Origin: Candidatus Methylomirabilota bacterium | Lineage (GTDB): Bacteria; Methylomirabilota; Methylomirabilia; Methylomirabilales; Methylomirabilaceae | Direction of reading: 5' to 3' | Length of the DNA stretch: 64,000 bases | Assembly (NCBI GenBank): GCA_003104975.1 | Contig: PQAM01000004.1 | Location: 62,001 to 126,000 of the forward strand | Shown: in pieces, positions 1 to 64,000 of the stretch | How the letters are laid out: every line of letters begins with the position of its first letter | How positions within the stretch are numbered: position 1 is the first letter of the stretch | Translations under genes and position numbers: made by a program | The notes under the pieces: model-generated | Told to the model about the DNA's origin: nothing | Databases searched by the model: none | Seen by the model: the letters and a program-made list of their open reading frames with translations, nothing else

Positions 1-627
1 CAAGAGATCCTGCGTGAGCAGCAGGCCAGACGCGTATTGTTGGTCAAGGTACAAGAAGAGAAGCAAGGTCATCTGGCAGCGGTGCGGGAACTGGAATCGG
101 CAGCCGGCGAGCTTCAGCGTCTCATCGCCCGCTTGCAGCGACAGAAGCGGCCGCAGGTCGGGCGGACACCGCTTCGCGTGCCGTCGCAGACACCCGGGCC
201 GCCTGACGAGTCGAATGGGCCGTTTGCATCGCTTAAGGGTCGTCTGCCCTGGCCGACGTCCGGCGCGCTTGCCTCGACGTTCGGCCGTCAGGAGCACGCA
301 CGATACAGGACGGTCACCTTCAACCGCGGTATCGAGATCACGGCGCCGGAGGGACAACGGATCGTGTCGGTCTTCGACGGCGTTGTCGTATACGCCGATT
401 GGTTCAGGGGATATGGCCGCATGATCGTCATCGACCACAGCGATGGGTATTATACTGTCTATGCGCACGCTGCGGAGATCCTCGTCAAGGTCGGCGATCG
501 GGTGACGAAGGGACAGCGCATCGCAGTGGTGGGTCACACGGGATCGGCGAACGGATCACAACTCTATTTCGAAGTTCGGTATCGGGGCGGGCCTCAGGAT
601 CCCGTCGCATGGCTTGCCCCCATGTGA
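1..627 (+). CDS. envC: EnvC-like murein hydrolase activator (5' truncated)
   Basis: The frame is open from base 1, so the true start lies outside the window. About 50 residues of Glu/Gln/Arg-rich coiled coil are followed by a basic Pro-rich linker and a C-terminal LytM/M23 domain (from about residue 80). Its core follows the EnvC pattern (IVSVFDGVVVYADWFRGYG, then VGDRVTKGQRIAVVGHTG, then LYFEVR). The zinc ligands of active M23 peptidases are not conserved: the HxGxD site reads NRGIEI and the HLHFE site reads QLYFE. It is therefore probably a non-catalytic activator of septal N-acetylmuramoyl-L-alanine amidases in the periplasm, as EnvC is. The gene lies just upstream of ctpA, a common pairing. 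The family is clear; the degenerate active site is read directly. Confidence 0.85.
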   Translation, partial: QEILREQQARRVLLVKVQEEKQGHLAAVRELESAAGELQRLIARLQRQKRPQVGRTPLRVPSQTPGPPDESNGPFASLKGRLPWPTSGALASTFGRQEHARYRTVTFNRGIEITAPEGQRIVSVFDGVVVYADWFRGYGRMIVIDHSDGYYTVYAHAAEILVKVGDRVTKGQRIAVVGHTGSANGSQLYFEVRYRGGPQDPVAWLAPM

Positions 628-706
628 TAGAGGGTCCAGGGTTAAAGGTGTGACGTCAGCAGGAGTTCTTACACCCTATCCCCTATCCCCTATACCCTCT
701 ACCCAG
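624..706. repeat. Inverted minisatellite element, envC-ctpA gap
   Basis: The left arm carries AGGGTCCAGGGTTAAAGG-like units. A spacer follows, then a right arm with three to four CCCTATC/CCCTATA units. The reverse complement of the right arm resembles the left arm, so the RNA could fold into a long imperfect hairpin. It fills nearly the whole gap before the ctpA ribosome-binding site. Confidence 0.7.
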
Positions 707-723
707 TCTTTGAGGAGGAATCA

Positions 724-2070
724 ATGAGATTTAGAGGTCGGTTTCAGAGAGGACGAAAGTATGTGGTCATCGTATTGACCCTGGTGCTCTTGGTCATCGG
801 TGGCGGCGGCCACCATGAGGTCACGGCGGTCGAGGACAGCTATGAACGGCTCAAGGTCTTCGCTGAGGTTCTGTCGTTGATCCAGGCGAATTACGTCGAT
901 GAGACGAAACCCCGCGATCTGATCTACAGCGGCATCAAAGGAATGCTGGAGTCGCTCGACCCCCACAGCGCATTCATGGCTCCCGATATCTTCAAAGAGA
1001 TGCAGGTTGAAACTCATGGCTCATTCGGAGGCCTGGGGATCGAAATCACCGTCAAGGATCGAATGCTGACGGTGGTGGCGCCCATTGAAGGGACGCCGGC
1101 CGATCGGGCCGGGATTCACCCCGGCGACCGGATCGTAAAGATCGACGGAAATCCAACCAAAGATATGACCCTCATGGAGGCGGTCAAAAAGCTCCGAGGG
1201 CCAAAGGGCACAAGCGTCGCCCTGGTCATTCTCCGTGAGGATTCCCCGGGGCCGTTCGAGCTGACGCTGGTTCGGGAGATTATCGAGGTCAAAAGTGTCA
1301 AGACCAAAGACCTTGGCGATGGAATAGCCTATGTCCGGATCAGCGCATTCCAGGAGCGGACCGGCAAGGACCTCCTGAAGGCGATCGAGCAGTTAGGGCA
1401 GAACAACATGTCTGCAATGGTGCTGGATCTCCGCAACAACCCCGGCGGCCTCCTGAATCAGGCCGTCCAGGTGGCCGATCTGTTTTTGGATCATGGGCAA
1501 CTCATCGTCTACACCCAGGGTCGGCTCAAGAATCAGGATCTCCGTTTCTCGGCCGAACGTGAGGCTCAGATTCCCAAGATCCCCATCGTCGTGTTGGTAA
1601 ATGGAGGCTCAGCCAGCGCCTCCGAGATCGTTGCAGGCGCACTTCAGGACTGGAAGAGGGCAGTCATCCTCGGAACCAAGACCTTTGGAAAGGGGTCGGT
1701 GCAAACGGTGGTTCCGCTGAGCGATGGATCAGGTCTGCGTTTGACCACGGCAAAGTACTTTACGCCGAATGGGCGATCAATCCATGGCACCGGACTCGTC
1801 CCTGACATTATTGTAGAGGTCCCGCGACCCACCCTGGCAAAGGCGCCAAGCGGGCCTGGCGATAAGGACAAAGAGGGTGAAATGAGCAGAGAGCGGCCCG
1901 AGCGGCGGGAGGAGAAGAAGATCTCGGAAGAGGAGGGGGACGTGACGCTTCAGATCGGCAAGCGCGAGGGGCCCGATCCCGCCACCGACATCCAGTTGAA
2001 GCGGGCAATGGAGATTCTCAAGGCCACTCAGATCATTGAGAAGGGGTTCGTAAAGGGGAGCGCCGGGTAA
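724..2070 (+). CDS. ctpA: S41 carboxy-terminal processing protease
   Basis: A 448-residue C-terminal processing protease acting on periplasmic proteins. An N-terminal signal anchor (about 12-30) is followed by the S41 N-terminal helical region, a PDZ domain (about 95-175) and the S41 protease domain. The catalytic dyad is visible: Ser in GSASASE (residues 295-301) and Lys323 in FGKGSVQ. The stretch VLDLRNNPGGLLNQ is the family signature. Residues of about 360-405 form a highly charged linker (many Glu, Arg and Lys) before a short C-terminal region, longer than in minimal CtpA. The start is supported by a GAGGAGGA ribosome-binding site at 712-719. Its neighbour envC encodes another cell-wall factor, so co-expression in envelope maintenance is likely. 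Confidence 0.95.
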   Translation: MRFRGRFQRGRKYVVIVLTLVLLVIGGGGHHEVTAVEDSYERLKVFAEVLSLIQANYVDETKPRDLIYSGIKGMLESLDPHSAFMAPDIFKEMQVETHGSFGGLGIEITVKDRMLTVVAPIEGTPADRAGIHPGDRIVKIDGNPTKDMTLMEAVKKLRGPKGTSVALVILREDSPGPFELTLVREIIEVKSVKTKDLGDGIAYVRISAFQERTGKDLLKAIEQLGQNNMSAMVLDLRNNPGGLLNQAVQVADLFLDHGQLIVYTQGRLKNQDLRFSAEREAQIPKIPIVVLVNGGSASASEIVAGALQDWKRAVILGTKTFGKGSVQTVVPLSDGSGLRLTTAKYFTPNGRSIHGTGLVPDIIVEVPRPTLAKAPSGPGDKDKEGEMSRERPERREEKKISEEEGDVTLQIGKREGPDPATDIQLKRAMEILKATQIIEKGFVKGSAG

Positions 2071-2112
2071 GATGGCGGGTGTAGGGAGTCGGATACCGGA
2101 ATCCGTACGGTA

Positions 2113-3174
2113 ATGGCACATCTGACGCTTGGCATTGAAACATCGTGCGACGAGACGGCAGCCGCCGTCCTTGAAGACGGCCGGCGCATCCGTTCTTCGG
2201 TCGTCGCCTCTCAGGATCTTCTCCACGCCCCCTACGGCGGGGTCGTCCCTGAGTTGGCCTCTCGTCGCCACATAGAGGCTGTCTGGCCGGTCGTCCAGGA
2301 GGCGCTGACCAGGGCACGGATCGGTCTTGACGATCTTGATGGGATGGCAGCGACAGCCGGACCGGGGCTGATCGGGTCCCTGCTGGTCGGTCTCTGTTTC
2401 GGAAAGGCGCTGGCCTTCGCCCGTCGTCTTCCGCTGGTCGCCGTCAACCACCTGGAAGGGCATCTCTACGCCGCCCTGTTGGATCACGAGGGCCTCTCGT
2501 TCCCCTTCACCGGCCTCATCGCATCGGGTGGCCACACCCACCTCTATCTGGCCTCAGCCCCCGGTGAGTATCGGCTGCTCGGTCGAACCAGGGACGATGC
2601 GGCCGGAGAGGCGTTCGATAAGGTGGCGAAGCTGCTCGGCCTCGGCTACCCGGGCGGACCGCGAATCGAAGAGTGGGCCGGAAAGGGCGATCCTGATGCG
2701 ATACGATTCCCGAGGCCGGCTCCTTCGCAAGGCGTCTACGATTTCAGTTTCAGCGGCCTTAAGACCGCCGTCGTCAATTACGTGAAGGGTATAGGGTATA
2801 GGGTTCAGGGTTCAGAAAGTCGTTCCCTAAACCCTAAACCCTTGACCCTAGACCCTAGTCTGGTGGCGGACATCTGCGCGGGATTTCAGGAGGCAGTCGT
2901 CGATGTGCTGGCTCGCGTCAGCCTGGCAGCGGCGCTGGCGTCAGGGTCTCGCCGTCTTGTCCTGGCCGGAGGGGTGGCTTGTAACGGCAGGCTCCGATCG
3001 AAGCTCTTAGCGTGTGCGGCGGCGGAGGGTATTGAGGTCTACTATCCCAGGCCGTCTCTCTGCACCGACAACGCCGCCATGATTGCGGCCGCCGGTTACC
3101 GTCGCCTCTTGCACGGCGAGCACGCCTCGCTTGCGTTAAACGCCGATGCCGATCTTGCACTCGGCTTGACATAA
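2113..3174 (+). CDS. tsaD: tRNA threonylcarbamoyladenosine transferase TsaD with in-frame repeat insertion
   Basis: Catalytic subunit (ASKHA fold) that transfers threonylcarbamoyl to A37 of ANN-decoding tRNAs; cytoplasmic, working with TsaB/TsaE. Family motifs are intact: IETSCDET at the N-terminus, metal ligands His113 and His117 in HLEGH, SGGHT, GPRIEEWA, FSFSGLKTAV, LAGGVACN and CTDNAAM. The 353-residue length is slightly above the usual 335-345. The excess is a peptide of about 24 residues (GIGYRVQGSES...PLTLDPS) between the FSGLKTAV helix and GFQEAVVDVL, encoded by an inverted minisatellite at about 2785-2862. The reading frame is preserved. The gene is normally essential, so the insertion is presumably tolerated in a surface loop. 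It follows ctpA by 42 bp. Confidence 0.95.
   Translation: MAHLTLGIETSCDETAAAVLEDGRRIRSSVVASQDLLHAPYGGVVPELASRRHIEAVWPVVQEALTRARIGLDDLDGMAATAGPGLIGSLLVGLCFGKALAFARRLPLVAVNHLEGHLYAALLDHEGLSFPFTGLIASGGHTHLYLASAPGEYRLLGRTRDDAAGEAFDKVAKLLGLGYPGGPRIEEWAGKGDPDAIRFPRPAPSQGVYDFSFSGLKTAVVNYVKGIGYRVQGSESRSLNPKPLTLDPSLVADICAGFQEAVVDVLARVSLAAALASGSRRLVLAGGVACNGRLRSKLLACAAAEGIEVYYPRPSLCTDNAAMIAAAGYRRLLHGEHASLALNADADLALGLT
2785..2862. repeat. Inverted minisatellite element inside tsaD
   Basis: The left arm consists of GGGTATA, GGGTTCA units and the right arm of CCCTAAA, CCCTTGA, CCCTAGA units. The arms are imperfect inverted copies around a spacer of about 12 bp. The length relative to the rest of the gene is divisible by three and contains no stop in the tsaD frame. 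It has the same architecture as the elements at 624-706 and 14880-14968. Confidence 0.85.
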
Positions 3175-3184
3175 GGAAAAACAT

Positions 3185-3694
3185 ATGGCGACGCTGCCGA
3201 TCCTGCTTTATCCTTCCCCCGTTATTCGAAAGAAGTCGTTGCCCATCACGTCGATCGATGGCGAACTGCAGCGCTTCATCGATAACATGGTGGAGACCAT
3301 GTATGCGGCTCCAGGAATGGGGTTGGCTGCCCCGCAAGTCGGCATACTTCAGCGGGTTATTGTCCTGGATCCGTCGGACGACCGTACGTCCCATCGGCCC
3401 ACAGTCCTGATCAATCCGGTGCTGGTCTCCGGCGAAGGACAGATTGTGGATGAAGAAGGGTGTCTCTGTATCCCGGACCTGAATGAGCCGGTCTCACGAT
3501 TCAAACAGGTGATCGTGAAGGGTTACGATCGGAAGGAACGGGAACTCGTCCTGGAAGGGGCCGACCTGCTGGCGCGGATCCTCCAGCACGAGATCGATCA
3601 CCTGGACGGCATCTTGTTTATCGACCATCTGAGTACGGCAAAGCGACTTCTACTCAAGCAACGGCTCAGAAAGGTCGCCAAGGATGGAACGTAG
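3185..3694 (+). CDS. def: Peptide deformylase
   Basis: Removes the N-formyl group from nascent proteins; a metal-dependent cytoplasmic enzyme of 169 residues, the usual length. All three deformylase motifs are present: GMGLAAPQVG (residues 44-53, Gln51), EEGCLCIPD (metal ligand Cys93; the family consensus EGCLS has a second Cys in place of Ser) and QHEIDH (His135, Glu136, His139). ATG is at 3185, 10 bp after the tsaD stop, with AAGGAAA upstream, so tsaD-def are probably one transcript. It converges on surA. Confidence 0.95.
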   Translation: MATLPILLYPSPVIRKKSLPITSIDGELQRFIDNMVETMYAAPGMGLAAPQVGILQRVIVLDPSDDRTSHRPTVLINPVLVSGEGQIVDEEGCLCIPDLNEPVSRFKQVIVKGYDRKERELVLEGADLLARILQHEIDHLDGILFIDHLSTAKRLLLKQRLRKVAKDGT

Positions 3695-3739
3695 GGGCGC
3701 TGCTTGCTGCGCCCGCCTCGGATAGAGCAAGCCCCATCC
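3695..3739. repeat. Convergent intergenic gap with GTAGGGGCG repeat remnant
   Basis: Starts GTAGGGGCGCTGC and ends near CCATCCCTACAA, a decayed copy of the GTAGGGGCG...CGCCCCTAC palindrome seen intact at 46754-46780. It may serve as a bidirectional terminator between def and surA. The copy is imperfect. Confidence 0.4.
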
Positions 3740-4798
3740 CTACAATTTTACCTCGACGTTGGCCTTCGTCCTCAGGCCTTCGATCCACTCCTTGAATTTC
3801 GCCTCGGTCTTCTGGTCGAATAGAATGGCGCGCAGACGCTCCTTCACCTGGTCGAATGACAGGGTTCGGCCGGGAACGCGTTCTTCGACGACAATAAGGT
3901 GAAAACCGGCCGAGGTCGTAATGATGTCGCTGGGCTGGCCGACCGGCAGGGCGAACGCAGCCTCTTCCAGCTCCGGCGCAAGCTCTCCACGCTTCATGGT
4001 CCAGACCTCGCCACTCGAGGATGCCAGCGGACCTTCCGAGTATTGTTTGGCAACCGTGGAAAAATCGGTCCCCATCTTCAGACGCGCCTGCGCCTCCTCG
4101 ATCCGTTTCCTGGCCCGCGATTGATCGGCAGGTGTCGCCTGAGGCGAGACAGTCACAAGGAGATGGCGAATCTTGAATTGTGGGATTTCCGTGAATTGAT
4201 CCTGCCGCTGCTCGTAATATTGCTGGACCTCCTCGTCAAGCACCACAACCTTGGACCGTACCCGCCGGGACACCAGCTTCGTCAGCAGCACCTGTTCAGT
4301 AATTCCCCTCCGAAACTGCTCTTCACTCAGGAGTTCTCTCGACAGCGCGGCCCTGAGATCCTCGTCGCCGCTCAAACCGTTACGCTTCTTCAGCTCCTCA
4401 ATAGCGGTCTGAGTCTCTGCTGGGGTAACCTCAATGTTCTCCTTCTTGGCCTCCTGCAGTTGCAGCCGTCTGAGAATCAACTCATCCAGAATCTGTTGTT
4501 CGGTGCTGCGGAGCTGTCGCTCCCGCTCCATCCCCAACGTATTCTCGACGATTTTTCGGATCGCCTGAAGTCCTTCCTCCTGCACCTCGGTCAACGTAAT
4601 GACGTCATCGTTCACCACGGCAACGACGCGATCAAGGATCACCGCTTCGGCGCCCGACGCTGCGAAGATACTGAGCAGAAAGACGACAACAATCACAAAG
4701 GTAGGGTGTAGGGTGTAGGGTGTAGGGTGTAGGAATGCCCCGAACACATCCTGACGCCTGACGCCTGACGCCTGACGCCTGACGCTGTTCATCGGCAC
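3740..4798 (-). CDS. surA: SurA/PpiD-type periplasmic peptidyl-prolyl isomerase
   Basis: Periplasmic chaperone/PPIase of the SurA-like parvulin family. From its first ATG (4798) it has 352 residues: a signal peptide (about 34-52, ending GAEA), a SurA N-terminal domain with ILDELILRRLQLQEA (about 105-120), and one parvulin domain (about 200-310; IRHLLV, YSEGPLASSSGEVWTM, GFHLIVVEERV). The first 33 residues (RRQASGVRRQ, TPYTLHPT) are translated from two tandem repeat arrays at 4699-4790 and precede the signal peptide. The true start may therefore be GTG at 4696, giving 318 residues and a normal signal peptide. The ATG start overlaps the mfd stop by 10 bp, so mfd-surA look co-transcribed. Confidence 0.85.
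   Translation of the reverse strand: MPMNSVRRQASGVRRQDVFGAFLHPTPYTLHPTFVIVVVFLLSIFAASGAEAVILDRVVAVVNDDVITLTEVQEEGLQAIRKIVENTLGMERERQLRSTEQQILDELILRRLQLQEAKKENIEVTPAETQTAIEELKKRNGLSGDEDLRAALSRELLSEEQFRRGITEQVLLTKLVSRRVRSKVVVLDEEVQQYYEQRQDQFTEIPQFKIRHLLVTVSPQATPADQSRARKRIEEAQARLKMGTDFSTVAKQYSEGPLASSSGEVWTMKRGELAPELEEAAFALPVGQPSDIITTSAGFHLIVVEERVPGRTLSFDQVKERLRAILFDQKTEAKFKEWIEGLRTKANVEVKL
4699..4790. repeat. Two adjacent tandem arrays at the surA 5' end
   Basis: About four copies of a GTAGGGT unit (4700-4732) and about five of a CCTGACG unit (about 4750-4787), separated by a spacer of about 17 bp. Both lie in the extreme 5' part of the surA reading frame. Confidence 0.9.
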
Positions 4799-7700
4799 CC
4801 CTCAAGCCGCGACAACAGCATCTGCGCCGTCGCAACCTTATCGTTGTCGTCTGCCGCGTATTCCAGCGTGTCGTACCCCGCACCGCAAATCCCCCCGTGC
4901 CCTCCTTTGGTAAAGGGGGGGTGGGGGGATTTCGGGATGTAGCGCAGCCGACCGCGCTCTTCGCGCAGCAATGCGGCGACCTTGTCCGAAGCCAGGGGCG
5001 GCGCCTCGTCAAATACGATGCGAATCGTCTTCCCCGCGGCGTCAACCTCTCGGATATGGAGTGTCCGAGCCGCGATCCTGAGCGTCATAGCGGTCAACAG
5101 CCGTTCGGTCTCACGGGGAGGCTCGCCAAAGCGATCGACCAACTCCTCCCGAAAGGTCGAGATCTCCTGAGGCGCCGAGAGCGCCGCCACCCGTTTGTAG
5201 AGCCGGAATCGAACATTGGGATCCTCTACATAGGTCTCCGGTAGGTAGCCGTCCGCCTCCAGCCTGATGGAGGGTTCGACCGGTTCGACCGCCGCTTCAC
5301 CCTTTAACTCTTTGACCGCCGATTCGATCAGTCGGCAGTACAGATCGATGCCCACGGCGGCGATCTGACCATGCTGCTCCGGTCCAAGCAGATTGCCCGC
5401 GCCCCTGATTTCCAGGTCCCTCGCCGCTACCTTGAATCCGGCGCCCAGTTCGGTCAGCTCCGCAATGACCTGGAGCCGCTTCTTGGCCACCTCGGACAGC
5501 GCCGCCTCCTTCGGGACCAGGAGATAGGCGTACGCACGATGTTTGTCCCGACCGACCCGTCCACGAAGCTGATAGAGCTGCGCCAGCCCCATGGCATCGG
5601 CCCGATCGATGATGATGGTGTTGGCGGTACTCACATCCAGGCCGGATTCAATAATCGTGGTGCACAGCAGGACATTGCACTTGCCGTCGTAAAAGTCGCA
5701 CATGATCCGTTCCAGACGCTCTTCCGGCAATTCGCCGTGGGCCACGGCAAGCTTCGCCTCTGGGACCAACCGCGTAATCAGACGCGCAACGCGCTGGATA
5801 GTTTCGACGCGGTTATGGACAAAGAAGACCTGTCCCCCTCTGTCCAGCTCGTGTTCGATCGCCTCTTTGATGAGAACCGGGTCGAACCTGGCGACCGTCG
5901 TCTTGATCGACAGGCGGTTCTCCGGCGGGGTCTCGATGGTACTGATATCCCGAACCCTCAGCATCGACATGTGGAGGGTTCGCGGAATCGGGGTGGCGGT
6001 CAGTGTCAAGACATCGACCTGCCGTCGCAGTTGCTTCATGCGCTCCTTGGCCGCGACGCCGAAGCGATGCTCTTCATCCACCACCAACAGCCCCAAGTCT
6101 CGAAAGTGAACATCTTTTTGCAGCAGACGATGGGTGCCGATCACGATATCGACGGTTCCCTCGCCCACGCCACGCAGGATGTCGCGCTGCTCCTTGCGGC
6201 TGCGGAAACGCGATAACATCTCGACCTTGACCGGGAAGCCGCCGAACCGCTCGGTAAAGGTCTGCGTATGTTGGAGGGCGAGGACCGTGGTCGGCACCAG
6301 GACCGCCACCTGCTTCCCGGCGATGACCGTCTTAAAGGCGGCCCGCATCGCGACCTCGGTCTTCCCGTAGCCCACGTCGCCGCAGATCAGGCGGTCCATC
6401 GGCCGGTCCCGTTCCATATCGGCCTTGACATCGGCGATCGCCTGGAGCTGATCAGGCGTCTCCTCATATGGAAATCCGGCCTCGAACTCCCGTTGCCACG
6501 GCGTATCGGGCGACAGCGCATGCCCCTTGATCACCTGTCTGGCCGCATACAGCGCGAGCAACTCCTGAGCCATCTCGCGGACGGACGCCTTCACCCGCTC
6601 CTTCGCCTTGGCCCACGAGGTGCCCCCCAATCGGTCGAGGGGGGGTGGATTGCCGTCGGCGCCCGCATACCGATGGATCAGATGCAGTTTGCCGGTCGGC
6701 ACATAGAGCTTGGCGTGATCGGCATAGACGATGAGCAGGTAGTCCCCCTCGGTCCCGCCCACCGCAAGCTGCCGCAGTCCTTTGTAGACGCCGATCCCGT
6801 GATCCTCGTGAACAACGAAATCGCCGTACGTCAACTCCTGGTAGGAGGCAAGGGGGGAGACCTCCTTGGGTCGCGAGCGGCGGGGCGGGATGTGGCGGGT
6901 CCCGAAGATCTCGGCCTCGGTCACATAGGTCAGCAACGCCTCATCCAGGTGGAAGCCGCCGCTGAGCCCGCGAGACAGAATGATGATCTCGCCAGACAAC
7001 GCCATTCCGTCACCCACAGAGGCCGCGACGTCGTGTTCGTTCAGGACGTCGGCCAGGCGCCGACCCTGGGCCTCGCTCCGACACACCAGATGAATTCGTC
7101 GACCCTGCCGACGCCATTCCTTGAGGTCCCGCACGACCTCTGTCATGCGTCCGTGATAGGCCGAGATCGTCCGCACTTGAACGCTCACAACCGTCTCTTC
7201 TCCAAGCCGATGAGCCGGGAACAGCTCTTCCACAAAGATCCGCGGTCTCACGGCGAGCCTCTGCTCCACGTCGCGCCAGTCGAGGAGGGAGGTGGGCGAC
7301 GCGGCATCGTCCGCTGCAGATCGAAGCCCGGTCGGATCGACCAGGACCCATAGCGCATCAGGCGACACATACTGCAGAAGATCGGCCGTCGCCTCCACGA
7401 CCTGCAGACCCATGCCACCGGTCGATGGCGCTTCTCTTACGGGTAGGACGGGCACCTGTTCGACGGAGCGGACCGACCGCTGAGTGTCCGGATCGAATGC
7501 ACGGAGCTCAAGCAGTTCGTCACCGAAGAATTCGGCGCGCACGGGCAGGTCCGATGCCTCGCCACGACTCAGATCGGGTGTCAGAGGGAACAGATCGAGC
7601 AGGTTCCCACGCAGGCTGTATTCACCGCGCTCCGTTACCTGATGCACTCGCCGGTACCCGCCCGCCTCGAAGGCGGTAATCAGTTCTTCCCGTGCGATAA

Positions 7701-8121
7701 GACGTCCGACGCACAGTGTGACGGCAGTTCCCAGAAGGTCCGACGGGGACGACAGGCGTTCGCGTGCGGCGCGAAGAGAGACCACCGTAAGATCCAGCGC
7801 CTTGGTCGCAAGACCCGCGAGGCAGGCGATCCGCTGATACCTGGTCTCCGGGTCCTCATCACGTTCAGGCAAGAAGCCTACCGAGCTGCGGCAGAAGAGC
7901 TGCAAATCCTTCGCCAACACCTCGGCCTCGGCAGATGACGAGACCACGATGACGAGCGGACGTCGCACCCGTCGGGCGAGCCGGGAAAGGATCAACGCCT
8001 TTGAGGCCCCAAATAGACCGGTGACCGACAGCGTCTCGTCCCCGCTGTCCAGTCGATCCGCAATCTCAGCGATCTCAGGGATCAGCAGATCTTCCGACGA
8101 CTCTAACGATCGTATGGCCAT
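4789..8121 (-). CDS. mfd: Transcription-repair coupling factor Mfd
   Basis: A 1110-residue ATP-dependent translocase that removes RNA polymerase stalled at lesions and recruits UvrA. The UvrB-like N-terminal module is followed by the RNA-polymerase interaction domain (GDFVVHEDHGIGVYKG, about 435-455), then the RecG-like helicase: Walker A GDVGYGKTE (about 585), DEEH box VVDEEHRFG (about 680), TATPIPRTL and QLRGRVGRDKHRAYAYLL. Near the C-terminus a peptide KSPHPPFTKGGHGG is encoded by a palindromic repeat (4886-4936) inserted in frame in the last domain; the usual family sequence does not contain it. The gene lies upstream of surA on the same strand. Confidence 0.96.
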   Translation of the reverse strand: MAIRSLESSEDLLIPEIAEIADRLDSGDETLSVTGLFGASKALILSRLARRVRRPLVIVVSSSAEAEVLAKDLQLFCRSSVGFLPERDEDPETRYQRIACLAGLATKALDLTVVSLRAARERLSSPSDLLGTAVTLCVGRLIAREELITAFEAGGYRRVHQVTERGEYSLRGNLLDLFPLTPDLSRGEASDLPVRAEFFGDELLELRAFDPDTQRSVRSVEQVPVLPVREAPSTGGMGLQVVEATADLLQYVSPDALWVLVDPTGLRSAADDAASPTSLLDWRDVEQRLAVRPRIFVEELFPAHRLGEETVVSVQVRTISAYHGRMTEVVRDLKEWRRQGRRIHLVCRSEAQGRRLADVLNEHDVAASVGDGMALSGEIIILSRGLSGGFHLDEALLTYVTEAEIFGTRHIPPRRSRPKEVSPLASYQELTYGDFVVHEDHGIGVYKGLRQLAVGGTEGDYLLIVYADHAKLYVPTGKLHLIHRYAGADGNPPPLDRLGGTSWAKAKERVKASVREMAQELLALYAARQVIKGHALSPDTPWQREFEAGFPYEETPDQLQAIADVKADMERDRPMDRLICGDVGYGKTEVAMRAAFKTVIAGKQVAVLVPTTVLALQHTQTFTERFGGFPVKVEMLSRFRSRKEQRDILRGVGEGTVDIVIGTHRLLQKDVHFRDLGLLVVDEEHRFGVAAKERMKQLRRQVDVLTLTATPIPRTLHMSMLRVRDISTIETPPENRLSIKTTVARFDPVLIKEAIEHELDRGGQVFFVHNRVETIQRVARLITRLVPEAKLAVAHGELPEERLERIMCDFYDGKCNVLLCTTIIESGLDVSTANTIIIDRADAMGLAQLYQLRGRVGRDKHRAYAYLLVPKEAALSEVAKKRLQVIAELTELGAGFKVAARDLEIRGAGNLLGPEQHGQIAAVGIDLYCRLIESAVKELKGEAAVEPVEPSIRLEADGYLPETYVEDPNVRFRLYKRVAALSAPQEISTFREELVDRFGEPPRETERLLTAMTLRIAARTLHIREVDAAGKTIRIVFDEAPPLASDKVAALLREERGRLRYIPKSPHPPFTKGGHGGICGAGYDTLEYAADDNDKVATAQMLLSRLEGCR
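4886..4936. repeat. Palindromic repeat translated as PPFTKGG inside mfd
   Basis: A near-perfect inverted repeat: AAATCCCCCC, then CCTCCTTTGG / TAAAGGGGGG, then GGGGGGATTT. This shape, translated as a (N/S)PPxPPFxKGG peptide, is a known widespread bacterial repeat. Here it adds about 17 codons to mfd without a frameshift. Confidence 0.85.
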
Positions 8122-8125
8122 ACGG

Positions 8126-8632
8126 TCAGCTCTCAGCCCGGTGCGGAAGCGCCGTCTCTATGATACGACGCACGATACGGCTTGTCGAACAGCCCTCTAC
8201 CAACGGGATCGTCACGATCTGCCCGCCGCCTCGCTCCACTGTCTCTCGGCCGACAACCTTATCCATGGTCCAGTCGGCGCCCTTGACCAGGACATCGGGC
8301 TGTAGTGCGGCGATGATACGGCCGGGGTCGGCCTCTTCAAAGATCACCACGTAGTCGACCGAGAACAGGGCCGAGAGCAGTTCAGCCCGCTCATCCTGCA
8401 AGAGCACCGGCCTGGACGGGCCCTTGAGCAGACGAACCGACGCGTCACTGTTCAGCCCAACGATCAACAGGTCGCCCAGCGCCCTCGCCTGCTGCAACAG
8501 ACGGGTGTGTCCCCGGTGGAGCAGATCAAAACAGCCGTTGGTGAAGACCACCCGCTCCCCCAGTGCTCGCCGTCGTGTGACAATGGCCGCCAGTTCAGGC
8601 AGACTCCTGAGCTTTCCAGCGTCGACCGTCAT
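8126..8632 (-). CDS. rfaE2: RfaE2-like D-beta-D-heptose 1-phosphate adenylyltransferase
   Basis: Nucleotidyltransferase of the cytidylyltransferase fold, 168 residues, expected to make ADP-D-glycero-beta-D-manno-heptose for lipopolysaccharide cores. The signature VVFTNGCFDLLHRGHTRLL contains the HxGH-type site, followed by LIVGLNSDASVRLLKGP, RPVLLQDERAELL, VDYVVIFEEADP, LVKGADW and the C-terminal GCSTSRIV. No kinase (RfaE1) domain is attached. A longer frame exists upstream, but the ATG at 8632 overlaps the stop of the preceding gene (ATGA), which supports the short form and translational coupling. It is 4 bp upstream of mfd on the same strand. Confidence 0.88.
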   Translation of the reverse strand: MTVDAGKLRSLPELAAIVTRRRALGERVVFTNGCFDLLHRGHTRLLQQARALGDLLIVGLNSDASVRLLKGPSRPVLLQDERAELLSALFSVDYVVIFEEADPGRIIAALQPDVLVKGADWTMDKVVGRETVERGGGQIVTIPLVEGCSTSRIVRRIIETALPHRAES

Positions 8633-8895
8633 TTCGATTGTTCGACGCCCCCAGGCAGGAGGGAGAGCGATCCGCGCATGGTCGCCTGCTCGATCAGCCG
8701 CCTCCCTTTGACGGCGTACGGAGTCGAGGTCATCAGCCAGATTTCCGCAAGCGGACCGAAGGTAATCCCATGAAAGCCGCCGACCCGCATAGATCGGAGC
8801 CGGCACGGAACGCCATGGCACTCCAGATGCAGGCGGAGAAGCTCCGCCTGCATCTCGTCATACGTCGCATAGATCATCTGTTCGTGCATCGGCAA
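8629..8895 (-). CDS. Small DUF2007-like protein coupled to rfaE2
   Basis: An 88-residue protein; MIYATYDEMQAELLRLHLECHG followed by a glycine-rich centre (GGFHGITFGP) and a C-terminal AVKGRRLIEQA helix resembles DUF2007 'putative signal-transducing' proteins (one ferredoxin-like alpha/beta unit). Its stop overlaps the rfaE2 start (ATGA). Function is unknown; assignment to DUF2007 is by overall pattern only. The first methionine and Met7 are alternative starts. Confidence 0.6.
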   Translation of the reverse strand: MPMHEQMIYATYDEMQAELLRLHLECHGVPCRLRSMRVGGFHGITFGPLAEIWLMTSTPYAVKGRRLIEQATMRGSLSLLPGGVEQSK

Positions 8896-8964
8896 CCTAT
8901 CGCAGACTGGTGGTGACCCGATCGAATGACGGCAGGCGGAGCGGTTGTCTGGAAGAGGGATAGA

Positions 8965-9717
8965 TTACTGCAGGACGAAATGGGCCCTCCGATTCTGTTG
9001 CCAGGCCGACTCGTCGTGGCCTTCCACAAAGGGCCGCTCCTTCCCATAACTGACGATCTTGATCCGTTTGACGTCGATCCCGGCGGCGACCAGATGGTTC
9101 TTGACCGACGTCGCTCGTCGCTGCCCAAGCGCCTGGTTGTACTCTACGGTTCCGCGTTCGTCACAGTGGCCCTCGATAATAATCGAGGCCAACGGATTGG
9201 CCTTTAACCATCGAACGTTCTCAGTGAGGCTCTTTTTCATGTCCGCCCGAATCGACGATTTGTCGTAGTCGAAAAAGATATCCTGCAAAGGCGATGCCTT
9301 TTCTTCCGCCGCTTGAACGGTTTCCGGCTGCGGCGTCACCGGAGGCGAGATCGCCTCCGCTGCTCCTTCCGCCTGGGCGATCTTGGGCTGCGGCGTCACC
9401 GGCGGGGCAGCCATTCGATCCCCCAGCGCCGTCAAGGCGGCCTGGCACCTGCCGTGTATGCGGGCGTCAGGATCCGCAAATGGACGAAATTCCGTCGCCT
9501 CGTGAGTCATCCAATCCAGACACGCCTCGGCCGCCGCGTATTCCCGAGGCGCGCGCGTCTCGGCGCCCGCCGCCTTTGCCTCGGCAAGCGCCCTCTTCAT
9601 ACTGTCGATCTCCGGTTGGTACGACTGTGTGGTCGCACACCCCGCCATGATCACAGCCACGGACACCGTCAGCAGCGTCAACCGGATTGCCCGGCCCCCC
9701 TTTCGACTCCCGTTCAT
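8965..9717 (-). CDS. pal: Peptidoglycan-associated lipoprotein (Pal), OmpA-like
   Basis: Outer-membrane lipoprotein of 250 residues with lipobox VIMAGC (lipidated Cys27). Residues 30-100 form an Ala/Glu-rich helical region similar to DUF4398 (EYAAAEACLDWM). A duplicated PPVTPQP linker follows (about 110-140), then the OmpA/Pal peptidoglycan-binding domain (about 145-250): IFFDYDKSSIR, IIIEGHCDERGTVEYNQALGQRR and IVSYGKERP. It tethers the outer membrane to peptidoglycan and normally partners TolB. No tol genes are in the window. A DUF4398 lipoprotein gene lies just upstream on the same strand. Confidence 0.9.
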   Translation of the reverse strand: MNGSRKGGRAIRLTLLTVSVAVIMAGCATTQSYQPEIDSMKRALAEAKAAGAETRAPREYAAAEACLDWMTHEATEFRPFADPDARIHGRCQAALTALGDRMAAPPVTPQPKIAQAEGAAEAISPPVTPQPETVQAAEEKASPLQDIFFDYDKSSIRADMKKSLTENVRWLKANPLASIIIEGHCDERGTVEYNQALGQRRATSVKNHLVAAGIDVKRIKIVSYGKERPFVEGHDESAWQQNRRAHFVLQ

Positions 9718-9771
9718 GGTCGAGCCCCCTCCCCTTGAGGCAGTGTCAGTGTATCGCTGCCGGCCCTCAGC

Positions 9772-10128
9772 CTATTTTCCGCGCTGCGCCATCGCCTTCG
9801 CTTCCTGGGCAGCCGCCAGCGCGATCCCGGCCGCCGTCTCGGCCGCCGCAAAGTCGCGATCCGATAACTCATCCTCAGCCAGGAAGATGTACTCCCTCGC
9901 TTTCGCCATGGGGTACTGGGCCGCAGCTTGGTGCGTCGCGCCGACCGCCTCAGCCTCAGCGATAGCCGCCCTGGCCGCCTTCACCGCAGCGGGCGCCGTC
10001 CGCTCACCGACAACCCAATCGTAAGATTCCGGTCTGAGATGTATACCCGAGCAGCCCCACAGCACCACTGCCCCACCGATCACGGTCAGCGCAAGGGATC
10101 GCCGAGCAGTCCTGCCGCCGATTCTCAT
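9772..10128 (-). CDS. DUF4398-type lipoprotein
   Basis: A 118-residue predicted lipoprotein: basic N-terminus, hydrophobic segment and lipobox VVLWGC (Cys about 24), then an Ala/Glu-rich helical DUF4398-like domain (AVKAARAAIAEAEAVGA, AKAREYIFLAEDELSDRDF). The ATG at 10128 is chosen because AGGAGGG lies 7 bp before it; a longer frame to 10212 lacks a ribosome-binding site. The same helical domain appears in the N-terminal part of the neighbouring Pal, so the two probably act together in the envelope. The exact role of DUF4398 is unknown. Confidence 0.75.
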   Translation of the reverse strand: MRIGGRTARRSLALTVIGGAVVLWGCSGIHLRPESYDWVVGERTAPAAVKAARAAIAEAEAVGATHQAAAQYPMAKAREYIFLAEDELSDRDFAAAETAAGIALAAAQEAKAMAQRGK

Positions 10129-10274
10129 TCCGTCCCTCCTTTGACATCCGCTGATAGCTGATGACTGTCTCGCAGAGACCACAACGCCTGATTGCTGATT
10201 GGTCGGACTCACTCAATTTATCACATGTTGTCGGTCTTCGTCAAAAGCGCCTTTGGTCTCTTGAATCGGTCGGG

Positions 10275-11720
10275 CTAATGCGGAATGTGCTGCTCAAGAT
10301 GCTGCCGGGCAAGGAGGTGGCGGGCCGGCGGCAGATGCGTCAGAAGCGCCGCCAGGGCCAGGACGGCGATCACCAGGATCCACTCCAACCGCATGAACTG
10401 GCGCAGGCGCCGTCGGCCCGCGGCGGCTCGGTCGCGTCCCGTTCCGACAAGCCAGGCCCCACCAAGACGATCTATCATGTTCGCCAGTGGATGGCTCCCC
10501 ACGCCGCCAGGGTCTCGCATAAGCGGTAGGAAATAATACCTGTTTACGGCCGCCAGGACCAATATGAGCCCCATCAAGCAGATCTTCGCAACGAGCGTCA
10601 ATCCATAAGGGGTAGTGACGAGCGGCGGCAGCGACGCCACCTGCAGCCAAGCGTTGAAGAGCCCCGCCACGAACAGTGTAAACACGCAGTAGGCGGCCAT
10701 CCTCGAGAAAGGACGGCCTACTGCCGCGAGGCCGTGCGCCACCTCCTCCGCCCCGGAAGGCGCGACGAAACGCTGGAACAGAAATCCCAACGTAAAGAGT
10801 CCGCCGGTCCAGATGGAGACCGCAACCAGGTGGATCCAGTCGATAAGGACCGGCATCGACAGGTCTCCCCAGTGTGCGGCATGCCCGAACAGGGTCGTCG
10901 TCAGGGCGATGAACGCGGCTGCGACAAGGGAGAACATGATGGCTCGCTCGCTCTGCGGCGCAGTCGTCCGCCTGAGTCCCCACACGAGGGTCAGGAGCCC
11001 AATAAGGCCCATCCGGACCAGCCATACCGCACCGAAATGGGTCTGCCTGAGCACCACCGGGAGGCTAGCATGAATCTCGGCCAACCCTCTCTCGCTCATC
11101 ATCTGCGTCCTTAAAACGAGTTCGCCGACACTCGCCAACGCCACCAGCATAATAGCACTCAGCCCCAGGCGCCGGAACGGTTGCTCAACCGTCTCGAATT
11201 CCTGACGCGGGAGCGTAACCGACCGAATGATGAGCAGATGAAAGGCCAGCACGCCGATCAGCATCGAGAGCCCAATGAAGTTTATCCAGCGGACAAAGAG
11301 TTGCGGAAGCGTGGCGGGCGTGCTGGTGGCTCGTGGTCGCTCGTAAGAGCCAGGCCCGATGCTGAACGAAAGATCGCCTTTGGTGCGGTGGCCGTCGTGA
11401 TCGACAACGCTCCACACGATCCCGTATCGCCCAGCGGGCAGGGACGGAAGAGATGCCTCCAAGACGGTGTGGTCGGCAGGATTCACGCCCCCGTCCCCGT
11501 TATCGACCTGCCGGTTGTTTATATCGACCACTTTGATGTGACTGAAGGCGGGTTCCAGCCTTCCGTCGAACCACAACCTCACACGCGGGGGCGACGCCTG
11601 AAGCGCCCACCCTACCCGCGGCTCCGAGTGATCGGGGAAGGCATGGCCCCACGCCGTGGCGGCCGTAAGAAGCAGCGGGGCGGCTGTCAGCAGGACCGGC
11701 CATAGCGCTGATCTGTTCAT
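10275..11720 (-). CDS. copCD: CopC-CopD fusion copper protein
   Basis: A 481-residue membrane protein. After the signal peptide comes a CopC domain (about 25-125: HAFPDHSEPRVGWAL, DHDGHRTKGDLSFSIG, with N-terminal His and internal His-rich sites typical of Cu(II) binding). A CopD-type membrane domain of about eight helices follows (SVTLPRQEF, GDLSMPVLIDWIHLVAVSIWTGGL, FSRMAAYCVFTL). YcnJ-type fusions are linked to copper uptake or handling. Its ATG overlaps the stop of the CusA-like gene (ATGA at 11717-11720), so it is the last gene of the metal operon. Whether it imports copper or aids resistance cannot be read from sequence. Confidence 0.88.
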   Translation of the reverse strand: MNRSALWPVLLTAAPLLLTAATAWGHAFPDHSEPRVGWALQASPPRVRLWFDGRLEPAFSHIKVVDINNRQVDNGDGGVNPADHTVLEASLPSLPAGRYGIVWSVVDHDGHRTKGDLSFSIGPGSYERPRATSTPATLPQLFVRWINFIGLSMLIGVLAFHLLIIRSVTLPRQEFETVEQPFRRLGLSAIMLVALASVGELVLRTQMMSERGLAEIHASLPVVLRQTHFGAVWLVRMGLIGLLTLVWGLRRTTAPQSERAIMFSLVAAAFIALTTTLFGHAAHWGDLSMPVLIDWIHLVAVSIWTGGLFTLGFLFQRFVAPSGAEEVAHGLAAVGRPFSRMAAYCVFTLFVAGLFNAWLQVASLPPLVTTPYGLTLVAKICLMGLILVLAAVNRYYFLPLMRDPGGVGSHPLANMIDRLGGAWLVGTGRDRAAAGRRRLRQFMRLEWILVIAVLALAALLTHLPPARHLLARQHLEQHIPH

Positions 11721-14700
11721 CGCTTATCCGATTCGACGGCCGCCGGTCGGAACAGGTCGCCGCGCTCCAGGGCCAACTGTTGTCGGAAGGTCTCCTCCCG
11801 CTCCCAGCCGAACCGCATGAACAGGGTCGGCACGACGATCATGTTCAAGAGGGTGGAGGTGAAGAGACCTCCCAGAATGACCTGAGCCAACGGCCGCTCC
11901 AGCTCTTTTCCGGTCGCCTCACCGAACAGCAGAGGGAGCAGGCCCAACGCGGTCGAGGCAGCCGTCATCAGGATCGGCGCCAGCCGATCCTTCGACCCCT
12001 GGATAATCGCTTCCTCCTTCGCAACACCCTCAGATCGAAGGTGCCGATAGTGGCTGACCAGGATGATCCCATTGCGGGCGGTAATCCCAAAAACACTGAT
12101 GAACCCTATCAACGACGGAACGCTTGTGACCATCCCCGTAAGCAAGATGGCCGCCACACCGCCGATCAGGGCCAAGGGGAGATTGACCATGACGAGGAGA
12201 GCAGCGCGGGACGAGCCGAACGCTTTGTGCAGCATGAGAAAAATCCCGGTCACCGCAAGCCCGCCATACACCATCAGGACCCTCGCCGCCTCCCGTTCAC
12301 TTTCAAACTGCCCGCCGTACTCGATGAAGTAGCCGGCAGGAAGCTGAACCTCTCCGGCGAGCCTACGCTGGGCCTCATGAATCACGCTGATCAGATCCCG
12401 GTCCGCAACATTCGCCTGAACCACAATCCGCCGCTGCAACCGCTCCCGATTGATCATGAAGGGGCTGTTCACGATCTCGAGGTCGGCCACCAGTCGGAGC
12501 GGAACCTTTCGTCCCTCCGGCGCATCGATCAAAAGGTTGCGCATAGAGGCGCGGTCCTTGCGGGAGGTCTCGTCAAACCAGACGAAGAGATCAAAACCCC
12601 GCTGCCCTTCCACAACTCGGGACACCGATCTCCCACCGAAGGCCACTTCGGTCATCTCCAGAATAGCGCCGACGTCCAGACCGAGACGGGAGGCCTCGTC
12701 CCGATCGACTGTAATCCGTACCCCCGGAACATTGATGAGGGGTTCGAGGAGCAGGTCCGTGACCCCATCGATCTCCCGCATGATCTGCTCGACCTGCCGC
12801 CCCTTTTCTCGCAGGACAACCAGGTCGGGGCCATAGATCTTGATGGCGATCTGGGCCCGGATACCCGAGAGGACCTCGTCCAACCGGTGAGCGATGAACT
12901 GGCCCAGTACGGTGGCCACACCGGGAATCTTTTCGAGATGCTCGCGGATGGCATGGAGCAGCAGCTCCGGATCGCGCGTGCTGTATCGAATCGCCATATC
13001 GAATTCACTCACGTTCGGCGGCAGCGCCTCCTCGTCCAGTTCCGCCCGGCCGGCCCGCTGAGAAACGGAGACAACCTCGGGGTGCTGTTTCAGCATGCGG
13101 ACGATGCGCTCCCCCACGCGCATCGACTCCGCAAGGGAAATCCCCGGCAACATCGTCACCTGCAGGATGAAATTCCCTTCACGAAACTCGGGGAGAAAGG
13201 AGCGGCCGAGGAACGGGATAACGGCCAGGCTGGCCGAGATCAGAAGCATACAGACAGTTATCACCTTCCAGGGTCGGTGGAGCGCCGGGCGCAGGAGCGC
13301 TTCATAGACTCGCTTCATGGCCCGGACGGTCAGACTCTCCTGTTCCGGTTGGGCCTCCCCGCGACGGATCAGAAGCATGGCGGCCAAAGCCGGAACCAAC
13401 GTAACTGCCACTACGAGCGAGGCGAGGATCGCAGAGACGTAGGCAAGCCCAAGCGGGGTGAAGATTCGCCCTTCTACCCCGCCCAAAAGAAAGATCGGCA
13501 TAAAAACGATCAGGACGATCCAGGTGGCATGGACTACGGCGTGCCGGATCTCTACCGACGCCTCATAGATCACCCTCAAGGGGGGATCGGGATAGACCTT
13601 CTCCTGGTTAAGCCTGAGCCGGCGGACGATATTCTCGACGTCCACAATCGCATCGTCCACGACCTCACCGATGGCAATAGCCAGTCCTCCCAGGGTCATG
13701 GCATTGATGCCGATTCCGAACGCCTTGAGCACCAGTACACCGGAGATCAACGAGGTCGGAAGCGCCGTCAAGGTGATCAGCGATGCCCGGACATTAAAGA
13801 GGAACAAGATGACGACGATACTGACGACCACCACCCCCTCCAGGATCGCCTGGCGCAGGTTGGCAATCGAGGACTCGATGAAGCTCGCCTGACGGAAGAC
13901 CTGCGTATTCAGTTCGACCCCCGGCGGCAGTGTCTTGCGAATCTCCTCCAGCGCCTGCTCCACCTGGTACGTAACCGTCAAGGTATCGGCCCCGAAGAGC
14001 TTCGAGACCGTACCGATCACGGCAGGCTTACCCTCCCATGTGGCGTCTCCGCGCTTGAACTCCGGACCGAAGCGGACCGTCGCCACCTGATCCAATCGGA
14101 TCGGCGTCCCGCCCCGCTCTGCCACCTTAGTCTGTCGAAGCTCGTCAAGCGACGAGATGCGACCGGCGCCGGTGATGACGAACTCCTGGCCCGGCGTTAC
14201 CAGAAAGCCTCCAGGGACACTGACGTTCGCCTGTCTGACGGCATCAAGGATCTCCTTGGTGGTCAGACCGTATTGAAACAGCTTGTCTGAAGACAGCAGC
14301 ACCTGATACTGCTTGACCTCCCCGCCGATGGAGACCACTGACGCTACCCCAGGAATCGCCAGCAGGCGATTACGGATCACCCAGTCCGAGATCGTTCGAA
14401 GGTCCATCAGGGAGACGCTATCGCTCGTGAGCGCATATTTGACCAGCCAGCCCACCGCAGATGTGATCGGGAGCATCATGGGGCTCTTGGTTCCCGGTGG
14501 GAGACGATCCTTGACCGCCTGGAGCCGTTCATTGACGAGTTGTCGCGCCGAGTAGATGTTCGTTCCCCACTCAAAGACGACAATGACACTCGACAAGCCG
14601 GCGGTCGATTTCGATCGGATCACCTCCACCCCCGGAGTTCCATTAATAGCGGACTCGATCGGAAAGGTAATGAGCAACTCCACATCCTGGGGTGGCAGGC

Positions 14701-14869
14701 TGGGGGCCTCGGTCTGAATGACGACCTGTGGTGGAGCGAACTCGGGGAAGACGTCGAGCGTGATCCGGCGTAGCGTGAACAGGCCGACAATCAGCACCAC
14801 CACGAAGGCGACCACTACGAGGATACGATTGGTCAATGACCGTTCAATAATCCAGGCAAACATCATCAC
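11717..14869 (-). CDS. cusA: CusA/CzcA-family heavy-metal RND efflux transporter
   Basis: A 1050-residue inner-membrane proton/metal antiporter with the duplicated RND layout (large periplasmic loops after TM1 and TM7). The TM4 segment GGLAIAIGEVVDDAIVDVENIVRRL carries the Asp/Asp/Glu pattern of the HME-RND (heavy metal) subfamily. Other matches are PPQVVIQTEAPSLPPQDVE, GFISVFGITARNGIILVSH and AASTALGLLPLLFGEATGKELERPLAQ. Several ATG codons occur at the start; the exact one is uncertain. It lies between the adaptor gene and copCD, overlapping the latter by 4 bp. No outer-membrane factor gene is in this operon, so a TolC/CusC partner must come from elsewhere. Metal specificity (Cu, Ag, Zn, Co) is not certain. 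Confidence 0.92.
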   Translation of the reverse strand: MMMFAWIIERSLTNRILVVVAFVVVLIVGLFTLRRITLDVFPEFAPPQVVIQTEAPSLPPQDVELLITFPIESAINGTPGVEVIRSKSTAGLSSVIVVFEWGTNIYSARQLVNERLQAVKDRLPPGTKSPMMLPITSAVGWLVKYALTSDSVSLMDLRTISDWVIRNRLLAIPGVASVVSIGGEVKQYQVLLSSDKLFQYGLTTKEILDAVRQANVSVPGGFLVTPGQEFVITGAGRISSLDELRQTKVAERGGTPIRLDQVATVRFGPEFKRGDATWEGKPAVIGTVSKLFGADTLTVTYQVEQALEEIRKTLPPGVELNTQVFRQASFIESSIANLRQAILEGVVVVSIVVILFLFNVRASLITLTALPTSLISGVLVLKAFGIGINAMTLGGLAIAIGEVVDDAIVDVENIVRRLRLNQEKVYPDPPLRVIYEASVEIRHAVVHATWIVLIVFMPIFLLGGVEGRIFTPLGLAYVSAILASLVVAVTLVPALAAMLLIRRGEAQPEQESLTVRAMKRVYEALLRPALHRPWKVITVCMLLISASLAVIPFLGRSFLPEFREGNFILQVTMLPGISLAESMRVGERIVRMLKQHPEVVSVSQRAGRAELDEEALPPNVSEFDMAIRYSTRDPELLLHAIREHLEKIPGVATVLGQFIAHRLDEVLSGIRAQIAIKIYGPDLVVLREKGRQVEQIMREIDGVTDLLLEPLINVPGVRITVDRDEASRLGLDVGAILEMTEVAFGGRSVSRVVEGQRGFDLFVWFDETSRKDRASMRNLLIDAPEGRKVPLRLVADLEIVNSPFMINRERLQRRIVVQANVADRDLISVIHEAQRRLAGEVQLPAGYFIEYGGQFESEREAARVLMVYGGLAVTGIFLMLHKAFGSSRAALLVMVNLPLALIGGVAAILLTGMVTSVPSLIGFISVFGITARNGIILVSHYRHLRSEGVAKEEAIIQGSKDRLAPILMTAASTALGLLPLLFGEATGKELERPLAQVILGGLFTSTLLNMIVVPTLFMRFGWEREETFRQQLALERGDLFRPAAVESDKR

Positions 14870-14879
14870 TCCAAGCAGG

Positions 14880-14968
14880 GGTTAGGGGTTGGGGGATAGG
14901 GGGTAGGATTCAAAGGAAAACCCCAGACCTTGTTCCCCAACACCCAACCCCCAACACCTATCCCCTAT
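14880..14968. repeat. Inverted minisatellite element between cusA and cusB
   Basis: Left arm of GGGGTTA/GGGGTTG/GGGGATA/GGGGGTA units, a spacer of about 27 bp, then a right arm of CCCCAACA/CCCAACCC/CCTATCCCCTA units. It fills nearly all of the space between two co-directional genes, so the operon mRNA would carry the hairpin. Confidence 0.9.
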
Positions 14969-14969
14969 T

Positions 14970-16280
14970 TCAATGTGTGTGTCCGCCCAACGTCGGTCCG
15001 CTGCCTTGGGTGGCGAGCCATTTCGCATAGAGTTGACGGCTGCCGTCCGTGACAACCCGATCGCCGGCGACGAGACCTCGCTTGACCTCAGCGAAGCGGT
15101 CATTCCGGCTGCCCAGTTCGAGGTCTGCGCGGAGATAGACGCCGCCCCGTTCGACAAAGGCAAACTCTGATCCTTCGGCGCTGATAAGGGTCTCAACTGG
15201 AATCGTGAGACTCTCGCGCTGCCCTCCCACGATCACGTAGACTTGCGCAAAAAGATCCTGTTTCAGCAACCCCCGCCGATTGACGACCTCTGCCCATACC
15301 GGAATAGTCCGCTTCGTCGGATTGACCGTCGGACTAATAAAGCTGATTTTCCCCTCAAAGACCTCATCGGGGTACGCGGCGATCGTTACTCGGACCTTCT
15401 GTCCGAGCTGCAACATAGGTAACATGTCTTCAAAGGCCTCCCCTTCGACCAGCATGATGGAGGCATCAATAATTCTCATCAATGCGATGTTAGGCTCAAT
15501 CGCCTGGCCGATCACGACACTACGCTCGACGATCGTCCCGCTGATGGGGGCGGGCAGATGCAGCGTCGCCATCATCTGCTCCCCACGAATCCGCGCGATG
15601 GCCTGCTGAGGGAGACCGAGAAAGTTCAGTTGGCGCGTCAGGCTCTCGATCTCGTTCAGGATCTCCCGGTGCTGGTGTTCGATCTTCAGCAACTCCTTTC
15701 TGGCCACGATCTCCCGTTCCACGAGCGCTCGCGTTCGCTCCAGATCCATCTTCGTTAGCGCCAGCCGATTCTCTGCCTGAATCAGGCTCAACTCCAACCG
15801 TTCCAGCTCGACGCTTTTCACATCCAGCAGATCATCGCCCCGCCTGACCCAGGCGCCGAGCGGCGCATGGACACTGAGCACGATACCCGGCACGCGGCTG
15901 GTCACCTGCGCCACTCTGTCGGGATGCGGCCTGACAATCCCATTCAGCTTGCGAACATCCTCAATCGGCCGGAGCTGTGCCACCTCCGTCCTGAGACCGA
16001 TGTTCTCACGTTCTTCCGTGGTGAGTCGAACGCCGACCGACGCCTCGCCGGCGCCAACCGTCTCCCTGTGTTCTCCGTCAGGTGGCGCCTGGCCATGCGG
16101 ATGTTCGTCCCGGCCATCGCGCTGTTCTGCCTTACCCGTCTCGTGCGGCGCAGGTGCGGTCTCTTGCTTGCCGCATCCGCCCGCCACAACGACGAATGCC
16201 AGCAACGCGATACCAACACGTCGCCCTACTTGCATCATAGATTGCCCATCAACAACGTTATGCATACTCGACGATATCAC
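14970..16280 (-). CDS. cusB: CusB-like RND periplasmic adaptor lipoprotein
   Basis: HlyD/membrane-fusion family, up to 436 residues. The likely start is the internal Met16 (MQVGRRVG), giving a lipobox VAGGC. A His/Asp/Glu-rich segment (about 45-75: HETGKAEQRDGRDEHPHGQ) is followed by a barrel/lipoyl half (VTSRVPGIVLSVHAPLGAWVRRGD), a coiled coil (about 165-230), the second lipoyl half (LPAPISGTIVERSVV), a beta-barrel and a membrane-proximal domain, ending GGHTH. The His-rich tails fit metal binding. It is the first transporter gene of the operon and links the RND pump to an outer-membrane channel. Confidence 0.88.
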   Translation of the reverse strand: MISSSMHNVVDGQSMMQVGRRVGIALLAFVVVAGGCGKQETAPAPHETGKAEQRDGRDEHPHGQAPPDGEHRETVGAGEASVGVRLTTEERENIGLRTEVAQLRPIEDVRKLNGIVRPHPDRVAQVTSRVPGIVLSVHAPLGAWVRRGDDLLDVKSVELERLELSLIQAENRLALTKMDLERTRALVEREIVARKELLKIEHQHREILNEIESLTRQLNFLGLPQQAIARIRGEQMMATLHLPAPISGTIVERSVVIGQAIEPNIALMRIIDASIMLVEGEAFEDMLPMLQLGQKVRVTIAAYPDEVFEGKISFISPTVNPTKRTIPVWAEVVNRRGLLKQDLFAQVYVIVGGQRESLTIPVETLISAEGSEFAFVERGGVYLRADLELGSRNDRFAEVKRGLVAGDRVVTDGSRQLYAKWLATQGSGPTLGGHTH

Positions 16281-16291
16281 TATCGATCACT

Positions 16292-16412
16292 TTGTCATTC
16301 CGGAGCCTGCCCCGGATCGGATCCGGGGCAGGCTCCGGAATCCAGAACGCCCTGGATTCCCGCTCCCCGCTTAGAGCCTGCGGGGACAAGCTTCGCGGGA
16401 ATGACGGCTTCG
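16292..16412. repeat. ATTCCGG...GGAATGAC palindromic repeat with 22-bp perfect inverted repeat
   Basis: Positions 16297-16318 and 16320-16341 are exact inverted copies (22 bp) separated by a single base. The downstream part ends in CTTCGCGGGAATGAC. A related but diverged copy is at 16998-17062. Such elements are dispersed repeats in many bacteria. Confidence 0.85.
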
Positions 16413-16462
16413 GACATGATGTCAAGAAGCGTTGGGGATACTACACGAGACGTGTAGAGCAA

Positions 16463-16849
16463 TTAGATCTGATAGACCGCGTACAGGCTGTGCAACCTGA
16501 CGGAAGAGGCGAGTGAGACGGATGAGAGGCCGGACGGTAAGGCGCCGCTCAGTTCATAGTGCCGGACGACCCAGAACTGTTCGCGAGGGGTTGTGGATGG
16601 GGGGAAACTCTGGAGACTGAGACCGGCCTTCGTATCGGCGCCCACCTCTTGGCCGGTGACGACCGCATGGAGTACGTGAGCATCGCACAGGGCCGGAGGG
16701 GATGAACCATGATCGAATTCAGACGAGGCGACATAACGATACGCGACGGTGCCGGCCTGGTGGAACAAACAAAACGGATAGACCCACAACAGGCAGATAG
16801 CCGCGATGAGGGCTACGGTCGGAGCTGTCGACCCGAATCCCCGTCCCAT
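16463..16849 (-). CDS. Small secreted or membrane protein upstream of the metal operon
   Basis: A 128-residue hypothetical. An N-terminal hydrophobic segment (about 10-30, LIAAICLLWVYPFCLFH) looks like a signal peptide or anchor. The remainder has scattered His and Cys (FDHGSSPPALCDAHVLHAVV) and no family I recognise. AAAGGGA precedes the ATG at 16849. It is co-directional with and about 180 bp upstream of cusB. Small periplasmic proteins are common in such operons, so a metal-related role is possible but inferred from position only. Coding status is moderately supported. Confidence 0.5.
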   Translation of the reverse strand: MGRGFGSTAPTVALIAAICLLWVYPFCLFHQAGTVAYRYVASSEFDHGSSPPALCDAHVLHAVVTGQEVGADTKAGLSLQSFPPSTTPREQFWVVRHYELSGALPSGLSSVSLASSVRLHSLYAVYQI

Positions 16850-17253
16850 TGAGCCATCCCTTTCGCTATCAAGGATAACTCAATCCTAACACGACCCGTT
16901 TGCGCTTTCAAATCGAGAACGCTCACGGTGGTACTGGGATCCAGTCATGGGACAAGGGCAGCTCGCTGTGGTACCCCATAAGTCCTTTCACAGTGCTTGT
17001 CATTCCGGGCTCGACCCGGATCCAGGACCTTCCGGATTCCCACTTTCGCGGGAATACCGCATGCGCTGCTGGTGCGCCCATGAGCATGAAAGTTCGTTGA
17101 GAGACCGTCCCGTCACTGGCTCGTCATTGCGAGCGACCAACGGGAGCGCGGCAATCTCACCGTAGTTGCCCCGAACGACTGTGAGATTGCTTCGGCTGCG
17201 CCTCGCAATGACCCAGGAGACGTTCTGGGCAATGACGGCTTCGGAATCGTCGG
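16850..17253. other. Intergenic region, 404 bp, mostly repeats
   Basis: No credible gene. It contains a diverged ATTCCGG...CGCGGGAAT repeat (about 16998-17062) and a CATTGCGAG palindrome (17117-17233). The promoter of the minus-strand metal operon should lie in its left part, but no convincing -35/-10 pair was found. Confidence 0.6.
17117..17233. repeat. CATTGCGAG dispersed palindrome, copy 1
   Basis: Begins GTCATTGCGAGCGA, has GGAGCGCGGCAATCTCACCG near the left arm and ends GATTGCTTCGGC...CTCGCAATGAC, so the ends are inverted copies. The same design occurs at 51296-51431. Confidence 0.85.
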
Positions 17254-18363
17254 CTACACGTGAAAGAATTGATTGCCCTGACCAACCAGACCGCGGGGTC
17301 GGATGACAACCTTATGTTCCGGATCGCTCACTACGCGCCCGATCTGCAAGGCTTCTCGGCCGTGTTGCTTGACGATGTCCATAAACGACGCCGCATCAGC
17401 TTCAGCGATTACAACACAGAACCCGACCCCCATGTTGAAGACCTGGAACATCTCGTGATCGGGGATACCCCCCGCGTGCTGGATCAGAGAGAAGATCGGC
17501 GGGATCGGCGGAAACCGGTCGATTTCATATCCGACCGGATGAGAAGCGGTGTCCAGCCGTAAAAGGTTCAGCAACCCATCGCTGGTGATGTGGGCCAGCC
17601 CTTTGATGTTGAGCGACCGCGCGAGCGCCTCAACCACCTCCGGCACATAGATGATGGTCGGCTCCAGCAACTCCTCGCCGAGCGTTCGCCCAAGCTCCTC
17701 GAACTTCGTGTCTACCGTATACCTGTTCTGCGCAAACAGGACCTGCCGGGCCAGCGTCAGACCGTTACTGTGGATCCCGCTGCTTCGAATGCCGATGATG
17801 ACATCGCCGGGCGCCACCGACTTTCCAACGATCACCTTGTCGAGCGGGACATGCCCGACACACATCCCGACCAGATCGCAGCCCCACCCATCCCGCTCGG
17901 ATGCGAGCATCTCCCGGACCTGGGCAATCTCACCGCCGCAGATCGCGACCCCTGCCTGGCGCGCCCCTTCCTTGAGTCCCAACATCAGGGGGTTAATCAG
18001 ATCGGGGTTCGCGTGCTGCACCGCGATATAATCCAGAAAGGCGATCGGTCGCGCCCCCACACAGAGGACATCGTTCACATTCATGGCCATGCAGTCGATC
18101 CCGACCGTGTCGTACTTGTCCATCATCTGCGCGATCATCAGCTTTGTACCCACCCCGTCGGTCGAGAGCGCCAGGCCCATTCCGTGACCGATATCGATAA
18201 CATTGGCAAAAAAGCCGACGGGCAGGACCGGCTTGCCGACGTCCCGCACAAAGGCGAACGTCTGGCTCACCGTCTCGATGACCCGGGACAGTACCTGCTC
18301 TTCCCGCTCAACGTCAACGCCCGCACCACGGTAGCTCGCCGCGTCCTCTTGATGTTGCTGCAT
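17254..18363 (-). CDS. purM: Phosphoribosylformylglycinamidine cyclo-ligase (AIR synthetase)
   Basis: Fifth step of purine synthesis: FGAM + ATP to AIR. About 369 residues from the ATG at 18363 (a GTG at 18393 is an alternative with its own GGAGG). Motifs: SYRGAGVDVE, LSTDGVGTKLMIAQ, GIDCMAMNVNDVLCVGA (the ATP/FGAM lid), ICGGEIAQV, GIRSSGIHSNGLTLAR. The C-terminal half reads LAHITSDGLLNLLRL and FQVFNMGVGFCV; the usual bacterial ITGGG(L/F) followed by a proline-arginine is replaced by ITSDGLLNLLR, which resembles archaeal-type PurM. No other pur genes of the pathway adjoin it. Function is clear; the lineage is my inference. Confidence 0.88.
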   Translation of the reverse strand: MQQHQEDAASYRGAGVDVEREEQVLSRVIETVSQTFAFVRDVGKPVLPVGFFANVIDIGHGMGLALSTDGVGTKLMIAQMMDKYDTVGIDCMAMNVNDVLCVGARPIAFLDYIAVQHANPDLINPLMLGLKEGARQAGVAICGGEIAQVREMLASERDGWGCDLVGMCVGHVPLDKVIVGKSVAPGDVIIGIRSSGIHSNGLTLARQVLFAQNRYTVDTKFEELGRTLGEELLEPTIIYVPEVVEALARSLNIKGLAHITSDGLLNLLRLDTASHPVGYEIDRFPPIPPIFSLIQHAGGIPDHEMFQVFNMGVGFCVVIAEADAASFMDIVKQHGREALQIGRVVSDPEHKVVIRPRGLVGQGNQFFHV

Positions 18364-18437
18364 TTCCTCTGTCCTCTTTCGCCTTTGCTGCACTGGCCTC
18401 CAAATACGTCAAAAGGCTAGGCAGCGCCACCACGGAA

Positions 18438-18487
18438 CGATCAGCCGCGAGCTAACAGTAAGAGATTCGCCGGAGCGCGTCAAGCGG
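18438..18487. repeat. Direct repeat left of vapBC
   Basis: About 50 bp starting CGATCAGCCGCGAGCT. It matches 19518-19570 (CGATCAGCCGTGAGTT...) at roughly 80-85 percent by eye, in the same orientation, flanking the vapBC module. Confidence 0.7.
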
Positions 18488-18512
18488 TATCGTGAGTTAT
18501 CGGCTGACCCGG

Positions 18513-18541
18513 TTGACCGGGCAGCCTGTTCAGGCTACAAT
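18513..18541 (+). promoter_or_regulatory. Predicted sigma-70 promoter of vapBC
   Basis: TTGACC at 18513-18518, a 17-bp spacer and TACAAT at 18536-18541 (5 of 6 in each box). Just downstream the palindrome GTTTAAAC (18549-18556) lies near the expected transcription start, a plausible site for antitoxin autorepression. Confidence 0.65.
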
Positions 18542-18576
18542 TATACCAGTTTAAACCAGTCTGATCGGAGGACACT

Positions 18577-18822
18577 ATGGGCACCGTAGGCGCATTCGAG
18601 GCCAAGACACACCTGGCGGAGTTGTTGGACCGGGTCAGCAAGGGGGAGACCATCACCATTACACGGCATGGCGTTCCGGCGGCAATGCTGGTACCTGTTG
18701 GACGAACAGGGAAGAAGCCGACACATCAGGAGATCGTCGACGGGATGCGCGCGCTGCGCAAGCGGGTCAAGCCTGACACGATGAGTGTGCGCGAGATGGT
18801 GGAGGAAGGGAGGCGGTTTTGA
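18577..18822 (+). CDS. vapB: Phd/YefM-family antitoxin
   Basis: An 81-residue antitoxin. The N-terminal Phd/YefM fold is recognisable from VGAFEAKTHLAELLDRVSKGETITITRHGVPAAMLVP, the DNA-binding dimer domain. The C-terminal tail (about 50-81) is charged and should wrap the toxin. The ATG has CGGAGGA 5 bp upstream. Its stop is 2 bp before the toxin ATG. It should repress its own promoter together with VapC. The pair is a typical small mobile toxin-antitoxin module. Confidence 0.9.
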   Translation: MGTVGAFEAKTHLAELLDRVSKGETITITRHGVPAAMLVPVGRTGKKPTHQEIVDGMRALRKRVKPDTMSVREMVEEGRRF

Positions 18823-18824
18823 CG

Positions 18825-19280
18825 ATGATCGTCGTCGATGCGTCCGTGGCGCTCGCCTGGTGCTTTCCGGATGAGGCGAGCGAGTACGCGGACGCGGTGC
18901 TGGTTGCGCTTGAAGGACAGCGGATGCTGGTCCCGGCAGTGTGGCCGCTGGAAATTACGAACGCAGTGATCGTGGCGGAGCGGCGCAAGCGGATCAGCCC
19001 ATCGGAAATCAGGCGCTTCGTTGAGTTGCTGGAGGGCTTGACGATCCATGAGGACTCGCTACCGGTAGCCAGAAGCGTCAGTAATATTCTGCCGCTGGCG
19101 CGACAATATGGTCTGTCCGCATACGATACCGCGTACCTGGACGTCGCAATCCGTCACGGCGCGCCGCTGGCCACGCTGGACACCGGACTCGCCAAAGCGA
19201 GCCGGAAGGCGGGCATCGAACTACTACCAGGACCGCCACCAGCACTCAAACGGTATCGCTCAACACGTTCGGACCTATAA
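18825..19280 (+). CDS. vapC: VapC-type PIN-domain ribonuclease toxin
   Basis: A 151-residue PIN-domain endoribonuclease (VapC toxins cut tRNA or rRNA). Acidic catalytic residues are all present: Asp5 (MIVVDAS), Glu43 (WPLEITNA), Asp101 (SAYDTAYLDVA) and Asp119 (LATLDTGLA). ATG at 18825 is preferred; an in-frame TTG at 18819 would overlap the antitoxin stop. GGGAGG lies about 12 bp upstream. It is in an operon with the antitoxin. Confidence 0.92.
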   Translation: MIVVDASVALAWCFPDEASEYADAVLVALEGQRMLVPAVWPLEITNAVIVAERRKRISPSEIRRFVELLEGLTIHEDSLPVARSVSNILPLARQYGLSAYDTAYLDVAIRHGAPLATLDTGLAKASRKAGIELLPGPPPALKRYRSTRSDL

Positions 19281-19304
19281 ACAAAGCCGCGTTTGATGCC
19301 GTGT

Positions 19305-19357
19305 GTAGGGGCGTGATTCATCACGCCCGCCTTGGGCGCAATAAATTGCGCCCCTAC
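19305..19357. repeat. Double-hairpin GTAGGGGCG repeat
   Basis: The outer ends GTAGGGGC / GCCCCTAC pair, enclosing two hairpins (GGGCGTGA/TCACGCCC and GGGCGCAA/TTGCGCCC), a cruciform-like unit. It lies after vapC and may terminate it. The simple form is at 46754-46780. Confidence 0.8.
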
Positions 19358-19517
19358 GGATAATTCGCGTTCTTTGGCGCCCTCTTCTGAATCGGCCAGC
19401 CCGCGGTAGAAATATTGCATCCCTTGCGGGCAGTTCCTCATAGCCCGTCCCAGACTCACCCAGCATTCTTTCCCAGTTACCTAGACTCCTCCGGGTAGTA
19501 TGACTCGGATTGGAGAC

Positions 19518-19570
19518 CGATCAGCCGTGAGTTGGCAGTAAGGAATTCGCCTGGGCGCGTCACGCAGCGG
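19518..19570. repeat. Direct repeat right of vapBC
   Basis: Partner of 18438-18487, about 1.08 kb away. The interval holds vapB, vapC and one palindromic repeat, so the pair brackets the toxin-antitoxin module. Confidence 0.7.
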
Positions 19571-19587
19571 GCAGAGCTTCGATGTCC

Positions 19588-20925
19588 CTACTGGTTGAGA
19601 TCGGTCGGCAAGCCCCGCTTTAGGGGTACGTACTCGAAGGCGCCGATATCGCAGTTCACCTGGCCATCACCATTGCCGTCGATCGAGCGCAACACACCGC
19701 GCTGGTCGACTGACGCGCATGCGCCAGGAAAGCCGGCATCGATGGCGGGGCTGCCGGACTTAAGCGCGTGGGTGTGTGTGGACCCCCCATTCGGCTTGAG
19801 CGGCCCGAGCTTGGGATCGACGCCAACCAGGGTACCGCCAGTCAGGGTATCGGACCAGAACGACCCGCAGGTGCCGTCGCTGATCAGGCTGCCGGTGGCG
19901 GAGAGGGAAGCTGCACCCAAGTTGCACTGCTTTGTGGCGTTGTTCGCGACGATCGTGTTGAAGAGAGCGAATTCGCCGGCAGAAGTGTAAGTCCCGCCCA
20001 AGCCCGAGCGCAAGCCGGATGGGACGTCGGTCGGACCCTTGCCGTTCTCGGCAACCGTGACATGGGTCAAAACCGTATGACCCCCCTCATCATTGATCCC
20101 CACGGCAGCGTTCGAGCTCACTGTCGTGTTGATCAGCGACATCCAGCCGGCATTGTCAATACCGAAGGGCTCGTTGTAGGAGATCTCCGAGCGCTCTATG
20201 GTCGCGTTGGAGGCGCCCCCTACGTCGATCAGCAGGTCACCATTCTGGATACCGCCACCCGCGATATTCGCGTCGTTCTTCACGATCCTGACCTCGTTGA
20301 GCGAGACGATCCCCAGGTTGTAGAGGCCGCCCCCGGCACGGCCGGCGGAGTTGTGCGCGATCTCGCTCTTCGATATCGAGAGCATGCTGTCGGCGTCGTT
20401 GTAGATGCCTCCGCCATTGATCTTGGCGCTGTTGCTCCAGAGCCGAACATACTCCATAGCCAGGTGGCCACGGTTCGAGATCCCACCGCCGTTGTCCGCG
20501 TGTCCAAACATCACATCCAACCGGGTGATGGTGACGGTGGCCCCTTGTTGGATGTGGAAGACGCTGTAGCCGGGCCAGCCGCCGAACACGCGGGTAGAAA
20601 AGATGCCCGCTCCGTTAATAGTCAGGTCCTTGTCGATGATCACGCCGAAGGATTCTAGGAACTTGCCCTTGCCGATACTGATCGTATCGCCGGGGCCGGC
20701 GATGTCGACCGCGTACTGGATCGTGCGGCACGGCACCGCCTGCGTGCAGGTGGGATTGTTCTTGCCGGACATGGCGACGTAGCGGACTGCGCCCCAGGCC
20801 TCCGGCACGAGGAGCAGCGTCAGCAAAAAGAGCAGAGAAGCAACGATTCGGTGGTGTACCGTCCATCGCGCAGCCGAGACCCAACCGTGTTCCTGTTGGA
20901 GCCAACATTCCCGATATGGTCTCAT
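19588..20925 (-). CDS. Secreted right-handed beta-helix protein (choice-of-anchor Q type)
   Basis: A 445-residue exported protein. The signal peptide ends in VPEAWGA (about residue 50). The body has repeating short strands with N/G ladders (GGGISNRGHLAMEYVRLWSNSAKINGGGIYND, in parts), typical of parallel beta-helix proteins. The C-terminal section (DPKLGPLKPNGGSTHTH, SGSPAIDAG, DQRGVLR, DIGAFEY) is the choice-of-anchor Q type ending. The start is ATG 20925 with GAGGAGGAG 6 bp upstream; the frame continues to 20997 but without a site. Probably a cell-surface or extracellular protein, possibly a glycan-binding or adhesive factor. Substrate unknown. Confidence 0.8.
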   Translation of the reverse strand: MRPYRECWLQQEHGWVSAARWTVHHRIVASLLFLLTLLLVPEAWGAVRYVAMSGKNNPTCTQAVPCRTIQYAVDIAGPGDTISIGKGKFLESFGVIIDKDLTINGAGIFSTRVFGGWPGYSVFHIQQGATVTITRLDVMFGHADNGGGISNRGHLAMEYVRLWSNSAKINGGGIYNDADSMLSISKSEIAHNSAGRAGGGLYNLGIVSLNEVRIVKNDANIAGGGIQNGDLLIDVGGASNATIERSEISYNEPFGIDNAGWMSLINTTVSSNAAVGINDEGGHTVLTHVTVAENGKGPTDVPSGLRSGLGGTYTSAGEFALFNTIVANNATKQCNLGAASLSATGSLISDGTCGSFWSDTLTGGTLVGVDPKLGPLKPNGGSTHTHALKSGSPAIDAGFPGACASVDQRGVLRSIDGNGDGQVNCDIGAFEYVPLKRGLPTDLNQ

Positions 20926-21181
20926 TGTTCTCCTCCTCATGCTGATGAGCGCGATACGGGCGCTCTCAGCGTGCCTCCCGCGCATTCGACAAGCCACACG
21001 GATCTTCGCAGTGTCGAAAGCCTATCGCCGCATCTGGGGAGTGTCAAGCGATTTTCATAGTCCTGTTGGCGGCGCACGAAATGTCCGCCTCGTGGAGTGA
21101 AGGAGCGAACATAGTTGTCGGACATGATCGAGACTAACAGAATATAGTGGATGGCGATTTGCTGATGCGTAAGATAGATGG

Positions 21182-21254
21182 TGGGCAGGGGCGGAATCGA
21201 ACCGTCGACACCAGGATTTTCAGTCCTGTGCTCTACCGACTGAGCTACCTGCCC
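21182..21254 (-). tRNA. trnF: tRNA-Phe (GAA)
   Basis: 73 bases; acceptor stem GGGCAGG/CCTGCCC, D arm AGCTCAGTCGGTAGAGC, anticodon loop CTGAAAA (GAA), T arm with GGTTCGATTCC, discriminator A. CCA is not encoded. Confidence 0.97.
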
Positions 21255-21356
21255 AAAACTCGCATGGGGATAAGCCGGTCATCAAAAGGCTCGATCTTTG
21301 TAGCACCGCACAGCCCGTTTGTCAAGACGTGCAGGCACCAGCCTTCCGGAGCCACA

Positions 21357-22244
21357 TCACAGTCCCAGGTCGGTCGGCTGCGGCGTCGGGCCGGAGTAGT
21401 CGTAGAAACCCCGGTCCGACTTTCGCCCATGGTAGCCGGCCATTACCATCTTCTTCAGCAGTGGGGGTGGCGCATACCGCGCTTCCCGATACTCCTCGAA
21501 CATAATATTCGCGATAGCGCAGGTCGTATCGAGGCCAACAAAATCCGCCAGTTCCAGGGGGCCCATCGGGTGGTTGCAGCCCAGCCGCATCGCCTTGTCG
21601 ATATCGACCGTGGAGGCGACACCCGCCTCTAACGCCCGAATCGCATCCAGCAGGTACGGCACTAACAGGCGGTTCACGATGAAGCCGCAATGGTCTTTGG
21701 CTGCGACCGGCTCCTTTCCAAGCGATACGGCGAAATCGGAGACGGCCTGAAAGGTCTCCTCGCTGGTGCGGATACTTCGGACTACCTCCACCAGCTTCAT
21801 CAGCGGAACGGGATTAAAGAAATGCAGGCCGGCGAACCGGTCGGCCCGCGCCGTCACCGAGGCCAGCGAGATGATGCTGATGGAGGAGGTGTTGCTGACA
21901 AAGATCGCACTGGGCGGGCATAAGCTATCCATGGCGCGGAACAGCTCCTGCTTGCGCGGGAGGTCCTCGGTGATCGCCTCGATGACCAGATCGGCCGCCT
22001 TCAGATCCTCCAGGGCCAGGGTCCACCGGATCCGTCCGAGCACCCCCGTCTTTTCCTCAACGGTCACCCGTCCCTTATCGACCGCTCGTTGCAGCCCGCG
22101 ATCGATCGTCTGCCTCCCCTTATCCAGCAGGCGCTGCTCCGCCTCTCTGACGACGACGGTATAGCCGCTTTGAGCAACGACCTGCGCAATGCCGGACCCC
22201 ATGATCCCGGCCCCGACAACCCCCACCGTGTGAATACCCGCCAT
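21357..22244 (-). CDS. hbd: 3-hydroxybutyryl-CoA dehydrogenase
   Basis: A 295-residue NAD(P)-dependent 3-hydroxyacyl-CoA dehydrogenase (beta-oxidation, butyrate or PHB-type metabolism). Rossmann motif GVVGAGIMGSGIAQ (8-21); catalytic His141 in FAGLHFFNPVP with Glu153 (KLVE); substrate Ser in VSNTSS (118-121); C-terminal helical domain with CGFIVNRLLVPYLLDA and NHPMGPLELADFVGLD. The length is typical of stand-alone PaaH/Hbd. Its neighbours are not fatty-acid genes; a crotonase lies at 36.2 kb. Chain-length specificity is not readable. Confidence 0.93.
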   Translation of the reverse strand: MAGIHTVGVVGAGIMGSGIAQVVAQSGYTVVVREAEQRLLDKGRQTIDRGLQRAVDKGRVTVEEKTGVLGRIRWTLALEDLKAADLVIEAITEDLPRKQELFRAMDSLCPPSAIFVSNTSSISIISLASVTARADRFAGLHFFNPVPLMKLVEVVRSIRTSEETFQAVSDFAVSLGKEPVAAKDHCGFIVNRLLVPYLLDAIRALEAGVASTVDIDKAMRLGCNHPMGPLELADFVGLDTTCAIANIMFEEYREARYAPPPLLKKMVMAGYHGRKSDRGFYDYSGPTPQPTDLGL

Positions 22245-22254
22245 TCGCGCCCCC

Positions 22255-22512
22255 CTACCTCTTCCCCAGCCGTCTGAGCGCTTCGTTCAGTTTATCTACC
22301 GACTCTTTGTGCTTCCCATCATTGTGAAGCTTGATGCCTTCTTCACACATCTGGCTGACCTGTTGCTTCACCGTATCATCCGCCTTGGATTGCTTGATCG
22401 CCTGCCGGCACTGCTCGTACAGGACCGGGCAGGTAAAGGCCCAAGCGGTTGGAGTTCCGAGACTCAATGCCGAAGCTACAGTGAACGCCATCACGATCGC
22501 AGCCTTTCGCAT
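22255..22512 (-). CDS. Small exported protein, unknown
   Basis: An 85-residue protein with a clear signal peptide (MRKAAIVMAFTVASALSLG...AWA, cleavage about 26). The mature part starts FTCPVLYEQCRQAIKQSK and is a helical, charged domain with three Cys and a KLHNDGKHKESVDKLNEAL tail reminiscent of half a TPR hairpin. AAGGAG is 8 bp before the ATG at 22512; GTG 22521 is an alternative. It is 10 bp downstream of no partner (co-directional hbd follows it). No family recognised. Confidence 0.7.
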   Translation of the reverse strand: MRKAAIVMAFTVASALSLGTPTAWAFTCPVLYEQCRQAIKQSKADDTVKQQVSQMCEEGIKLHNDGKHKESVDKLNEALRRLGKR

Positions 22513-22587
22513 CTCATTCACTCCTTTCTTCTAATACCCCATGCGTCGGTACCGTGCACATGGTCATGAAAGTCCGCTCCCCCTACA

Positions 22588-22690
22588 CGCCCCCTCACCT
22601 TCATCCTCTCCCCCGCCAGGGGAGAGGAGTCTATTTATTCCCCCTCGCCCCGGGTACCCTCTGGGTGCGGAGAGGGCGTGGGTGAGCGGG
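22588..22690. repeat. CCCTCACC...GGTGAG palindromic repeat overlapping the rarA 3' end
   Basis: CTCACCTTCATCCTCTCCCC, CAGGGGAGAGG, then CCCTCGCCCCGGG...GGAGAGGGCGTGGGTGAG. It encodes the last residues of RarA (SPTPSPHPEGTRGEGE). A short relative sits in hsdR' at 46376-46411. Confidence 0.75.
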
Positions 22691-24038
22691 ACTTTCTGGC
22701 CGGCGGTATCCCTGCCTTTCGGCGACGCCACTCGGCCAGCCTTCTTCCGACCTCGGCTTCCAACCCGCGGTCGGTCGGGTGATAGTAGACGCGCCCCTTC
22801 AACCGTTCAGGCAGGTAGTCCTGATCGGCAAAGGCCTCGGGCAGATCGTGCGGGTACTGGCACCCTGCCCCATATCCCATCTCTTTCATGAGGGTCGTGG
22901 GGGCATTCCGCAGGTGCAGCGGCACCCCTTCGAGCGGCGCCTCCTCGACATCCCGCCGCGCCTCGCCGAATGCCCGGTAGACGGCATTCGATTTGGGCGC
23001 GGTCGCCAGAAACACGGCGGCCTGAGCCAACGCCAGATCCCCCTCCGGCGAGCCGAGGAAATGGTACGCCTCCTTGGCCGCCAGCGCCACCTGTAGTGCC
23101 TGCGGTTCCGCATTGCCGACATCTTCCGACGCGAACCGAACCAGTCGCCTGGCGATATAGAGCGGGTCTTCACCCGATGCCAGCATACGGGCCAGCCAGT
23201 ACAAAGAGGCATCCGGATCGCTGCCTCGCAGGCTCTTGTGCAGGGCCGAGATCAGGTTGTAATGCTCCTCCCCGGCCTTGTCGTACAGCAGCGTCCGCCT
23301 GCCTGATGCCTCCCGAACGATCTCTACGGTCAACCGCCGGCTTCCTTCGGGCTGTGCCTGCACCATCTGCGCCGCCAGCTCCAGGGTATTCAGCGAGACG
23401 CGCGCGTCTCCCGACCCGAGGCCGGCGATGAGGCGCAGCGCCTCGTCATCGGCCTCAATCCGCAGACGGCCAAGCCCCCGCTCCGGATCGCTGAGCGCGC
23501 GTCGAAGGATGAGCAGCAACGCCTCCTCCGATAGCGGGCGCAATGTGACAACCTTCGCCCGGGACAGCAGCGGCGCAATGACCTCGAACGAGGGGTTCTC
23601 GGTGGTCGCCCCGATCAGCACGATCGTGCCCCCCTCGACATGCGGCAGGAAGGCGTCCTGCTGGGCCTTATTGAAACGGTGAATCTCATCGATGAACAGG
23701 AGCGTCCGCCGGCCATAGGCGCGCTCCTGCTGAGCGCGGGCGATCACCTCCTTGATCTCCTTGATCCCGGAGGTAACGGCCGAAAACGGTACGAAGGTGG
23801 CCTTGTACCGATCCGCCAACAGGAAGGCAAGGGTCGTCTTACCCGAACCGGGCGGTCCCCACAGGATCAGCGACGGCAGCTCCCCCGCCGCCATCGCCAT
23901 CTGGAGAAGTTTCCCTTCCCCGAGCAGGTGCTCCTGCCCGACAAACTCCTGAAGCGTCTTGGGACGCATCCGGTCGGCAAGCGGCCCGGGGACCTTCTGG
24001 GGCGGAGCAGATATGTGATCAAACAGATCCGGCGTCAT
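22635..24038 (-). CDS. rarA: Replication-associated recombination protein A (AAA+)
   Basis: A 467-residue AAA+ ATPase of the RarA/MgsA/WRNIP1 family acting at stalled forks. Walker A WGPPGSGKTTLAF (about 59-71), Walker B LLFIDEIHRFNKAQQDA, sensor GATTENPSFEV, then the C-terminal MgsA tetramerisation domain (LISALHKSLRGSDPDASLYWLARML, SEDVGNAEPQAL, YHFLGSPEGDLALAQAAV, GCQYPHDLPEAF). The last about 20 residues (KSRSPTPSPHPEGTRGEGE) are translated from a dispersed repeat, a non-homologous tail. It follows pyrF by 2 bp on the same strand. Confidence 0.95.
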   Translation of the reverse strand: MTPDLFDHISAPPQKVPGPLADRMRPKTLQEFVGQEHLLGEGKLLQMAMAAGELPSLILWGPPGSGKTTLAFLLADRYKATFVPFSAVTSGIKEIKEVIARAQQERAYGRRTLLFIDEIHRFNKAQQDAFLPHVEGGTIVLIGATTENPSFEVIAPLLSRAKVVTLRPLSEEALLLILRRALSDPERGLGRLRIEADDEALRLIAGLGSGDARVSLNTLELAAQMVQAQPEGSRRLTVEIVREASGRRTLLYDKAGEEHYNLISALHKSLRGSDPDASLYWLARMLASGEDPLYIARRLVRFASEDVGNAEPQALQVALAAKEAYHFLGSPEGDLALAQAAVFLATAPKSNAVYRAFGEARRDVEEAPLEGVPLHLRNAPTTLMKEMGYGAGCQYPHDLPEAFADQDYLPERLKGRVYYHPTDRGLEAEVGRRLAEWRRRKAGIPPARKSRSPTPSPHPEGTRGEGE

Positions 24039-24040
24039 CG

Positions 24041-24748
24041 TTATGCCGATGCCTGAAGCTCATCCAGGATCCTGCGGGTGGCCTGCGCGGGGTCAACTGC
24101 TCCCGTAATCGGCCGGCCGATCACCAGGTAGTCCGCACCTGCGGCGGCCGCCTCGTGCGGGGTCATAATCCGACGCTGGTCATCGGTCGACGCCCAGGCC
24201 GGTCGGATACCCGGAATAACAAGGTACACCGATGATCCCAAGGCAGTCCGCAGCACGCCGAGTTCCTGAGGCGATGCCACGACGCCATCGATCCCGGCCT
24301 CGCGTGCCAGCGAGGCCAGACGAACAACCTGTGCCGTCACATCGAGTCGGCTGCCGACAACCTCTTCAAGCGCCCGCGAGTCCAGGCTGGTCAGCACCGT
24401 GACAGCCAGTAGCCGCATGGATGAACCGGCAGCCGCGACAGCCTGTGACGCCGCCTGCAGCATCAACCGCCCGCCTGAGGCGTGGAGCGTGCACATCTCC
24501 ACCCCAAGCCGTACAGCCTCGCGAACCGCCCCCGCCACGGTATTCGGAATATCGTGGAGTTTAAGGTCCAGGAACACCCGACCGCCTTGCTTGTGCACGA
24601 CCTCGACTGCCCGGGGACCCTCGGCGGTAAAGAGCTGTAACCCGACCTTAAACAGCGTCACTGTGGGGTAGAGTCGCTCAACCAGCGACGCGGCCAACAT
24701 CAGGTTGTCGACATCCAGGGCCACGATCACTTCCGGCGTCTTCTGCAT
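24041..24748 (-). CDS. pyrF: Orotidine 5'-phosphate decarboxylase
   Basis: Final step of UMP synthesis. 235 residues from the ATG at 24748; TIM barrel with VALDVDN near the N-terminus, catalytic array DLKLHDIPNT (Asp-x-Lys-x-x-Asp), TLHASGG, VVASPQE, LVIPGIRP, and phosphate-binding GADYLVIGRPIT. The frame continues upstream to 24850, but that part (CKSVRRDAQGRRGERREAGG) is translated degenerate repeat DNA, so the short start is used. Its stop is 2 bp from the rarA start. Confidence 0.95.
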   Translation of the reverse strand: MQKTPEVIVALDVDNLMLAASLVERLYPTVTLFKVGLQLFTAEGPRAVEVVHKQGGRVFLDLKLHDIPNTVAGAVREAVRLGVEMCTLHASGGRLMLQAASQAVAAAGSSMRLLAVTVLTSLDSRALEEVVGSRLDVTAQVVRLASLAREAGIDGVVASPQELGVLRTALGSSVYLVIPGIRPAWASTDDQRRIMTPHEAAAAGADYLVIGRPITGAVDPAQATRRILDELQASA

Positions 24749-24834
24749 ACTCTTGCGTCTCTCTGAACAACCGTCAGCTATCGGTCGGCCTCCCGCTTCT
24801 CGCCTTTCACCCCTTCGCCCTTGCGCATCACGCC

Positions 24835-25131
24835 TTACCGACTTACACATCCAGGCGCATCAGATCCTCCGCAAGGATCACCTCGCCGCCATAGCGGGTT
24901 TCTCAGGGCAAACAGGAGCGGAACCAGATCACCGGTATGATCAGGATGCAGGTGGGTGTAGAAAACCCGGTCCAGTTCTGTGGCCACAATTCCCGCCCGG
25001 AGGGGTCTGGGACGCGTGCCCGCACCGCCGTCGCATAACAGCGACGATCCGGCCACCTCAATCAGGAGACCGGGCGATCCACGCGTAAGACTTGGGATGG
25101 CGGTTCCGGACCCGAGGATCGTAAGCTGCAT
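24835..25131 (-). pseudogene. Internally deleted metallo-beta-lactamase / RNase Z-like gene
   Basis: ATG at 25131 opens MQLTILGSGTAIPSL..., SSLLCDGGAG and the metal motif THLHPDHTGDLVPLLFALRNP, a clear metallo-beta-lactamase fold start. The frame then reads 22 unrelated residues and stops, giving 98 residues where the family has about 250. In another frame the end reads YGGEVILAEDLMRLDV, which looks like the family's C-terminus (GEVxxxEDLMxxxV). An internal deletion of about 450 bp near 24880-24900 that also shifts frame would explain both. Probably non-functional: the later His/Asp ligands are missing. Confidence 0.7.
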
Positions 25132-25211
25132 GGCGTCACGATAGCATGAAGTCCGGGCATTGACAAGGCGGGGTACGGTGGGGTAAGGGTTGGATGAGGG
25201 GGACATAAAGA

Positions 25212-26432
25212 ATGGGACATCGGATACGCTTGAGGACCGACGGGTGGCACGCCTGCCGCAGCGTGACCCTCGGATTCCTGATGTTGTTGGCGCCCGAACT
25301 GAGTTGGGCCAACCTCTGGACCGATACGAGATCCCTGGAACTGGCAATAGCCGGAACCGATCACCTCCTGAACCTCGACTACGACCTGGCCGAGCAGTCA
25401 TTTGCCCGTCTTGGCGACGTCGATGAGACGGGGCTGCTGGCGCCGTTCTATCGGTCCTTCGTGGCGCTCGCACGTCTGCAGGATCGGGAACCGACCCGCC
25501 AGGAGATGGACGGATTCCTTGCCGCAATGCGGGCGCTTATTGCCAAGGCTGAGGTACGTGTGAAGCAGACCCCGGAAGAGCCAGACCTCCTGCTCCTCCT
25601 CGGAATGGCCTGGGGCTCAAAGGCCATGATTGACAGCGCCCTGGGCAACTATTTTGCCGCCTACGAGGCGATCAGACAGACTAAATGGTATCTCGATCGC
25701 TGCCTTGCGCGTCAACCGACTAGGTACGATGCCTACTATGGCCTGGGGCTATATGACTACATCCTCGCCAGGGTCGCATGGTACTATCGGCCGTTCATGC
25801 ACCTGGCGCTGCCGCCAGGTGATCGCGAGCGAGGCCTGCAAGAGCTGACGACCGCAAGCGAGCGCGGCGCCACGACCAGGATGCTGGCCAAGCTCGCCCT
25901 CTTGCAGACCTACACCGGTATCGAAAGGGAGTTTGAGAAGGCCCGGCCGCTGGCCGATGAATTGCTTCGACGATTCCCAGGCAACCCGGAACTCTACTTC
26001 GTGGCCGCTCTGGTCTATTCAGAGTTGGGACGGTTCCCGGAGGCACTGCAGATCGGCCATCGCATCCGCGCCAACCTCGATTCGGGTCGCGACCATTTTA
26101 CATCCGAGATGCGACCGCGCTATCTGCAGCTTATGGGGAAGATCTACATGGATCGGGGCGACTATCCGACAGCCCTGGGCTTCTTCAGGCAGGCGGTCGA
26201 GCAGCCAACCGATCGGTACGCCTGGGTGACGGCGTGGGCCTGGACTCGAACCGGCATGATTCAGGACCTGTTAGGAAAGCGGGCAGAGGCGCAACGGAGC
26301 TATCGGATGGCGTTGGCCATCAAGACCGACAGCATTGCCAAGGATACCGCCACGCAATATCTCCATGAACCCTATCGCAAGGCGCCGACTCCCCGGCCTC
26401 CCGTTCCCGGACCGAAGGAGATGACGCAATGA
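25212..26432 (+). CDS. Secreted TPR-repeat protein
   Basis: A 406-residue protein with an N-terminal signal segment (VTLGFLMLLAPELSWA, about 18-33). The remainder is helical and carries TPR-like units: AYEAIRQTKWYLDRCLARQP.., REFEKARPLADELLRRFPGNPELYFVAALVYSELGRFPEALQ and GDYPTALGFFRQAVEQ. The motif YDAYYGLGLYDYILARVAWYY is characteristic of a family of uncharacterised envelope TPR proteins. A Pro-rich tail follows. Probably a periplasmic scaffold; no neighbour gives a specific role. It diverges from the deleted metallo-beta-lactamase gene. Confidence 0.8.
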   Translation: MGHRIRLRTDGWHACRSVTLGFLMLLAPELSWANLWTDTRSLELAIAGTDHLLNLDYDLAEQSFARLGDVDETGLLAPFYRSFVALARLQDREPTRQEMDGFLAAMRALIAKAEVRVKQTPEEPDLLLLLGMAWGSKAMIDSALGNYFAAYEAIRQTKWYLDRCLARQPTRYDAYYGLGLYDYILARVAWYYRPFMHLALPPGDRERGLQELTTASERGATTRMLAKLALLQTYTGIEREFEKARPLADELLRRFPGNPELYFVAALVYSELGRFPEALQIGHRIRANLDSGRDHFTSEMRPRYLQLMGKIYMDRGDYPTALGFFRQAVEQPTDRYAWVTAWAWTRTGMIQDLLGKRAEAQRSYRMALAIKTDSIAKDTATQYLHEPYRKAPTPRPPVPGPKEMTQ

Positions 26433-26487
26433 CCCTGACTCAGCCGATCACACAACCGTACGCGCTAAGGGACAGACATCCGATTAC

Positions 26488-26886
26488 TTACTTACTGTTA
26501 TTCCCTTTGCTGAGCATTGTCAACTGCTCCTGGGTGAGGACCTGCCGTATCGTCTTGTAGAACTTTGTTTCCGTCTTGAGCGCCTCTCTGTCGGCTGCGG
26601 CCCATTCATCGGCGACCTTGTCGATCTCCCGATCCGGGGCCTTCTTGTCGGTCATGAGGGTCATCAGTCTCTGCCGGATCCCCATGACCTTCTGCTGTGT
26701 CGCGCTCAGGGCCGCCATTCGCTCGTTCTTCGCCGCATCAAGCTTGGTCCGTTGATCGGCTGAAAGTCCCAGCTTCTGGAAGGGATCCGCCTCCTTCGGC
26801 TGCTCCTTTTGGGCTGATGCGATCCCCCCTCCCATCAGCATCGTGATCGTCAGTAATCCAATTCCCAATCGCTTCCACACGTGCAT
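26488..26886 (-). CDS. Spy/CpxP-like LTXXQ periplasmic protein
   Basis: A 132-residue exported helical protein: signal peptide ending GIASA (about 25), then LGLSADQRTKLDAAKNERMAAL and a C-terminal VLTQEQLTML, the LTXXQ motif pair of the Spy/CpxP/ZraP superfamily. These proteins are periplasmic chaperones or stress/metal sensors. The gene lies between the TPR gene (convergent) and glgA (same strand). Which stress it answers cannot be read. Confidence 0.75.
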   Translation of the reverse strand: MHVWKRLGIGLLTITMLMGGGIASAQKEQPKEADPFQKLGLSADQRTKLDAAKNERMAALSATQQKVMGIRQRLMTLMTDKKAPDREIDKVADEWAAADREALKTETKFYKTIRQVLTQEQLTMLSKGNNSK

Positions 26887-26956
26887 GCAGCTCTCCCTTT
26901 TCTGTTAGGTTACGTTCGCGCCATTTCCAACAGCCACACACTACAACAGAATACGC

Positions 26957-28420
26957 CTACTGTCCATCCTTCTTCTCGATCGCCTGCCGGTAGAGCTGCT
27001 CATACTCTCTAGCGGAGCGATCCCAGGTGAAATCCGCCGTCATGGCATTGGTCATGGCGACAGGCCACAGCGCCCTCTCGCGATACAACGCGAGTGCCTG
27101 CCAGATTGTCTGGAGAAAGGCGGCGGCCGTTGCCTCCTCGAACTTGAATCCGTTTCCCTGCCGCGTCACCGGATCAAACCGAACAACGGTGTCGTCCAGT
27201 CCGCCCGTCGCACGGACGACCGGGATAGTTCCGTAGGCCAGGCTGTACATCTGATTCAGGCCGCACGGTTCGTACCGCGAGGGCATCAGGAACAGGTCGG
27301 CGCCCGCCTCGATCTGATGCGACAGGGGAAGATCGAAGCCGATCCGAACCGCCAGCTTGGACGGATATTTCGCCGCCGCCTCACGAAAGGTCGCATCGAG
27401 CCCTTTCTCGCCGCTCCCTAACAGGACAAGCTGTACGTTCAGCGCCATCAACGTCTCCAGGATATCGCATAGCAGGTCGAGTCCCTTCTGCCCGGCCAGC
27501 CTGGAGATGACGGCCAGGAGCGGCACGGTCGCCCTGACCGAAAGCTTGAGCCGCCGCTGCAGATCCGCCTTACACTTGGCCTTGCCGGAAAGATCATCCG
27601 CCGTGTAGTGCGCAGCAGTATGAGAATCGACGGTCGGGTTCCACTCCTCGGGATCGATCCCATTTAAGACACCGAATAGATCGCCCTGCCGTTCCCTGAG
27701 GACGCCGTTCAGACCGAACCCCTGCTCCGGCGTTTGAATCTCCTGGCTGTAGCGGCGACTGACGGTGGTCAGCAGATCTGCAAAGAGCAGCCCGCCTTTC
27801 AGCAGATTGCCCTTCCCGTAAAACTCCAGCCCCGCCGGCGTAAACAGCTCGCGAGGCAGCATAAGCCTCGGCAGTACCTCGGGAGAAAAGTAGCCCTGAT
27901 AGCCCAGGTTATGGATAGTGAAAACGGTCGCCGTCTGTTGAAAAAAGGGATCGCCGCGGAGGATGGTCTTCAGGTAGACAGGCAGCAGCGCCGTCTGCCA
28001 GTCGTGGGCGTGCAGGACATCCGGCTGGAAATCGACCCGTCGGCATACCTCCAGGACGGCTCGGCAAAACAGCGCGAAGCGTTCCGCATTGTCGGGGTAA
28101 TCCTCTGCAGATGGGCTCTGATACAGACCGGCGCGGTGAAAGGACGGATCATGGCGAACAAAATAGACCGGTACGCCGGTGGAGAGATTTCCCTCAAGTA
28201 CATCAACTGCTTGCGGGCCGGTGGCCGTCGGAACGTTGAGTCGGTCTGCAACGGCCCGCATCCGGTGCAGCCGCGCATCCACGGCCTTGTAGAGCGGCAT
28301 GATCAGGCGGACATCGTGGCCAAGTCGACCGAGCGCCTTGGGAAGAGCGCCGGCCACATCACCCAGCCCGCCGGTGTGGGCGAACGGCGCCGCTTCAGAA
28401 GCAGCAAGAAGGATTTTCAT
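26957..28420 (-). CDS. glgA: Glycogen synthase (ADP-glucose)
   Basis: A 487-residue GT5 glycosyltransferase extending alpha-1,4-glucan from ADP-glucose. The N-terminal Rossmann domain starts MKILLAASEAAPFAHTGGLGDVAGALPKAL; the C-terminal domain has ISRLAGQKGLDLL and MPSRYEPCGLNQMYSLAYG, with TGGLDDTV. At position 15 the residue is His instead of the Lys of the KTGG motif that contacts the nucleotide-sugar in E. coli GlgA. Everything else looks intact. No glgB, glgC or glgP adjoins. An 11-bp perfect hairpin lies in its leader (28447-28473). Confidence 0.92.
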   Translation of the reverse strand: MKILLAASEAAPFAHTGGLGDVAGALPKALGRLGHDVRLIMPLYKAVDARLHRMRAVADRLNVPTATGPQAVDVLEGNLSTGVPVYFVRHDPSFHRAGLYQSPSAEDYPDNAERFALFCRAVLEVCRRVDFQPDVLHAHDWQTALLPVYLKTILRGDPFFQQTATVFTIHNLGYQGYFSPEVLPRLMLPRELFTPAGLEFYGKGNLLKGGLLFADLLTTVSRRYSQEIQTPEQGFGLNGVLRERQGDLFGVLNGIDPEEWNPTVDSHTAAHYTADDLSGKAKCKADLQRRLKLSVRATVPLLAVISRLAGQKGLDLLCDILETLMALNVQLVLLGSGEKGLDATFREAAAKYPSKLAVRIGFDLPLSHQIEAGADLFLMPSRYEPCGLNQMYSLAYGTIPVVRATGGLDDTVVRFDPVTRQGNGFKFEEATAAAFLQTIWQALALYRERALWPVAMTNAMTADFTWDRSAREYEQLYRQAIEKKDGQ

Positions 28421-28446
28421 CGATGACCACTCATCCTCTTCCCGTG

Positions 28447-28473
28447 GCCGTCGGTCGTGTTCCGACCGACGGC
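28447..28473 (-). promoter_or_regulatory. 11-bp hairpin in the glgA leader
   Basis: GCCGTCGGTCG and its exact complement flank a 5-base loop; 27 bp upstream of the glgA ATG region. It could be a leader structure or the terminator of a short transcript; there is no T-run. Confidence 0.5.
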
Positions 28474-28571
28474 TTCGATGGCCATGAGAGCGTTGGTCTT
28501 ATCTTACGAATAACAGATCGTCATCCTAACAATTATCAACCAAAATCGCAACGTCGCAATCACCCTTTCAA

Positions 28572-28621
28572 AGCCCGAGACTCGGGCTACCAGGCAACGC
28601 CTGAAGCCCGCAACCCTTTTT
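28572..28621 (+). promoter_or_regulatory. Attenuator-like alternating stem-loops before norY
   Basis: Three segments AGCCCG (28572-28577), CGGGCT (28583-28588) and AGCCCG (28605-28610). The middle one can pair with either neighbour. The second pairing encloses an inner stem AGGC/GCCT with loop AAC and is followed by CAACCCTTTTT, like an intrinsic terminator. The upstream pairing would prevent it. Confidence 0.5.
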
Positions 28622-28690
28622 CTGTACCGGTATTGCAGGAACTCTGAGACGGTCCACAAAACCCGTTGACATCCTCCGAAACCCATGACA

Positions 28691-28737
28691 TGTTATAAGA
28701 CGTTCAGCATCTTTTAAGAAACGCAGCATCTTTTAAG
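28691..28737 (+). promoter_or_regulatory. Putative norY promoter with downstream direct repeat
   Basis: Extended -10-like TGTTATAAG at 28691-28699; a TTGACA at 28666-28671 is 22 bp away, too far for a standard -35. Downstream the 14-mer CAGCATCTTTTAAG occurs twice at a 19-bp interval (28705, 28724), a candidate operator. Speculative. Confidence 0.35.
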
Positions 28738-28764
28738 ACACAGATCGACGGAGCATACTGACAT

Positions 28765-29289
28765 ATGCGTATGACCCCAGAACTGACAATATTCGTCGTC
28801 TTCCTCATACTGGCGGTAGTGGCAATGAGCGCGCTGGTGGCTGTGGCGCTCACTGCACGTGGGCCGGCCGTCGAACAGTCGGCCGTCCAGAAGCCGGGAT
28901 ACCGATTGCGTACCGTCTGGTTTCGTGGATTGGGAGCAGTCGCGATTGTCGCGTTTGTGCTGTCCCTGCCCGCCTTCCCCTACCGACACCGTTCACAGGC
29001 GGCAGAGGCGCAGCATCACCCGGTGACCGCCCTGCAGTTTGCCTTCGTGATGCCGCCGGTACTCCCCTTCGATACCCCGATTGTCCTCGATGTGACGGCT
29101 ACCGATGTCAATCACGGCATCGGCATCTATGATCCGGACGGGCGGATCATTGCGCAGGTCCAGGCGATGCCCGGCTATACCAACCCGCTTCCGGTCGTCT
29201 TCAAGAAACCCGGGCAGTATGTGGTGCTCTGCATGGAATACTGCGGCATTGCCCACCATATCATGCGCGGCAGCTTCGAGGTGCGGTGA
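28765..29289 (+). CDS. norY: CuA subunit (NorY/CoxB-like) of a heme-copper NO reductase
   Basis: A 174-residue subunit II. TM1 about 7-30, TM2 about 56-72, then a short periplasmic cupredoxin domain. The CuA centre is complete: His117 (DVNHGIG), Cys156, Glu158, Cys160, His164 and Met167 (CxxxCxxxHxxM). It accepts electrons from cytochrome c or a cupredoxin. The domain is minimal (about 95 residues), as in ba3-type or sNOR-type subunit II. It overlaps the next gene (ATGG.. start at 29289) and encodes the first protein of a three-gene operon. Confidence 0.85.
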   Translation: MRMTPELTIFVVFLILAVVAMSALVAVALTARGPAVEQSAVQKPGYRLRTVWFRGLGAVAIVAFVLSLPAFPYRHRSQAAEAQHHPVTALQFAFVMPPVLPFDTPIVLDVTATDVNHGIGIYDPDGRIIAQVQAMPGYTNPLPVVFKKPGQYVVLCMEYCGIAHHIMRGSFEVR

Positions 29290-30797
29290 TGGCCGATACA
29301 ACCGGGCAGCTCACTCATCCGGCCCATCGCGATTCGGCAGCCGATCGGATCGCGAAGCGCGTCATGTGGCTCTATATCGGCTCCGGCCTGACGCTTGTGG
29401 GGGTAATGATTGTCGTCGGATTGGGGATGCGCATGGCGCAGGGAGGGTTCCACCAGTTCGATGCCGGTCTGTTCTACAAGCTCATGACCCTTCACGGCGC
29501 CGCCATGATGGTCGGGATGGCGCTGTGCGGAATGGGACTGCTCTGGTACCTGTTTACACAGGACGCGTCATTGAGCCCGACGACCGCGATCATCGCGTGT
29601 GCGCTGATCCTGATCGGCGCCGTGCTCGTTGCCGTCAGTGTCATGGTTGGTGGCTTCGCGGCAGCCTGGACCTTCCTCTATCCGTTGCCGTTCGTCGGTA
29701 CCTTTTGGCCGTCATGGGCGACAGGCGTCTTTCTGGCCGGGATCGCATGCGTCGTGTTGGGTTGGACGCTTTGGTGTCTGCAGATGCTGGGAGGCGCGCT
29801 GACACGGTATGGGGGTCTTCGTGGCGCGTTGGCCTGGGACCTGGTGTGGTCGCCCTCCAAGTTTGCCGAGAGCGGCCGGACACCCCCGCCCCCACAGGCC
29901 TTTGCGGTCATCGTCGCGGCCGTGGACGGGCTCCTTGCGGGGTCCGCCGGAATGCTGGTCGGGGTGGCGCTTTTCGTACGCTGGCTGGACCCGACCTTGG
30001 CACTCGATCCGCTCTGGGTAAAAAATCTGACGTATATCTTTGGCCACACGTTGGCCAACCTGACAATCTACATGCCGTTGGCAGCCGTGTACGTCGCCTT
30101 GCCTCGATACACACACCACCGACACTGGCATACGTCAGCGGTGCTGGCGGTCGCGTGGTGGGCTACTCTGGCGTTCGTGGCCATTGCGTATTTCCATCAC
30201 CTGTACATGGACTTCGCTCAACCGCGCCCCGTTCAGTACATCGGGCAGGCCGCCTCGTACCTCGCGGCGTTTCCGCCTGCAGTCGTCACGATATTTGGCG
30301 GCGCGCTTCTCGTCTACCGCTCCGGGTTCCGATGGACGCTGGGCTCGATGTTCCTCTACGTGGGCATGATCGGATGGATGGTGGGAGGGGTCGGCGCGCT
30401 TCTGGACGCGACCGTTGCCTTCAATATCTTCTTCCATAACACACTGTGGGTCGTCGCTCACTTCCATACCTACCTGCTGGAGGGCGCGTTCCTCTTCGTG
30501 CTGGGCTGGATCTTTCATTGCCTGGAGGAGCGCAGCGGCGCGGTCTCATCGCCGGCAGTTCGAACGCTGGTCGGTCTCGGGATATTCGGCGGGGGCGCAT
30601 GGCTGGTGCTGGGATGGTATCTTGCGGGCGCGCAGGGCGTGCCGCGTCGCTATGCGGTACAGCCGGCACCGGGAACGGACATAGGCTGGTGGGCATCGCT
30701 GGGCGGGATCATCCTGGTCGTCGGTCTGATCCTGTGCGCCATAGAAGCGATCCGACTCGCCCGCCGACCAGCCCGTCGAGAAGTATCGGCCGCGTGA
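29289..30797 (+). CDS. norS: Heme-copper oxidase superfamily subunit I lacking the active-site Tyr (sNOR-like, NorS)
   Basis: About 502 residues, about 12 TM helices. All six histidines are present: His69 (helix II, MTLHGAAMM), His253 (helix VI, FGHTLAN), His303/304 (helix VII, YFHHLYMDF), and His391/393 (helix X, AHFHTYL). In A- and B-type oxidases His253 is followed four residues on by the cross-linked Tyr (HPEVY); here that position is Asn257. That loss plus a CuA subunit next door fits the sNOR (NorSY) class of NO reductases rather than O2 reductases. Tyr261 and Tyr301 are nearby, so an alternative Tyr cannot be excluded. Start ATG 29289 overlaps the norY stop. Confidence 0.8.
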   Translation: MADTTGQLTHPAHRDSAADRIAKRVMWLYIGSGLTLVGVMIVVGLGMRMAQGGFHQFDAGLFYKLMTLHGAAMMVGMALCGMGLLWYLFTQDASLSPTTAIIACALILIGAVLVAVSVMVGGFAAAWTFLYPLPFVGTFWPSWATGVFLAGIACVVLGWTLWCLQMLGGALTRYGGLRGALAWDLVWSPSKFAESGRTPPPPQAFAVIVAAVDGLLAGSAGMLVGVALFVRWLDPTLALDPLWVKNLTYIFGHTLANLTIYMPLAAVYVALPRYTHHRHWHTSAVLAVAWWATLAFVAIAYFHHLYMDFAQPRPVQYIGQAASYLAAFPPAVVTIFGGALLVYRSGFRWTLGSMFLYVGMIGWMVGGVGALLDATVAFNIFFHNTLWVVAHFHTYLLEGAFLFVLGWIFHCLEERSGAVSSPAVRTLVGLGIFGGGAWLVLGWYLAGAQGVPRRYAVQPAPGTDIGWWASLGGIILVVGLILCAIEAIRLARRPARREVSAA

Positions 30798-31246
30798 CCC
30801 GACGAGGCACCCTGCAGGTCGTCGCCGCGGCGAGCGGTGCGCTCGCGTTTGTCCTTGCCGCTCGGTCGTTGGCGGTAGATGCCGAGCCCATCGACGTCAG
30901 AAGCCACCATCTGACTCATGCAGTGCTGATTCTCGGCGGCGCCGTATCGGCCTTGGCACTGGCCGCAGCCTATCCACGGCGGAATCCCTATTCTGAACAG
31001 CCGCAATGGCTCCTCCCCGCAATCCTTGGACCTCTCGGCGGTATGGTATTGATGATACCGACCCTTTACCCTTATATGAACGCTCATCCGGTAACTCACG
31101 TCCTCTCGCATTTCGGCCACATTATCGCCGGGTTTACGGCAGCCTGGTGCGGCGAGCGATATCGTGCCAGGGTCGGTTGGGCAGCAAGCCTGTTCCTTGA
31201 GGCGATGGCGGTCGGGGCCGCCTTCGGTTTTGGCGTGACGCGGTGA
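30794..31246 (+). CDS. Small four-helix membrane protein of the nor operon
   Basis: A 150-residue membrane protein with about four hydrophobic segments. Start GTG at 30794 overlaps the norS stop (GTGA), so it is translationally coupled. It has His clusters near membrane boundaries: DVRSHHLTHAVLILGG and NAHPVTHVLSHFGHIIAGF. These could bind heme or copper, suggesting an assembly factor or third subunit. Unlike SenC or CtaG it has no Cys pair. No family I can name. Confidence 0.75.
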   Translation: MTRRGTLQVVAAASGALAFVLAARSLAVDAEPIDVRSHHLTHAVLILGGAVSALALAAAYPRRNPYSEQPQWLLPAILGPLGGMVLMIPTLYPYMNAHPVTHVLSHFGHIIAGFTAAWCGERYRARVGWAASLFLEAMAVGAAFGFGVTR

Positions 31247-31250
31247 GTGG

Positions 31251-31324
31251 CGGGGCCGACGGGACTCGAACCCGCGACCTCCGGCGTGACAGGCCGGCGT
31301 TCTAACCGACTGAACTACGACCCC
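31251..31324 (-). tRNA. trnD: tRNA-Asp (GUC)
   Basis: 74 bases; acceptor GGGGTCG/CGGCCCC, anticodon loop CTGTCAC (GTC), discriminator G as expected for Asp, T arm GGGTTCGAGTCCC. CCA not encoded. Confidence 0.97.
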
Positions 31325-31332
31325 GGAAAAGC

Positions 31333-31437
31333 AGTGACTAGTAAATAGTGACTACGAGTGAATAGTAACGGGTGAAGAGCCAAAGTACCTTTTTGACCAA
31401 TCACTAGCCACTGATTACTCGTCACTCAATTTCAACG
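31333..31437. repeat. Inverted minisatellite element between tRNA-Asp and tRNA-Val
   Basis: Left arm of AGTGACT/AGTAAAT/AGTGAAT-type units, a short spacer, right arm of AATCACT/GTCACTCA-type units. The same design as the GGGTNNA elements but with another unit sequence. It lies within what should be one tRNA transcript. Confidence 0.75.
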
Positions 31438-31450
31438 AAGCTGAAACTGC

Positions 31451-31525
31451 TGGTGGGCGAAGGAGGTGTCGAACCTCCGACCCCCTGCTTGTAAGGCAGG
31501 TGCTCTCCCGCTGAGCTATTCGCCC
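31451..31525 (-). tRNA. trnV: tRNA-Val (UAC)
   Basis: 75 bases including encoded CCA; acceptor GGGCGAA/TTCGCCC, anticodon loop CTTACAA (TAC), T arm GGAGGTTCGACACC. Unlike tRNA-Phe and tRNA-Asp in this window, CCA is in the gene. Confidence 0.97.
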
Positions 31526-31615
31526 GGCTACGGCATGACCCGCCGCATCCTTCGCGGAAGCGACCGGCCCTCAGTATAGCCTATGGAGTCTGCGTGTCAA
31601 GCCGAAACACCGTCC

Positions 31616-31657
31616 AAAAAAGAACCGCCCTTCGAACTAGGGCCCGAAGGGCGGTTC
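31616..31657 (-). terminator. Intrinsic terminator of tmRNA
   Basis: On the minus strand a stem AACCGCCCTTCG / CGAAGGGCGGTT is followed by CTTTTTT; it begins about 14 bp after the tmRNA 3' end. Confidence 0.85.
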
Positions 31658-31670
31658 ACGCATAGAATGA

Positions 31671-32020
31671 TGGTGGAGGCGGCGGGAATTGAACCCGCGT
31701 CCGAGAACATGTCGGAAAGTGCATCTACGTGCGTAGCCTGCGTATTGATATTCGCCCCTCCCAGCTCCCACAGGCGGGGTCCAGGAACGGCTAGCTCATG
31801 TGATCTTGCCCGCCTCCCCAGAGCATAAGAGGCAAGCCAGCCCGTCTAGTCGGCGCCCAGATCCCGCCCGTCGGGCGCAGCGGGGTGGACGTGGCCACCC
31901 TTAGGCGGCCAGTGCCAATTCGTGGTTGGCAGTTACTTGTCTTCCCACCTTTTCACGAGGCGATGGGTCCTCGGCACGCAGCCCTCACCCCCTTGTCCCC
32001 GTCGAAACCGGAGCGCCCCC
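31671..32020 (-). ncRNA. ssrA: Transfer-messenger RNA (tmRNA)
   Basis: 350 bases, ends paired GGGGGCG/CGCCTCC with encoded CCA; the tRNA-like T arm GGGTTCAATTCCC is intact and the 5' part has CGGTTTCGACGGGGAC. The reading frame after AGTAACT encodes the tag ANHELALAA followed by TAA; the ALAA end is the standard protease signal. It rescues stalled ribosomes with SmpB, whose gene is next upstream on the same strand. The frame choice for the tag rests on the resume-codon context and the LAA-stop end. Confidence 0.95.
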
Positions 32021-32073
32021 GCAATAAAGCCAGTGCCACACCTGGTTGGGCTTAGAGGTGCAAGACCACTCAT

Positions 32074-32102
32074 ACTGTAGGTCATCCGCCTGAAAAAGTC
32101 AA
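32074..32102 (-). promoter_or_regulatory. Predicted ssrA promoter
   Basis: Minus strand: TTGACT (32102-32097), a 17-bp spacer, TACAGT (32079-32074). It would start transcription about 45 bp before the mature tmRNA 5' end, leaving a leader for RNase P to remove. Confidence 0.6.
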
Positions 32103-32105
32103 CGG

Positions 32106-32579
32106 CTACCCCCGATCCGCGCGGCCACGGGTGAGTTGGGCCATCTCTTTCGTCATCGCGCGCTGCTTCAGGGTTTCCCGTTTGTCGTACAGCTTTTTCC
32201 CGCGCGCCAGCGCGAGTTCTATCTTGATGTGTCGTCCAACCACATAGATGCTCAGGGGGATCAGGGTCAGGCCCTTTTCCTGTACCTTTCCCATCAGTTT
32301 CATGATCTCCTCATGATGCAACAGGAGTTTCCGTGTCCGATTTGGGTCGGGATTGAAGCGATTGCCGGCGGCATACGGACTGATATGACAGCCCCATAGA
32401 TACGCCTCCCCCTTCGCGATGGCGGCATAGCTGTCTTTCAGGTCGGCCTTTCCTTCCCGCAGCGACTTCACCTCGGTTCCGGTCAGCACGATCCCGGCCT
32501 CCATGACCTCTTCGATCTCATACTCATACCTCGCCCGCCGATTGGAGCAGAGGATTCTTTTGTCCTGTGGCCGTCTCAT
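32106..32579 (-). CDS. smpB: tmRNA-binding protein SmpB
   Basis: A 157-residue OB-fold partner of tmRNA. Motifs: ILCSNRRARYEYEIEEVMEAGIVLTGTEVKSLR, DSYAAI.KGEAYLWGCHISPY, RKLLLHHEEI, LIPLSIYVVGRHIKIELALARGKKLYDKRETLK and a basic C-terminal tail that inserts in the mRNA channel. The start at 32579 is chosen because the region upstream to 32669 does not resemble the family. The gene sits directly upstream of ssrA, a frequent arrangement. Confidence 0.95.
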   Translation of the reverse strand: MRRPQDKRILCSNRRARYEYEIEEVMEAGIVLTGTEVKSLREGKADLKDSYAAIAKGEAYLWGCHISPYAAGNRFNPDPNRTRKLLLHHEEIMKLMGKVQEKGLTLIPLSIYVVGRHIKIELALARGKKLYDKRETLKQRAMTKEMAQLTRGRADRG

Positions 32580-32737
32580 GAGCCAGACTATAGCCCAGCC
32601 CCGCAGTGTGCGACAAGCAGAAATCCGGATTCTCCCCGCGAAGTTCGAGTTCGACCAGTGGTTCACCAACGTGGGAGTTGGAGAACATGCGCCTGGATTA
32701 GTCTGAGCTATGTTAAGCTACTGTGGCCTTTTTTCCC

Positions 32738-32765
32738 TTGACAGATCATAGGAGAGTTTGATAAG
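32738..32765 (+). promoter_or_regulatory. Predicted promoter of the HU gene
   Basis: TTGACA at 32738-32743, 16-bp spacer, GATAAG at 32760-32765. Confidence 0.45.
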
Positions 32766-32846
32766 AGCTTCCAAGATGGATCGGTAGGGGCGGAGGGTGA
32801 TCGACTTATTGTTATTCTTAGTGGGCCTATCATGAAAGGAGGGGGC

Positions 32847-33119
32847 ATGACCAAGGCGGAGCTCGTGGACAAGATTGCCAAGGATGCATGCATTACCAAG
32901 AAGGCGGCGGAATGCGCCCTGGCCTGTGTGACATCAGGGATCCGGGACTCTCTAAAGAAAGGGAAGAAGGTCACCCTGGTTGGCTTCGGGACGTTCTCGG
33001 TGGCCAGGCGAGCGGCTCGCAACGGACGGAATCCTCAAACCGGTGACGTCATCAAGATTAAGGCGGCGAAGACCCCGCGATTCAGGGCGGGAAAGGCATT
33101 GAAGGACGCCGTCAGGTAG
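32847..33119 (+). CDS. hup: HU-family DNA-binding protein
   Basis: A 90-residue nucleoid protein. [25 protein letters not shown] forms the helical dimer base, [22 protein letters not shown] the DNA-gripping arm with the conserved Arg-Asn-Pro tip; the end is [11 protein letters not shown]. Start chosen at ATG 32847 with AAAGGAGGGGG just upstream (an ATG 15 bp earlier lies inside that site's context and is less likely). Cysteines at about 15, 24 and 28 are unusual for HU. It is monocistronic, with a strong hairpin downstream. Confidence 0.93.
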
Positions 33120-33171
33120 GATTTGTCGACGGCCTGATCGATCGGTTATTCCCTCAGGCATTGCGAATACA

Positions 33172-33204
33172 ACGAAGAGGAGAGGAGAAACCTCTCCTCT
33201 TCGT
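33172..33204. terminator. 14-bp perfect hairpin downstream of HU
   Basis: ACGAAGAGGAGAGG and its exact complement around a five-base loop, in the gap between convergent HU and the YacP gene. No strong T-run follows on either strand, so it may terminate both or stabilise 3' ends. Confidence 0.65.
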
Positions 33205-33225
33205 ATCTACAACCGACACTCCTCC

Positions 33226-33756
33226 TCACAAGCGCTTGAGGGTCGTGATTCGGCGCTTGGCCTGCCTTGACGGGCGTCGAGCGGGGCCCTTCGGCCTTCG
33301 TGTTCCAGGGTAGTCGGTGTCTGGGTCATCATCGTCCTCTTTTTCGAATTCCCCCCCATCCCGCGCTCGCAGCGCGTGATCCACACGCTCGTGAAACTCT
33401 TCGGCAGAGAGCGTCAGCGCGCCGCTCCGCACCGCCGCATCTGCTAAAGCCCGATCCGAGGTCACCACGACCGCCCCTGACGGGGCCTTGCCGACAACAC
33501 GTAAAATAGCCTGATCGGCCTGCTCGCCGCGGCGCGTAAAGATGACCTGCAGTCCGCCGGTCGCGGTAATCTGCTCGCGCATCCCGCCCCGTTCCCAGCC
33601 ATCGAACACGACGGTAATTCGGTGACCCTTGAGCCGTCGGTAGGCAATCAATGACGTCAGGAGCGCATTCCGACCCTCTTCCAGATCCCGACGATCGAGA
33701 AGCGCAAGCCGAGGCGAACGACGAATCACATTGTAGCCGTCAATCACGATCCACAT
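33226..33756 (-). CDS. YacP/Rae1-type NYN-domain endoribonuclease
   Basis: A 176-residue NYN (PIN-like) domain protein. Conserved acidic sites: Asp6 in VIDGYNVI, Asp in VVFDGW, EQADQAILRVV, and VVTSDRALAD. The match is to the YacP family, whose Bacillus member Rae1 cleaves mRNA on ribosomes. A basic/acidic tail from about 135 (KEDDDDPDTD, then RRPSRQAKRRI) is unstructured. It lies just upstream on the strand from thiE with a 10-bp gap, possibly in the same transcript. Confidence 0.85.
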   Translation of the reverse strand: MWIVIDGYNVIRRSPRLALLDRRDLEEGRNALLTSLIAYRRLKGHRITVVFDGWERGGMREQITATGGLQVIFTRRGEQADQAILRVVGKAPSGAVVVTSDRALADAAVRSGALTLSAEEFHERVDHALRARDGGEFEKEDDDDPDTDYPGTRRPKGPARRPSRQAKRRITTLKRL

Positions 33757-33765
33757 TAACGGACC

Positions 33766-34464
33766 CTAGCGCTCTGCTGTACCTATCCGGGCAGCACGAA
33801 CAACGTGAAGCAACGTCGATACGGCATCGGCCGGCTCATCCGCCGATATGATAGCAGAGATGGCGGCGACGCCGTCGGCGCCTGCCGCCATGACGGATGC
33901 GGCATTCGAAGCCGTGATTCCCCCGATACCAAAGATCGGCAATCGGGCCTGCGCCCTCACCTCCCTCAGCCGCGCGGGGCCGACGGGCGCTCCGTACGGT
34001 GCCTTGGACGGCGTCGGAAACAGCGGCCCGAATACAATGAAGTCGGCCCCCCCCTTCTCGGCCTCGATCGCCTCTTCAGGCGCATGGCAGGAGACGCCGA
34101 TCAGACGCGTCGGCCCCAGCAGGACGCGCGCCGCATCGGGCGGCAGGCTTGTTCTGGAGAGATGGACGCCGTCGATCGGCAGGGCCAACGCCAGATCGAC
34201 CCGATCATTGATGAGAAGGCAGGCGCCTTGCCCGTGAACAATGGGGAGGAGACGCTCCGCTAATTTGTAGAGATCCCGCGCCGAAAGATCCTTCTCGCGA
34301 AGCTGGACCGCCTTGGCCCCGCCGGCAAGCACTGTATCCACCACCGCCTCAAGGGACCGACCCCTCGTCTGAAATCGGTCAGTGATGACGTACAGACCCC
34401 ATGAGGAAGGGTGTTGGGGGTTGGGGGTTGGGGGTTGGGTTGAAGCGAATGTCCGAGGGTCCAC
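33766..34464 (-). CDS. thiE: Thiamine-phosphate synthase
   Basis: Joins HMP-PP and thiazole phosphate to thiamine phosphate; TIM barrel of about 232 residues. Motifs: LYVITDR, AVQLREKDLSARDLY, LLINDRVDLAL, DGVHLSRTSLP, IGVSCHAPEEA, DFIVFGPLFPTPSK and GIGGI. The N-terminus is unclear because a tandem GGGTTGG repeat (34405-34441) encodes TQPPTPNPQHP before LYVITDR. I use GTG 34464, which has AGGTG 7 bp upstream; a TTG at 34506 is an alternative. It is the last gene of the thi cluster. Confidence 0.9.
   Translation of the reverse strand: MDPRTFASTQPPTPNPQHPSSWGLYVITDRFQTRGRSLEAVVDTVLAGGAKAVQLREKDLSARDLYKLAERLLPIVHGQGACLLINDRVDLALALPIDGVHLSRTSLPPDAARVLLGPTRLIGVSCHAPEEAIEAEKGGADFIVFGPLFPTPSKAPYGAPVGPARLREVRAQARLPIFGIGGITASNAASVMAAGADGVAAISAIISADEPADAVSTLLHVVRAARIGTAER
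34405..34441. repeat. GGGTTGG tandem array at the thiE 5' end
   Basis: Four to five GGGTTGG-type units; translated as a Pro/Thr/Gln-rich N-terminal tail of ThiE. A single arm only; no inverted partner seen nearby. Confidence 0.8.
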
Positions 34465-34540
34465 GACTGCACACCTATCTGAAGCCGGCGGAAAGACGCC
34501 TTGCAACTTAACACTGAATACTTGAAACTAGGAACTGGTG

Positions 34541-35317
34541 TTACTCGATCATACCCTCAAGCGGACTTGAGGCGCTGGCATGAAGCTTCTTCGGAATCCG
34601 TCCGGCCAGGTAGGCCAGCCGCCCGGCGATTATGGCCTGCCGCATCGCGGTCGCCATGGCCACCGGATCCTTGGCACATGCAATCGCCGTATTCATGAGG
34701 ACGCCATCGCATCCCAACTCCATGGCGATTGCGGCATCCGAGGCCGTCCCGACACCGGCATCAACAATGATCGGTACCCGCGCCACTTCGAGAATAATCT
34801 TGATATTGTGCGGATTGCGTATCCCAAGGCCGGATCCGATCGGCGCGGCAAGGGGCATCACGACGGCGGCCCCCGCATCCTCCAGTTTCTTCGCCATGAT
34901 GGGGTCGTCGTTGGTGTAGGGTAAGACCACGAAACCCTCCTTGACCAACACCTTCGTGGCCTTCAACAGCTCCTCATTGTCTGGGAACAGGGTTCGCTGA
35001 TCGCCAATCACCTCCAGCTTGACCATATCCGACAGACCGACCTCGCGCGCCAGCATCGCGGTCTTGATCGCCTCATCCGCCGTGTAACAGCCCGCCGTGT
35101 TGGGCAACAGCGCGAATCGCGTGGTATCGATGTAGTCCAGGAGCGACTCCTGAGCCCGGTCCAGGTTTACCCTTCTGACCGCCACCGTGACGATCTCGGC
35201 GCCGGAAGCCTCGTGCGCCTGCCGCATCGTTCGATAGTCCGGAAACTTGCCTGTCCCAACAATCAATCGCGACCGAAATTCTCGGCCGCCAAATTTCAGG
35301 GTCTCATTCATGTCCAT
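34541..35317 (-). CDS. thiG: Thiazole synthase
   Basis: A 258-residue TIM barrel making the thiazole of thiamine from DXP, glycine/tyrosine-derived imine and ThiS thiocarboxylate. Motifs: [49 protein letters not shown] (Lys forming the DXP imine), [12 protein letters not shown] and [12 protein letters not shown]. Start ATG 35317 with GGAG 9 bp upstream; GTG 35320 precedes it. It lies between thiS and thiE. Confidence 0.96.
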
Positions 35318-35346
35318 CACACTCTACTCCAACGCGCCATGGCCCC

Positions 35347-35553
35347 TTACAGGGACCCGCCGGCCATAAACGTAATGATGTCCAGCGTGTCTCCTGTAGA
35401 CAATGGAGTGTGTTCATACAACTCACGCCTGATAATCCGCTGGTTGAGTTGGACCGCCACCCTGAGCGGATTGATCTGTAGCTCCTCCAGAAGTGTGGTG
35501 ATTGTGGCGCCGTCTGTTACTGTACGCGTTTTCCCGTTGACGGTGAGCTCCAT
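35347..35553 (-). CDS. thiS: Sulfur-carrier protein ThiS with Ser-Leu after the Gly-Gly
   Basis: A 68-residue beta-grasp sulfur carrier. MELTVNGKTRTV, VAVQLNQRIIRR, STGDTLDIITFMAGG match ThiS. In most ThiS proteins Gly-Gly is the C-terminus, where the thiocarboxylate forms; here two codons (Ser-Leu) follow before TAA. A trimming protease would be needed, as for QbsE in Pseudomonas. An upstream GTG at 35574 overlaps the nudix stop (GTGA) and could be the start, adding seven residues. Confidence 0.9.
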   Translation of the reverse strand: MELTVNGKTRTVTDGATITTLLEELQINPLRVAVQLNQRIIRRELYEHTPLSTGDTLDIITFMAGGSL

Positions 35554-35570
35554 ACCGGACAACCCCTTCT

Positions 35571-36020
35571 TCACCCACCGAGGTCCTGAACGTCGCCGCT
35601 CGGCCGAGCCAGCAGGCGCCGGATCACCTCCGCCGTCCCACGGGTCAGATGGTACCGATCCAGGTCGCCGGGATCGACCCAGCGCGCGTCTTCCACCTCT
35701 TCCGAGGCGGCGAGTTCACCTCGCAACCATCTCGCACGGTAGTCGAGGATAACGTAGTGATACTGCAGGCGACCCTCAGCATCCGGAATCATCCGCTCGA
35801 CGACCTCGGCACTCTCCGAGACGGCGACCTCAATCCCGCACTCCTCGCGGAGTTCCCGAACCACCGCCGCCCGAAGCGTCTCGCCGCGATGCACCACGCC
35901 GCCGGGCAGACTCCAGAGGCCGCGTCCGGGCTCCGTACCTCGCAGGACCAGCAGTACCTTTCCGTCCCTTACGACCACCGCTCCGACCGCGAGGATCGGA
36001 CGATCGGGGTACTGCCGCAT
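35571..36020 (-). CDS. Nudix hydrolase of the thi cluster
   Basis: A 149-residue Nudix protein with a complete box: GGVVHRGETLRAAVVRELREECGIEV (GX5EX7REUXEEXGU). The N-terminus (PILAVGAVVVRDGKVLLVLRGTEPGRGLWSLPGG) resembles ADP-ribose/ADP-sugar pyrophosphatases and MutT-like enzymes. It is the first gene of a string with thiS, thiG and thiE, overlapping the possible thiS GTG start by 3 bp. A housekeeping role towards HMP-PP analogues or nucleotides is possible but unproven. TTGACA at 36176-36181 (minus) may be its -35 box. No TPP riboswitch was found upstream. Confidence 0.85.
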   Translation of the reverse strand: MRQYPDRPILAVGAVVVRDGKVLLVLRGTEPGRGLWSLPGGVVHRGETLRAAVVRELREECGIEVAVSESAEVVERMIPDAEGRLQYHYVILDYRARWLRGELAASEEVEDARWVDPGDLDRYHLTRGTAEVIRRLLARPSGDVQDLGG

Positions 36021-36177
36021 GGCGTCCCCTTCGTACTGTGTGGCGTCCTTTTGGACTCACGGTGCCGGCTATCACCGGTCAGTTTTCAGCAAAGACGCAA
36101 CGGTCTTTCTGGGCTTTGCTGATCGCCGAATGCTGAACACTGCTTTATTGTGACCCTACCCCATATACGACCGGTTG

Positions 36178-36975
36178 TCAACGCGGTGGGAGCAGATTGA
36201 ATGTCGGCCTACGCTTTTCGACGAAGGCCTGGATGCCTTCTCGACACTCGGCGGTTGGACTGCTCAGCGCAATGAGCTTGGCCTCATTCTCCATTTGGGT
36301 TTCCAGGCTCGCGTGATCGCTCATACGCAAAAGCCGTCTGGCTCGCCCGAACGCGAGCGTCGGTCCGTCGGCCAGCTCATGCGCTAAGGTGTGTACGGCA
36401 GCGGCAAGTTCAGCGTCCGGCACCACTCGATTCACCAGCCCCCATTCTCTCGCCTCATCAGCCGTCAGCACCCGGTTGGTCAGAGTTAACTCCATCGCCC
36501 GACGTAATCCCACAAGTCTGGGGAGAAAATAACTGGAGCCGGCATCTGGAGGGAGTCCGATCTTTGTATAGGCCATGGTGAACCGGGCGGATGCGACCGC
36601 CACCGCCAGATCGCAGGCCATGACCAAGCCCATTCCCGCACCCGCGGCTACTCCGCCTACCCCGGCAATAACCGGCTTTGACATCCGACAGATGCAGGAA
36701 ATCGCGCTGTGGAGCGCTACCAACAGCCGTTTGAGATGCGGCGTAAGGGTACTCCCACGGTCCACCAGCTCCCTGACATCCCCGCCGGCGCAGAAGGCGC
36801 GGCCGGCACCCGTCAGCACGACTGCGCGAATCATGCGGTCCTCATGGCAGGTAAGAACCGCCTCCAGCAACTCCTCCACCATCTGCCCGTTCAAGGCATT
36901 GTAACAATCTGGGCGATTCAGGGTAATGGTGGCCACTGAGTCCTGAACCGTGTACATCAGCGCCTTGTAAGACAT
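36178..36975 (-). CDS. Enoyl-CoA hydratase/isomerase (PaaG-like crotonase)
   Basis: A 265-residue crotonase-fold protein from ATG 36975. ATITLNRPDCYNALNGQMVEEL, oxyanion GRAFCAGGDVREL, VIAGVGGVAAGAGMGLVMACDLAVA, IGLPPDAGSSYFLPRLVGLRRAMEL. At the second catalytic position the PDAG motif gives Asp instead of the hydratase Glu, as in PaaG-type isomerases. The first Glu of the hydratase pair (NGxxxGGGxE) is not there either (GMGLVM). So an isomerase or another crotonase reaction is more likely than hydration. It follows the NYN-LOTUS gene on the strand. Confidence 0.85.
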   Translation of the reverse strand: MSYKALMYTVQDSVATITLNRPDCYNALNGQMVEELLEAVLTCHEDRMIRAVVLTGAGRAFCAGGDVRELVDRGSTLTPHLKRLLVALHSAISCICRMSKPVIAGVGGVAAGAGMGLVMACDLAVAVASARFTMAYTKIGLPPDAGSSYFLPRLVGLRRAMELTLTNRVLTADEAREWGLVNRVVPDAELAAAVHTLAHELADGPTLAFGRARRLLRMSDHASLETQMENEAKLIALSSPTAECREGIQAFVEKRRPTFNLLPPR

Positions 36976-37000
36976 GCTCCCTCTGCATACCGGAACAATA

Positions 37001-37756
37001 CTAGGCGGCCTCCGCAAAACTGGTGATGATGTACGTCCCGCTCTTCGGGTCCCGTTTCAATTCGATAATATTGTGCTTTGCGGCATCCTCCAGCAGTTTG
37101 GAAAAGGTGCTGTAGCCGTAATATCCTTCATTAAAGGAGGGGCGCTTGCGGATCATCGTCTGTTTGACCATCGAGCCCCAGAGCACCTCCTTGTTCTCGC
37201 GCAGGAGGGCCTGGATTGAGTCGCCCAGCAACTCAAATACCTCCATCTTCTTTTCAGGCAGACCGGAGAGGACGGGCGGCTTCTTGGGGTGGCGAATCAG
37301 GTCTTCGTAGTAGATGAATTCGTCGCAGTTGTCGACCAACAGCTCCGATACCGAATTCTTAACGCCGAGGCCGATGACCTCCTTATTGTTCTCCCGCAAC
37401 TTGGACACCAGCGGCGAAAAATCGCTGTCACCGGAAACGATGACGAAGGTGTCGAGATGCTCCTTGGAGTAGGCCATGTCCATCGCATCCACCGCCAACC
37501 GGATATCGGCGCTGTTCTTGCCGCTGATCCGTTTCTGCGGGATGTCGATCAACTCAATAGCCGCTTCGTGAAGGGCCCGTTTATGCTCGGCATAGCGTCC
37601 CCAATCGGCATAGGCCCGCTTTACCATAATCTTTCCCTTCTCCACCAGGCGCTCGAGCACGAGGCCGATCTCGAACTGCTTATGCTTCGCCTCTTTGATC
37701 CCGATCGCGATATTCTCGAAGTCGATGAAAAGGGCGAGCCGCTTCTCTTCGTTCAT
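37001..37756 (-). CDS. NYN domain plus OST-HTH (LOTUS) protein
   Basis: A 251-residue predicted RNA-directed nuclease. The NYN domain (about 5-150) has the acidic sites LFIDFENI, SADIRLAVDAMD and VSGDSDFSPLVSKLREN. A C-terminal OST-HTH/LOTUS domain (about 165-245: LLGDSIQALLRENKEVLWGSMVKQTMIRKRPSFNEGYYGYSTFSKLLEDA) should bind RNA. This pairing is known from LabA/DUF88 proteins, including ones linked to RNA quality control. No operon partner shows its substrate. Confidence 0.9.
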   Translation of the reverse strand: MNEEKRLALFIDFENIAIGIKEAKHKQFEIGLVLERLVEKGKIMVKRAYADWGRYAEHKRALHEAAIELIDIPQKRISGKNSADIRLAVDAMDMAYSKEHLDTFVIVSGDSDFSPLVSKLRENNKEVIGLGVKNSVSELLVDNCDEFIYYEDLIRHPKKPPVLSGLPEKKMEVFELLGDSIQALLRENKEVLWGSMVKQTMIRKRPSFNEGYYGYSTFSKLLEDAAKHNIIELKRDPKSGTYIITSFAEAA

Positions 37757-37945
37757 TGAGCCCCTTTCTGCCGGATGCCTTTCGGATAGCGCCGATGACG
37801 CCGCGGCTGATGTACGGTACCGGCGCCGTACCCGTTCACGCTAAGCCTAACCATGCCGCCTCCGGACTGTCAACAGGTTTGATGTGGGATCCCGGGCGCG
37901 ATGCGACTCTCCACCAAACGCCCGCTCCGGTCGAAGAACCCCATC

Positions 37946-39151
37946 TTACTTCTGATGAGAAGACGCCAATTCTTTCCTCGTCCATCCGGCGGTCACCATG
38001 GCGGCCAGGCCTTGCCGACTGGAGCGACTGGCGATGAGCCAGATCACCGCAAGTATAATGTACGCAATGGCATAAAGGTGGCGGGAGACCGGATCCGTAA
38101 AGAATAGTTGAGAGGCAAAGAGGATAAACATGAGACCCGCCTCAATCAGAGAAAACGACAGGTTGGCCAGCACAGCGACCGCAAAGAGGGATTGAGCCGC
38201 CGTCAGGAATATTTCTTCTATCTGCCTGGCATCCAGGTGCATCGCCTCAAGATGACCGGCCGAAAGGTCGTAGGCCAGCGGAAGCATACCGATCAGGAGG
38301 GTCCACTGGTTGACCTTGGAAGAGACAAGGGTACCCATGCTGGCCCCGGGGTTGCCGCGAAAGGCGAAGACGATCGCCACGATGAACTCCGGCGATTCGG
38401 AGGCCAGCGGCGCCAGCCACTGAACCAAGAGGAACTCCTCGATCGCAAAGGCCCGGCCGGTGGCCAGCAATCCCTCGGCAAAGGGCTCGGCCGCCAGAAA
38501 GATGCCGACCCCGGCATAAATGAACATGGCGATCGTCGCCGATCGACGCGAGTTCGGCCGCAACCGCATCAAGAGCGCTCCGACCCCCCCATCCAGTTCC
38601 GGCTCGACCATGGCCGCCTTCGAGGCCGCAGTCATATACGACACAAAGATCGCCAGCAGTACGACCGTGTCGAGCGTCGAAAGGGTGCCCTTGAGCGGGA
38701 TCATAAAGCTGTAGATCGTAGCGAGCGCGAGGTGCAGGAGTTCAATGGAGCGGGACCGATCAAGGATGACCTGCCGATGCCGGCTCTTCAGCCAGAACGT
38801 TGCGACGACCGAGGCCCATCCCAGGCCAATGAGCAGGCGGTTCGCGCCGGTCATGTTGGCGGCGGCATAGGCGATGTACGCAGGATCCTTGCCGGCGGAC
38901 CAGGCGAAATAGATGTCCACCGCGTATTCCGGAAGGACGGCGACCAGCGCCAGAAAGGCCAGCGCCAATGCCTGCGGGATATCGACCTGTGCAACCTCGG
39001 CCGCCCAGGACAGGAGAAATGCCGCCCCGAAGATCGACAACCCGGCGCCGATCGCCTCCCATTGAGGCGGCAGATGAATACCGGCAAGCCGGATGCCGAT
39101 CCACTGCAAAGGCAAAAGGAGAGCAATGATCAACCGCAGCGTTACGCTCAT
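37946..39151 (-). CDS. CaCA-family cation exchanger-like membrane protein
   Basis: About 401 residues from ATG 39151, about 11 TM. Two inverted alpha repeats: [37 protein letters not shown] and [37 protein letters not shown]. These match the PE(x)n...N of Na+/Ca2+ exchangers, but the Gly-Ser of the consensus GS(N/D) is changed (GAN; KVN), so the ion is uncertain. A longer frame (to 39283) overlaps the neighbouring gene and is not preferred. It is next to a VTT-domain protein. Confidence 0.8.
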
Positions 39152-39194
39152 CGCGAAGGCCCTGCGGAACCTCCAGAAGCCACCTTGCAGAGAC

Positions 39195-40076
39195 TCATCC
39201 GACCCCCGGGTTCCTTGCCGTATCCCGCTTGCGCCGCTGCCGCCGATAATGATCGAGCTTGATCCATCTGAAGAGCGGCTCACGATACAGGTACAGCAAC
39301 AGCAGTGCGCCTGATATGACGAATACGAGGGTGAAGAAGCTGCCGTAGTGCGCAGTTCTCACCTGCCGTCCCTGCATCGATAGGAACCAGGTGCCGGGGA
39401 TGCGGCCCACAGTGCTGAGCAGGAAGAACGCACCAAACGACAGCGGGCTGGCGCCAAGGATATAGCAGAGGAAATCCTTCGGAAAACCTGGGATCAGGAA
39501 GAGGAGGAAGGTGATGAACTTGCCATGGGTTCGGGTAAGAAAGAAAAACATCTCATAGGTGTCCGGCGTGACGAACCGGCGGGCGAAATGGTGTCCCAGC
39601 CAGCGGCCCAGACCGAAGGCAGCGCAGGAGCCGATGGTCAGACCGATCGTAGAATAGAGGAGGCCGGGAAAGGTCCCGAAGAGGTATCCACCGATAATAC
39701 CCGTGACCTCACCGGGGATCGGCGCGACAACGATCTGCAGCGCTTGAAGTCCAATGAATACGAGAGGCGCCCATGGTCCGGCCTGCTTGATGTACTGCGC
39801 CAACTCCCGTTCGCTGATGAAGGATTCAATCGACTCCCAGAGGGCACCCAGGTCGAACCACTCTTCGGAGAGGACATACGCCAATGCCGCCCCAACCACG
39901 GCCACCACGACCGCGGCGATTAATACGGTCTTCTTTACCGGCGAACGCTGATCGAGCAATGTCGGCAACACGGGATTAGTCTCGATGTTCGACAGGAAGC
40001 GGTCCGGACTGGTCGGCCTGAGTCCACACGCGCCTCGCCTCATCAAGCCGATCAGGCTGCACGTTTCGCCCGGCAC
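39195..40076 (-). CDS. TVP38/TMEM64 (VTT/DedA-like) membrane protein
   Basis: About 280 residues, six or so TM segments. Conserved VTT core: [51 protein letters not shown] and a later [25 protein letters not shown] proteins are lipid scramblases or transporters for undecaprenyl phosphate. The start is uncertain: GTG 40076 or ATG 40043, neither with a good site, and the first about 45 residues are not membrane-like. Co-directional with the exchanger. Confidence 0.85.
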
Positions 40077-40411
40077 AGCGCCCGGCCGGCGGATGTACTA
40101 ACGTAAGGCGGCAAGGTACGGAGCCTGACGTGGAGCGATCGGGGTGTATGGTCATCATATCGTGCAGCCTTCTTACCTGTTCAGCCCTGTGACTGTCAAG
40201 AAAAATCCTCGCGTCTGCCTGCCGGCGAACCGAGACCGGCCTTTTCGGCTCAGCACGAACGGGTCAGCCACCTTGACATTACGAACTCTTCGGCTTATGT
40301 TAACACACGCAACTGAGCCGAGGCGGCTTCAGGCCGACATACGCACGAGAGCGGGAGCGCGCAGTTGTTGATCCCCTCCCGGCGAGGCCGGTCGAAAAGG
40401 AGGTGGCGTCT
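40077..40411. other. Intergenic region, about 335 bp
   Basis: Between divergent genes for the VTT protein and the FmdB zinc ribbon. I see no repeat, RNA or gene, only a good GGAGG site before the FmdB gene. Confidence 0.5.
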
Positions 40412-40681
40412 GTGCCGATTTACGAGTACGAGTGTGAGCGGTGTCATCACAGATTCGAGGCCATTCAAAAGATCTCAGACAAACCTATTAAAAAGTGCGT
40501 GCTATGCGAGGGTAAGGTTCACAAGCTTCTCTCCGCCCCGGGTCTGCTCTTTAAGGGCTCAGGTTGGTATGTGACCGATTACGCCAACCCCGAACGGAAG
40601 AAGGCCATGGAGGCGGAGAAACGAGCCGCCTCGACTGACAGCGGCAGTACAAAGACCGAAAGCAAGGGATCCAAGCAGTAG
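40412..40681 (+). CDS. FmdB-family zinc-ribbon protein
   Basis: An 89-residue protein. N-terminal zinc ribbon PIYEYECERCHHRFEAIQKISDKPIKKCVLCEGKVHKLLSAPG (two CxxC pairs), then GSGWYVTDYANPERKK and a low-complexity charged tail. GTG start at 40412 with AAGGAGG 8 bp upstream; an earlier GTG at 40403 is less well placed. These proteins are ubiquitous, often near respiratory or amidase genes; function not established. Confidence 0.88.
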   Translation: MPIYEYECERCHHRFEAIQKISDKPIKKCVLCEGKVHKLLSAPGLLFKGSGWYVTDYANPERKKAMEAEKRAASTDSGSTKTESKGSKQ

Positions 40682-40701
40682 GAACGAATAACAATTCGCC
40701 C

Positions 40702-41529
40702 CTACTCGGTGTCGATAAACTCTAACGCAGGCATTGAGGGGAGTTCGTCCTCCGCTTTCAACAGCGTAAAGAAACGATGGAGCCCCTCGAGATGCCGGGG
40801 CGTCAAGTCGAACGAGAGACGCTCCTTCAGATAGGTGGCGCAGGTATCCCGATCGAGTCCAACCCGATCAGAGGCCGTCGCGCAGATCTCGTCAAGCCGG
40901 GCGAGGCTGTAGCGCTTGGAGCTGAGCAGGGCGCGATGGAGCTGATGAGTCTCCTCTCGATGATCGCAATAAAAGTCTCGACGAACCGCCCAGACGGCAA
41001 AGACAAACGGCAGACCGGTCAATTCCTTCCACCCCTGGCCCAGATCAAGGGTAAAGGGGAGTTGGTCTCTTGCCCGAAGCGCCGGATCACCGATCAACAA
41101 CACCCCGGCAGCATCCCCCGGAAGCGAATCGATCGTCTGCGCCTCGACAGGCAGAAAGTGCGGTCTCACCCCGAATACCTTTGCCAGCAGCAGCTTCACC
41201 AGGTAGACCGATGTGAGGGAATCTCTCGTCAGGTAAACCGCTCGTCCATCCAGACAAGACAGCTCAACCCGACTCAGAAACAGCACGCTTTCAGCCGGAC
41301 CATCCGAGCCGATCGCCAGATCGGGAAGCAGCAGATACTGCTTGGAATGGTGCGCATACTCGATGGCCGAGATGACCGACAGATCGAGGTCTCCCCTCTG
41401 AAGCATGCGGTTTAACTCGGCGGGCGTCCTGTCAACGATCCGACACGCGGCCGGAATAGCGCCCTGCTCAATGCCGTAATAGACCGGCTCACAGTTGATA
41501 TACGCCACCTTACCTACTGACGGTTTCAC
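40702..41529 (-). CDS. mqnA: Chorismate dehydratase (futalosine pathway)
   Basis: A 275-residue periplasmic-binding-like fold enzyme that dehydrates chorismate for menaquinone. KVAYINCEPVYYGIEQGAIP, DRTPAELNRMLQRGDLDLSVISAIEYA, ELTGLPFVFAVWAVRR and the tail DLTPRHLEGLHRFFTLL match MqnA. It starts within the mqnX stop (ATGA at 41526-41529). Presence implies futalosine-route menaquinone, the pool that could feed anaerobic respiration. Confidence 0.93.
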   Translation of the reverse strand: MKPSVGKVAYINCEPVYYGIEQGAIPAACRIVDRTPAELNRMLQRGDLDLSVISAIEYAHHSKQYLLLPDLAIGSDGPAESVLFLSRVELSCLDGRAVYLTRDSLTSVYLVKLLLAKVFGVRPHFLPVEAQTIDSLPGDAAGVLLIGDPALRARDQLPFTLDLGQGWKELTGLPFVFAVWAVRRDFYCDHREETHQLHRALLSSKRYSLARLDEICATASDRVGLDRDTCATYLKERLSFDLTPRHLEGLHRFFTLLKAEDELPSMPALEFIDTE

Positions 41530-42791
41530 CGCCTGACCCCTTCGCGTTGGTACAAGACCTTACCCTCCACCATACTCAACATGACCAGATCATCCGATGC
41601 CTGATCCAGAAGTGAGCCGTAGGGGTCGGCATCATCGAGGCGTTCGACGGCCACGGCGGTGAGGTCCGCGCGCTTGCCTGGATCGAGCGACCCAATGACG
41701 TCAGCCATCCCGAGTGCGGCAGCCCCCCCTGACGTGGCCATGGTGATAAGCTGCTGCGCCGTGACCGCCTCGCCATACAAGCGGTGCGCGAATCGCATCT
41801 CATCCCAAAGGCTCAGCGTCTCGTTGCTGGCCAGTGAATCGGTCCCCAGGCCGACCCGCAATAATGCCCCAAGACATCGCGGCAGCGGTGCGGTTCCGAC
41901 CATAAGGTAGGCATTGCTCCGAGGGCAGACAGCCAGCGCCACGTCCCGCTGTTTCAGCAACCGAAGATCGGACATGCCCATATGAACCCCGTGCACCGCC
42001 AGCAGTCGGTCCGACAGCAGACCGGCCCGGTCGAGGAGCGCGAGCGGGCTTTCACCGCAGACTCGATGAGACGGGGAATGCCGCCCTGCAGCGGGCAGCA
42101 GCGTGGTGGCGATCGGTCCGAGCCCCAATCCGATGTAGGTCACCTCCTCGGGCGATTCCGCTACGTGAATGGTTGCCGGAAGGTGTTGTTGCCGCAGCAG
42201 TTCGGCACAACGCCGCAGAAGCGGCTCTGAGAGGCTGTATGGGGCATGAGGCGACAGGCCGACCGATAACTGCGTACCGCGCGCTCGGAGCTCAAGCGAC
42301 CGCATCGCCTTCTCGGCGGCATCGAGCCGCTCTGTGGCCTGGTCAGGATCGGGACCCAGGACCTCCTGATACACAATCCCACGAAGTCCGGCAGCCTTCA
42401 GGGGGGCGACGCTGCGACCGGACGCCGTAATATCGGCAACGCAGGTAACACCCGTTTGCAGCAGGGCCGTTGTCCCCTGATCAGCCGATGCGGTGAAGAA
42501 CGCATCATCCAACTCGGCGCGAAGACCGAGGAGGGCAACCGCCCACTCGGTGAACGATTGACCGAAAGGCAGGCAGCCGTGCAACCCGGTCAGTTCCAGG
42601 TGGGTGTGGGCATTGACCAGTCCGGGGAGGAGGACCGCATTCCCCAGGTCATCGTGAGGTTCCGTCGGATAATCCCTGATGAGGGCGGACGCCAGGCCTA
42701 TCGCACGGATCGCACCATCACGGATCAGGAGGCCGCCATCCACAATGGGAGGGCTTGAGATCGGCAGCAGGAGACGAGCGGTGAGGATCAC
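41526..42791 (-). CDS. mqnX: Aminodeoxyfutalosine deaminase-like amidohydrolase
   Basis: A 421-residue metal-dependent amidohydrolase. Zinc site NAHTHLELTGL, GLSPHAPYSLSEPLLRR, AVHGVHM and GLGTDSLASNETLSLWDEM. It is in the cytosine deaminase/TrzN branch. Overlap by 4 bp with mqnA supports deamination of 6-amino-6-deoxyfutalosine (MqnX) rather than a general deaminase. The function is inferred mainly from context. Confidence 0.85.
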   Translation of the reverse strand: MILTARLLLPISSPPIVDGGLLIRDGAIRAIGLASALIRDYPTEPHDDLGNAVLLPGLVNAHTHLELTGLHGCLPFGQSFTEWAVALLGLRAELDDAFFTASADQGTTALLQTGVTCVADITASGRSVAPLKAAGLRGIVYQEVLGPDPDQATERLDAAEKAMRSLELRARGTQLSVGLSPHAPYSLSEPLLRRCAELLRQQHLPATIHVAESPEEVTYIGLGLGPIATTLLPAAGRHSPSHRVCGESPLALLDRAGLLSDRLLAVHGVHMGMSDLRLLKQRDVALAVCPRSNAYLMVGTAPLPRCLGALLRVGLGTDSLASNETLSLWDEMRFAHRLYGEAVTAQQLITMATSGGAAALGMADVIGSLDPGKRADLTAVAVERLDDADPYGSLLDQASDDLVMLSMVEGKVLYQREGVRR

Positions 42792-42807
42792 GCTACGCCT
42801 TCAGGTA

Positions 42808-43419
42808 TCAGTGATCCGTTAACCGCGCAACGCCGTGCGGGTGCCGTCTGGCCGCCTCGGCCTGCTCAAGCTCAAGAGGGGTGTTGACGTTGACAAACCC
42901 GAGAAGATCGGGATCGACCGCCCTCAGGGCAGGCTCGTCGATGATCTTGACTTTGGCCTTCGGAAAGAATCGGGCGATCTTCAGTACCGATGCGTCGATG
43001 GACTCTTTGATAAGCGGGAGACACGACTTCGCGTAGACGGCGTGCAGCGGCTGCAGTTCGCCCTTCACGCGCGGCACCACGACATCCCATCCTTCGGCCT
43101 CGCGAACCAGGAGCTTGATCAGGTCGATATTCAGGAACGGCATGTCACAGGCAACAATAAAGCAGGCGGGATGGCTCGCGGTCGCAAGCCCCGTATAGAT
43201 CCCGCCGAGCGAGCCGGAGTCGGGAATCAGGTCGGGGACGACCTTGACACCGAGATAGGCGTAGCGCAGCGGGTCATTGGCAATGACCAGCACCTCAGGG
43301 AAGAGCGACCTGAGACACTCGACGGTCGCCTCGATCAGTCGCTTGCCACCGAATTCGATGAAGGCTTTGTTGACACCCATCCGCGAGGACTTACCGCCCG
43401 CCAGTACGATACCGGTCAC
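42808..43419 (-). CDS. mobA: Molybdenum cofactor guanylyltransferase
   Basis: A 203-residue enzyme attaching GMP to molybdopterin. N-terminal LAGGKSSRMGVNKAFIEFGGKRLIE (nucleotide-binding), IPDSGSLGGIYTGLATAS, VACDMPFLNIDLIKLL, ELQPLHAVYAKSCLP and the Asn-Thr ending FVNVNTPLELEQAE. Co-directional with rpoZ upstream (2 bp). It serves bis-MGD enzymes such as nitrate reductase or formate dehydrogenase, none of which is in the window. Confidence 0.92.
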   Translation of the reverse strand: MTGIVLAGGKSSRMGVNKAFIEFGGKRLIEATVECLRSLFPEVLVIANDPLRYAYLGVKVVPDLIPDSGSLGGIYTGLATASHPACFIVACDMPFLNIDLIKLLVREAEGWDVVVPRVKGELQPLHAVYAKSCLPLIKESIDASVLKIARFFPKAKVKIIDEPALRAVDPDLLGFVNVNTPLELEQAEAARRHPHGVARLTDH

Positions 43420-43421
43420 CG

Positions 43422-43865
43422 TCAGGCTTCATCCTCTACATCGTCCCCGGGCTCTTCCAGGGCATCGAGATCCGTGACCTCCAGTTTTTCGATCTCGTCG
43501 CCCGATTCTGCAAGCAACTCCACCGGGGTCTCCTCCAACTCGATCCCCTCCTTCTCCTCCTCTTCCTTTTCGACGAGCTCCTCCTCGCCGAGGGTATCCC
43601 CGACCGACAGACTTCGGAACCAGGTCGCCCCAGCCTCCGGGCCGACCAGTTCCACGGCCGCCGCTCCCTCTGCGGCCTTCATCTCGTAAGCCAGCTTCCC
43701 AGCGCCGATCTCCTCCATGGCGATATAGGTGGGCTTCATGCTCTTCGGCGCGATCAGGTACTCACCGCCGCGCATCAACTGCTTCGCGCGCTTAGCGGCG
43801 ATGATCACCAGACGATATTTACTGTCTACATGTGTCAGGAGTTGTTCCAATGGAAAGAGCGGCAT
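43422..43865 (-). CDS. rpoZ: RNA polymerase omega subunit with long acidic tail
   Basis: 147 residues from ATG 43865 (AGAGGA 9 bp upstream). Omega core: PLEQLLTHVDSKYRLVIIAAKRAKQLMRGG, TYIAMEEIGAGKLAYEM. The last about 55 residues are nearly all Glu/Asp (GEEELVEKEEEEKEG... DDVEDEA), well beyond the usual 70-90 residue omega. It sits after gmk in the classical yicC-remA-gmk-rpoZ order. Confidence 0.92.
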   Translation of the reverse strand: MPLFPLEQLLTHVDSKYRLVIIAAKRAKQLMRGGEYLIAPKSMKPTYIAMEEIGAGKLAYEMKAAEGAAAVELVGPEAGATWFRSLSVGDTLGEEELVEKEEEEKEGIELEETPVELLAESGDEIEKLEVTDLDALEEPGDDVEDEA

Positions 43866-43884
43866 GTCTGAATTCCTCTCCGCC

Positions 43885-44493
43885 TCAGTCGATTCCCGCA
43901 TCCAAAAAGGCGAGATGCACCCGGTCTCGTCGGGATCGTTCGGCAGTAATGATGCAGCAGAGCTGCTTGACGGCCTGTTCGAAAATATCGTTCACCACAA
44001 TATACTTGTAGTCACGGTAGTGATGCAGCTCCTCTCGGGCCATGGCCAGGCGCCGCCTGATCTCATCCTCCGAGTCGGTCCGACGTTGTCGGAGCCTCGT
44101 CTCCAGCAGATCCATGGCCGGGGGAACGACAAACACGAACACACCCGTCGGATAGTCCTGTCTGAGCTTCGCCGCCCCCTGCGTATCGATGTCCAGGATG
44201 ACGTCAAGGCCTTCCGCGAACTGCTTCTCCAACAGCGAACGACTGGTCCCATACAGGTGGTTATGGACGCACGCCCACTCCGCAAATTCGCCCGCCTCGA
44301 TCATTCTGCGGAAGGTCGGTTCGTCCACAAAGTGGTAGTCGCGCCCATCCTGCTCATCGGGCCGCGGCGCGCGGGTCGTATACGAGACGGAGTGAACCAG
44401 ACGGGACACCCGCCGTGCCGCCTCACGACACAGAGAGGTCTTCCCCGCCCCCGAGGGGGCCGATACGACCACCATCACCCGCTGCCGATTCAT
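43885..44493 (-). CDS. gmk: Guanylate kinase
   Basis: A 202-residue enzyme phosphorylating GMP/dGMP. P-loop [72 protein letters not shown] overlap with the remA stop. Confidence 0.96.
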
Positions 44494-44801
44494 TCCGCTT
44501 GCGTACCCCTCGCCTGCCGACCCGTCTGCGTACGGACACGCACAGGCAGGTCGGCCAGCGCATCGGCCCCGAAACGCTGGGCAATCGTTTCGGTCTGGAT
44601 GGCCGACAGGACGACATGGTCGCTGTCGGTGACGATGATAGATCGGGTCCGCCTGCCGTTGGTGGCGTCGACCAGCTTACCGGCCTGCTTGGCCTCGTCC
44701 TTCAGCCGCTTCATGGGGGCAGAGCCGGGATCAACGATGGCAATGACCCGCGCCATCGCTACCATGTTGCCGAACCCGACGTTCAGCAGTTGTGCAACCA
44801 C
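44490..44801 (-). CDS. remA: RemA/DUF370 DNA-binding regulator
   Basis: A 103-residue protein. [67 protein letters not shown] (in parts) is the RemA/DUF370 pattern. RemA forms oligomeric DNA-binding rings and activates matrix genes in Bacillus. Here it lies between yicC and gmk, the order common to many phyla, so its conserved role may be nucleotide-related. It overlaps gmk by 4 bp. Confidence 0.9.
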
Positions 44802-44816
44802 TGCGCGTGTCCCTTT

Positions 44817-45698
44817 CTACTCCACATTCTGGACCTGCTCGCGAAGCTGTTCCAGAATCCCTTTAAGGGTAACGACATCATGCGAGATTTGGATATCGTT
44901 CGCCTTGGCGCCGATGGTATTGACCTCCCGCTGCATTTCCTGCAAAAGAAACTCCATCCGACGGCCATGTGGACCCGGTTGCCGAATGAGCTCCCGACAT
45001 TGCTGGAGATGGCTCGCGACCCGCGTCGTCTCTTCCGCAATATCCGAACGCTCGGCCAGGATGGCGACCTCCTGTTCAAGTCGACCCGGATCGAGCGGTT
45101 TCCCATCCAGCAGGCGCTGGAGCCGAAGCTCCAGACGTGCCTTGTAGCCCTGCACCACCTCCGGCGCGCGGGCCGCAATTGGTCCCACGGTCGCTTCAAC
45201 CAGATCCAGGTGACCGAGCAGGGCGGCCTCGAGCGCCTCCCCCTCCTTCCGACGCATCTCGGCAAGGGCGTTCATCGCGCCCTCCAGCGCGGTCGCCACC
45301 GTCGGCCAGTCGCTGGCGGCCGTCCCAGGCTCCTCCCCATCCGTCTCAAACAGGTCGGATCGGGACAGCAACAGTTCCAACGTCACCGATCCCGCAAGAC
45401 CGAGCTCCGACTGAAGCGTCTTGACGGCATCCAGGTAGGCATGGGCCAGCGGGCGATTGAGGCGCAAAGCGCAGGGCTGCTCGTCCGTCGCCTCCTCAAG
45501 CACCGTGACGTCAAACCGCCCTCGCGCAAACCGCCCCTGGAGGCTCTTGAGAATCTGCAACTCCAGGGCGCCAAGTCGCTTCGGAAGCCGGGTGCGGGCC
45601 TCCAGATAACGATGATTGACCGACTGCAGTTCGCAGACGACGCGTTTGGACGCAATGACACATTCCCCTTGCCCAAACCCGGTCATACTGTTCAGCAT
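44817..45698 (-). CDS. yicC: YicC-family endoribonuclease
   Basis: A 293-residue protein from ATG 45698 (MLNSMTGFGQGE). N-terminal SVNHRYLEARTRLPKRL, middle low-conservation region, C-terminal AILAERSDIAEETTRVASHLQQCRELI, GRRMEFLLQEMQREVNTIGAKAND. YicC proteins are RNases (E. coli member acts on RyhB). First gene of the yicC-remA-gmk-rpoZ group. Confidence 0.93.
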   Translation of the reverse strand: MLNSMTGFGQGECVIASKRVVCELQSVNHRYLEARTRLPKRLGALELQILKSLQGRFARGRFDVTVLEEATDEQPCALRLNRPLAHAYLDAVKTLQSELGLAGSVTLELLLSRSDLFETDGEEPGTAASDWPTVATALEGAMNALAEMRRKEGEALEAALLGHLDLVEATVGPIAARAPEVVQGYKARLELRLQRLLDGKPLDPGRLEQEVAILAERSDIAEETTRVASHLQQCRELIRQPGPHGRRMEFLLQEMQREVNTIGAKANDIQISHDVVTLKGILEQLREQVQNVE

Positions 45699-45816
45699 CT
45701 CGTCATCGCCTCGGTAACACACGCATAAGGATTGCCACAACCAGGGTGGGTGGGCACGAAGCAGAACCGCACGGGGGTCTCCTATGTTGCTAATTTAGCT
45801 ATAACCGGCAGTTCTG

Positions 45817-46512
45817 TCAAATCAAATCCTCGCCCGAGATCGTTCGCCAGGGCGCAAACCATTCCCGTCCAGCCGTGATCGTCCCCACCCGGCCTTCGAC
45901 GCCGTCGGAGATGATCAGGAGTTCGTTGAACGCAAAAAGGGTGGGAAGTTCCGACTTATAGGTCTGGAGTTGCTGGTAGGCCGTCCAGATCGTCGCCTCC
46001 TCGTCGGCGGGATTCTTCAGCTCGACGATGGCCAGTGGGAGTCCGTTAACAAAGAGCACGATGTCAGGCCGGCGGGTATGCCGGTTCTCGCTAATCGTGA
46101 ACTGGTTCACCGCAAGCCAGTCGTTACCATCCGGATCATCGAAATCGATCAGCCGCGCCTGCGCGCCGGCAATCGACCCATCCGGCCGCCGGTACTCGAC
46201 GGTCACGCCATCGACGAGCAGCCGGTGAAGCGCGCGATTGCGCGCTTCGAGCGTCGGTCCTTCGAGCCGCGCGACCTTGCGAAAGGCGTCCTCAAGCGCC
46301 TCAGTAGGCAACTCCGGGTTGAGCCGCGCCAGCGCATCGCGCAGCCGTTGAGCCAGCATGACCTGAGAATAGCTTTCCCTCTCCCTTTGGGAGAGGGGCA
46401 GGGTGAGGGTCTCGCTGGGCGATATGTCCGGCCCGTGCGCGACCCGCCAGCCAATCGCCTCCAGCCACGCGAGGGCGGCCGATTCGACCTCAGATTCGGT
46501 CATGCCATCCAT
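45817..46512 (-). pseudogene. hsdR: Truncated type I restriction HsdR (N-terminal fragment)
   Basis: About 231 residues of the N-terminal nuclease part only: [49 protein letters not shown], the PD-(D/E)xK-like [21 protein letters not shown], and [27 protein letters not shown], then stop. The helicase and remaining about 700 residues are missing. Near residue 33-47 ([15 protein letters not shown]-like) a repeat (46376-46411) has replaced the usual linker. It is likely non-functional. Confidence 0.85.
46376..46411. repeat. CCCTCTCC...GAGAGGG palindrome inside hsdR'
   Basis: CCCTCTCCCTTTGGGAGAGGG followed by CAGGGTGAGGG; relative of the element at 22588-22690. It is in frame with the HsdR fragment. 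Confidence 0.75.
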
Positions 46513-46745
46513 ACGTTCTCCGGTTCGGGCGTGACGGCTCCGGGATTCTCGCGATCGAACACCCATCGCATCGGGTTATCGAGAATATATTGCCGAATAC
46601 GATGAAGGGATTCTTCGTCGCGGATCACGTGTTCGTAGTAGTTGCGCTGCCAAATACGGGTACCGGGGATACCGCTCAAAGCGTTGAGCTGTTTCGCCGA
46701 TTGATATTTGAAATAGGCTACCACGCGCCCCAACGACGGCCGGCG
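46500..46745 (-). pseudogene. C-terminal fragment of a REP-associated (RAYT, Y1) transposase
   Basis: [53 protein letters not shown] (in parts) is the C-terminal half of REP-associated tyrosine transposases (TnpA_REP). The HUH nuclease motif lies in the missing N-terminal half; no full copy was seen. It is in the same open frame as the HsdS remnant, joined by a palindromic repeat. Confidence 0.8.
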
Positions 46746-46753
46746 TAATGCCG

Positions 46754-46780
46754 GTAGGGGCGAGGTAACCTCGCCCCTAC
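46754..46780. repeat. Perfect 12-bp inverted GTAGGGGCGAGG repeat
   Basis: GTAGGGGCGAGG, centre TAA, then the exact complement. It forms the joint between the RAYT fragment and the hsdS remnant. Confidence 0.9.
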
Positions 46781-46784
46781 ATTT

Positions 46785-46930
<146 letters not shown>

Positions 46931-47139
46931 TGCCAAGGACTCCCTCACAAGGCCAACGTCTATGGGTTCGCCTGCGAGCCCGGCAGGCCGGTTTCAGAAG
47001 CGTTTAGCTACAATTCTACTGTTCCGGATAGTATCAACCCGGAATTCCTTATGTTGGGCGGAATTCTCCTGCCATTTCTTGAACTTGTCAATGACATTTC
47101 GCAGGACGCGGATGGAGGGGAAGGTCGCTCGCCGGGTGC
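46931..47139. other. Gap, about 210 bp, decayed restriction-locus DNA
   Basis: No frame with recognisable coding beyond a possible few decayed codons; likely a continuation of the degraded hsd locus. Confidence 0.5.
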
Positions 47140-48777
47140 TCAATCCGCGATTGAGCCGTCCTTTTCGGGCGTGGTAGTGGGGTCGCTGCCGTAGCCGCGC
47201 TCGACCAGGTGCTTCTCGATATGTTCTTTCGCAAAGCCGATGCGCTCCGCGACCTTGTGGGCGTGGCTGATCCGAGAGATCCCCTCGACCAGTCGATGGG
47301 TGGGGGCGCCATGGACGAACTCGGCCTGACGATACAGACCGACGTCTCGTTGTCGAAACTGGTCCGCCAGCTCGTAATTGTGGGTCACCAGGATCGTGTT
47401 GTTGCCGACCTGATAAAATCCACCGAGGATGGTATGGGAGATTTCCAATTTCTCCTGATAGGTCGTGCCTTCCGCCAGCTCATCCAGAATGACCAGGCTC
47501 TTGGGTGACGAGGCGAAAAAGATGGCCTTCGTGCGCTGCAACTCGGTCCCGAAGCGCCCCTCCCGGTCGGCCAGTGTATTGCTTTCTGGCGCCTGATAGA
47601 AGATCCGATCGGCCACCGAGAGCTGCGCAGATTCAGCCGGCACATAGCACCCAATCTGCGTCAGGAGTTGTATCTGGGCGAGCGTCTTGCAGAATGCGGT
47701 CTTACCGCCGCCGTTCGGGCCGGTCACAAACGTCAACCTTACGTCGTTCAGGTTGATATCGTTGGGCACGTAATCGGTATTGCCCTTCCCCAGGATCGGA
47801 TTCCTGACGGTCTTTAAAGTCAGCCTGTGTCGATCCGAATCAAGCAGCTCTGGTAGTACCATTGGGCTTCCAAAGGCGTTGGCATACCGGCTGAAGGATA
47901 GCAGTTCATCGATCTGCCCCAACGCCTCTAGCGCCTGCTGTACGTCGTGGGAGTCTCGATAGCCATCTCGCAAGGGGTAGATGATACTGTCCCGGTCAAA
48001 ACCGCCAACAATCGGTCCATACAGCATGAACGAGGGGAGCAGGAACACTAGGACGGCCGGCATCGCTGCTGGAGATATCCCGAGAGCAGTAGGGGCATAA
48101 TGTAGGAAAAGGCCTAATGCTATCACGAGCAGGACGATCAATCGTGGCTTGAAGAGGGTTGGTCGGAATTTGATGGCTGGGGTCAGCAGCCACTTTTCAG
48201 CCCTGGTTTTAATGGCCCGCTCCGTCAGGTAGGCAGGACCTTTCATCAAGGCATGCGATCGTGTGGAACCAAACGCCTTGAGTGTGTCCAATCGGGCGCG
48301 CAGATAGGAGCTTTCCGGGGTCGGCAGGCTGTGAGCGCCCTTGACGAGACCGAGCATCAGTTCCGTCCCTTGCCGGTACGTCTTATGCCCATAGCCACCT
48401 GTATCCATCTTACCTTTAGGGTCGCCGAAGGTACCGACGAAGTTCCCGAACATGAGCCGATAAAATTCCGCTTCATGGTTCGCCGCATGCTCCACCAGTG
48501 CTTCGACGCGTGCCCTCAGATCGGCGTTGGAGTCCAGCTCTTTAAGCGCCTCCTGCTTGGCCCTGATAGTCTCGATCGAATTCAACGGGTGGGCCAGCGA
48601 GCGGTAGAGTGTCGCCTGCCCGGTAATGGTGCTGGCGTGATTGACCGCGTCAAAGAGTCGATCCACCTCGATGGTATTAAACGTGCTCTCATCGAGGACG
48701 CCTTCCCCTGTCGCCGCCGCTTTCGCCGAGCGAACGGATAATTCCTTGCCGACCGCTGTTAGAAGTGGTTCATGCAT
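47140..48777 (-). CDS. Membrane-anchored MutS-like ATPase
   Basis: A 545-residue MutS-family ATPase. The N-terminal half has a MutS core/lever-like helical region (SLAHPLNSIETIRAKQEALKEL); two hydrophobic segments lie near 200-245 (LIVLLVIALGLFLHYAPTAL, PAVLVFLLPSFMLYG), so it is probably membrane-bound. C-terminal ATPase: Walker A TGPNGGGKTAF, then SAQLSVADRIFYQAPESNTL, Walker B LVILDELAEGTTYQEKLEISH and ILVTHNYELA. No mismatch-binding Phe-x-Glu domain was seen. It is not MutS or MutS2 of the repair type; the substrate is unknown. Confidence 0.85.
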   Translation of the reverse strand: MHEPLLTAVGKELSVRSAKAAATGEGVLDESTFNTIEVDRLFDAVNHASTITGQATLYRSLAHPLNSIETIRAKQEALKELDSNADLRARVEALVEHAANHEAEFYRLMFGNFVGTFGDPKGKMDTGGYGHKTYRQGTELMLGLVKGAHSLPTPESSYLRARLDTLKAFGSTRSHALMKGPAYLTERAIKTRAEKWLLTPAIKFRPTLFKPRLIVLLVIALGLFLHYAPTALGISPAAMPAVLVFLLPSFMLYGPIVGGFDRDSIIYPLRDGYRDSHDVQQALEALGQIDELLSFSRYANAFGSPMVLPELLDSDRHRLTLKTVRNPILGKGNTDYVPNDINLNDVRLTFVTGPNGGGKTAFCKTLAQIQLLTQIGCYVPAESAQLSVADRIFYQAPESNTLADREGRFGTELQRTKAIFFASSPKSLVILDELAEGTTYQEKLEISHTILGGFYQVGNNTILVTHNYELADQFRQRDVGLYRQAEFVHGAPTHRLVEGISRISHAHKVAERIGFAKEHIEKHLVERGYGSDPTTTPEKDGSIAD

Positions 48778-48789
48778 TCTGTTGCCTCG

Positions 48790-49650
48790 CTAGGAAAATA
48801 CGACGGTCTTATTGCCGTACACCAGCACCTTATCCTCCAGGTGCCAGGTGACGGCCCGCGTCAGGACCATCCGCTCCACGTGTCGGCCGATCCGCTTGAG
48901 GTCCTCCACGCTGTGACGATGATCCACCCGCTCCACGTCCTGCTCGATGATCGGCCCGGCATCCAACGCCTCGGTGGCGTAATGCGCCGTGGCGCCGATC
49001 AATTTGACCCCGCGGGCATGGGCCTGCGTATAGGGATCCGCCCCGACAAAGGCCGGTAAAAAGCTGTGGTGGATGTTGATGATCCGGTTGGGAAACCGGC
49101 TAATGAAGGTCGGCGAGAGGATCCGCATATACCGGGCCATGACGATCAGGTCAACCTTACTTTCGACCAGTTGAATCTGTGCGGCCTCGGCCTGCTTTTG
49201 GCGCTCACGGGTCACCGCAATATGGTGAAAAGGAATGCCGTAGCCCTCGACAAGTCCGCGCAGGTCGGTGTGATTGCTCACCACCATGGCGATGTCTGCA
49301 GCCATATCGCCGGCCCTCCACCGCCAAAGTAGCTCCAACAGGCAATGTTCCTCCTTCGACACAAAGATGGCCATCGGCTTAACGCGAGCGGCATGCTCCA
49401 GCCTCCAATCCATCCGGAACCGGCTGGCGACCGGCTCAACGGCCCTTTCCAGCTCAGCGCGATGGCCGTCCAGTTCTGGGAGGTCGAACTCGATCCGCAT
49501 GAAGAAGACGCCTCCCTCCGGGTCGGTGGTATGCTGATCCGAGTGCACAATATTGGCGCCCTGTTCAAACAGGCACTGCGAGACGGCCGCCACGATGCCT
49601 GAACGGTCTGGACATGAGATCAACAGGCGAGCACGATCGTTTAACGTCAT
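48790..49650 (-). CDS. purU: Formyltetrahydrofolate deformylase
   Basis: Hydrolyses 10-formyl-THF to THF and formate. 286 residues from ATG 49650 (GGAGGAGCGGTC upstream). An N-terminal ACT domain (RARLLISCPDRSGIVAAVSQCLFEQGANIV) is followed by the formyltransferase-like domain: MARYMRILSPTFISRFPNRIINIHHSFLPAF (catalytic His in IHHSFLPAF), GATAHYATEALDAGPIIEQD. The frame extends to 49752 but that leader is non-homologous. In methylotrophs and C1-using bacteria it can be a key formate source. Its leader RNA is structured (see 49768-49900). Confidence 0.94.
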   Translation of the reverse strand: MTLNDRARLLISCPDRSGIVAAVSQCLFEQGANIVHSDQHTTDPEGGVFFMRIEFDLPELDGHRAELERAVEPVASRFRMDWRLEHAARVKPMAIFVSKEEHCLLELLWRWRAGDMAADIAMVVSNHTDLRGLVEGYGIPFHHIAVTRERQKQAEAAQIQLVESKVDLIVMARYMRILSPTFISRFPNRIINIHHSFLPAFVGADPYTQAHARGVKLIGATAHYATEALDAGPIIEQDVERVDHRHSVEDLKRIGRHVERMVLTRAVTWHLEDKVLVYGNKTVVFS

Positions 49651-49767
49651 GACCGCTCCTCCATTCAGAACCACTCTAAAAAAGCGTAGTCCGAATGCGG
49701 GGATAACGCAAGCTGAATGACAAGGGACCTCCTTGAAGCGGTTATCTGACACAGTGAGCGTACAGCG

Positions 49768-49833
49768 CTACATTGTCAGGATGGGATCACCTGAGAAGCG
49801 GCGAAAGCGTGAGGGAGCAGAGTTATCAGACAT
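49768..49833 (-). CDS. 21-residue leader ORF before purU (candidate)
   Basis: ATG at 49833 with an exceptional AAGGAGGGAGG site 7 bp upstream; encodes MSDNSAPSRFRRFSGDPIL..., then TAG. The site itself forms the 3' arm of a hairpin whose 5' arm is CCTCCCTCC. The frame immediately before purU also starts MSDN (MSDNRFKEV). The peptide is basic and Ser-rich. Expression is only inferred. Confidence 0.4.
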   Translation of the reverse strand: MSDNSAPSRFRRFSGDPILTM

Positions 49834-49837
49834 AGGT

Positions 49838-49897
49838 AACCTCCCTCCTTGGCAGGAGTCCAGCTCGTTCACGCACCCAGGAGGGAGGTTACCCGTA
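49838..49897 (-). promoter_or_regulatory. Hairpin sequestering a strong Shine-Dalgarno site
   Basis: GGTAACCTCCCTCC and its inverted copy GGAGGGAGGTTACC flank about 30 bp; 14-bp perfect stem. The 3' arm on the minus strand is the ribosome-binding site of the 21-codon ORF. Might be an RNA thermometer or ligand switch, or a mobile palindrome. Confidence 0.5.
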
Positions 49898-50012
49898 CTG
49901 CACCAAATCGGAGAACAGATCATCCGCCAGCGCCTGAGCTGGCTTCGAAAGGCCAGAGCACTCGACGCAGTGACTTCGGCTGAGTCTGGCCGGACCGCGC
50001 GACGACCGACCA

Positions 50013-51116
50013 TCAGGGCTGCGGCGGGCTCTCCGCCCCGGACGCCGGCTCTTCCAGGCGCCGCGCGGCATCCAGCAGGTCCGGTTCGTTGAACGGCTCC
50101 GTCGTCATCTCCTCCAGCCGGTAAGGATGCGTGACATGGGCGTCTAATACCGGCACGCCGATATCTGGCCCGACGATGGCGTCGCGCACCGGGGTGGTCG
50201 TCCTGAGGACCACCGATGCCAGCTTATAAGGCCCTGCCACCTTCCGGTCGTGGAACATCAGCCCGTAGAACTGCAGGTTGAGCCAGTGCCGCCCTGGCTC
50301 GAGTTCGGCCGCGGTCTGGGCGTAGCCGATCGGCTCGCCCTTCTTCGACGCCACGGTTCCGGCCAGATGGAACCGTCCTTTCCGCCACACCTCGATCTCG
50401 GCCGAGATGACCAGGCTTCCTTGCTGAACCGCATCGCGGTAACGGCCGGTCACGCGCGCGTGCGGGTTGCTGTACGTGAAGTGGCTGCCGAACCGCTCCA
50501 CCGTTCCATCGGCCATCGCCACCTCGATCCGGACATTGAATGAGTCGGCCAGGTCCGGCACCTGTGCCTCCGGCACGATGAAGCGGGCGGCGTAGACACC
50601 GTCGCCGGCGCGCTCGTCGGGCGTCACACCATCGTCGTGGTAGTCAATTATCCCAATCACCTCCCCGGTCTGGTTCACGATCTCGCCTTTGATCGACCGA
50701 GCTCGGGCGACTTCTGATCTAGGTGTGGCGTCCTTGCCCGGCGTCAACGAGAGAAAGAGGTCCACCGGCGCCGGGTACTGGAAGCTGACTTGGGCCCCCC
50801 ATTCGGTGATGACTGGGGCGTTGGGATCCAAAGTTGGTATCTTGCGGGGCCACGGGATCGCATCGGACCGGACGGGGTCCGGATAACCGACCGGGAGCGG
50901 GTAGGAGTCCTGGGGGTAACGGGCCCGCTCGCGGTAGTTCCGAGCCGACTCCCCTGCCATATCCGGTGGGCCTGTGCTAACGCCCGGCAGCGGTCCGACC
51001 ATGCCCGGCATCGGTTCCTCGGGCATCTGCGCCTGCGCGTGAGCCGGCCCTGAAAAAGTGATAGCGGCCAGAACCAGGGTCAACGGGATCATATGCAACA
51101 TCGAAGGTTTCCACAT
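50013..51116 (-). CDS. Secreted protein with choice-of-anchor X-like domain
   Basis: A 367-residue exported protein. Signal peptide ends SGPAHA (about 28). A Met/Pro-rich segment (QAQMPEEPMPGMVGPLPG) follows, then two beta-rich domains: VDLFLSLTPGKDATPRSE..IIDYHDDGVTPDERAGDGVYAARF, which fits choice-of-anchor X type, and YSNPHARVTGRYRD.. The Met-rich segment may bind copper. No family function. No close operon partner. Confidence 0.75.
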   Translation of the reverse strand: MWKPSMLHMIPLTLVLAAITFSGPAHAQAQMPEEPMPGMVGPLPGVSTGPPDMAGESARNYRERARYPQDSYPLPVGYPDPVRSDAIPWPRKIPTLDPNAPVITEWGAQVSFQYPAPVDLFLSLTPGKDATPRSEVARARSIKGEIVNQTGEVIGIIDYHDDGVTPDERAGDGVYAARFIVPEAQVPDLADSFNVRIEVAMADGTVERFGSHFTYSNPHARVTGRYRDAVQQGSLVISAEIEVWRKGRFHLAGTVASKKGEPIGYAQTAAELEPGRHWLNLQFYGLMFHDRKVAGPYKLASVVLRTTTPVRDAIVGPDIGVPVLDAHVTHPYRLEEMTTEPFNEPDLLDAARRLEEPASGAESPPQP

Positions 51117-51524
51117 GGCTCCTCCCCTTCTGTTGGCGTGCTCCGGTTGTACTTCTGTTCGACCGTTCTCGATACACTACGGGAGTTTGTCTGCGAACTG
51201 TGATAGCACATCACAGGTCGCCCATGAATAACTAACGATATAGGCCGGTAATCATAGGCTTTGACGCACCCATGGGCTCGAAAGCCCTTCTGCTCTGTCA
51301 TTGCGAGCGACTCGGGAGCGCGGCAATCCGACACGTAGTGTCGTTGCGAGGCGGAGCCGAAGCAATCCCGTAGCGACAGAGGCGAAGAACGGTGAGATTG
51401 CTTCGGTCGCTACGCTCCCTCGCAATGACCGACACGGGAGACTTACTGATCACTGACGATGGAGAACTTCCGAGCCGATGGTGCTACAATACCATTGCAC
51501 AATTGACGTGAAGGGGGGTCAAAG
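51117..51524. other. Intergenic region, 408 bp
   Basis: Mostly a CATTGCGAG palindrome (51296-51431). The TTGCAC-like sequences near the right end do not form a convincing promoter. Confidence 0.5.
51296..51431. repeat. CATTGCGAG dispersed palindrome, copy 2
   Basis: Starts TCATTGCGAGCGACTCGGGAGCGCGGCAATC and ends GATTGCTTCGGTC...CTCGCAATGACC. Related to copy 1 at 17117-17233 by eye, with a longer centre. Confidence 0.85.
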
Positions 51525-51821
51525 ATGGCTTATACGCGTGAATCGATACGGGACGCGGTGGAGCGCGCGGGAGACGAGCACTGGCAGGCGTTGATCGCCC
51601 ACCACACGGACGGCTATCCCGCGAGTCGGCCCACGCCAGGGGATGTCTGCCGCATGGAGGCGGAGCGACTCAATGCGCTTGGCCTTGGGAACGCCACGGA
51701 GTTCGAGCTGATGGAGACCAGGGTGGAACGAGCGGATCAAGAGGTGATCATCACGCACGTTCTGAGATACCGGCCCCTCGGAATCAGGCTACGTGTGGAG
51801 CCGTATCGGGGGTATGCCTGA
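51525..51821 (+). CDS. Small hypothetical protein
   Basis: A 98-residue soluble protein with AAGGGGGGTC 6 bp before ATG. Middle HWQALIAHHTDGYPASRPTPGDVCRMEAERL, end VITHVLRYRPLGIRLRVEPYRG. No domain recognised. It is 18 bp from the convergent nfnB stop. Coding is supported by the site and normal codon use. Confidence 0.65.
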   Translation: MAYTRESIRDAVERAGDEHWQALIAHHTDGYPASRPTPGDVCRMEAERLNALGLGNATEFELMETRVERADQEVIITHVLRYRPLGIRLRVEPYRGYA

Positions 51822-51839
51822 CGCGCCTCCGAGCCGGAC

Positions 51840-53342
51840 CTACCGCTTCGCCATGGCAAACCGCCCTTCCCACTGTATGCCGGGGGCATTGGGATCGGTC
51901 GGGATGTTCAGCTCGTAGTTGAACTGGCCCACCAGGTATTCATGGACGTGCCTGGCCGCGTGTTTCGCCTGCCCCATGGCCAGGATGACCGTCGAGCCGC
52001 CCGTGATGACGTCGCCGCCGGCGAACACTCCCTTTTTACTGGTGTGATATGTGGTGGGGTCCACCATCACAACACCCCATTTATTGGTGCGAAGATCGGG
52101 CGTCACGCCGGGGATGATGGGGTTGACGTCGCACCCCAGCGAAAAGACCACCGTGTCCACCTCATCGACGAAATACTCGCCGGTGGGGAGCGGCTTTCTT
52201 CTGCCGGACTCATCCGGTTCGGACAGCTTCATCACCTCGCACCTGATGCCCCGAACGAAGTGGCGCTCGTCACCGATGAACTCCACGGGATTCGAGAGCC
52301 ACTTGAAGTCGACAAACTCCTGTTCGGCGTGCTCCAGCTCCTCGGTCCGGGCCGGGGCCTCCTCGCGAGAGCGACGATAATAGCAGGTCACATCTGCCCC
52401 AAGCCGTTTGCCGGTTCGGAGCACGTCCATGGCGGTGTTGCCTGCACCGATGACCGCCATCTTCTTCCCCTGGTAGAGGGGTGTCGGATACTGCGGAAAC
52501 TCATTGGCATGCATCAGGTAGATCCTGGTGAGATACTCGTTGGCGGAATAGATGCCGTTCAGGTTCTCGCCGGGAATGCCCAGCATCTTCGGCAGGCCCG
52601 CGCCGGTCCCGATGAAGACCGCATCAAACCCTTCCTTCTCCAGCAGATCGTCGATGGTGAGGATCTTGCCGATGACCATATTGTAGACAAACTCGACCCC
52701 CATATCTTCGAGTAGCTTGAGATCCTCGTCGATGACCTCTAATGGCAGGCGGAACCGCGGGATGCCGTAGACCATGACACCCCCGCCCCGGTGGAAGGCC
52801 TCGAACACCGTGACCGCATGGCCGCGGGAGCAAAGCTCGTATGCGGCGGTCATCCCTGCCGGACCGGAGCCGATGACGGCGACCCGCTTACCGGTAGAGG
52901 GCGGCATCTCCGGAATCCGGTCCAGCTTGTGTTCGCGCTCGTAGTCGGCCACAAACCGCTCCAGATTGCCGATGCCGACCGGGTCGTTTTTCTTGCCTAC
53001 CACGCACACCGCCTCGCACTGCTTATCCTGCGGACAGACACGGCCGCAAGCGGCCGGCAGAAAGTTGGTTTCACGGATCTTCTTGGCGGCGCCGGCAACG
53101 TCCCCCTCCTCGACCAGCTTGATGAAGGCGGGGATATTGATACCCACAGGACACGCGGGCACGCACTCCGGCTTCTTGCACTGAATGCACCGTATCGCCT
53201 CGTCCTGGGCCTGCTCCATCGAGTAGCCGATGGGCACCTCTTCCCAGGAAAGAATGCGCAGCCCTGCCTCATGTAGCGGCATGTGGTTGCGCGGCTTTTT
53301 CATCCGCTCCTTTGAACTGAGTCCCTTGCTTGCCTCTGCCAT
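51840..53342 (-). CDS. nfnB: NfnB/GltD-like NADPH-dependent flavoprotein
   Basis: A 500-residue large subunit of NADH-dependent ferredoxin:NADP+ oxidoreductase (also called SudA). Two N-terminal cubane sites: CIQCKKPECVPACPVG and ACGRVCPQDKQCEAVC. FAD Rossmann VAVIGSGPAGMTAAYELCSRG; NADPH Rossmann MAVIGAGNTAMDVLRTGKRLG. The family also includes GltD, but pairing with nfnA on the same strand, 15 bp apart, and the absence of gltB support NfnB. It allows flavin-based electron bifurcation between NAD(P)H and ferredoxin. Confidence 0.9.
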   Translation of the reverse strand: MAEASKGLSSKERMKKPRNHMPLHEAGLRILSWEEVPIGYSMEQAQDEAIRCIQCKKPECVPACPVGINIPAFIKLVEEGDVAGAAKKIRETNFLPAACGRVCPQDKQCEAVCVVGKKNDPVGIGNLERFVADYEREHKLDRIPEMPPSTGKRVAVIGSGPAGMTAAYELCSRGHAVTVFEAFHRGGGVMVYGIPRFRLPLEVIDEDLKLLEDMGVEFVYNMVIGKILTIDDLLEKEGFDAVFIGTGAGLPKMLGIPGENLNGIYSANEYLTRIYLMHANEFPQYPTPLYQGKKMAVIGAGNTAMDVLRTGKRLGADVTCYYRRSREEAPARTEELEHAEQEFVDFKWLSNPVEFIGDERHFVRGIRCEVMKLSEPDESGRRKPLPTGEYFVDEVDTVVFSLGCDVNPIIPGVTPDLRTNKWGVVMVDPTTYHTSKKGVFAGGDVITGGSTVILAMGQAKHAARHVHEYLVGQFNYELNIPTDPNAPGIQWEGRFAMAKR

Positions 53343-53357
53343 CTCGACGCCTCTCCC

Positions 53358-55004
53358 TTATCGCTGCATCGCCTCGAAGGCGACCTTTTCCTGCTCGACA
53401 AACATTCGCTGGCGCTTCATCAGCTCGTCAAAGTTCACCTGGTGCGCGTTGAAATCGGGTCCGTGGTAGCAGGCGAATCGGGTCTTGCCGCCCACCGACA
53501 CCCGGCAGGCGCCACACATACCGGTGCCGTCCACCATGATGGCGTTCAGCGACACCCACGCCTCGATCCCCTTCCCCTCGGTCATCTTGGCGACGGCCAT
53601 CATCATCGGTACGGGCCCGACCGCCAACACCATGGAGACCTTTTCCCGCGCCATGATCGCGTCCAGCGCGTGGGTGACGAAACCTTGAATGCCGATCGAT
53701 CCGTCATTGGTCGTCACGAACACGTCGTCGCACACCGCCTTCAGTTCGTCTACCAGAATCAACAGGTCCTTGGTGCGGGCGCCCACTACGCCATAGACCT
53801 TATTGCCGAGCGCCCGCAAATCCCGCGCCGTCGGAATGACGGCGCCGGTCCCGTAGCCGCCGCCCAGCACCACACAGGCGCCCTCGTATTTGGCGACATG
53901 CGAACGTTGGCCCAGCGGTCCCACGACATCCTGGAAGCGGTCGCCGACGTTTTTCTGCGTCGCCTCGGTGGAGGTCCGGCCCGCAGCCATGATGACGATC
54001 TCGATATACCCCTTCTCCCTGTCCCACCCGGCGATGGAGAGGGGGATGCGCTCGCTGTCATAGTTGGGCCGCATGATGATAAACTGACCGGCCTGTATCT
54101 TTCTGGCCAAAAGCGGCGCATTCACCTTGAAGTAGAAGGTGTTGGGACACAGCTCCCGCTTTTCGAGTATCGAAAAATCCTGGTGATACCTACCCCTCGA
54201 CGGCGTCTCGCTTTCACCCTGACCGTGCTGGCAGAAGTGAAGCTGATATTCGGCCTCGCTGCGGACAATGAAGGCATTATCCCAATCGAAGTGATCCATA
54301 CCGAGGATGGCTCGGAAGGCGTTGTGACTCTTCTCCACCTGCTCCGGACCGAAATAGGAGTTACGTACCCCTTTACCGATGGCGCGCACCGCGTGCCGGC
54401 GGACCAGAGGCGAGGGATCCGAGAGGCCGGCGAACAACGTGTCGAAGAGTGTCGTTCGATCCGTATCGCCCATCGCCTCGGGGGGAATACGTTTGAAGAT
54501 TCGGCCAATGCAGTAAAAGGCGGCGGACTTGACCTGTTTGTTGGCAGATTCCGCACACCGTAAGGCCTCCGGCAGGATCCTGGCGATGGCCGGATCGGTG
54601 AAACGTCCCGCCGCCAACAGGAGGTTGATCTGGGCGTAGTCATCGTTCCGGCTGATATCGAACCAGGAACGCAGCAGATCGACGACCGGCGCACCGATCT
54701 GTCCCAGGGCACCGGCGAAATGCTCCGCCGATTCCGCATCAGCCTCAACAAGTTGCTCGATCATCCATTCGGCTATCTCCGGGCCCAGGGAGGCCAGGAC
54801 CGATTCGCTTTGATCGATGAGTTGAGCCAGCTCCTCATCACCGGCATGGTCACGATAAAAGCTGGTGGAGACGGCAGCCGCCAACTCCCGCTTGTCTTCC
54901 GAAGAGAGGTTGGACAGTGTCGACACCTCCGCCAAGGCGTCCTTTAACTGCCCCGTATTCTGAGACGAAATTTTGGCTGTAATGCTACGAATTCTACTTG
55001 TCAT
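53358..55004 (-). CDS. nfnA: NfnA flavoprotein fused to N-terminal HEAT-like repeats
   Basis: 548 residues from ATG 55004. Residues of about 1-270 are helical repeats: EEL..LIDQSESVLASLGPEIAEWMIEQLVEA, AGALGQIGAPVVDLLRSWF, VKSAAFYCIGRIFKRIPPEA, SPLVRRHAVRAIGKGVRNS, clear HEAT/ARM-like. From about 285 it is a ferredoxin-NADP reductase-like module: FYFKVNAPLLARKIQAGQFIIMRP, RIPLSIAGWD, GPLGQRS, CVVLGGGYGTGAVIPTAR. The [2Fe-2S] site of NfnA is intact: VDGTGMCGACRVSVGGKTRFAC (Asp plus three Cys). Known NfnA has no HEAT domain; the fusion is unusual. Promoter at 55051-55079. Confidence 0.88.
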   Translation of the reverse strand: MTSRIRSITAKISSQNTGQLKDALAEVSTLSNLSSEDKRELAAAVSTSFYRDHAGDEELAQLIDQSESVLASLGPEIAEWMIEQLVEADAESAEHFAGALGQIGAPVVDLLRSWFDISRNDDYAQINLLLAAGRFTDPAIARILPEALRCAESANKQVKSAAFYCIGRIFKRIPPEAMGDTDRTTLFDTLFAGLSDPSPLVRRHAVRAIGKGVRNSYFGPEQVEKSHNAFRAILGMDHFDWDNAFIVRSEAEYQLHFCQHGQGESETPSRGRYHQDFSILEKRELCPNTFYFKVNAPLLARKIQAGQFIIMRPNYDSERIPLSIAGWDREKGYIEIVIMAAGRTSTEATQKNVGDRFQDVVGPLGQRSHVAKYEGACVVLGGGYGTGAVIPTARDLRALGNKVYGVVGARTKDLLILVDELKAVCDDVFVTTNDGSIGIQGFVTHALDAIMAREKVSMVLAVGPVPMMMAVAKMTEGKGIEAWVSLNAIMVDGTGMCGACRVSVGGKTRFACYHGPDFNAHQVNFDELMKRQRMFVEQEKVAFEAMQR

Positions 55005-55050
55005 CGGAACCTGCTTCCTCCCAAGAACTTTTGGTCCTCGCACCCTTGCT

Positions 55051-55079
55051 ATTATGTCGGCGACACACGTTATTTACAA
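55051..55079 (-). promoter_or_regulatory. Predicted nfnAB promoter
   Basis: Minus strand: TTGTAA (55079-55074), 17-bp spacer, CATAAT (55056-55051; 5 of 6). Confidence 0.6.
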
Positions 55080-55194
55080 TACACGAAATCCCACCTCTTT
55101 ACAATCAAATCCGCAATTCTAAGTGGAACATCGTCGCTTCGTCGATATTACGTGATATAGTCGTTTGGCGAACAGTAACCGATGGAGAAAGCGC

Positions 55195-55224
55195 TTGACA
55201 ACCCCAGCATTCCGCATTGATATT
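55195..55224 (+). promoter_or_regulatory. Predicted promoter of the methyltransferase gene
   Basis: TTGACA at 55195-55200, 18-bp spacer, GATATT at 55219-55224. Confidence 0.45.
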
Positions 55225-55333
55225 GCACGTGACCGGTGCGTGAAGTCGTCATGGCCCCATCATCACGTTGCGGGCGTAGGCCACAACGCCATGCGCAACC
55301 GAACCGTTTACCGGTCAGGAGGTCAGTCAACCA

Positions 55334-56050
55334 ATGGGGTATAAGAAGGCGCGATATGTTCCGGCGTTGGGCTGGGATATCCTCACCCCGCTGTATGATC
55401 CTCTGGTCCGCCTGACGACACGCGAAATGCACTTCAAGGGTCGCCTCCTGGATGAAGCCGACATCAAAGGGGCCGCTCGGATCCTGGATGTCGGATGCGG
55501 TACGGGAACGCTGCTCCTGCTGGCAAGGCGCAGGTCACAATCTCTGTTGGCGCTCGGTCTTGATGGTGATATGAACGTATTGGATATTGCGAGGTCGAAG
55601 GCCTACCGATATGCCGAGCAGATCTCGCTGGTCCAGGCGTTCTGCTTCGACATCCCTTTCGTCGACGGGGCGTTCGATCGGGTCTTCTCGAGCCTGATGT
55701 TGCACCATCTGACGCGATCCGAAAAGGTTCGAACGCTGAATGAGATCCATCGTGTCCTGCGCCCCGGGGGGGAACTGCACGTTGCCGATTGGGGGCGACC
55801 GCACAACCCGTTGATGCGTATGCTGGCGTTCTCTGTGCGCCTCGGCGATAGTTTCGCCCGGACCACCGACAATATACATGGGCGACTGCCGACGCTTTTC
55901 CATAACGCTGGGTTTGAAGAGGTATCGGAATTCGCCAGATTCGCGACGTTGTACGGGACCTTGTCGTTGTATAAAGGGCGCAAACCACTGACGGCCCCCC
56001 CTCAGCGGTGCGCCGACAACAGCGCTGCAACGGCGGTCGCGAGTGTCTAG
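55334..56050 (+). CDS. Class I SAM-dependent methyltransferase
   Basis: A 238-residue UbiE-like methyltransferase. SAM motif I ILDVGCGTGTLLLLARR, then LGLDGDMNVLDIARSKA, motif post II FVDGAFDRVFSSLMLHHLTRSEKVRTLNEIHRVLRPGGELHVAD. The substrate is unknown; the C-terminal FHNAGFEEVSEFARFATLYGTLSLYKGRKP is seen in several ubiquinone/menaquinone or lipid methyltransferases. AGGAGG lies 8 bp before the ATG. Only weak context. Confidence 0.85.
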   Translation: MGYKKARYVPALGWDILTPLYDPLVRLTTREMHFKGRLLDEADIKGAARILDVGCGTGTLLLLARRRSQSLLALGLDGDMNVLDIARSKAYRYAEQISLVQAFCFDIPFVDGAFDRVFSSLMLHHLTRSEKVRTLNEIHRVLRPGGELHVADWGRPHNPLMRMLAFSVRLGDSFARTTDNIHGRLPTLFHNAGFEEVSEFARFATLYGTLSLYKGRKPLTAPPQRCADNSAATAVASV

Positions 56051-56227
56051 AATTATCGTACGAGGGTCATCCGATGACGCGGGTTCGGAACAGTGAAGAG
56101 GCAGCCAATTCTGTACGTCGGACATTTTCGTTGACGTGTAGGTCAGGATCTGTGAGGAGGACGGAGTTCTTTGTTGACGACCGGACCGTTGCGGATCGGT
56201 CAAGAGCAGGAACCAGAGGAGGTGAAC

Positions 56228-56683
56228 ATGGCTGCGGTCACCGCCGTCATCTTTGTGGTGATAGCCTTATTCGGTTTGGCTTGGCCCTTTCTTTACACCT
56301 ACAGGCTCAAGTGGAGGAGAATCGCCCTGGATAAGGAGATCCAGTACTTTCAGAATCGAGTGGCGATCGCCACTGCCGACGCGGTCGTCGGCAGAGCAAC
56401 CGAGCAGATACTGGGTCCCATTACAGGAACCTCGCGCATACCGGCTTCGAATGACACTGAGCGCCAGTTGGCCGAGCGAGAGGCTATGCACCGCCTTATT
56501 AAGCAAGCGCTTCAGATAAACGCGAATGCGATCCTCAATGTCGAGATGGTCACAGAGAGTTATGAGTACACCGATCCGAGGAAGTTTGTCGTGTTCCCCG
56601 CCGTGACGTTCACGGCCACCAAAATAACGTATACAGGGACGGCCGCAAAAGTCGCCGTGCCGGGATCTGCCGGAGGGAATTGA
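56228..56683 (+). CDS. YbjQ-like heavy-metal-binding-domain membrane protein
   Basis: A 151-residue protein: N-terminal TM (VTAVIFVVIALFGLAWPFLYTY), then a soluble domain. AREAMHRLIKQALQINANAILNVEMVTESYEY recalls YbjQ/UPF0145 (ALxxxA...GANAI.. pattern). ATG 56228 with AGGAGGTGA 6 bp upstream. Metal binding is only a family name; no His/Cys motif here. Confidence 0.6.
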   Translation: MAAVTAVIFVVIALFGLAWPFLYTYRLKWRRIALDKEIQYFQNRVAIATADAVVGRATEQILGPITGTSRIPASNDTERQLAEREAMHRLIKQALQINANAILNVEMVTESYEYTDPRKFVVFPAVTFTATKITYTGTAAKVAVPGSAGGN

Positions 56684-56817
56684 GAGGCGTCCGGCGAGAA
56701 CGTGCGCCGATTCAATCCTTTTCAGGATCCGTCCGTGTTCCAGTACCCTGATGATTATGACCGTACGGCCAAAACCAGGATGCGACCTGATTGAATAGTT
56801 ACTCGAGGAGATGGTGG

Positions 56818-58089
56818 ATGACCGTCTGTCTCCGAGCCATCACGACCATCTTGTTGATCCTCTGGATTGGAACCTTCGCGTCTGTTGCCGAGGCTTCGGA
56901 CCTTAAAAATACCATCAGGAATCTGTATGGACCCAATGGGATCCTGCTTGAGCCGAGTCCGCTGCCGTTTTTCACGCAGGAGTCGCGTTTTCAGGCCTCT
57001 TCACTGCAGGGACTTGATCAGCTCAATACCCAGTTGACCTCCGCAATAGGACTCCCCTCCTTCAGTTCGTCGGTTACCGGTTTTACCTTCGATCTGGAGC
57101 GCGGGGTTCCGATCCGAACGACCGAGAGCCTCGGTCCCTTGCTGACAGAGCGGGCCACAACCCTCGGCGCACACAAGCTCGACATCACCCTCACCTATAC
57201 TCGGGTGAACTTTACCAAACTGGAGGGCAAAGGTCTCCATGAGTTGGAACTGGCGTTTGTGCGGGATGATGTCAACGGAAACGGGATCCGGGATACCAGC
57301 GGCCCGTTCAGTTTCGAAAGCGATATTATCCGTGCCAGGCTCAAGGTCGACCTGCACCAGGACATTATCGCCTTTATCGCAACGTACGGGATCACCTCGG
57401 TGTGGGATGCGGGGATCGTCGTCCCCATCACCCATGTCCGACTCAATGCCAAAGCCTCCGCAACGATCTTTGATCAGTTCGGCAATCCCGGAGGGACCAG
57501 GATCGGCGATCTCGCCATCCACCGGTTTGGGCCCAATTCCCAATGTCGCTCACCAGTCGATCCGACCTCCTGTAAACGCCGCAAAGGCGGGGACGAAACC
57601 GGCATCGGGGATATCATCCTTCGAACAAAATATAATTTTCTGCGTAACGCCGGCGTCATCACTCCGGATCTGGCCTTTCTGTTCGAGGTGAAGCTCCCCA
57701 CAGGGGATGAGGGACGACTGCTTGGAACCGGGAGCACCAACCTGGCCGGTCTGTTGATCGCATCCAAGACCTTCGGGCGATGGTTCACCCCTCACGTCAA
57801 CGTCGGCTATGAAATCGACACCGAGGAACTCGAGCGGAACACCATCAGATATGCCCTCGGATTCGATGCGCGCCTCCTGCCACGGCTTTCTGTCGATGCC
57901 GACGTCATCGGTCGCGTGAAACCGGCTGTCGACAAAACCGGGGAGCATATTCACGATCTCTCGCTCGGGGTCAAATGGAATCCCCTCAACGCCTGGATCG
58001 TCCGAGCGAACGTCCAAATTCCACTGGACAAAAATAGCGGCCTCCGTGCGAATATCATACCTACGATAGGGGTCGAGTATCTTTTCTAG
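56818..58089 (+). CDS. Outer-membrane beta-barrel protein (MetA-of-phenol-pathway type)
   Basis: A 423-residue protein. Signal peptide TTILLILWIGTFASVAEA. The barrel has alternating strands (HKLDITLTYTRVNFTKL, DIIRARLKVDLHQDIIAFIATYGI), and a terminal Phe (GVEYLF) as needed for BAM insertion. The GxGDIILRTKYNFL and LFEVKLPTGDE pieces match the 'transporter, MetA-pathway of phenol degradation' family. ATG 56818 with GAGGAG 8 bp upstream; an upstream TTG is unlikely. Probably passive uptake of hydrophobic compounds; unproven. Confidence 0.75.
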   Translation: MTVCLRAITTILLILWIGTFASVAEASDLKNTIRNLYGPNGILLEPSPLPFFTQESRFQASSLQGLDQLNTQLTSAIGLPSFSSSVTGFTFDLERGVPIRTTESLGPLLTERATTLGAHKLDITLTYTRVNFTKLEGKGLHELELAFVRDDVNGNGIRDTSGPFSFESDIIRARLKVDLHQDIIAFIATYGITSVWDAGIVVPITHVRLNAKASATIFDQFGNPGGTRIGDLAIHRFGPNSQCRSPVDPTSCKRRKGGDETGIGDIILRTKYNFLRNAGVITPDLAFLFEVKLPTGDEGRLLGTGSTNLAGLLIASKTFGRWFTPHVNVGYEIDTEELERNTIRYALGFDARLLPRLSVDADVIGRVKPAVDKTGEHIHDLSLGVKWNPLNAWIVRANVQIPLDKNSGLRANIIPTIGVEYLF

Positions 58090-58107
58090 GGTCTCAGGGT
58101 CTTCCAA

Positions 58108-59055
58108 ATGTCACTCCTGACGGGTCGTGCGGTTTCCCTTATCGTTGCGGCTTGTGCCGTCGTTGGAGCGATGATTCACTCGTCGACACCGGCAGAGGCG
58201 GCAAGGATTGTTGCGCTGAAGAGCGCCGATGTCGATGTCTACAATGAGGCGCTGGAAGGGTTCAAGAGCGCATCGCCGGGGTCCGCCATCATCGAATATG
58301 ACATGGAGGGAGACTTTCAGAAGGGCAAGAAGTTTCTGGCGCGACTGAAGTCCGGCGCCAAACCGGACCTCATCCTTGCGGTCGGGGTCTGGGCCTTGCA
58401 GGTTGTGGCAGAAGAAATACCAGACATCCCGGTTGTCTTCGCCATGGTGTTGAACCCAACGACTGTGATCGGACATGAGGCGCGCAACATTACCGGCGCC
58501 AGCATGAATGTTCCGATAGACCAACAGCTCGCCCTGCTGAAAAAGGTCTCACCCCAGGTTAAGAGGGTCGGTGTAATCTACGATCCTTCCAAAACCGGTT
58601 GGTTGGTAAGACAGGCCGAGCGAATCGCCAAAGATCAAGGCCTCAAGCTCGTCACAAAGACCATCACCTCGCCGAAGGAGTCGTTCGCCGTCCTCGATGC
58701 GCTGCAGGATGAGATCGATGCCCTGTGGATCTTACCGGATCTGACCGTTCTGGCGCCGGAATCGGTTCAGTATATGTTGCTGTTTTCGTTCAGACACAAG
58801 ATCCCTGTGTTGGGGCTCTCCGAAAACCAGGCTCGCATGGGCGCGCTCCTCGGCGTGTCCTTTGAAAGCGGGTGGGATATCGGAAGTCAGGCCGCGGAGC
58901 TGGCGAGCAGCATTCTGTCCGGTAGACGCACCGAAGAGATCCCATTTACCACAGCGCGGAAGGTGCGACTGACGGTGAATTTGAAGAGCGCCGGCAAGCT
59001 CGGCGTGCACCTTCCAAAGGAGATCATTGACCGAGCCGACGTGGTTATCCGATAG
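58108..59055 (+). CDS. ABC-type periplasmic binding protein (DUF534-like)
   Basis: A 315-residue exported binding protein. Signal peptide ends PAEAA; ARIVALKSADVDVYNEALEGFKSASPG and KRVGVIYDPSKTGWLVRQAERIAKDQGLKL match the TrpX/DUF534 class. No ABC permease or ATPase nearby; it is 38 bp before a histidine kinase gene, so it probably acts as the periplasmic receptor of that sensor. The ligand is unknown. Confidence 0.8.
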   Translation: MSLLTGRAVSLIVAACAVVGAMIHSSTPAEAARIVALKSADVDVYNEALEGFKSASPGSAIIEYDMEGDFQKGKKFLARLKSGAKPDLILAVGVWALQVVAEEIPDIPVVFAMVLNPTTVIGHEARNITGASMNVPIDQQLALLKKVSPQVKRVGVIYDPSKTGWLVRQAERIAKDQGLKLVTKTITSPKESFAVLDALQDEIDALWILPDLTVLAPESVQYMLLFSFRHKIPVLGLSENQARMGALLGVSFESGWDIGSQAAELASSILSGRRTEEIPFTTARKVRLTVNLKSAGKLGVHLPKEIIDRADVVIR

Positions 59056-59092
59056 TGTAGGCGGAACCGGGCGAGGGTATACGGGTACGCGA

Positions 59093-60823
59093 ATGATCAT
59101 CAGACAGCCGGCCAGATTTCGAACGAAGGTCCTTCTGTCGATTATTCCGATGATCCTGGCGCTCTGCGTCCTGTTCGGGGGGATGTCGCTGTACCAGCAC
59201 AACAGATTGTTGCACAGTGAGTTTGTAAAACGAGGCAAGACACTTGCCGGCAATCTGGCCGCCAGTGGAGAACTGGGCGTATTCAGTGAGGATGAACGGC
59301 TTCTCAATGCCGCGTTGCGCGGGGTGACCGGCGACGAGGACGTTGCCTACGTCTTTATCTATCGCGATGTTGGGACGCGTCTGATCGGCGGCGGCAAGGC
59401 GCTCGCGCAACCCGGTTTCGCAGCGGCCGTCGAAACCTTGAGCCCCGAGATCCGCGCACGGATACTCGCCGACCGCCAACCTGTCAGCAGAATCGTGACG
59501 GAGGTCGAAGCGGGGTCATTCTTGGAGTTTTACGCACCGATCCTCTCCACCGAAGTCCGCCTGGTTGAGGAACAGTACTTTGGGATACCCGATTCGACTC
59601 GAGATTCGAGTGAGAATCGGACGCGCGTCATTGGAATCGCAAAGGTCGGCCTGTCGATGCGCAACATTGACGCGCACTCAGCGTACCTGATTAAACTCTG
59701 GGCGGCTCTTTCCGTGATCTTTCTGGCCGCCGGCGCGCTCGCCGCATACGTCCTATCCAGGAAGATCACACAGCCGATCACCCGCCTGACGGAATCGACG
59801 ACACGGATGGCCGAGGGGCAGATTGAACAGGAGATCCCTGTCGATTCTCGGGATGAGCTCGGTACATTGGCAACGAGTTACAATGAGATGGCCAAGGCAT
59901 TGAAACGGACCTTGGATGAACGGGCACGGGTGGCCATGGAGCTTCGAGATCTGAACCGGAATCTGGAGGATCGGATCCGCGAGCGGACCTTCCAACTGGA
60001 AGAGACCAACCGTGAACTTGCGCGGGCGAGTCGTCACAAATCGGAGTTTCTGGCCAATATGAGCCATGAGTTGCGGACCCCCTTGAACGCGATCCTGGGC
60101 TTTACCGAACTGATCATCGATGGGGTGTACGGCGAGGTCCCGGACGAGTTGCGCGAATCGATCCAAGACATCCACATCAACGGCCGGCATCTGCTCAGGC
60201 TCATTAACGATGTGTTGGATCTTTCGAAAATTGAAGCTGGACAAATGCGGCTGAATCTGGGTGAATATTCCGTTCAATCATTAATCGATTCGGTGATCTC
60301 AGCAACACGGTCGCTTGCGGCAGAAAAGCAACTGGAGTTGACCGGTCAGGTTGAGTCGGATCTACCCGTGGTGTGGGGCGACAGCAAACGCATGACCCAG
60401 GTCCTGATGAATCTGGTCGGAAATGCCATTAAGTTTACCCCTGGGGGCGGCTGCGTGACGGTGACGGCGAGACGCGTGGCAAGTGGGAAGCGTGAAGTGT
60501 CAAGTACTGATCCCCCACCCTCTGTCCAAGACACTCAACACTCAACACTCAACACTTTCCCTCGGGATGAGTTCGTCGAAATTGCGGTGGCCGATACGGG
60601 AATCGGCATACCCGCTGAAGAGTTGAACAATATTTTCAGCGAATTTCGCCAGGTCGATAGTTCGATCACCAGGGAATACGGCGGAAGCGGTCTAGGACTC
60701 AGCATCGCCAAGCGATTGGTCGAGATGCATGAGGGGTCTATCTGGGCGAAGAGTCAGCTCGGAAAGGGCTCGACCTTCCATGTCAGAATCCCGCTTCGGA
60801 CCCGATGGGATGGTGGCCTGTGA
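59093..60823 (+). CDS. Membrane sensor histidine kinase with in-frame repeat insertion
   Basis: A 576-residue hybrid-less sensor kinase. TM1 about 12-34, periplasmic sensor of about 165 residues (CHASE8/dCache-like), TM2 about 205-225, HAMP, coiled coil, HisKA with SEFLANMSHELRTPLNAILGF (His325) and HATPase: NLVGNAIKFTPGG (N box), ADTGIGIP, GGSGLGLSIAKRLVE. Residues of about 462-490 (ASGKREVSSTDPPPSV..) come from an inverted repeat in the turn between N box strand and DTGIGI; the frame is kept. It is followed by a receiver gene and an NtrC-type gene. Confidence 0.9.
   Translation: MIIRQPARFRTKVLLSIIPMILALCVLFGGMSLYQHNRLLHSEFVKRGKTLAGNLAASGELGVFSEDERLLNAALRGVTGDEDVAYVFIYRDVGTRLIGGGKALAQPGFAAAVETLSPEIRARILADRQPVSRIVTEVEAGSFLEFYAPILSTEVRLVEEQYFGIPDSTRDSSENRTRVIGIAKVGLSMRNIDAHSAYLIKLWAALSVIFLAAGALAAYVLSRKITQPITRLTESTTRMAEGQIEQEIPVDSRDELGTLATSYNEMAKALKRTLDERARVAMELRDLNRNLEDRIRERTFQLEETNRELARASRHKSEFLANMSHELRTPLNAILGFTELIIDGVYGEVPDELRESIQDIHINGRHLLRLINDVLDLSKIEAGQMRLNLGEYSVQSLIDSVISATRSLAAEKQLELTGQVESDLPVVWGDSKRMTQVLMNLVGNAIKFTPGGGCVTVTARRVASGKREVSSTDPPPSVQDTQHSTLNTFPRDEFVEIAVADTGIGIPAEELNNIFSEFRQVDSSITREYGGSGLGLSIAKRLVEMHEGSIWAKSQLGKGSTFHVRIPLRTRWDGGL
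60478..60566. repeat. Inverted minisatellite in the histidine kinase gene
   Basis: Left arm AGTGGGAAGCGTGAAGTGTCAAG, spacer, right arm of three CACTCAA units; imperfect inverse of the left arm. In-frame, about 29 codons. Lies in the HATPase domain. Confidence 0.75.
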
Positions 60824-61191
60824 ACGGGAAGCTGATCCTACATGTCGAGGACAACCAATATAATCGAAAGATCATCAGGGACCTTCTGGCGAAGAATTGT
60901 TACGAGATCGTGGAGGCTCACAATGGGGAGGCGGCACTCGATCTGCTGGCTCGTCGGCGCCCCGATCTTATTCTGATGGATATTCAGTTACCTAAACTCT
61001 CCGGACTTGAGATCACCCGCAGGATCAGGACCGATCCTGCATTGGCCCAGATCCCGGTGATCGCCATCACCTCGTTTGCCCTGAGCGGCGATGATCGACT
61101 GGCCCTTGAGGCGGGTTGCAATGCCTATATCTCAAAGCCCTTCAGGCCGCGGGAATTGATGGCGATCATTCGGCGCTTCTTGGATTCGTAG
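60820..61191 (+). CDS. Single-domain response regulator (DivK/CheY-like)
   Basis: A 123-residue receiver. Acidic pocket LHVEDNQYN, phospho-acceptor Asp54 (LILMDIQLPKLSG), Ser/Thr in AITSFAL, Lys in YISKPF. The GTG at 60820 overlaps the kinase stop (GTGA); ATG 60805 is an alternative. No output domain, so it is a phospho-relay shuttle or an allosteric partner. Confidence 0.9.
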   Translation: MNGKLILHVEDNQYNRKIIRDLLAKNCYEIVEAHNGEAALDLLARRRPDLILMDIQLPKLSGLEITRRIRTDPALAQIPVIAITSFALSGDDRLALEAGCNAYISKPFRPRELMAIIRRFLDS

Positions 61192-61253
61192 CCGCCTATA
61201 TCGGCAGGAGACGGCAGGAATCACCAGAACACCATTGCGGTCAGGTCGACAAC

Positions 61254-62660
61254 ATGCCATCTATCGGAGGAGGGATGGAACCATATCGAACCAAAGTATT
61301 GATCGTCGATGATGATCCGTCGGCCAGAAAGATTCTCCAAGGTCGGTTGCGAATGATAAACGTGCAGGCCATTACCGCCTCCAACGGCCCTGAGGCCCTC
61401 GAACAGATTCGCCGGGAGAGACCTGGGGTTGTCCTGCTTGACCTCCAGATGCCGAAGATGTCAGGCATCGACGTCCTGAGGACCGTAAAGCGCGAAGGGC
61501 TCGAGACGACCGTCATAGTCGTGACTGCGCACGCAACCGTTGAAACGGCTGTCGAGGCGATGAAGGAGGGCGCCTATGACTTCATCACCAAGCCCGTCGA
61601 CTCACAACATCTGAGAATCGTTTTAGGGAAGGCCCTCGAGCGGGAGTCTTTGCGGGCGCAGAGCCGTGCCTTGCAGACGGAAATGGAGGGTCGTCTCGTC
61701 CAGGTCGTCGCCGAAAATCCCGCTATGAAACATCTGCTGCAGCTCGCCCGCCGCGCGGCCGGCAGCAATTCAACTATTCTGCTCCTGGGCGAAAGCGGAA
61801 CCGGCAAAGAGGTCCTGGCCAGAAGCATTCACCAGTGGAGTCCGCGGGCGCACTATCCCTTCACTGTCGTCAATTGCGTAGCCATCCCGGAGCAGTTGTT
61901 GGAAAGCGAGCTCTTCGGCCATGAACGAGGGGCCTTTACCGGCGCCCACCAACTCAAGAGGGGGAAGTTTGAGGTTGCGGATCAGGGGACGATATTCCTC
62001 GACGAAATCGGTGAGGTTCCGACCGGTATTCAGACAAAGCTCCTCCGCGTCTTACAAGACCACGGATTTGAGCGTGTGGGGGGAACTCGGGCGATTAAAG
62101 CCGATATTCGCGTAATTGCCGCCACGAACAGCGACCTTGAACGGGCCGTACGGGAGGGTCGGTTTCGTGAAGATCTCTACTATCGACTGAATGTCGTCAG
62201 TTTGAAGTTACCGCCGCTCAGAGAACGGAAAGAGGATATTCCCGCACTTATACATCACTTTTTGAAAAAATACGCCGGCGAGTTGAAAAAGCCCCTCAAG
62301 CAACCGACCCCGGACGCCATGAATGATTTGATCGCATACCATTGGCCGGGCAATGTACGTGAACTGGAAAATGTCATCGAGCGAGCTATGGTATTGAGCG
62401 TTGCCGACCAGATCGGCCGGGACGACCTGCCACTCCAAATCACTGCGGGCCCGCACCGCGAATCGTTCAAAGACAAGGGATTTCACGAAACGGTCAAGGA
62501 GTTCAAGCGGTGGGTGATTCAGGACGCGCTCAAGCGCTCGCAAGGCAATCAGACCAAAGCGGCCGAGCGTCTTGGACTGCAGCGCACCTACCTCGCTAAA
62601 CTGGTTCGCCTGCTTCAGATTAAAGCAGATCCGAGTCTCACCGAAAAAGAGCGCTCTTGA
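61254..62660 (+). CDS. NtrC-family sigma-54-dependent response regulator
   Basis: About 468 residues. Receiver with KVLIVDDDPSARKILQ and Asp63 (VVLLDLQMPKMSG), central AAA+ domain (about 145-385) with Walker A GESGTGKE (about 180), GAFTGA (226-231) for sigma-54 contact, and Fis-type HTH (RSQGNQTKAAERLGLQRTYLAKLVRLL). ATG 61254 with AGG 9 bp upstream; ATG 61275 is another. The nearby histidine kinase is its likely partner. Targets unknown; no sigma-54 promoter was identified in the window. Confidence 0.92.
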   Translation: MPSIGGGMEPYRTKVLIVDDDPSARKILQGRLRMINVQAITASNGPEALEQIRRERPGVVLLDLQMPKMSGIDVLRTVKREGLETTVIVVTAHATVETAVEAMKEGAYDFITKPVDSQHLRIVLGKALERESLRAQSRALQTEMEGRLVQVVAENPAMKHLLQLARRAAGSNSTILLLGESGTGKEVLARSIHQWSPRAHYPFTVVNCVAIPEQLLESELFGHERGAFTGAHQLKRGKFEVADQGTIFLDEIGEVPTGIQTKLLRVLQDHGFERVGGTRAIKADIRVIAATNSDLERAVREGRFREDLYYRLNVVSLKLPPLRERKEDIPALIHHFLKKYAGELKKPLKQPTPDAMNDLIAYHWPGNVRELENVIERAMVLSVADQIGRDDLPLQITAGPHRESFKDKGFHETVKEFKRWVIQDALKRSQGNQTKAAERLGLQRTYLAKLVRLLQIKADPSLTEKERS

Positions 62661-63421
62661 CCCGATCCGTCATGTTTCATGTATCTCATTCGATTCTGTA
62701 CTGTATTCAATCAGGTACAGTATCGTCGAGCATGCGTTGAGGACGTCCAGTTACAGCATCTCATCAAACCCTGATTTATCGTTGAGAAATTAATGAGTTT
62801 TCGCCTACCCCTTCCTGCGGCAAGGGGGTGTGGCTATCGGATCATCGTCTGGCACGTCTATTGCTTGATATTACGGCCATACGCAATATGGCCGTTGGCG
62901 CCGACCACTACGATCGTTTGGCGAAGGGATGCAACCCGAGAGGATCGTTTAGCTGGCGGCCATGTTTTAAAGCCACATCGCGTCCAAGGGGCTAAAGAGG
63001 AGAGCCCTCCGCTACCCCCCGGAGGGTTCTCCTCTCCTACCCCACCTTCTCAATTGTCTGTTGCTTTCCACCAGATCCAGCCGACTACTGAGCCCTCGCG
63101 CTGCTGAACCAGCCTTTCATTCTGCTTGACTCACGCGGTGTAGTTCAGATACAGTTATTGTAAGGTAACTTATCGGTTTCATTAAAGAAATTATGTCTGC
63201 GCATACGAGTATGTTCTTGAGACCGCATTTCGTTTCGTGCTTGTGATGGGCGCTCTCCCACGGATATCGAGAAGATCTGTGTCGATGAGGAACTGACAAG
63301 ATGTGTCCGGATGTCGGTCAATCGCGGGGTTTCACTCACGTCCGGTTTAAACGAATAGGTTGATGACGACGTCTTATTCTACACGTTGCGGGACATCCCG
63401 CAGATGATGCGAGGACAGATC
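62661..63421. other. Intergenic region, about 760 bp
   Basis: Contains a 7-bp palindrome TACTGTA...TACAGTA (62699-62722), a long GC-rich hairpin (62997-63034) and little else. A frame at 62793-63107 has no recognisable homology and spans the hairpin, so it is not called. Confidence 0.6.
62997..63034 (+). terminator. 14-bp hairpin, probable terminator
   Basis: GAGGAGAGCCCTCC with GGAGGGTTCTCCTC (one G.U) around a 10-base loop. About 340 bp after the NtrC stop; no clear T-run. Confidence 0.5.
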
Positions 63422-63724
63422 ATGGACGACAACAGATGTGACAGGGGTACAAACATGGCCACGATAATCGAGTATACTGATCAAAAAAGACCGACGAACA
63501 ATTATCCGAAGCGGATCATCTCACCCCTCGTACCGGGCCCGTGCTGTTACTCAAAAATGGAACAGGTTGGCGCGGAACAGCACGAAGAAGGTTGGAGCTT
63601 CATTTACAAGCGCTGCAAGAAATGCGGATTTGCTGTCCGTCACGTGACCGCCCGAACTCCACAATTATTTGCGAAAAAGGGGATTCGCTTCGATCACCAG
63701 GAGCTGATCGGTTCCCATAATTAG
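63422..63724 (+). CDS. Small zinc-ribbon-like protein
   Basis: Up to 100 residues (an ATG 33 bp later, MATIIEYTDQKRP, is also possible). Core PLVPGPCCYSKMEQVGAEQHEEGWSFIYKRCKKCGFAVRHV: Cys-Cys plus CxxC, a zinc-ribbon-like arrangement. No family recognised. GAGGA 6 bp before ATG 63422 and AGGGG 7 bp before the second. Next gene (nadA) is a [4Fe-4S] enzyme, 94 bp away. Confidence 0.65.
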   Translation: MDDNRCDRGTNMATIIEYTDQKRPTNNYPKRIISPLVPGPCCYSKMEQVGAEQHEEGWSFIYKRCKKCGFAVRHVTARTPQLFAKKGIRFDHQELIGSHN

Positions 63725-63770
63725 TACGGCCGGAAACTCGGAACTTCACCACCGCATCGGTCTCCAGCTA

Positions 63771-63779
63771 TGCTATACT
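63771..63779 (+). promoter_or_regulatory. Extended -10 element before nadA
   Basis: TGCTATACT (TGnTATACT), about 40 bp before the nadA ATG. No convincing -35. Confidence 0.45.
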
Positions 63780-63818
63780 TTGTTTTTGCGCGGACAGGTG
63801 AATTCTGAGAGCTGAGCG

Positions 63819-64000
63819 ATGAACGTCGGTGGCCTTGTGGACGTAACTGAGGTGAGCGCCCTGCTTGATCTCGAAGCCGAGATCAAGCAGCTCAAGAAAG
63901 ATCTACGTGCGGTCGTCTTGGCGCATTACTACCAAGACTCTGAAATTCAGGACGTCGCCGACGTGATCGGCGACAGTCTGCAACTGTCCCAGCAGGCCGC
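63819..64000 (+). CDS. nadA: Quinolinate synthase (5' end only)
   Basis: The first 60 residues: [42 protein letters not shown], matching NadA (condenses iminoaspartate and DHAP to quinolinate for NAD). The AHYYQ motif is diagnostic. Cut off by the window edge, so the [4Fe-4S] Cys are not seen. Confidence 0.93.

Follow-up and report, generated by a model that had tools for sequence, protein, structure and literature searches.

Inverted heptamer arrays in a Methylomirabilota genome: probable IVP-less forms of dispersed elements resembling the intervening sequences of 23S rRNA genes

Tandem heptamer repeats are a puzzling kind of bacterial sequence known since about 1990; those of cyanobacteria (STRR) are mostly intergenic, like the elements described here. 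The intervening sequences (IVSs) of 23S rRNA genes are another puzzle; the protein family PF05635 (23S rRNA intervening-sequence protein, IVP) folds as a four-helix bundle and is related to Avd. To our knowledge the two puzzles have been kept separate, and neither has an agreed origin. Are they really separate? The 23S IVS of Coxiella burnetii has terminal inverted repeats and an optional PF05635 ORF, occurs in ORF-less short forms, and carries tandem heptamers, (GACAGAT)3, next to its end (PMC4990558). The elements described here share its optional ORF and its short forms, and most of those that carry the ORF share its inverted repeats. Unlike it, they are scattered in dozens of copies per genome, both between protein genes and within them, and their arms are of about four heptamers, with a unit that varies by element.

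The heptameric G-rich repeats of Xanthomonas and Nostoc likewise have period 7 and a preference for four units, with about 70 convergent pairs in X. axonopodis, but there each species has one unit, the repeats were read as quadruplexes, and a link to IVP was not made (Rehm et al. 2015, PMC4692102). Families of four tandem heptanucleotides lie within and between genes of Geobacter metallireducens, where another class occurs in opposed pairs; they differ from the present elements in having one consensus per family and were interpreted as regulatory sites (PMC2700814). The TAACTGA repeats of cyanobacteria are also tandem heptamers, mostly intergenic (PMC4679880), but they and STRR are described as direct repeats, inverted pairing being rarely noted. 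The literature that we searched, which lay mostly outside subscription journals, brought IVP and heptamers together for Coxiella only, and no statement of a link between the two was found in it.

The genome under study (G000; 3.0 Mb, 19 contigs, completeness 99.99%) was compared with congeners, 15 genomes in all, among them the complete genome G006 (2,752,854 bases). The window is the whole 64,000-nucleotide stretch analysed, C4:62001-126000. It holds nine period-7 arrays of score 10 or more, against a mean of 0.17 and a maximum of 2 in order-2 Markov shuffles. All the arrays that a preliminary description had listed are present. The features are as follows.

624..706, strand not assigned: two-armed element (degenerate left arm; right arm 674-704) in the gap that separates an M23-peptidase-like gene (37-627, +) from an S41-protease-like gene (724-2070, +)
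2113..3174, + strand: host gene, which we take to be tsaD, with an element in its variable loop
2786..2815, + strand: left arm, AGGGTAT/AGGGTTC x4, within the TsaD gene, in frame
2825..2858, - strand: right arm within the TsaD gene
4701..4733, + strand: arm AGGGTGT x4.7, within the N-terminal coding part of a SurA-like gene
4750..4785, - strand: opposed arm with a different unit, AGGCGTC x5.1 (minus-strand reading)
14877..14907, + strand: left arm, G-rich
14936..14968, - strand: right arm
31333..31437, strand not assigned: degenerate two-armed element of AGTGNNN type, its arms read by eye and below the array threshold
34409..34439, + strand: left arm GGGGGTT x4.4, within the N-terminal part of a ThiE-like ORF
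34505..34538, - strand: partner of the 34409 arm, a degenerate right arm with AGTNNNN units
60476..60505, + strand: left arm within a histidine kinase gene (59027-60823, +)
60531..60556, - strand: right arm ACACTCA within the histidine kinase gene

Two of these, at 4699-4790 and 34405-34441, had been taken for single arms. The first proves to consist of the two opposed arms given above, and the second has its partner at 34505-34538, where the G006 ortholog shows a clear right arm. Unlike an IVS, all the window elements sit in or between protein genes and none is in an rRNA gene; two of them, 2785-2862 (TsaD) and 60478-60566 (histidine kinase), lie in frame within conserved genes, and another, 4701-4785, falls in the N-terminal coding part of a third such gene. 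Neither an IVP gene nor an IVP relic was found in the seven window elements. Alignment of orthologous loci, which the preliminary description had proposed, does reveal empty sites: the 14877-14968 element occupies the gap between a membrane-fusion (MFP) gene (14970-16280, -) and an RND permease gene (11717-14869, -), and at this junction it is absent in G001, G004, G005 and G012. The 624..706 junction and the histidine kinase site carry heptamers in congeners too, with other units. The histidine kinase gene itself is open through the element in G000, while the matches in G003, G006, G012 and G013 contain stop codons (L232-L235).

The abundance of such arrays extends beyond the window. A period scan of 464 kb of G000 gave 44 arrays at period 7, between 0 and 3 at each of the remaining periods in the range 4 to 13, and none in shuffles (period 14 gave 27 further matches, mostly harmonics); there were 19 period-7 arrays in 400 kb of G006 and 31 in 376 kb of G013. 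Tandem heptamers occur at many intergenic places, as do STRR and heptameric SSRs. The pattern AGGGTNNAGGGTNNAGGGT has 56 matches in G000 and none when reversed; it was found in 14 of 14 congeners, is sparser across the order, and is gone in the other family sampled. Arms have about four units (median 30 bp). The unit GGGTNNA, which had been proposed as typical, is indeed the commonest class, but AGTGNNN, AGGCGTC and others occur too. The inverted design is real: over many arm pairs the mean best-rotation match is 5.0/7 in inverted orientation against about 3.0/7 in direct orientation, and 33 of 47 pairs run from a G-rich to a C-rich arm, none in the opposite order. The inversion is significant across many elements, whereas exact arm-to-arm complementarity in single window elements is not when arm composition is kept.

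Because the design is constant and the units are not, the preliminary description ruled out that all elements derive from a single copied sequence, which agrees with our finding that units differ both between elements and at orthologous sites. In its view they looked like products of a process, slippage and fold-back synthesis, rather than of transposition. Minisatellites born in this way at permissive sites, with no mobile element, would fit the likeness of units within an array, with its blocks of identical units, and the fact that a site changes its sequence while keeping its period. A case in point is the SurA-like gene, where congeners show AGGCGGC at the position of the 4750..4785 arm: three congeners have the left arm AGGCGGC, and G000 has AGGCGTC x5, like a change spread through the array. 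We nevertheless regard this explanation as unlikely. Slippage does not appear to be active, given that period 7 alone is enriched and that, between genomes about 99.8% identical, 12 of 14 array comparisons were unchanged and two showed substitutions only, with no change in copy number (the four substitutions in 440 array bases are too few to judge whether arrays mutate faster). Nor does slippage predict the association with IVP or the target duplications described below. Fold-back copying is a possible way for an arm pair to gain a matching unit, but as an interpretation a pure mutational process captures only part of the picture.

Sites are conserved much better than units. Among 774 orthologous gaps in four congeners (about 80% flank identity), which are not fully independent because sites are shared between genome pairs, the presence of an array is strongly shared (odds ratio 22, p 4e-31). 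The units of 42 orthologous arm pairs, in contrast, are no more alike than random ones (4.50/7 vs 4.37/7, p 0.13). The TsaD loop illustrates both points: nearly all 15 congeners have heptamer arms at the same codon position, mostly two arms (one in G001), and the units differ by species (AGGGTNN, AGCGTTC, AGCAGTC, AGGAGGC, AGGTGCG and others). The spacer contains other palindromic elements in several species. A third such element, GGGGCAGGGCTTGCCCTGCCC (translated VGAGLALPK), is nested between the TsaD heptamer arms at L143, L144 and L145 (G002, G011 and G007). These nested elements indicate that the loop collects several kinds of insert. G001 and G005 are without arrays at several sites occupied elsewhere (L208, L209, L218, L221, L253 and L261), so element load differs strongly within the genus.

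This turnover bears on the proposal that the arrays are functional structures: a conserved RNA hairpin, a terminator, or G-quadruplexes as suggested for Xanthomonas (PMC4692102). In its favour, many units are rich in GGG, a quadruplex needs at least four of them, and the TsaD element of G000 folds well (z -5.3). That said, the z value at the TsaD site ranges from -5.3 to +1.5 across congeners, units at orthologous sites are not conserved, and the presence of GGG makes no difference to array length (median 30 bp with and without it, p 0.43). A G-quadruplex would need a G-tract in every unit, which not all the arrays have, and with length independent of GGG we rejected it as a general explanation; functional structures as a whole are very improbable. 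It must be added that an RNA stem that is not kept at the TsaD site across congeners also counts against the reading that we prefer, set out below.

A search with PF05635 gave 35 matches; 12 of the 15 congeners have at least one, and G000 has five. The proteins match PF05635 with E ~1e-39, while their match to bAvd is weak (E 1e-4, below cut-off); among solved structures they come closest to XCC0516 of Xanthomonas campestris (PDB 2gsc), so that species encodes an IVP. In G006 arrays are present and the PF05635 search found no IVP gene. Most IVP genes are flanked by arrays. At 25 of 27 loci in the genus an array lies within 200 bp of the PF05635 gene on at least one side, and at 16 of 27 on both sides, compared with 6% and 0.05% of random positions. 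Long forms with unit-matched arms around the IVP ORF, which is the layout of a long IVS, occur in G000 and in the genus.

The same holds far outside the genus. We sampled 20 PF05635 loci, all on plasmids, from seven phyla (Cyanobacteria, Alphaproteobacteria, Gemmatimonadota, Bacteroidota, Bacillota, Spirochaetota and Chloroflexota). Of these loci 17 have a period-7 array upstream and 14 have one downstream, the unit differing from locus to locus; a few have 8-bp units, and some, such as those of Picosynechococcus, Monoglobus and Calothrix 7716, show a weak array on at least one side. Segments near the gene carried an array in 31 of 40 cases (9.2 kb) against 7 of 40 for far segments (21.3 kb), arrays being about ten times denser near IVP. 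IVP genes of cyanobacteria have heptamer arrays on both sides, and the parallel with STRR drawn in the preliminary description is apt. In Azospirillum one IVP locus (L373) interrupts a 23S rRNA gene and is thus a classical IVS; its arms are inverted heptamers that form a long uninterrupted stem.

The two arms of an IVP locus also belong together. An inverted 9-mer is shared between the locus's own flanks at 42 of 47 IVP loci, whereas swapped flanks gave a mean of 7.5 and a maximum of 16. Pairing energy is moderately better for own than for swapped arms (mean z -1.4), and 14 of 46 loci beat all 40 swaps. Solo elements gave a less clear picture: when arms were permuted, p ran from 0.0 to 0.78 depending on genome and threshold. 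In G000 the coupling was weak (p 0.09 to 0.78), which, set beside the IVP-carrying elements, is a point against the reading below. Units agree in orthologous IVP-carrying elements (mean match 6.1/7 above 80% IVP identity) and not in orthologous solo arms. This points either to arms that are maintained as long as the IVP gene is there and rewritten after its loss, or to re-use of sites. A code linking IVP sequence to unit was considered and rejected, units agreeing only between orthologous IVPs above about 70-80% identity.

Long and short forms occur at the same sites. One junction has IVP with arms in G000 and G013 and a short two-armed element in G006; a second has IVP in G013, G010 and G001 and solo AGGGT elements in G000 and G006; a third, between type II secretion genes (GspF-GspG-like), has IVP in G007 and a solo array in G000. 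At this third junction G013 and G006 retain N-terminal IVP relics, VGIQRVEDTQAWQE and VDIRRVKDIRIWQEA respectively, to be compared with the intact VGIQRFEDIQAWQEA, and in G009 an element between arrays has the first and last parts of IVP fused across an internal deletion. Arms and IVP thus form one unit in many genomes, and IVP is lost while the arms stay. Internal-deletion derivatives of a longer element are found in relatives, not in the window.

One unit class of G009, AGGCTGA, sits in longer elements with constant ends, GTAACTAC...GTAGTTAC, two of which (G004, G013) contain a PF05635 gene. An 8-bp target duplication with at most one mismatch flanks 8 of 11 elements of this GTAACTAC family, including both IVP-carrying copies (L344 and L364), compared with 1% for swapped flanks; for L344 and G009_C26 we placed the boundaries by eye, guided by the conserved ends. 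This family was inserted with target duplication, and for it at least the view that a process and not transposition made the elements fails. GTAA ends and 8-bp duplications recall IS66. The family resembles MITEs in its terminal inverted ends, its target duplications and its internal-deletion derivatives; the other unit families, unlike MITEs, have no definable fixed end sequence, and fixed ends and target duplications were seen in the GTAACTAC family only.

Could IVP be a late guest, that is, are the arrays an independent filler into which IVP elements prefer to insert? Arrays are many-fold more numerous than IVP genes, and alleles with and without IVP at one site fit either direction. But the target duplication of the GTAACTAC family lies outside the arms, also in the IVP-carrying L344 and L364, so the arms belong to the element; matched arms accompany IVP even inside a 23S rRNA gene; and the relics and internal deletions show that IVP has been lost. 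We therefore think it improbable that IVP came second. Another known way to spread short, dispersed, inverted and intergenic elements is that of REP-like sequences moved by a RAYT (Y1) transposase. No Y1_Tnp match was found in the 99.99% complete G000, and in congeners there were five less complete or unrelated patterns, which leaves this mechanism scarcely credible here.

The elements are probably IVS-like selfish elements that have dispersed outside rRNA genes, and those in the window their short, IVP-less form. For the window elements the link to IVP would follow from their shared design and from the same-site cases elsewhere. Against the reading speak the lack of IVP relics in the seven window elements, the arrays of G006, in which no IVP gene was found, and the confinement of fixed ends and target duplications to the GTAACTAC family. 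The full form would consist of two heptamer arrays, left and right, in inverted orientation with an IVP gene (PF05635) between them, and the short form of the arms without the gene. In RNA the arms would pair into a stem to be cut by RNase III, as in rRNA IVSs; we infer this excision here by analogy, and if transcript arms are indeed cut in this way, insertion between the genes of an operon would be harmless or tolerable. The element would move with help in trans, probably so because no transposase or reverse transcriptase travels with the IVP gene. After loss of the gene the arms would drift and be rewritten unit by unit, in frame where they are coding, and within coding sequence only in-frame copies that no longer fold strongly would persist.

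Avd of diversity-generating retroelements has a fold homologous to that of IVP, a homology also noted in PMC10053308, but reverse transcriptase genes are not, as a rule, beside IVP genes. RVT_1 is missing from 7 of the 15 genomes, and reverse transcriptase was rejected as a required partner. A candidate diversity-generating retroelement does exist in G013 (contig C28), where an RVT_1 match at 5886-6506 adjoins an IVP/Avd-like match at 6680-6994.

What is new on our best reading is the link between heptamer arrays and IVSs, the arrays being a dispersed, IVP-less form of an IVS-like element. Should heptamer repeats and IVSs prove to be the short and the long form of a single element, the origins of both would become testable. 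The reading would also provide a case of inserted selfish DNA tolerated in frame within an essential gene. A wider generalization, which we offer tentatively and consider somewhat less likely to be right than wrong, is that the heptameric repeats of Methylomirabilis, cyanobacteria, Xanthomonas, Geobacter and other bacteria are the arms of one dispersed class of IVS-like selfish elements. IVP, an RNA-binding protein resembling Avd, would drive this class, and a step in which a single heptamer is copied into both arms would keep giving rise to new units.

Armed IVP elements are also found between CRISPR genes on cyanobacterial plasmids (cas6/cas4, cas10/cmr3 and cas2/cas1; L366, L371, L380 and L382). 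From this position, CRISPR-linked IVP genes may be passengers, and the preferred reading, if true, would recast in the same way PF05635 genes found between other operon genes.

The window also contains a different palindromic repeat family (CCCCC..TTT..AAA..GGGGG). One member is an insert translating to KSPHPPFTKGGHGGI in the C-terminal part (about 4870-4940) of an Mfd-like gene (4789-8121, -), and further members are nested at the TsaD site in G005 and at other array sites of congeners.

What the first reader, a model, noticed from the sequence alone, without database searches (positions are those of the whole stretch)
28765..31246. CuA-type heme-copper enzyme with Asn in place of the active-site tyrosine
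norY has all CuA ligands. norS has all six His but Asn257 where oxidases have the cross-linked Tyr, so O2 reduction by the standard mechanism is unlikely. This fits the sNOR/NorSY group of NO reductases. The third, His-rich coupled gene has no identified family and may define a new subunit. In an NC10-like organism, such an enzyme would matter for NO handling.
Basis: partly seen in the sequence, partly recalled or inferred. Interest (0 to 1): 0.7.

Follow-up and report, generated by a model that had tools for sequence, protein, structure and literature searches.

The report
Nitric oxide reductase with copper-loader-like partner
These three genes most likely make an enzyme that turns toxic nitric oxide into nitrous oxide; its altered active site is already known from related enzymes, but the small third gene turns out to be a distant relative of a copper-insertion helper protein and, in other bacteria, is fused to the enzyme itself or to an electron carrier.

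Summary
At 28765-31246 (+) lie a CuA subunit, a heme-copper catalytic subunit with all metal-binding His, and Asn (codon 30057-30059) where O2 reductases have the cross-linked Tyr. The enzyme belongs to the sNOR (CuA-type NO reductase) group: 96 related proteins all have Asn there, while 39 aligned oxygen reductases all have Tyr. Asn is a published sNOR/CuANOR trait, and sNOR is already reported from Methylomirabilis, so the headline is not new.

New here: the window's enzyme is only 38% identical to M. oxyfera's sNOR and falls in a separate, widespread clade nested with Eremiobacterota, so it was probably acquired by horizontal transfer. Clade loci nearly always lack the SCO gene found beside other sNORs and instead carry orf3, a 5-helix protein with five invariant His and one Met. 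Profile comparison makes orf3, and 'orf1' of the classical norSY-senC-orf1 operon, remote relatives of the copper-assembly factor Caa3_CtaG. Orf3 is fused to the catalytic subunit in Actinomycetota and to cytochrome c in several phyla, so it is probably a dedicated copper-insertion module or true third subunit. An invariant Tyr lies one turn below the Asn. Activity is untested.

The parts
28666..28671 (+). TTGACA, -35-like element in an upstream block shared with four of five close relatives (not G026)
   Evidence: Alignment of six upstream regions; promoter role inferred
28705..28738 (+). Two direct repeats CAGCATCTTTTAAGA (28705-28719, 28724-28738) upstream of the operon; possible regulator site
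   Evidence: Read directly from sequence; not conserved in the relatives' upstream regions, so weak
28765..29289 (+).
   Evidence: Pfam COX2 3.6e-7, T. thermophilus ba3 CuA domain 4e-11, hydropathy, dN/dS about 0.14-0.20
29289..30797 (+).
   Evidence: Pfam COX1 3.8e-40, His ligands, tree, AF2 of a natural orf3 fusion, dN/dS about 0.1
30045..30047 (+). His254, CuB ligand on helix VI
   Evidence: Invariant
30057..30059 (+). Asn258 (Asn257 from the ATG) replacing the cross-linked Tyr
   Evidence: 96/96 Asn versus 39/39 Tyr in oxygen reductases
30069..30071 (+). Tyr262, invariant in the Asn family; Leu/Met/Phe/Val in oxygen reductases
   Evidence: 96/96
30794..31246 (+). orf3: 5-TM membrane protein, Caa3_CtaG-like; invariant H38, H39, H42, M87, H102, H106 on the predicted periplasmic side
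   Evidence: Family alignment 58/58 for these residues, AF2 pLDDT 93, hhalign to CtaG, dN/dS about 0.18-0.27
31248..31324 (-). tRNA-Asp on the opposite strand, bounding the operon
   Evidence: ARAGORN

Best explanation
A membrane NO reductase of the sNOR group. Electrons from a periplasmic cytochrome c enter CuA in subunit II, pass to the low-spin heme and then to a high-spin heme/CuB site in subunit I, where 2 NO + 2 e- + 2 H+ give N2O + H2O. Without the cross-linked Tyr the site lacks the usual fourth electron/proton donor for splitting O2, which NO reduction does not need. The third gene, orf3, is a minimal Caa3_CtaG-like membrane protein whose five His and one Met cluster at the periplasmic face. 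It most likely helps load copper (probably CuB) into this enzyme and may stay bound as a third subunit. It takes the place of the SCO and orf1 genes of classical norSY-senC-orf1 operons. Shown: anatomy, conservation, clade, fusions, absence of SCO from the neighbourhood. Supported: remote homology to CtaG, horizontal acquisition. Inferred: NO reduction, direction of electron flow, copper role of orf3.
For: Asn and all His in 96/96 relatives, Tyr in 39/39 oxygen reductases, Asp in the M. oxyfera-type gNOR, Gln in an eNOR-like protein. CuA motif in 91/92 subunit II hits. Tree: window clade sister to the M. oxyfera sNOR clade (96.3/98), apart from A-family oxidases. Published: Asn = sNOR/CuANOR; B. 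azotoformans CuANOR with Asn identified with a purified NO reductase (PMC3475470); DAMO_0801-0802 called sNOR (PMC6094997). orf3 in nearly all clade-A loci, none in clade B or canonical loci; 25/58 fused to a CxxCH cytochrome c domain; fused to the catalytic subunit in Actinomycetota. CtaG similarity: hhalign 84%, score 41.4 versus at most 19.2 in 150 column shuffles; DUF420 0.5%. SCO beside 10/21 clade-B versus 1/46 clade-A loci.
Against: No activity has been measured for any enzyme of this clade, as far as the papers read show. One paper argues sNOR is a high-affinity O2 reductase. Monophyly of all Asn enzymes is weakly supported (4.2/71), and a Tyr enzyme (L197) branches next to them. The CtaG link is profile-level only: 47-64% in two runs of the standard tool, 84% after column trimming, and 20-column block shuffles reach 38.1, so local motifs drive the score. 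No structural match supports it. Bound heme rather than copper is equally possible for the His cluster.
Confidence: 0.62

Rival explanations
1. The enzyme is mainly a high-affinity O2 reductase (or dual O2/NO enzyme) that works without the His-Tyr cross-link, perhaps using the invariant Tyr262 or Tyr302 instead.
For: PMC6967387 argues this for N. europaea sNOR on expression and B-type kinship. Tyr262 is invariant in the Asn family, 96/96, and absent from the 39 oxygen reductases. Tyr302, next to the CuB His pair, is Tyr in 86/96 and Phe in 10/96.
Against: Every oxygen reductase aligned keeps Tyr at H+4; Tyr262 is two helical turns from the His, too far for the known cross-link (inference); the Asn-bearing CuANOR of B. 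azotoformans is assigned to a purified NO reductase.
Confidence: 0.2
2. orf3 is an electron-transfer subunit binding heme b (or copper) that passes electrons, rather than an assembly factor.
For: Invariant paired His on two helices; fusion to cytochrome c in 25/58 homologues and to the catalytic subunit; weak structural likeness to heme-b SdhD, Z 5.2, 90 residues, rmsd 4.2.
Against: CuA already provides an entry path; the CtaG profile match brings its own His set, proposed to bind a metal in assembly (PMC9145763); the structural likeness is at background level for helical bundles.
Confidence: 0.22
3. orf3 only assists assembly and is not part of the finished enzyme.
For: Caa3_CtaG is treated as an assembly factor; the counterpart orf1 lies beside SCO in classical operons.
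Against: Covalent fusion to the catalytic subunit in nine Actinomycetota sequences keeps it attached there.
Confidence: 0.35
4. The window's enzyme belongs to the Bacillus bNOR (CuANOR type I) family rather than sNOR.
For: Same Asn substitution and CuA partner.
Against: Published type I has 13 TM in subunit I and one TM in subunit II; here the family model has 12 TM and subunit II has two, the published type II anatomy. No bNOR sequence was in the tree.
Confidence: 0.05

Closest known systems
sNOR, norSY-senC-orf1 (ammonia oxidizers, Ruegeria/Silicibacter)
   Same: CuA subunit II then catalytic subunit I, Asn for Tyr, all His, invariant Tyr at H+8; a CtaG-like membrane protein in the operon (orf1).
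   Different: Window lacks SCO/senC; orf3 is a shorter, distinct CtaG-like protein; separate clade, about 35% identical to the Ruegeria protein.
Methylomirabilis oxyfera/lanthanidiphila sNOR (DAMO_0801-0802)
   Same: Same genus, same active-site residue, published as sNOR.
   Different: 38% identical, other clade, no orf3; the two types never occur together in the 15 genus genomes searched.
qCuANOR type II of Bacillus/Geobacillus (PMC3475470)
   Same: 12 TM catalytic subunit with Asn, subunit II with two TM and CuA, a 4-5 TM polypeptide already proposed as a third subunit.
   Different: Has SCO in the cluster; sequences not compared here.
Caa3_CtaG (PF09678)
   Same: orf3 shares the H-x3-H, P-x2-Y and H-x3-H motifs in register.
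   Different: orf3 is shorter (5 TM versus 7), lacks the C-terminal DQ motif, and falls below the Pfam threshold.

Membership tests
sNOR (CuA-type NO reductase) | Heme-copper His ligand set | tested here: met
   All His columns conserved
sNOR (CuA-type NO reductase) | Asn in place of the helix VI Tyr | tested here: met
   N258, codon 30057-30059; 96/96 relatives
sNOR (CuA-type NO reductase) | Subunit II with a CuA cupredoxin domain | tested here: met
sNOR (CuA-type NO reductase) | Groups with the published Methylomirabilis sNOR in a tree | tested here: met
   Sister to the M. oxyfera-type clade, 96.3/98
sNOR (CuA-type NO reductase) | Forms one clade with AOB/Ruegeria sNORs to the exclusion of Tyr enzymes | tested here: inconclusive
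   Topology agrees but support is weak, 17.5/78 and 4.2/71
sNOR (CuA-type NO reductase) | senC/SCO and orf1 downstream (usual gene order of norSY-senC-orf1; an accompanying, not a defining, feature) | tested here: not met
   orf3 instead; SCO in 1/46 clade-A loci versus 10/21 clade-B
sNOR (CuA-type NO reductase) | NO reductase activity | not testable with these tools
   Needs purified enzyme
sNOR (CuA-type NO reductase) | Absence of a proton channel | not tested
   Only a list of conserved polar residues was made
Heme-copper oxygen reductase (A/B/C) | Cross-linkable Tyr at helix VI H+4 or the cbb3 helix VII position | tested here: not met
   Asn at H+4; Val at 298, never Tyr in 96 relatives
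gNOR | Asp at the Tyr position | tested here: not met
   Asn here; Asp in the M. oxyfera-type gNOR L111
eNOR | Gln at the Tyr position | tested here: not met
   Asn here; Gln in eNOR-like L138
bNOR (CuANOR type I) | 13 TM subunit I and one TM in subunit II | tested here: not met
   Two TM in subunit II, 12 TM in the family model; published anatomy; no bNOR sequence in the tree
Caa3_CtaG (orf3) | Profile similarity with His motifs in register | tested here: met
   hhalign 84%, score 41.4 versus max 19.2 shuffled; 64% and 47% in standard runs
Caa3_CtaG (orf3) | Pfam PF09678 gathering threshold and 7 TM | tested here: not met
   No PF09678 hit for orf3 itself; one family member at E 0.029; 5 TM. 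Hence called CtaG-like, not CtaG
CtaM/DUF420 (orf3) | Profile similarity | tested here: not met
   0.5%, score 14.8, shuffled max 14.7

The most novel reading that the evidence does not exclude
orf3 is a permanent third subunit: a CtaG-like metal-binding module built into an NO reductase clade, fused to the catalytic subunit or to cytochrome c in some lineages, which loads CuB or relays electrons in place, making these enzymes independent of SCO.
Probability: 0.35. Interest if true: 0.75.

Novelty: new variant of a known kind. Interest (0 to 1): 0.58.

Why it matters
How CuB is inserted into heme-copper enzymes by Caa3_CtaG is unresolved. A minimal CtaG-like protein wired to one enzyme, and naturally fused to it in Actinomycetota, is a compact system to test this. 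Linking orf3 and the unexplained orf1 of norSY-senC-orf1 to CtaG gives both a testable role. For NC10 methane oxidizers, which depend on NO as an oxygen source through NO dismutase, a second and horizontally acquired NO reductase bears on how NO is partitioned between O2 and the greenhouse gas N2O.

Tried and rejected
Pfam and NCBIfam scans of orf3: no family for the membrane part, only cytochrome c for the fused tails. Foldseek against PDB with the orf3 model: no match at E <= 0.001; VIA-align top Z 9.6 (113 residues, rmsd 3.1, transhydrogenase domain II), within background for helical bundles. DUF420/CtaM as orf3's family: rejected. A combined catalytic-plus-orf3 alignment (A3) misplaced the separate orf3 rows and was dropped. 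The fusion model's match to the fused subunit I/III of caa3 oxidase, 2yev (Z 32.3, rmsd 3.5, 486 aligned, range to residue 677), hinted at a subunit III-like position but few extra residues align, so it is not used. A first full-set tree hit the time limit without supports; a 62-taxon tree was used. The upstream direct repeats were not conserved. One paper sought by DOI, the 2024 PNAS study I know as the main sNOR/eNOR survey, is not held. No Bacillus bNOR sequence was obtained.

Full report
WHAT IS THERE. Three overlapping + strand genes at 28765-31246: a 174-aa CuA subunit with two N-terminal TM helices, a 502-aa heme-copper catalytic subunit and a 150-aa membrane protein, orf3. The operon is followed by tRNA-Asp, tRNA-Val and tmRNA on the other strand. 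All three genes are under purifying selection against two relatives, dN/dS about 0.1-0.27.

ACTIVE SITE. Subunit I matches COX1 at 3.8e-40 and has every His ligand. At H254+4, where oxidases carry the cross-linked Tyr, it has Asn (codon 30057-30059). In an alignment of 139 heme-copper proteins, 96 have Asn, all 96 with all seven His columns. Thirty-nine oxygen reductases, including ba3-type and the genome's own three A-family oxidases, have Tyr. The M. oxyfera-type gNOR has Asp and an eNOR-like protein Gln. This reproduces the published table: N for sNOR and CuANOR, Q for eNOR, D for gNOR (PMC8756737). No substitute Tyr is at the cbb3 helix VII position (Val298; that position is from my own knowledge of cbb3). 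However, Tyr262, one turn below the Asn, is invariant in the Asn family and Leu/Met/Phe/Val in the oxygen reductases. I found no mention of it in the papers read. It is too far for the known cross-link (inference), but may take part in proton delivery.

FAMILY. In a 62-taxon tree the window's clade (A) is sister to the clade (B) holding the M. oxyfera-type sNOR (96.3/98). The AOB and Ruegeria sNORs lie just outside with weak support (17.5/78), and A-family oxidases far away. The AOB sequence comes from a genome with ammonia monooxygenase genes. Anatomy fits the published 'qCuANOR type II': 12 TM in subunit I, two TM in subunit II, Asn (PMC3475470). In the papers read, only the related B. azotoformans type I enzyme has been tied to a purified NO reductase. 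For sNOR, activity is only proposed, and one paper prefers an O2-reducing role. NO reduction here is therefore inference.

DISTRIBUTION. Of 95 genomes of the phylum, 11 have a homologue, all in the genus: six, the window's genome included, of type A (relatives 86-89% identical to the window) and five of type B (39-41%); none has both. The type B genome G025 is a single contig of 2,752,854 bases, which I take to be M. oxyfera. Type A of Methylomirabilis nests with proteins from MAGs labelled Eremiobacterota (100/100; 62-64% identity), pointing to horizontal transfer. Genome G021, which has type B, retains a relic of type A orf3 (L025 1527-1685, 86% over 162 nt). It lies next to a block syntenic with the type A locus of G026 (80% over 1,336 nt), so type A was probably deleted there. 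The window's genome also has two NO-dismutase homologues (90-94% identical to the G025 pair) and a NorZ-type protein (86%), three A-family oxidases, and no gNOR match.

ORF3. Homologues lie directly downstream of, and usually overlap, subunit I in nearly all clade-A loci with enough flank, and in none of clade B or the canonical loci. H38, H39, H42, M87, H102 and H106 are identical in 58/58. AlphaFold gives a confident 5-helix model (pLDDT 93, pTM 0.88). By the positive-inside rule all these residues sit at the periplasmic side and the C-terminus is periplasmic (inference). This agrees with the cytochrome c domain fused there in 25/58 homologues and in six further Deinococcota loci. In Solirubrobacterales/Thermoleophilia-type genomes orf3 is fused to the C-terminus of subunit I, in nine sequences with the His set kept; the fusion models with pTM 0.85.

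ORF3 IS CtaG-LIKE. hhalign of the orf3 family with nine Caa3_CtaG proteins gives 84%, score 41.4, with H-x3-H, P-x2-Y and H-x3-H in register. Column shuffles reach at most 19.2 (150 runs), the reversed profile 11.7, parts of subunit I 15.3. The standard tool gave 64% and 47% on two alignments. Block shuffles that keep 20-column motifs reach 38.1, so the match rests on local motifs. DUF420/CtaM is negative (0.5%). The 'orf1' of Ruegeria and the AOB locus also matches CtaG (93.6%) and orf3 (86.1%). SCO lies beside 10/21 clade-B loci but 1/46 clade-A loci (sensitivity limited to one query). The window's genome has no Caa3_CtaG and no DUF420. Caa3_CtaG is needed for active caa3 oxidase and is only tentatively a CuB insertion factor (PMC9145763; PMC13344008).

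MECHANISM AND LIMITS. Cytochrome c to CuA to low-spin heme to heme/CuB, 2 NO to N2O, with orf3 loading copper or remaining as a third subunit. Fusion to subunit I argues for lasting contact; fusion to cytochrome c would place an electron donor beside CuA. Copper versus heme binding by orf3 cannot be settled by sequence.

VERDICT. The Asn signature and an sNOR in Methylomirabilis are known (PMC6094997). The separate orf3-bearing clade, its fusions, the CtaG kinship of orf3 and orf1, and the invariant Tyr262 appear new; searches of the held library did not show them, but most subscription papers are not in it.

Noticed in passing
L025 1527-1685 (genome G021): Relic of the C-terminal part of orf3 at the site syntenic with the type A locus of G026, in a genome that now has only the type B sNOR: a deletion scar of a replaced NO reductase.
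   Followed up: yes
L121 6931-7497 and L183 3671-4237: The unexplained orf1 of the classical norSY-senC-orf1 operon is itself CtaG-like by profile comparison (93.6%).
   Followed up: partly
window 28705-28738: Two perfect 15-base direct repeats CAGCATCTTTTAAGA upstream of the operon, not conserved in the close relatives; could be a regulator site.
   Followed up: partly
G000:C10:600875-602203 (L002): The genome has a third A-family oxidase of the SHPAVY type (748-aa frame) for which the M. oxyfera-like genome G025 shows no strong counterpart.
   Followed up: no
L035, L041, L080 (FW021_bin.48): One groundwater MAG carries three copies of the clade-A catalytic gene on different contigs.
   Followed up: no
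L197: An actinobacterial Tyr-bearing oxidase branches next to the Asn family and may mark the oxidase ancestor of sNOR.
   Followed up: no
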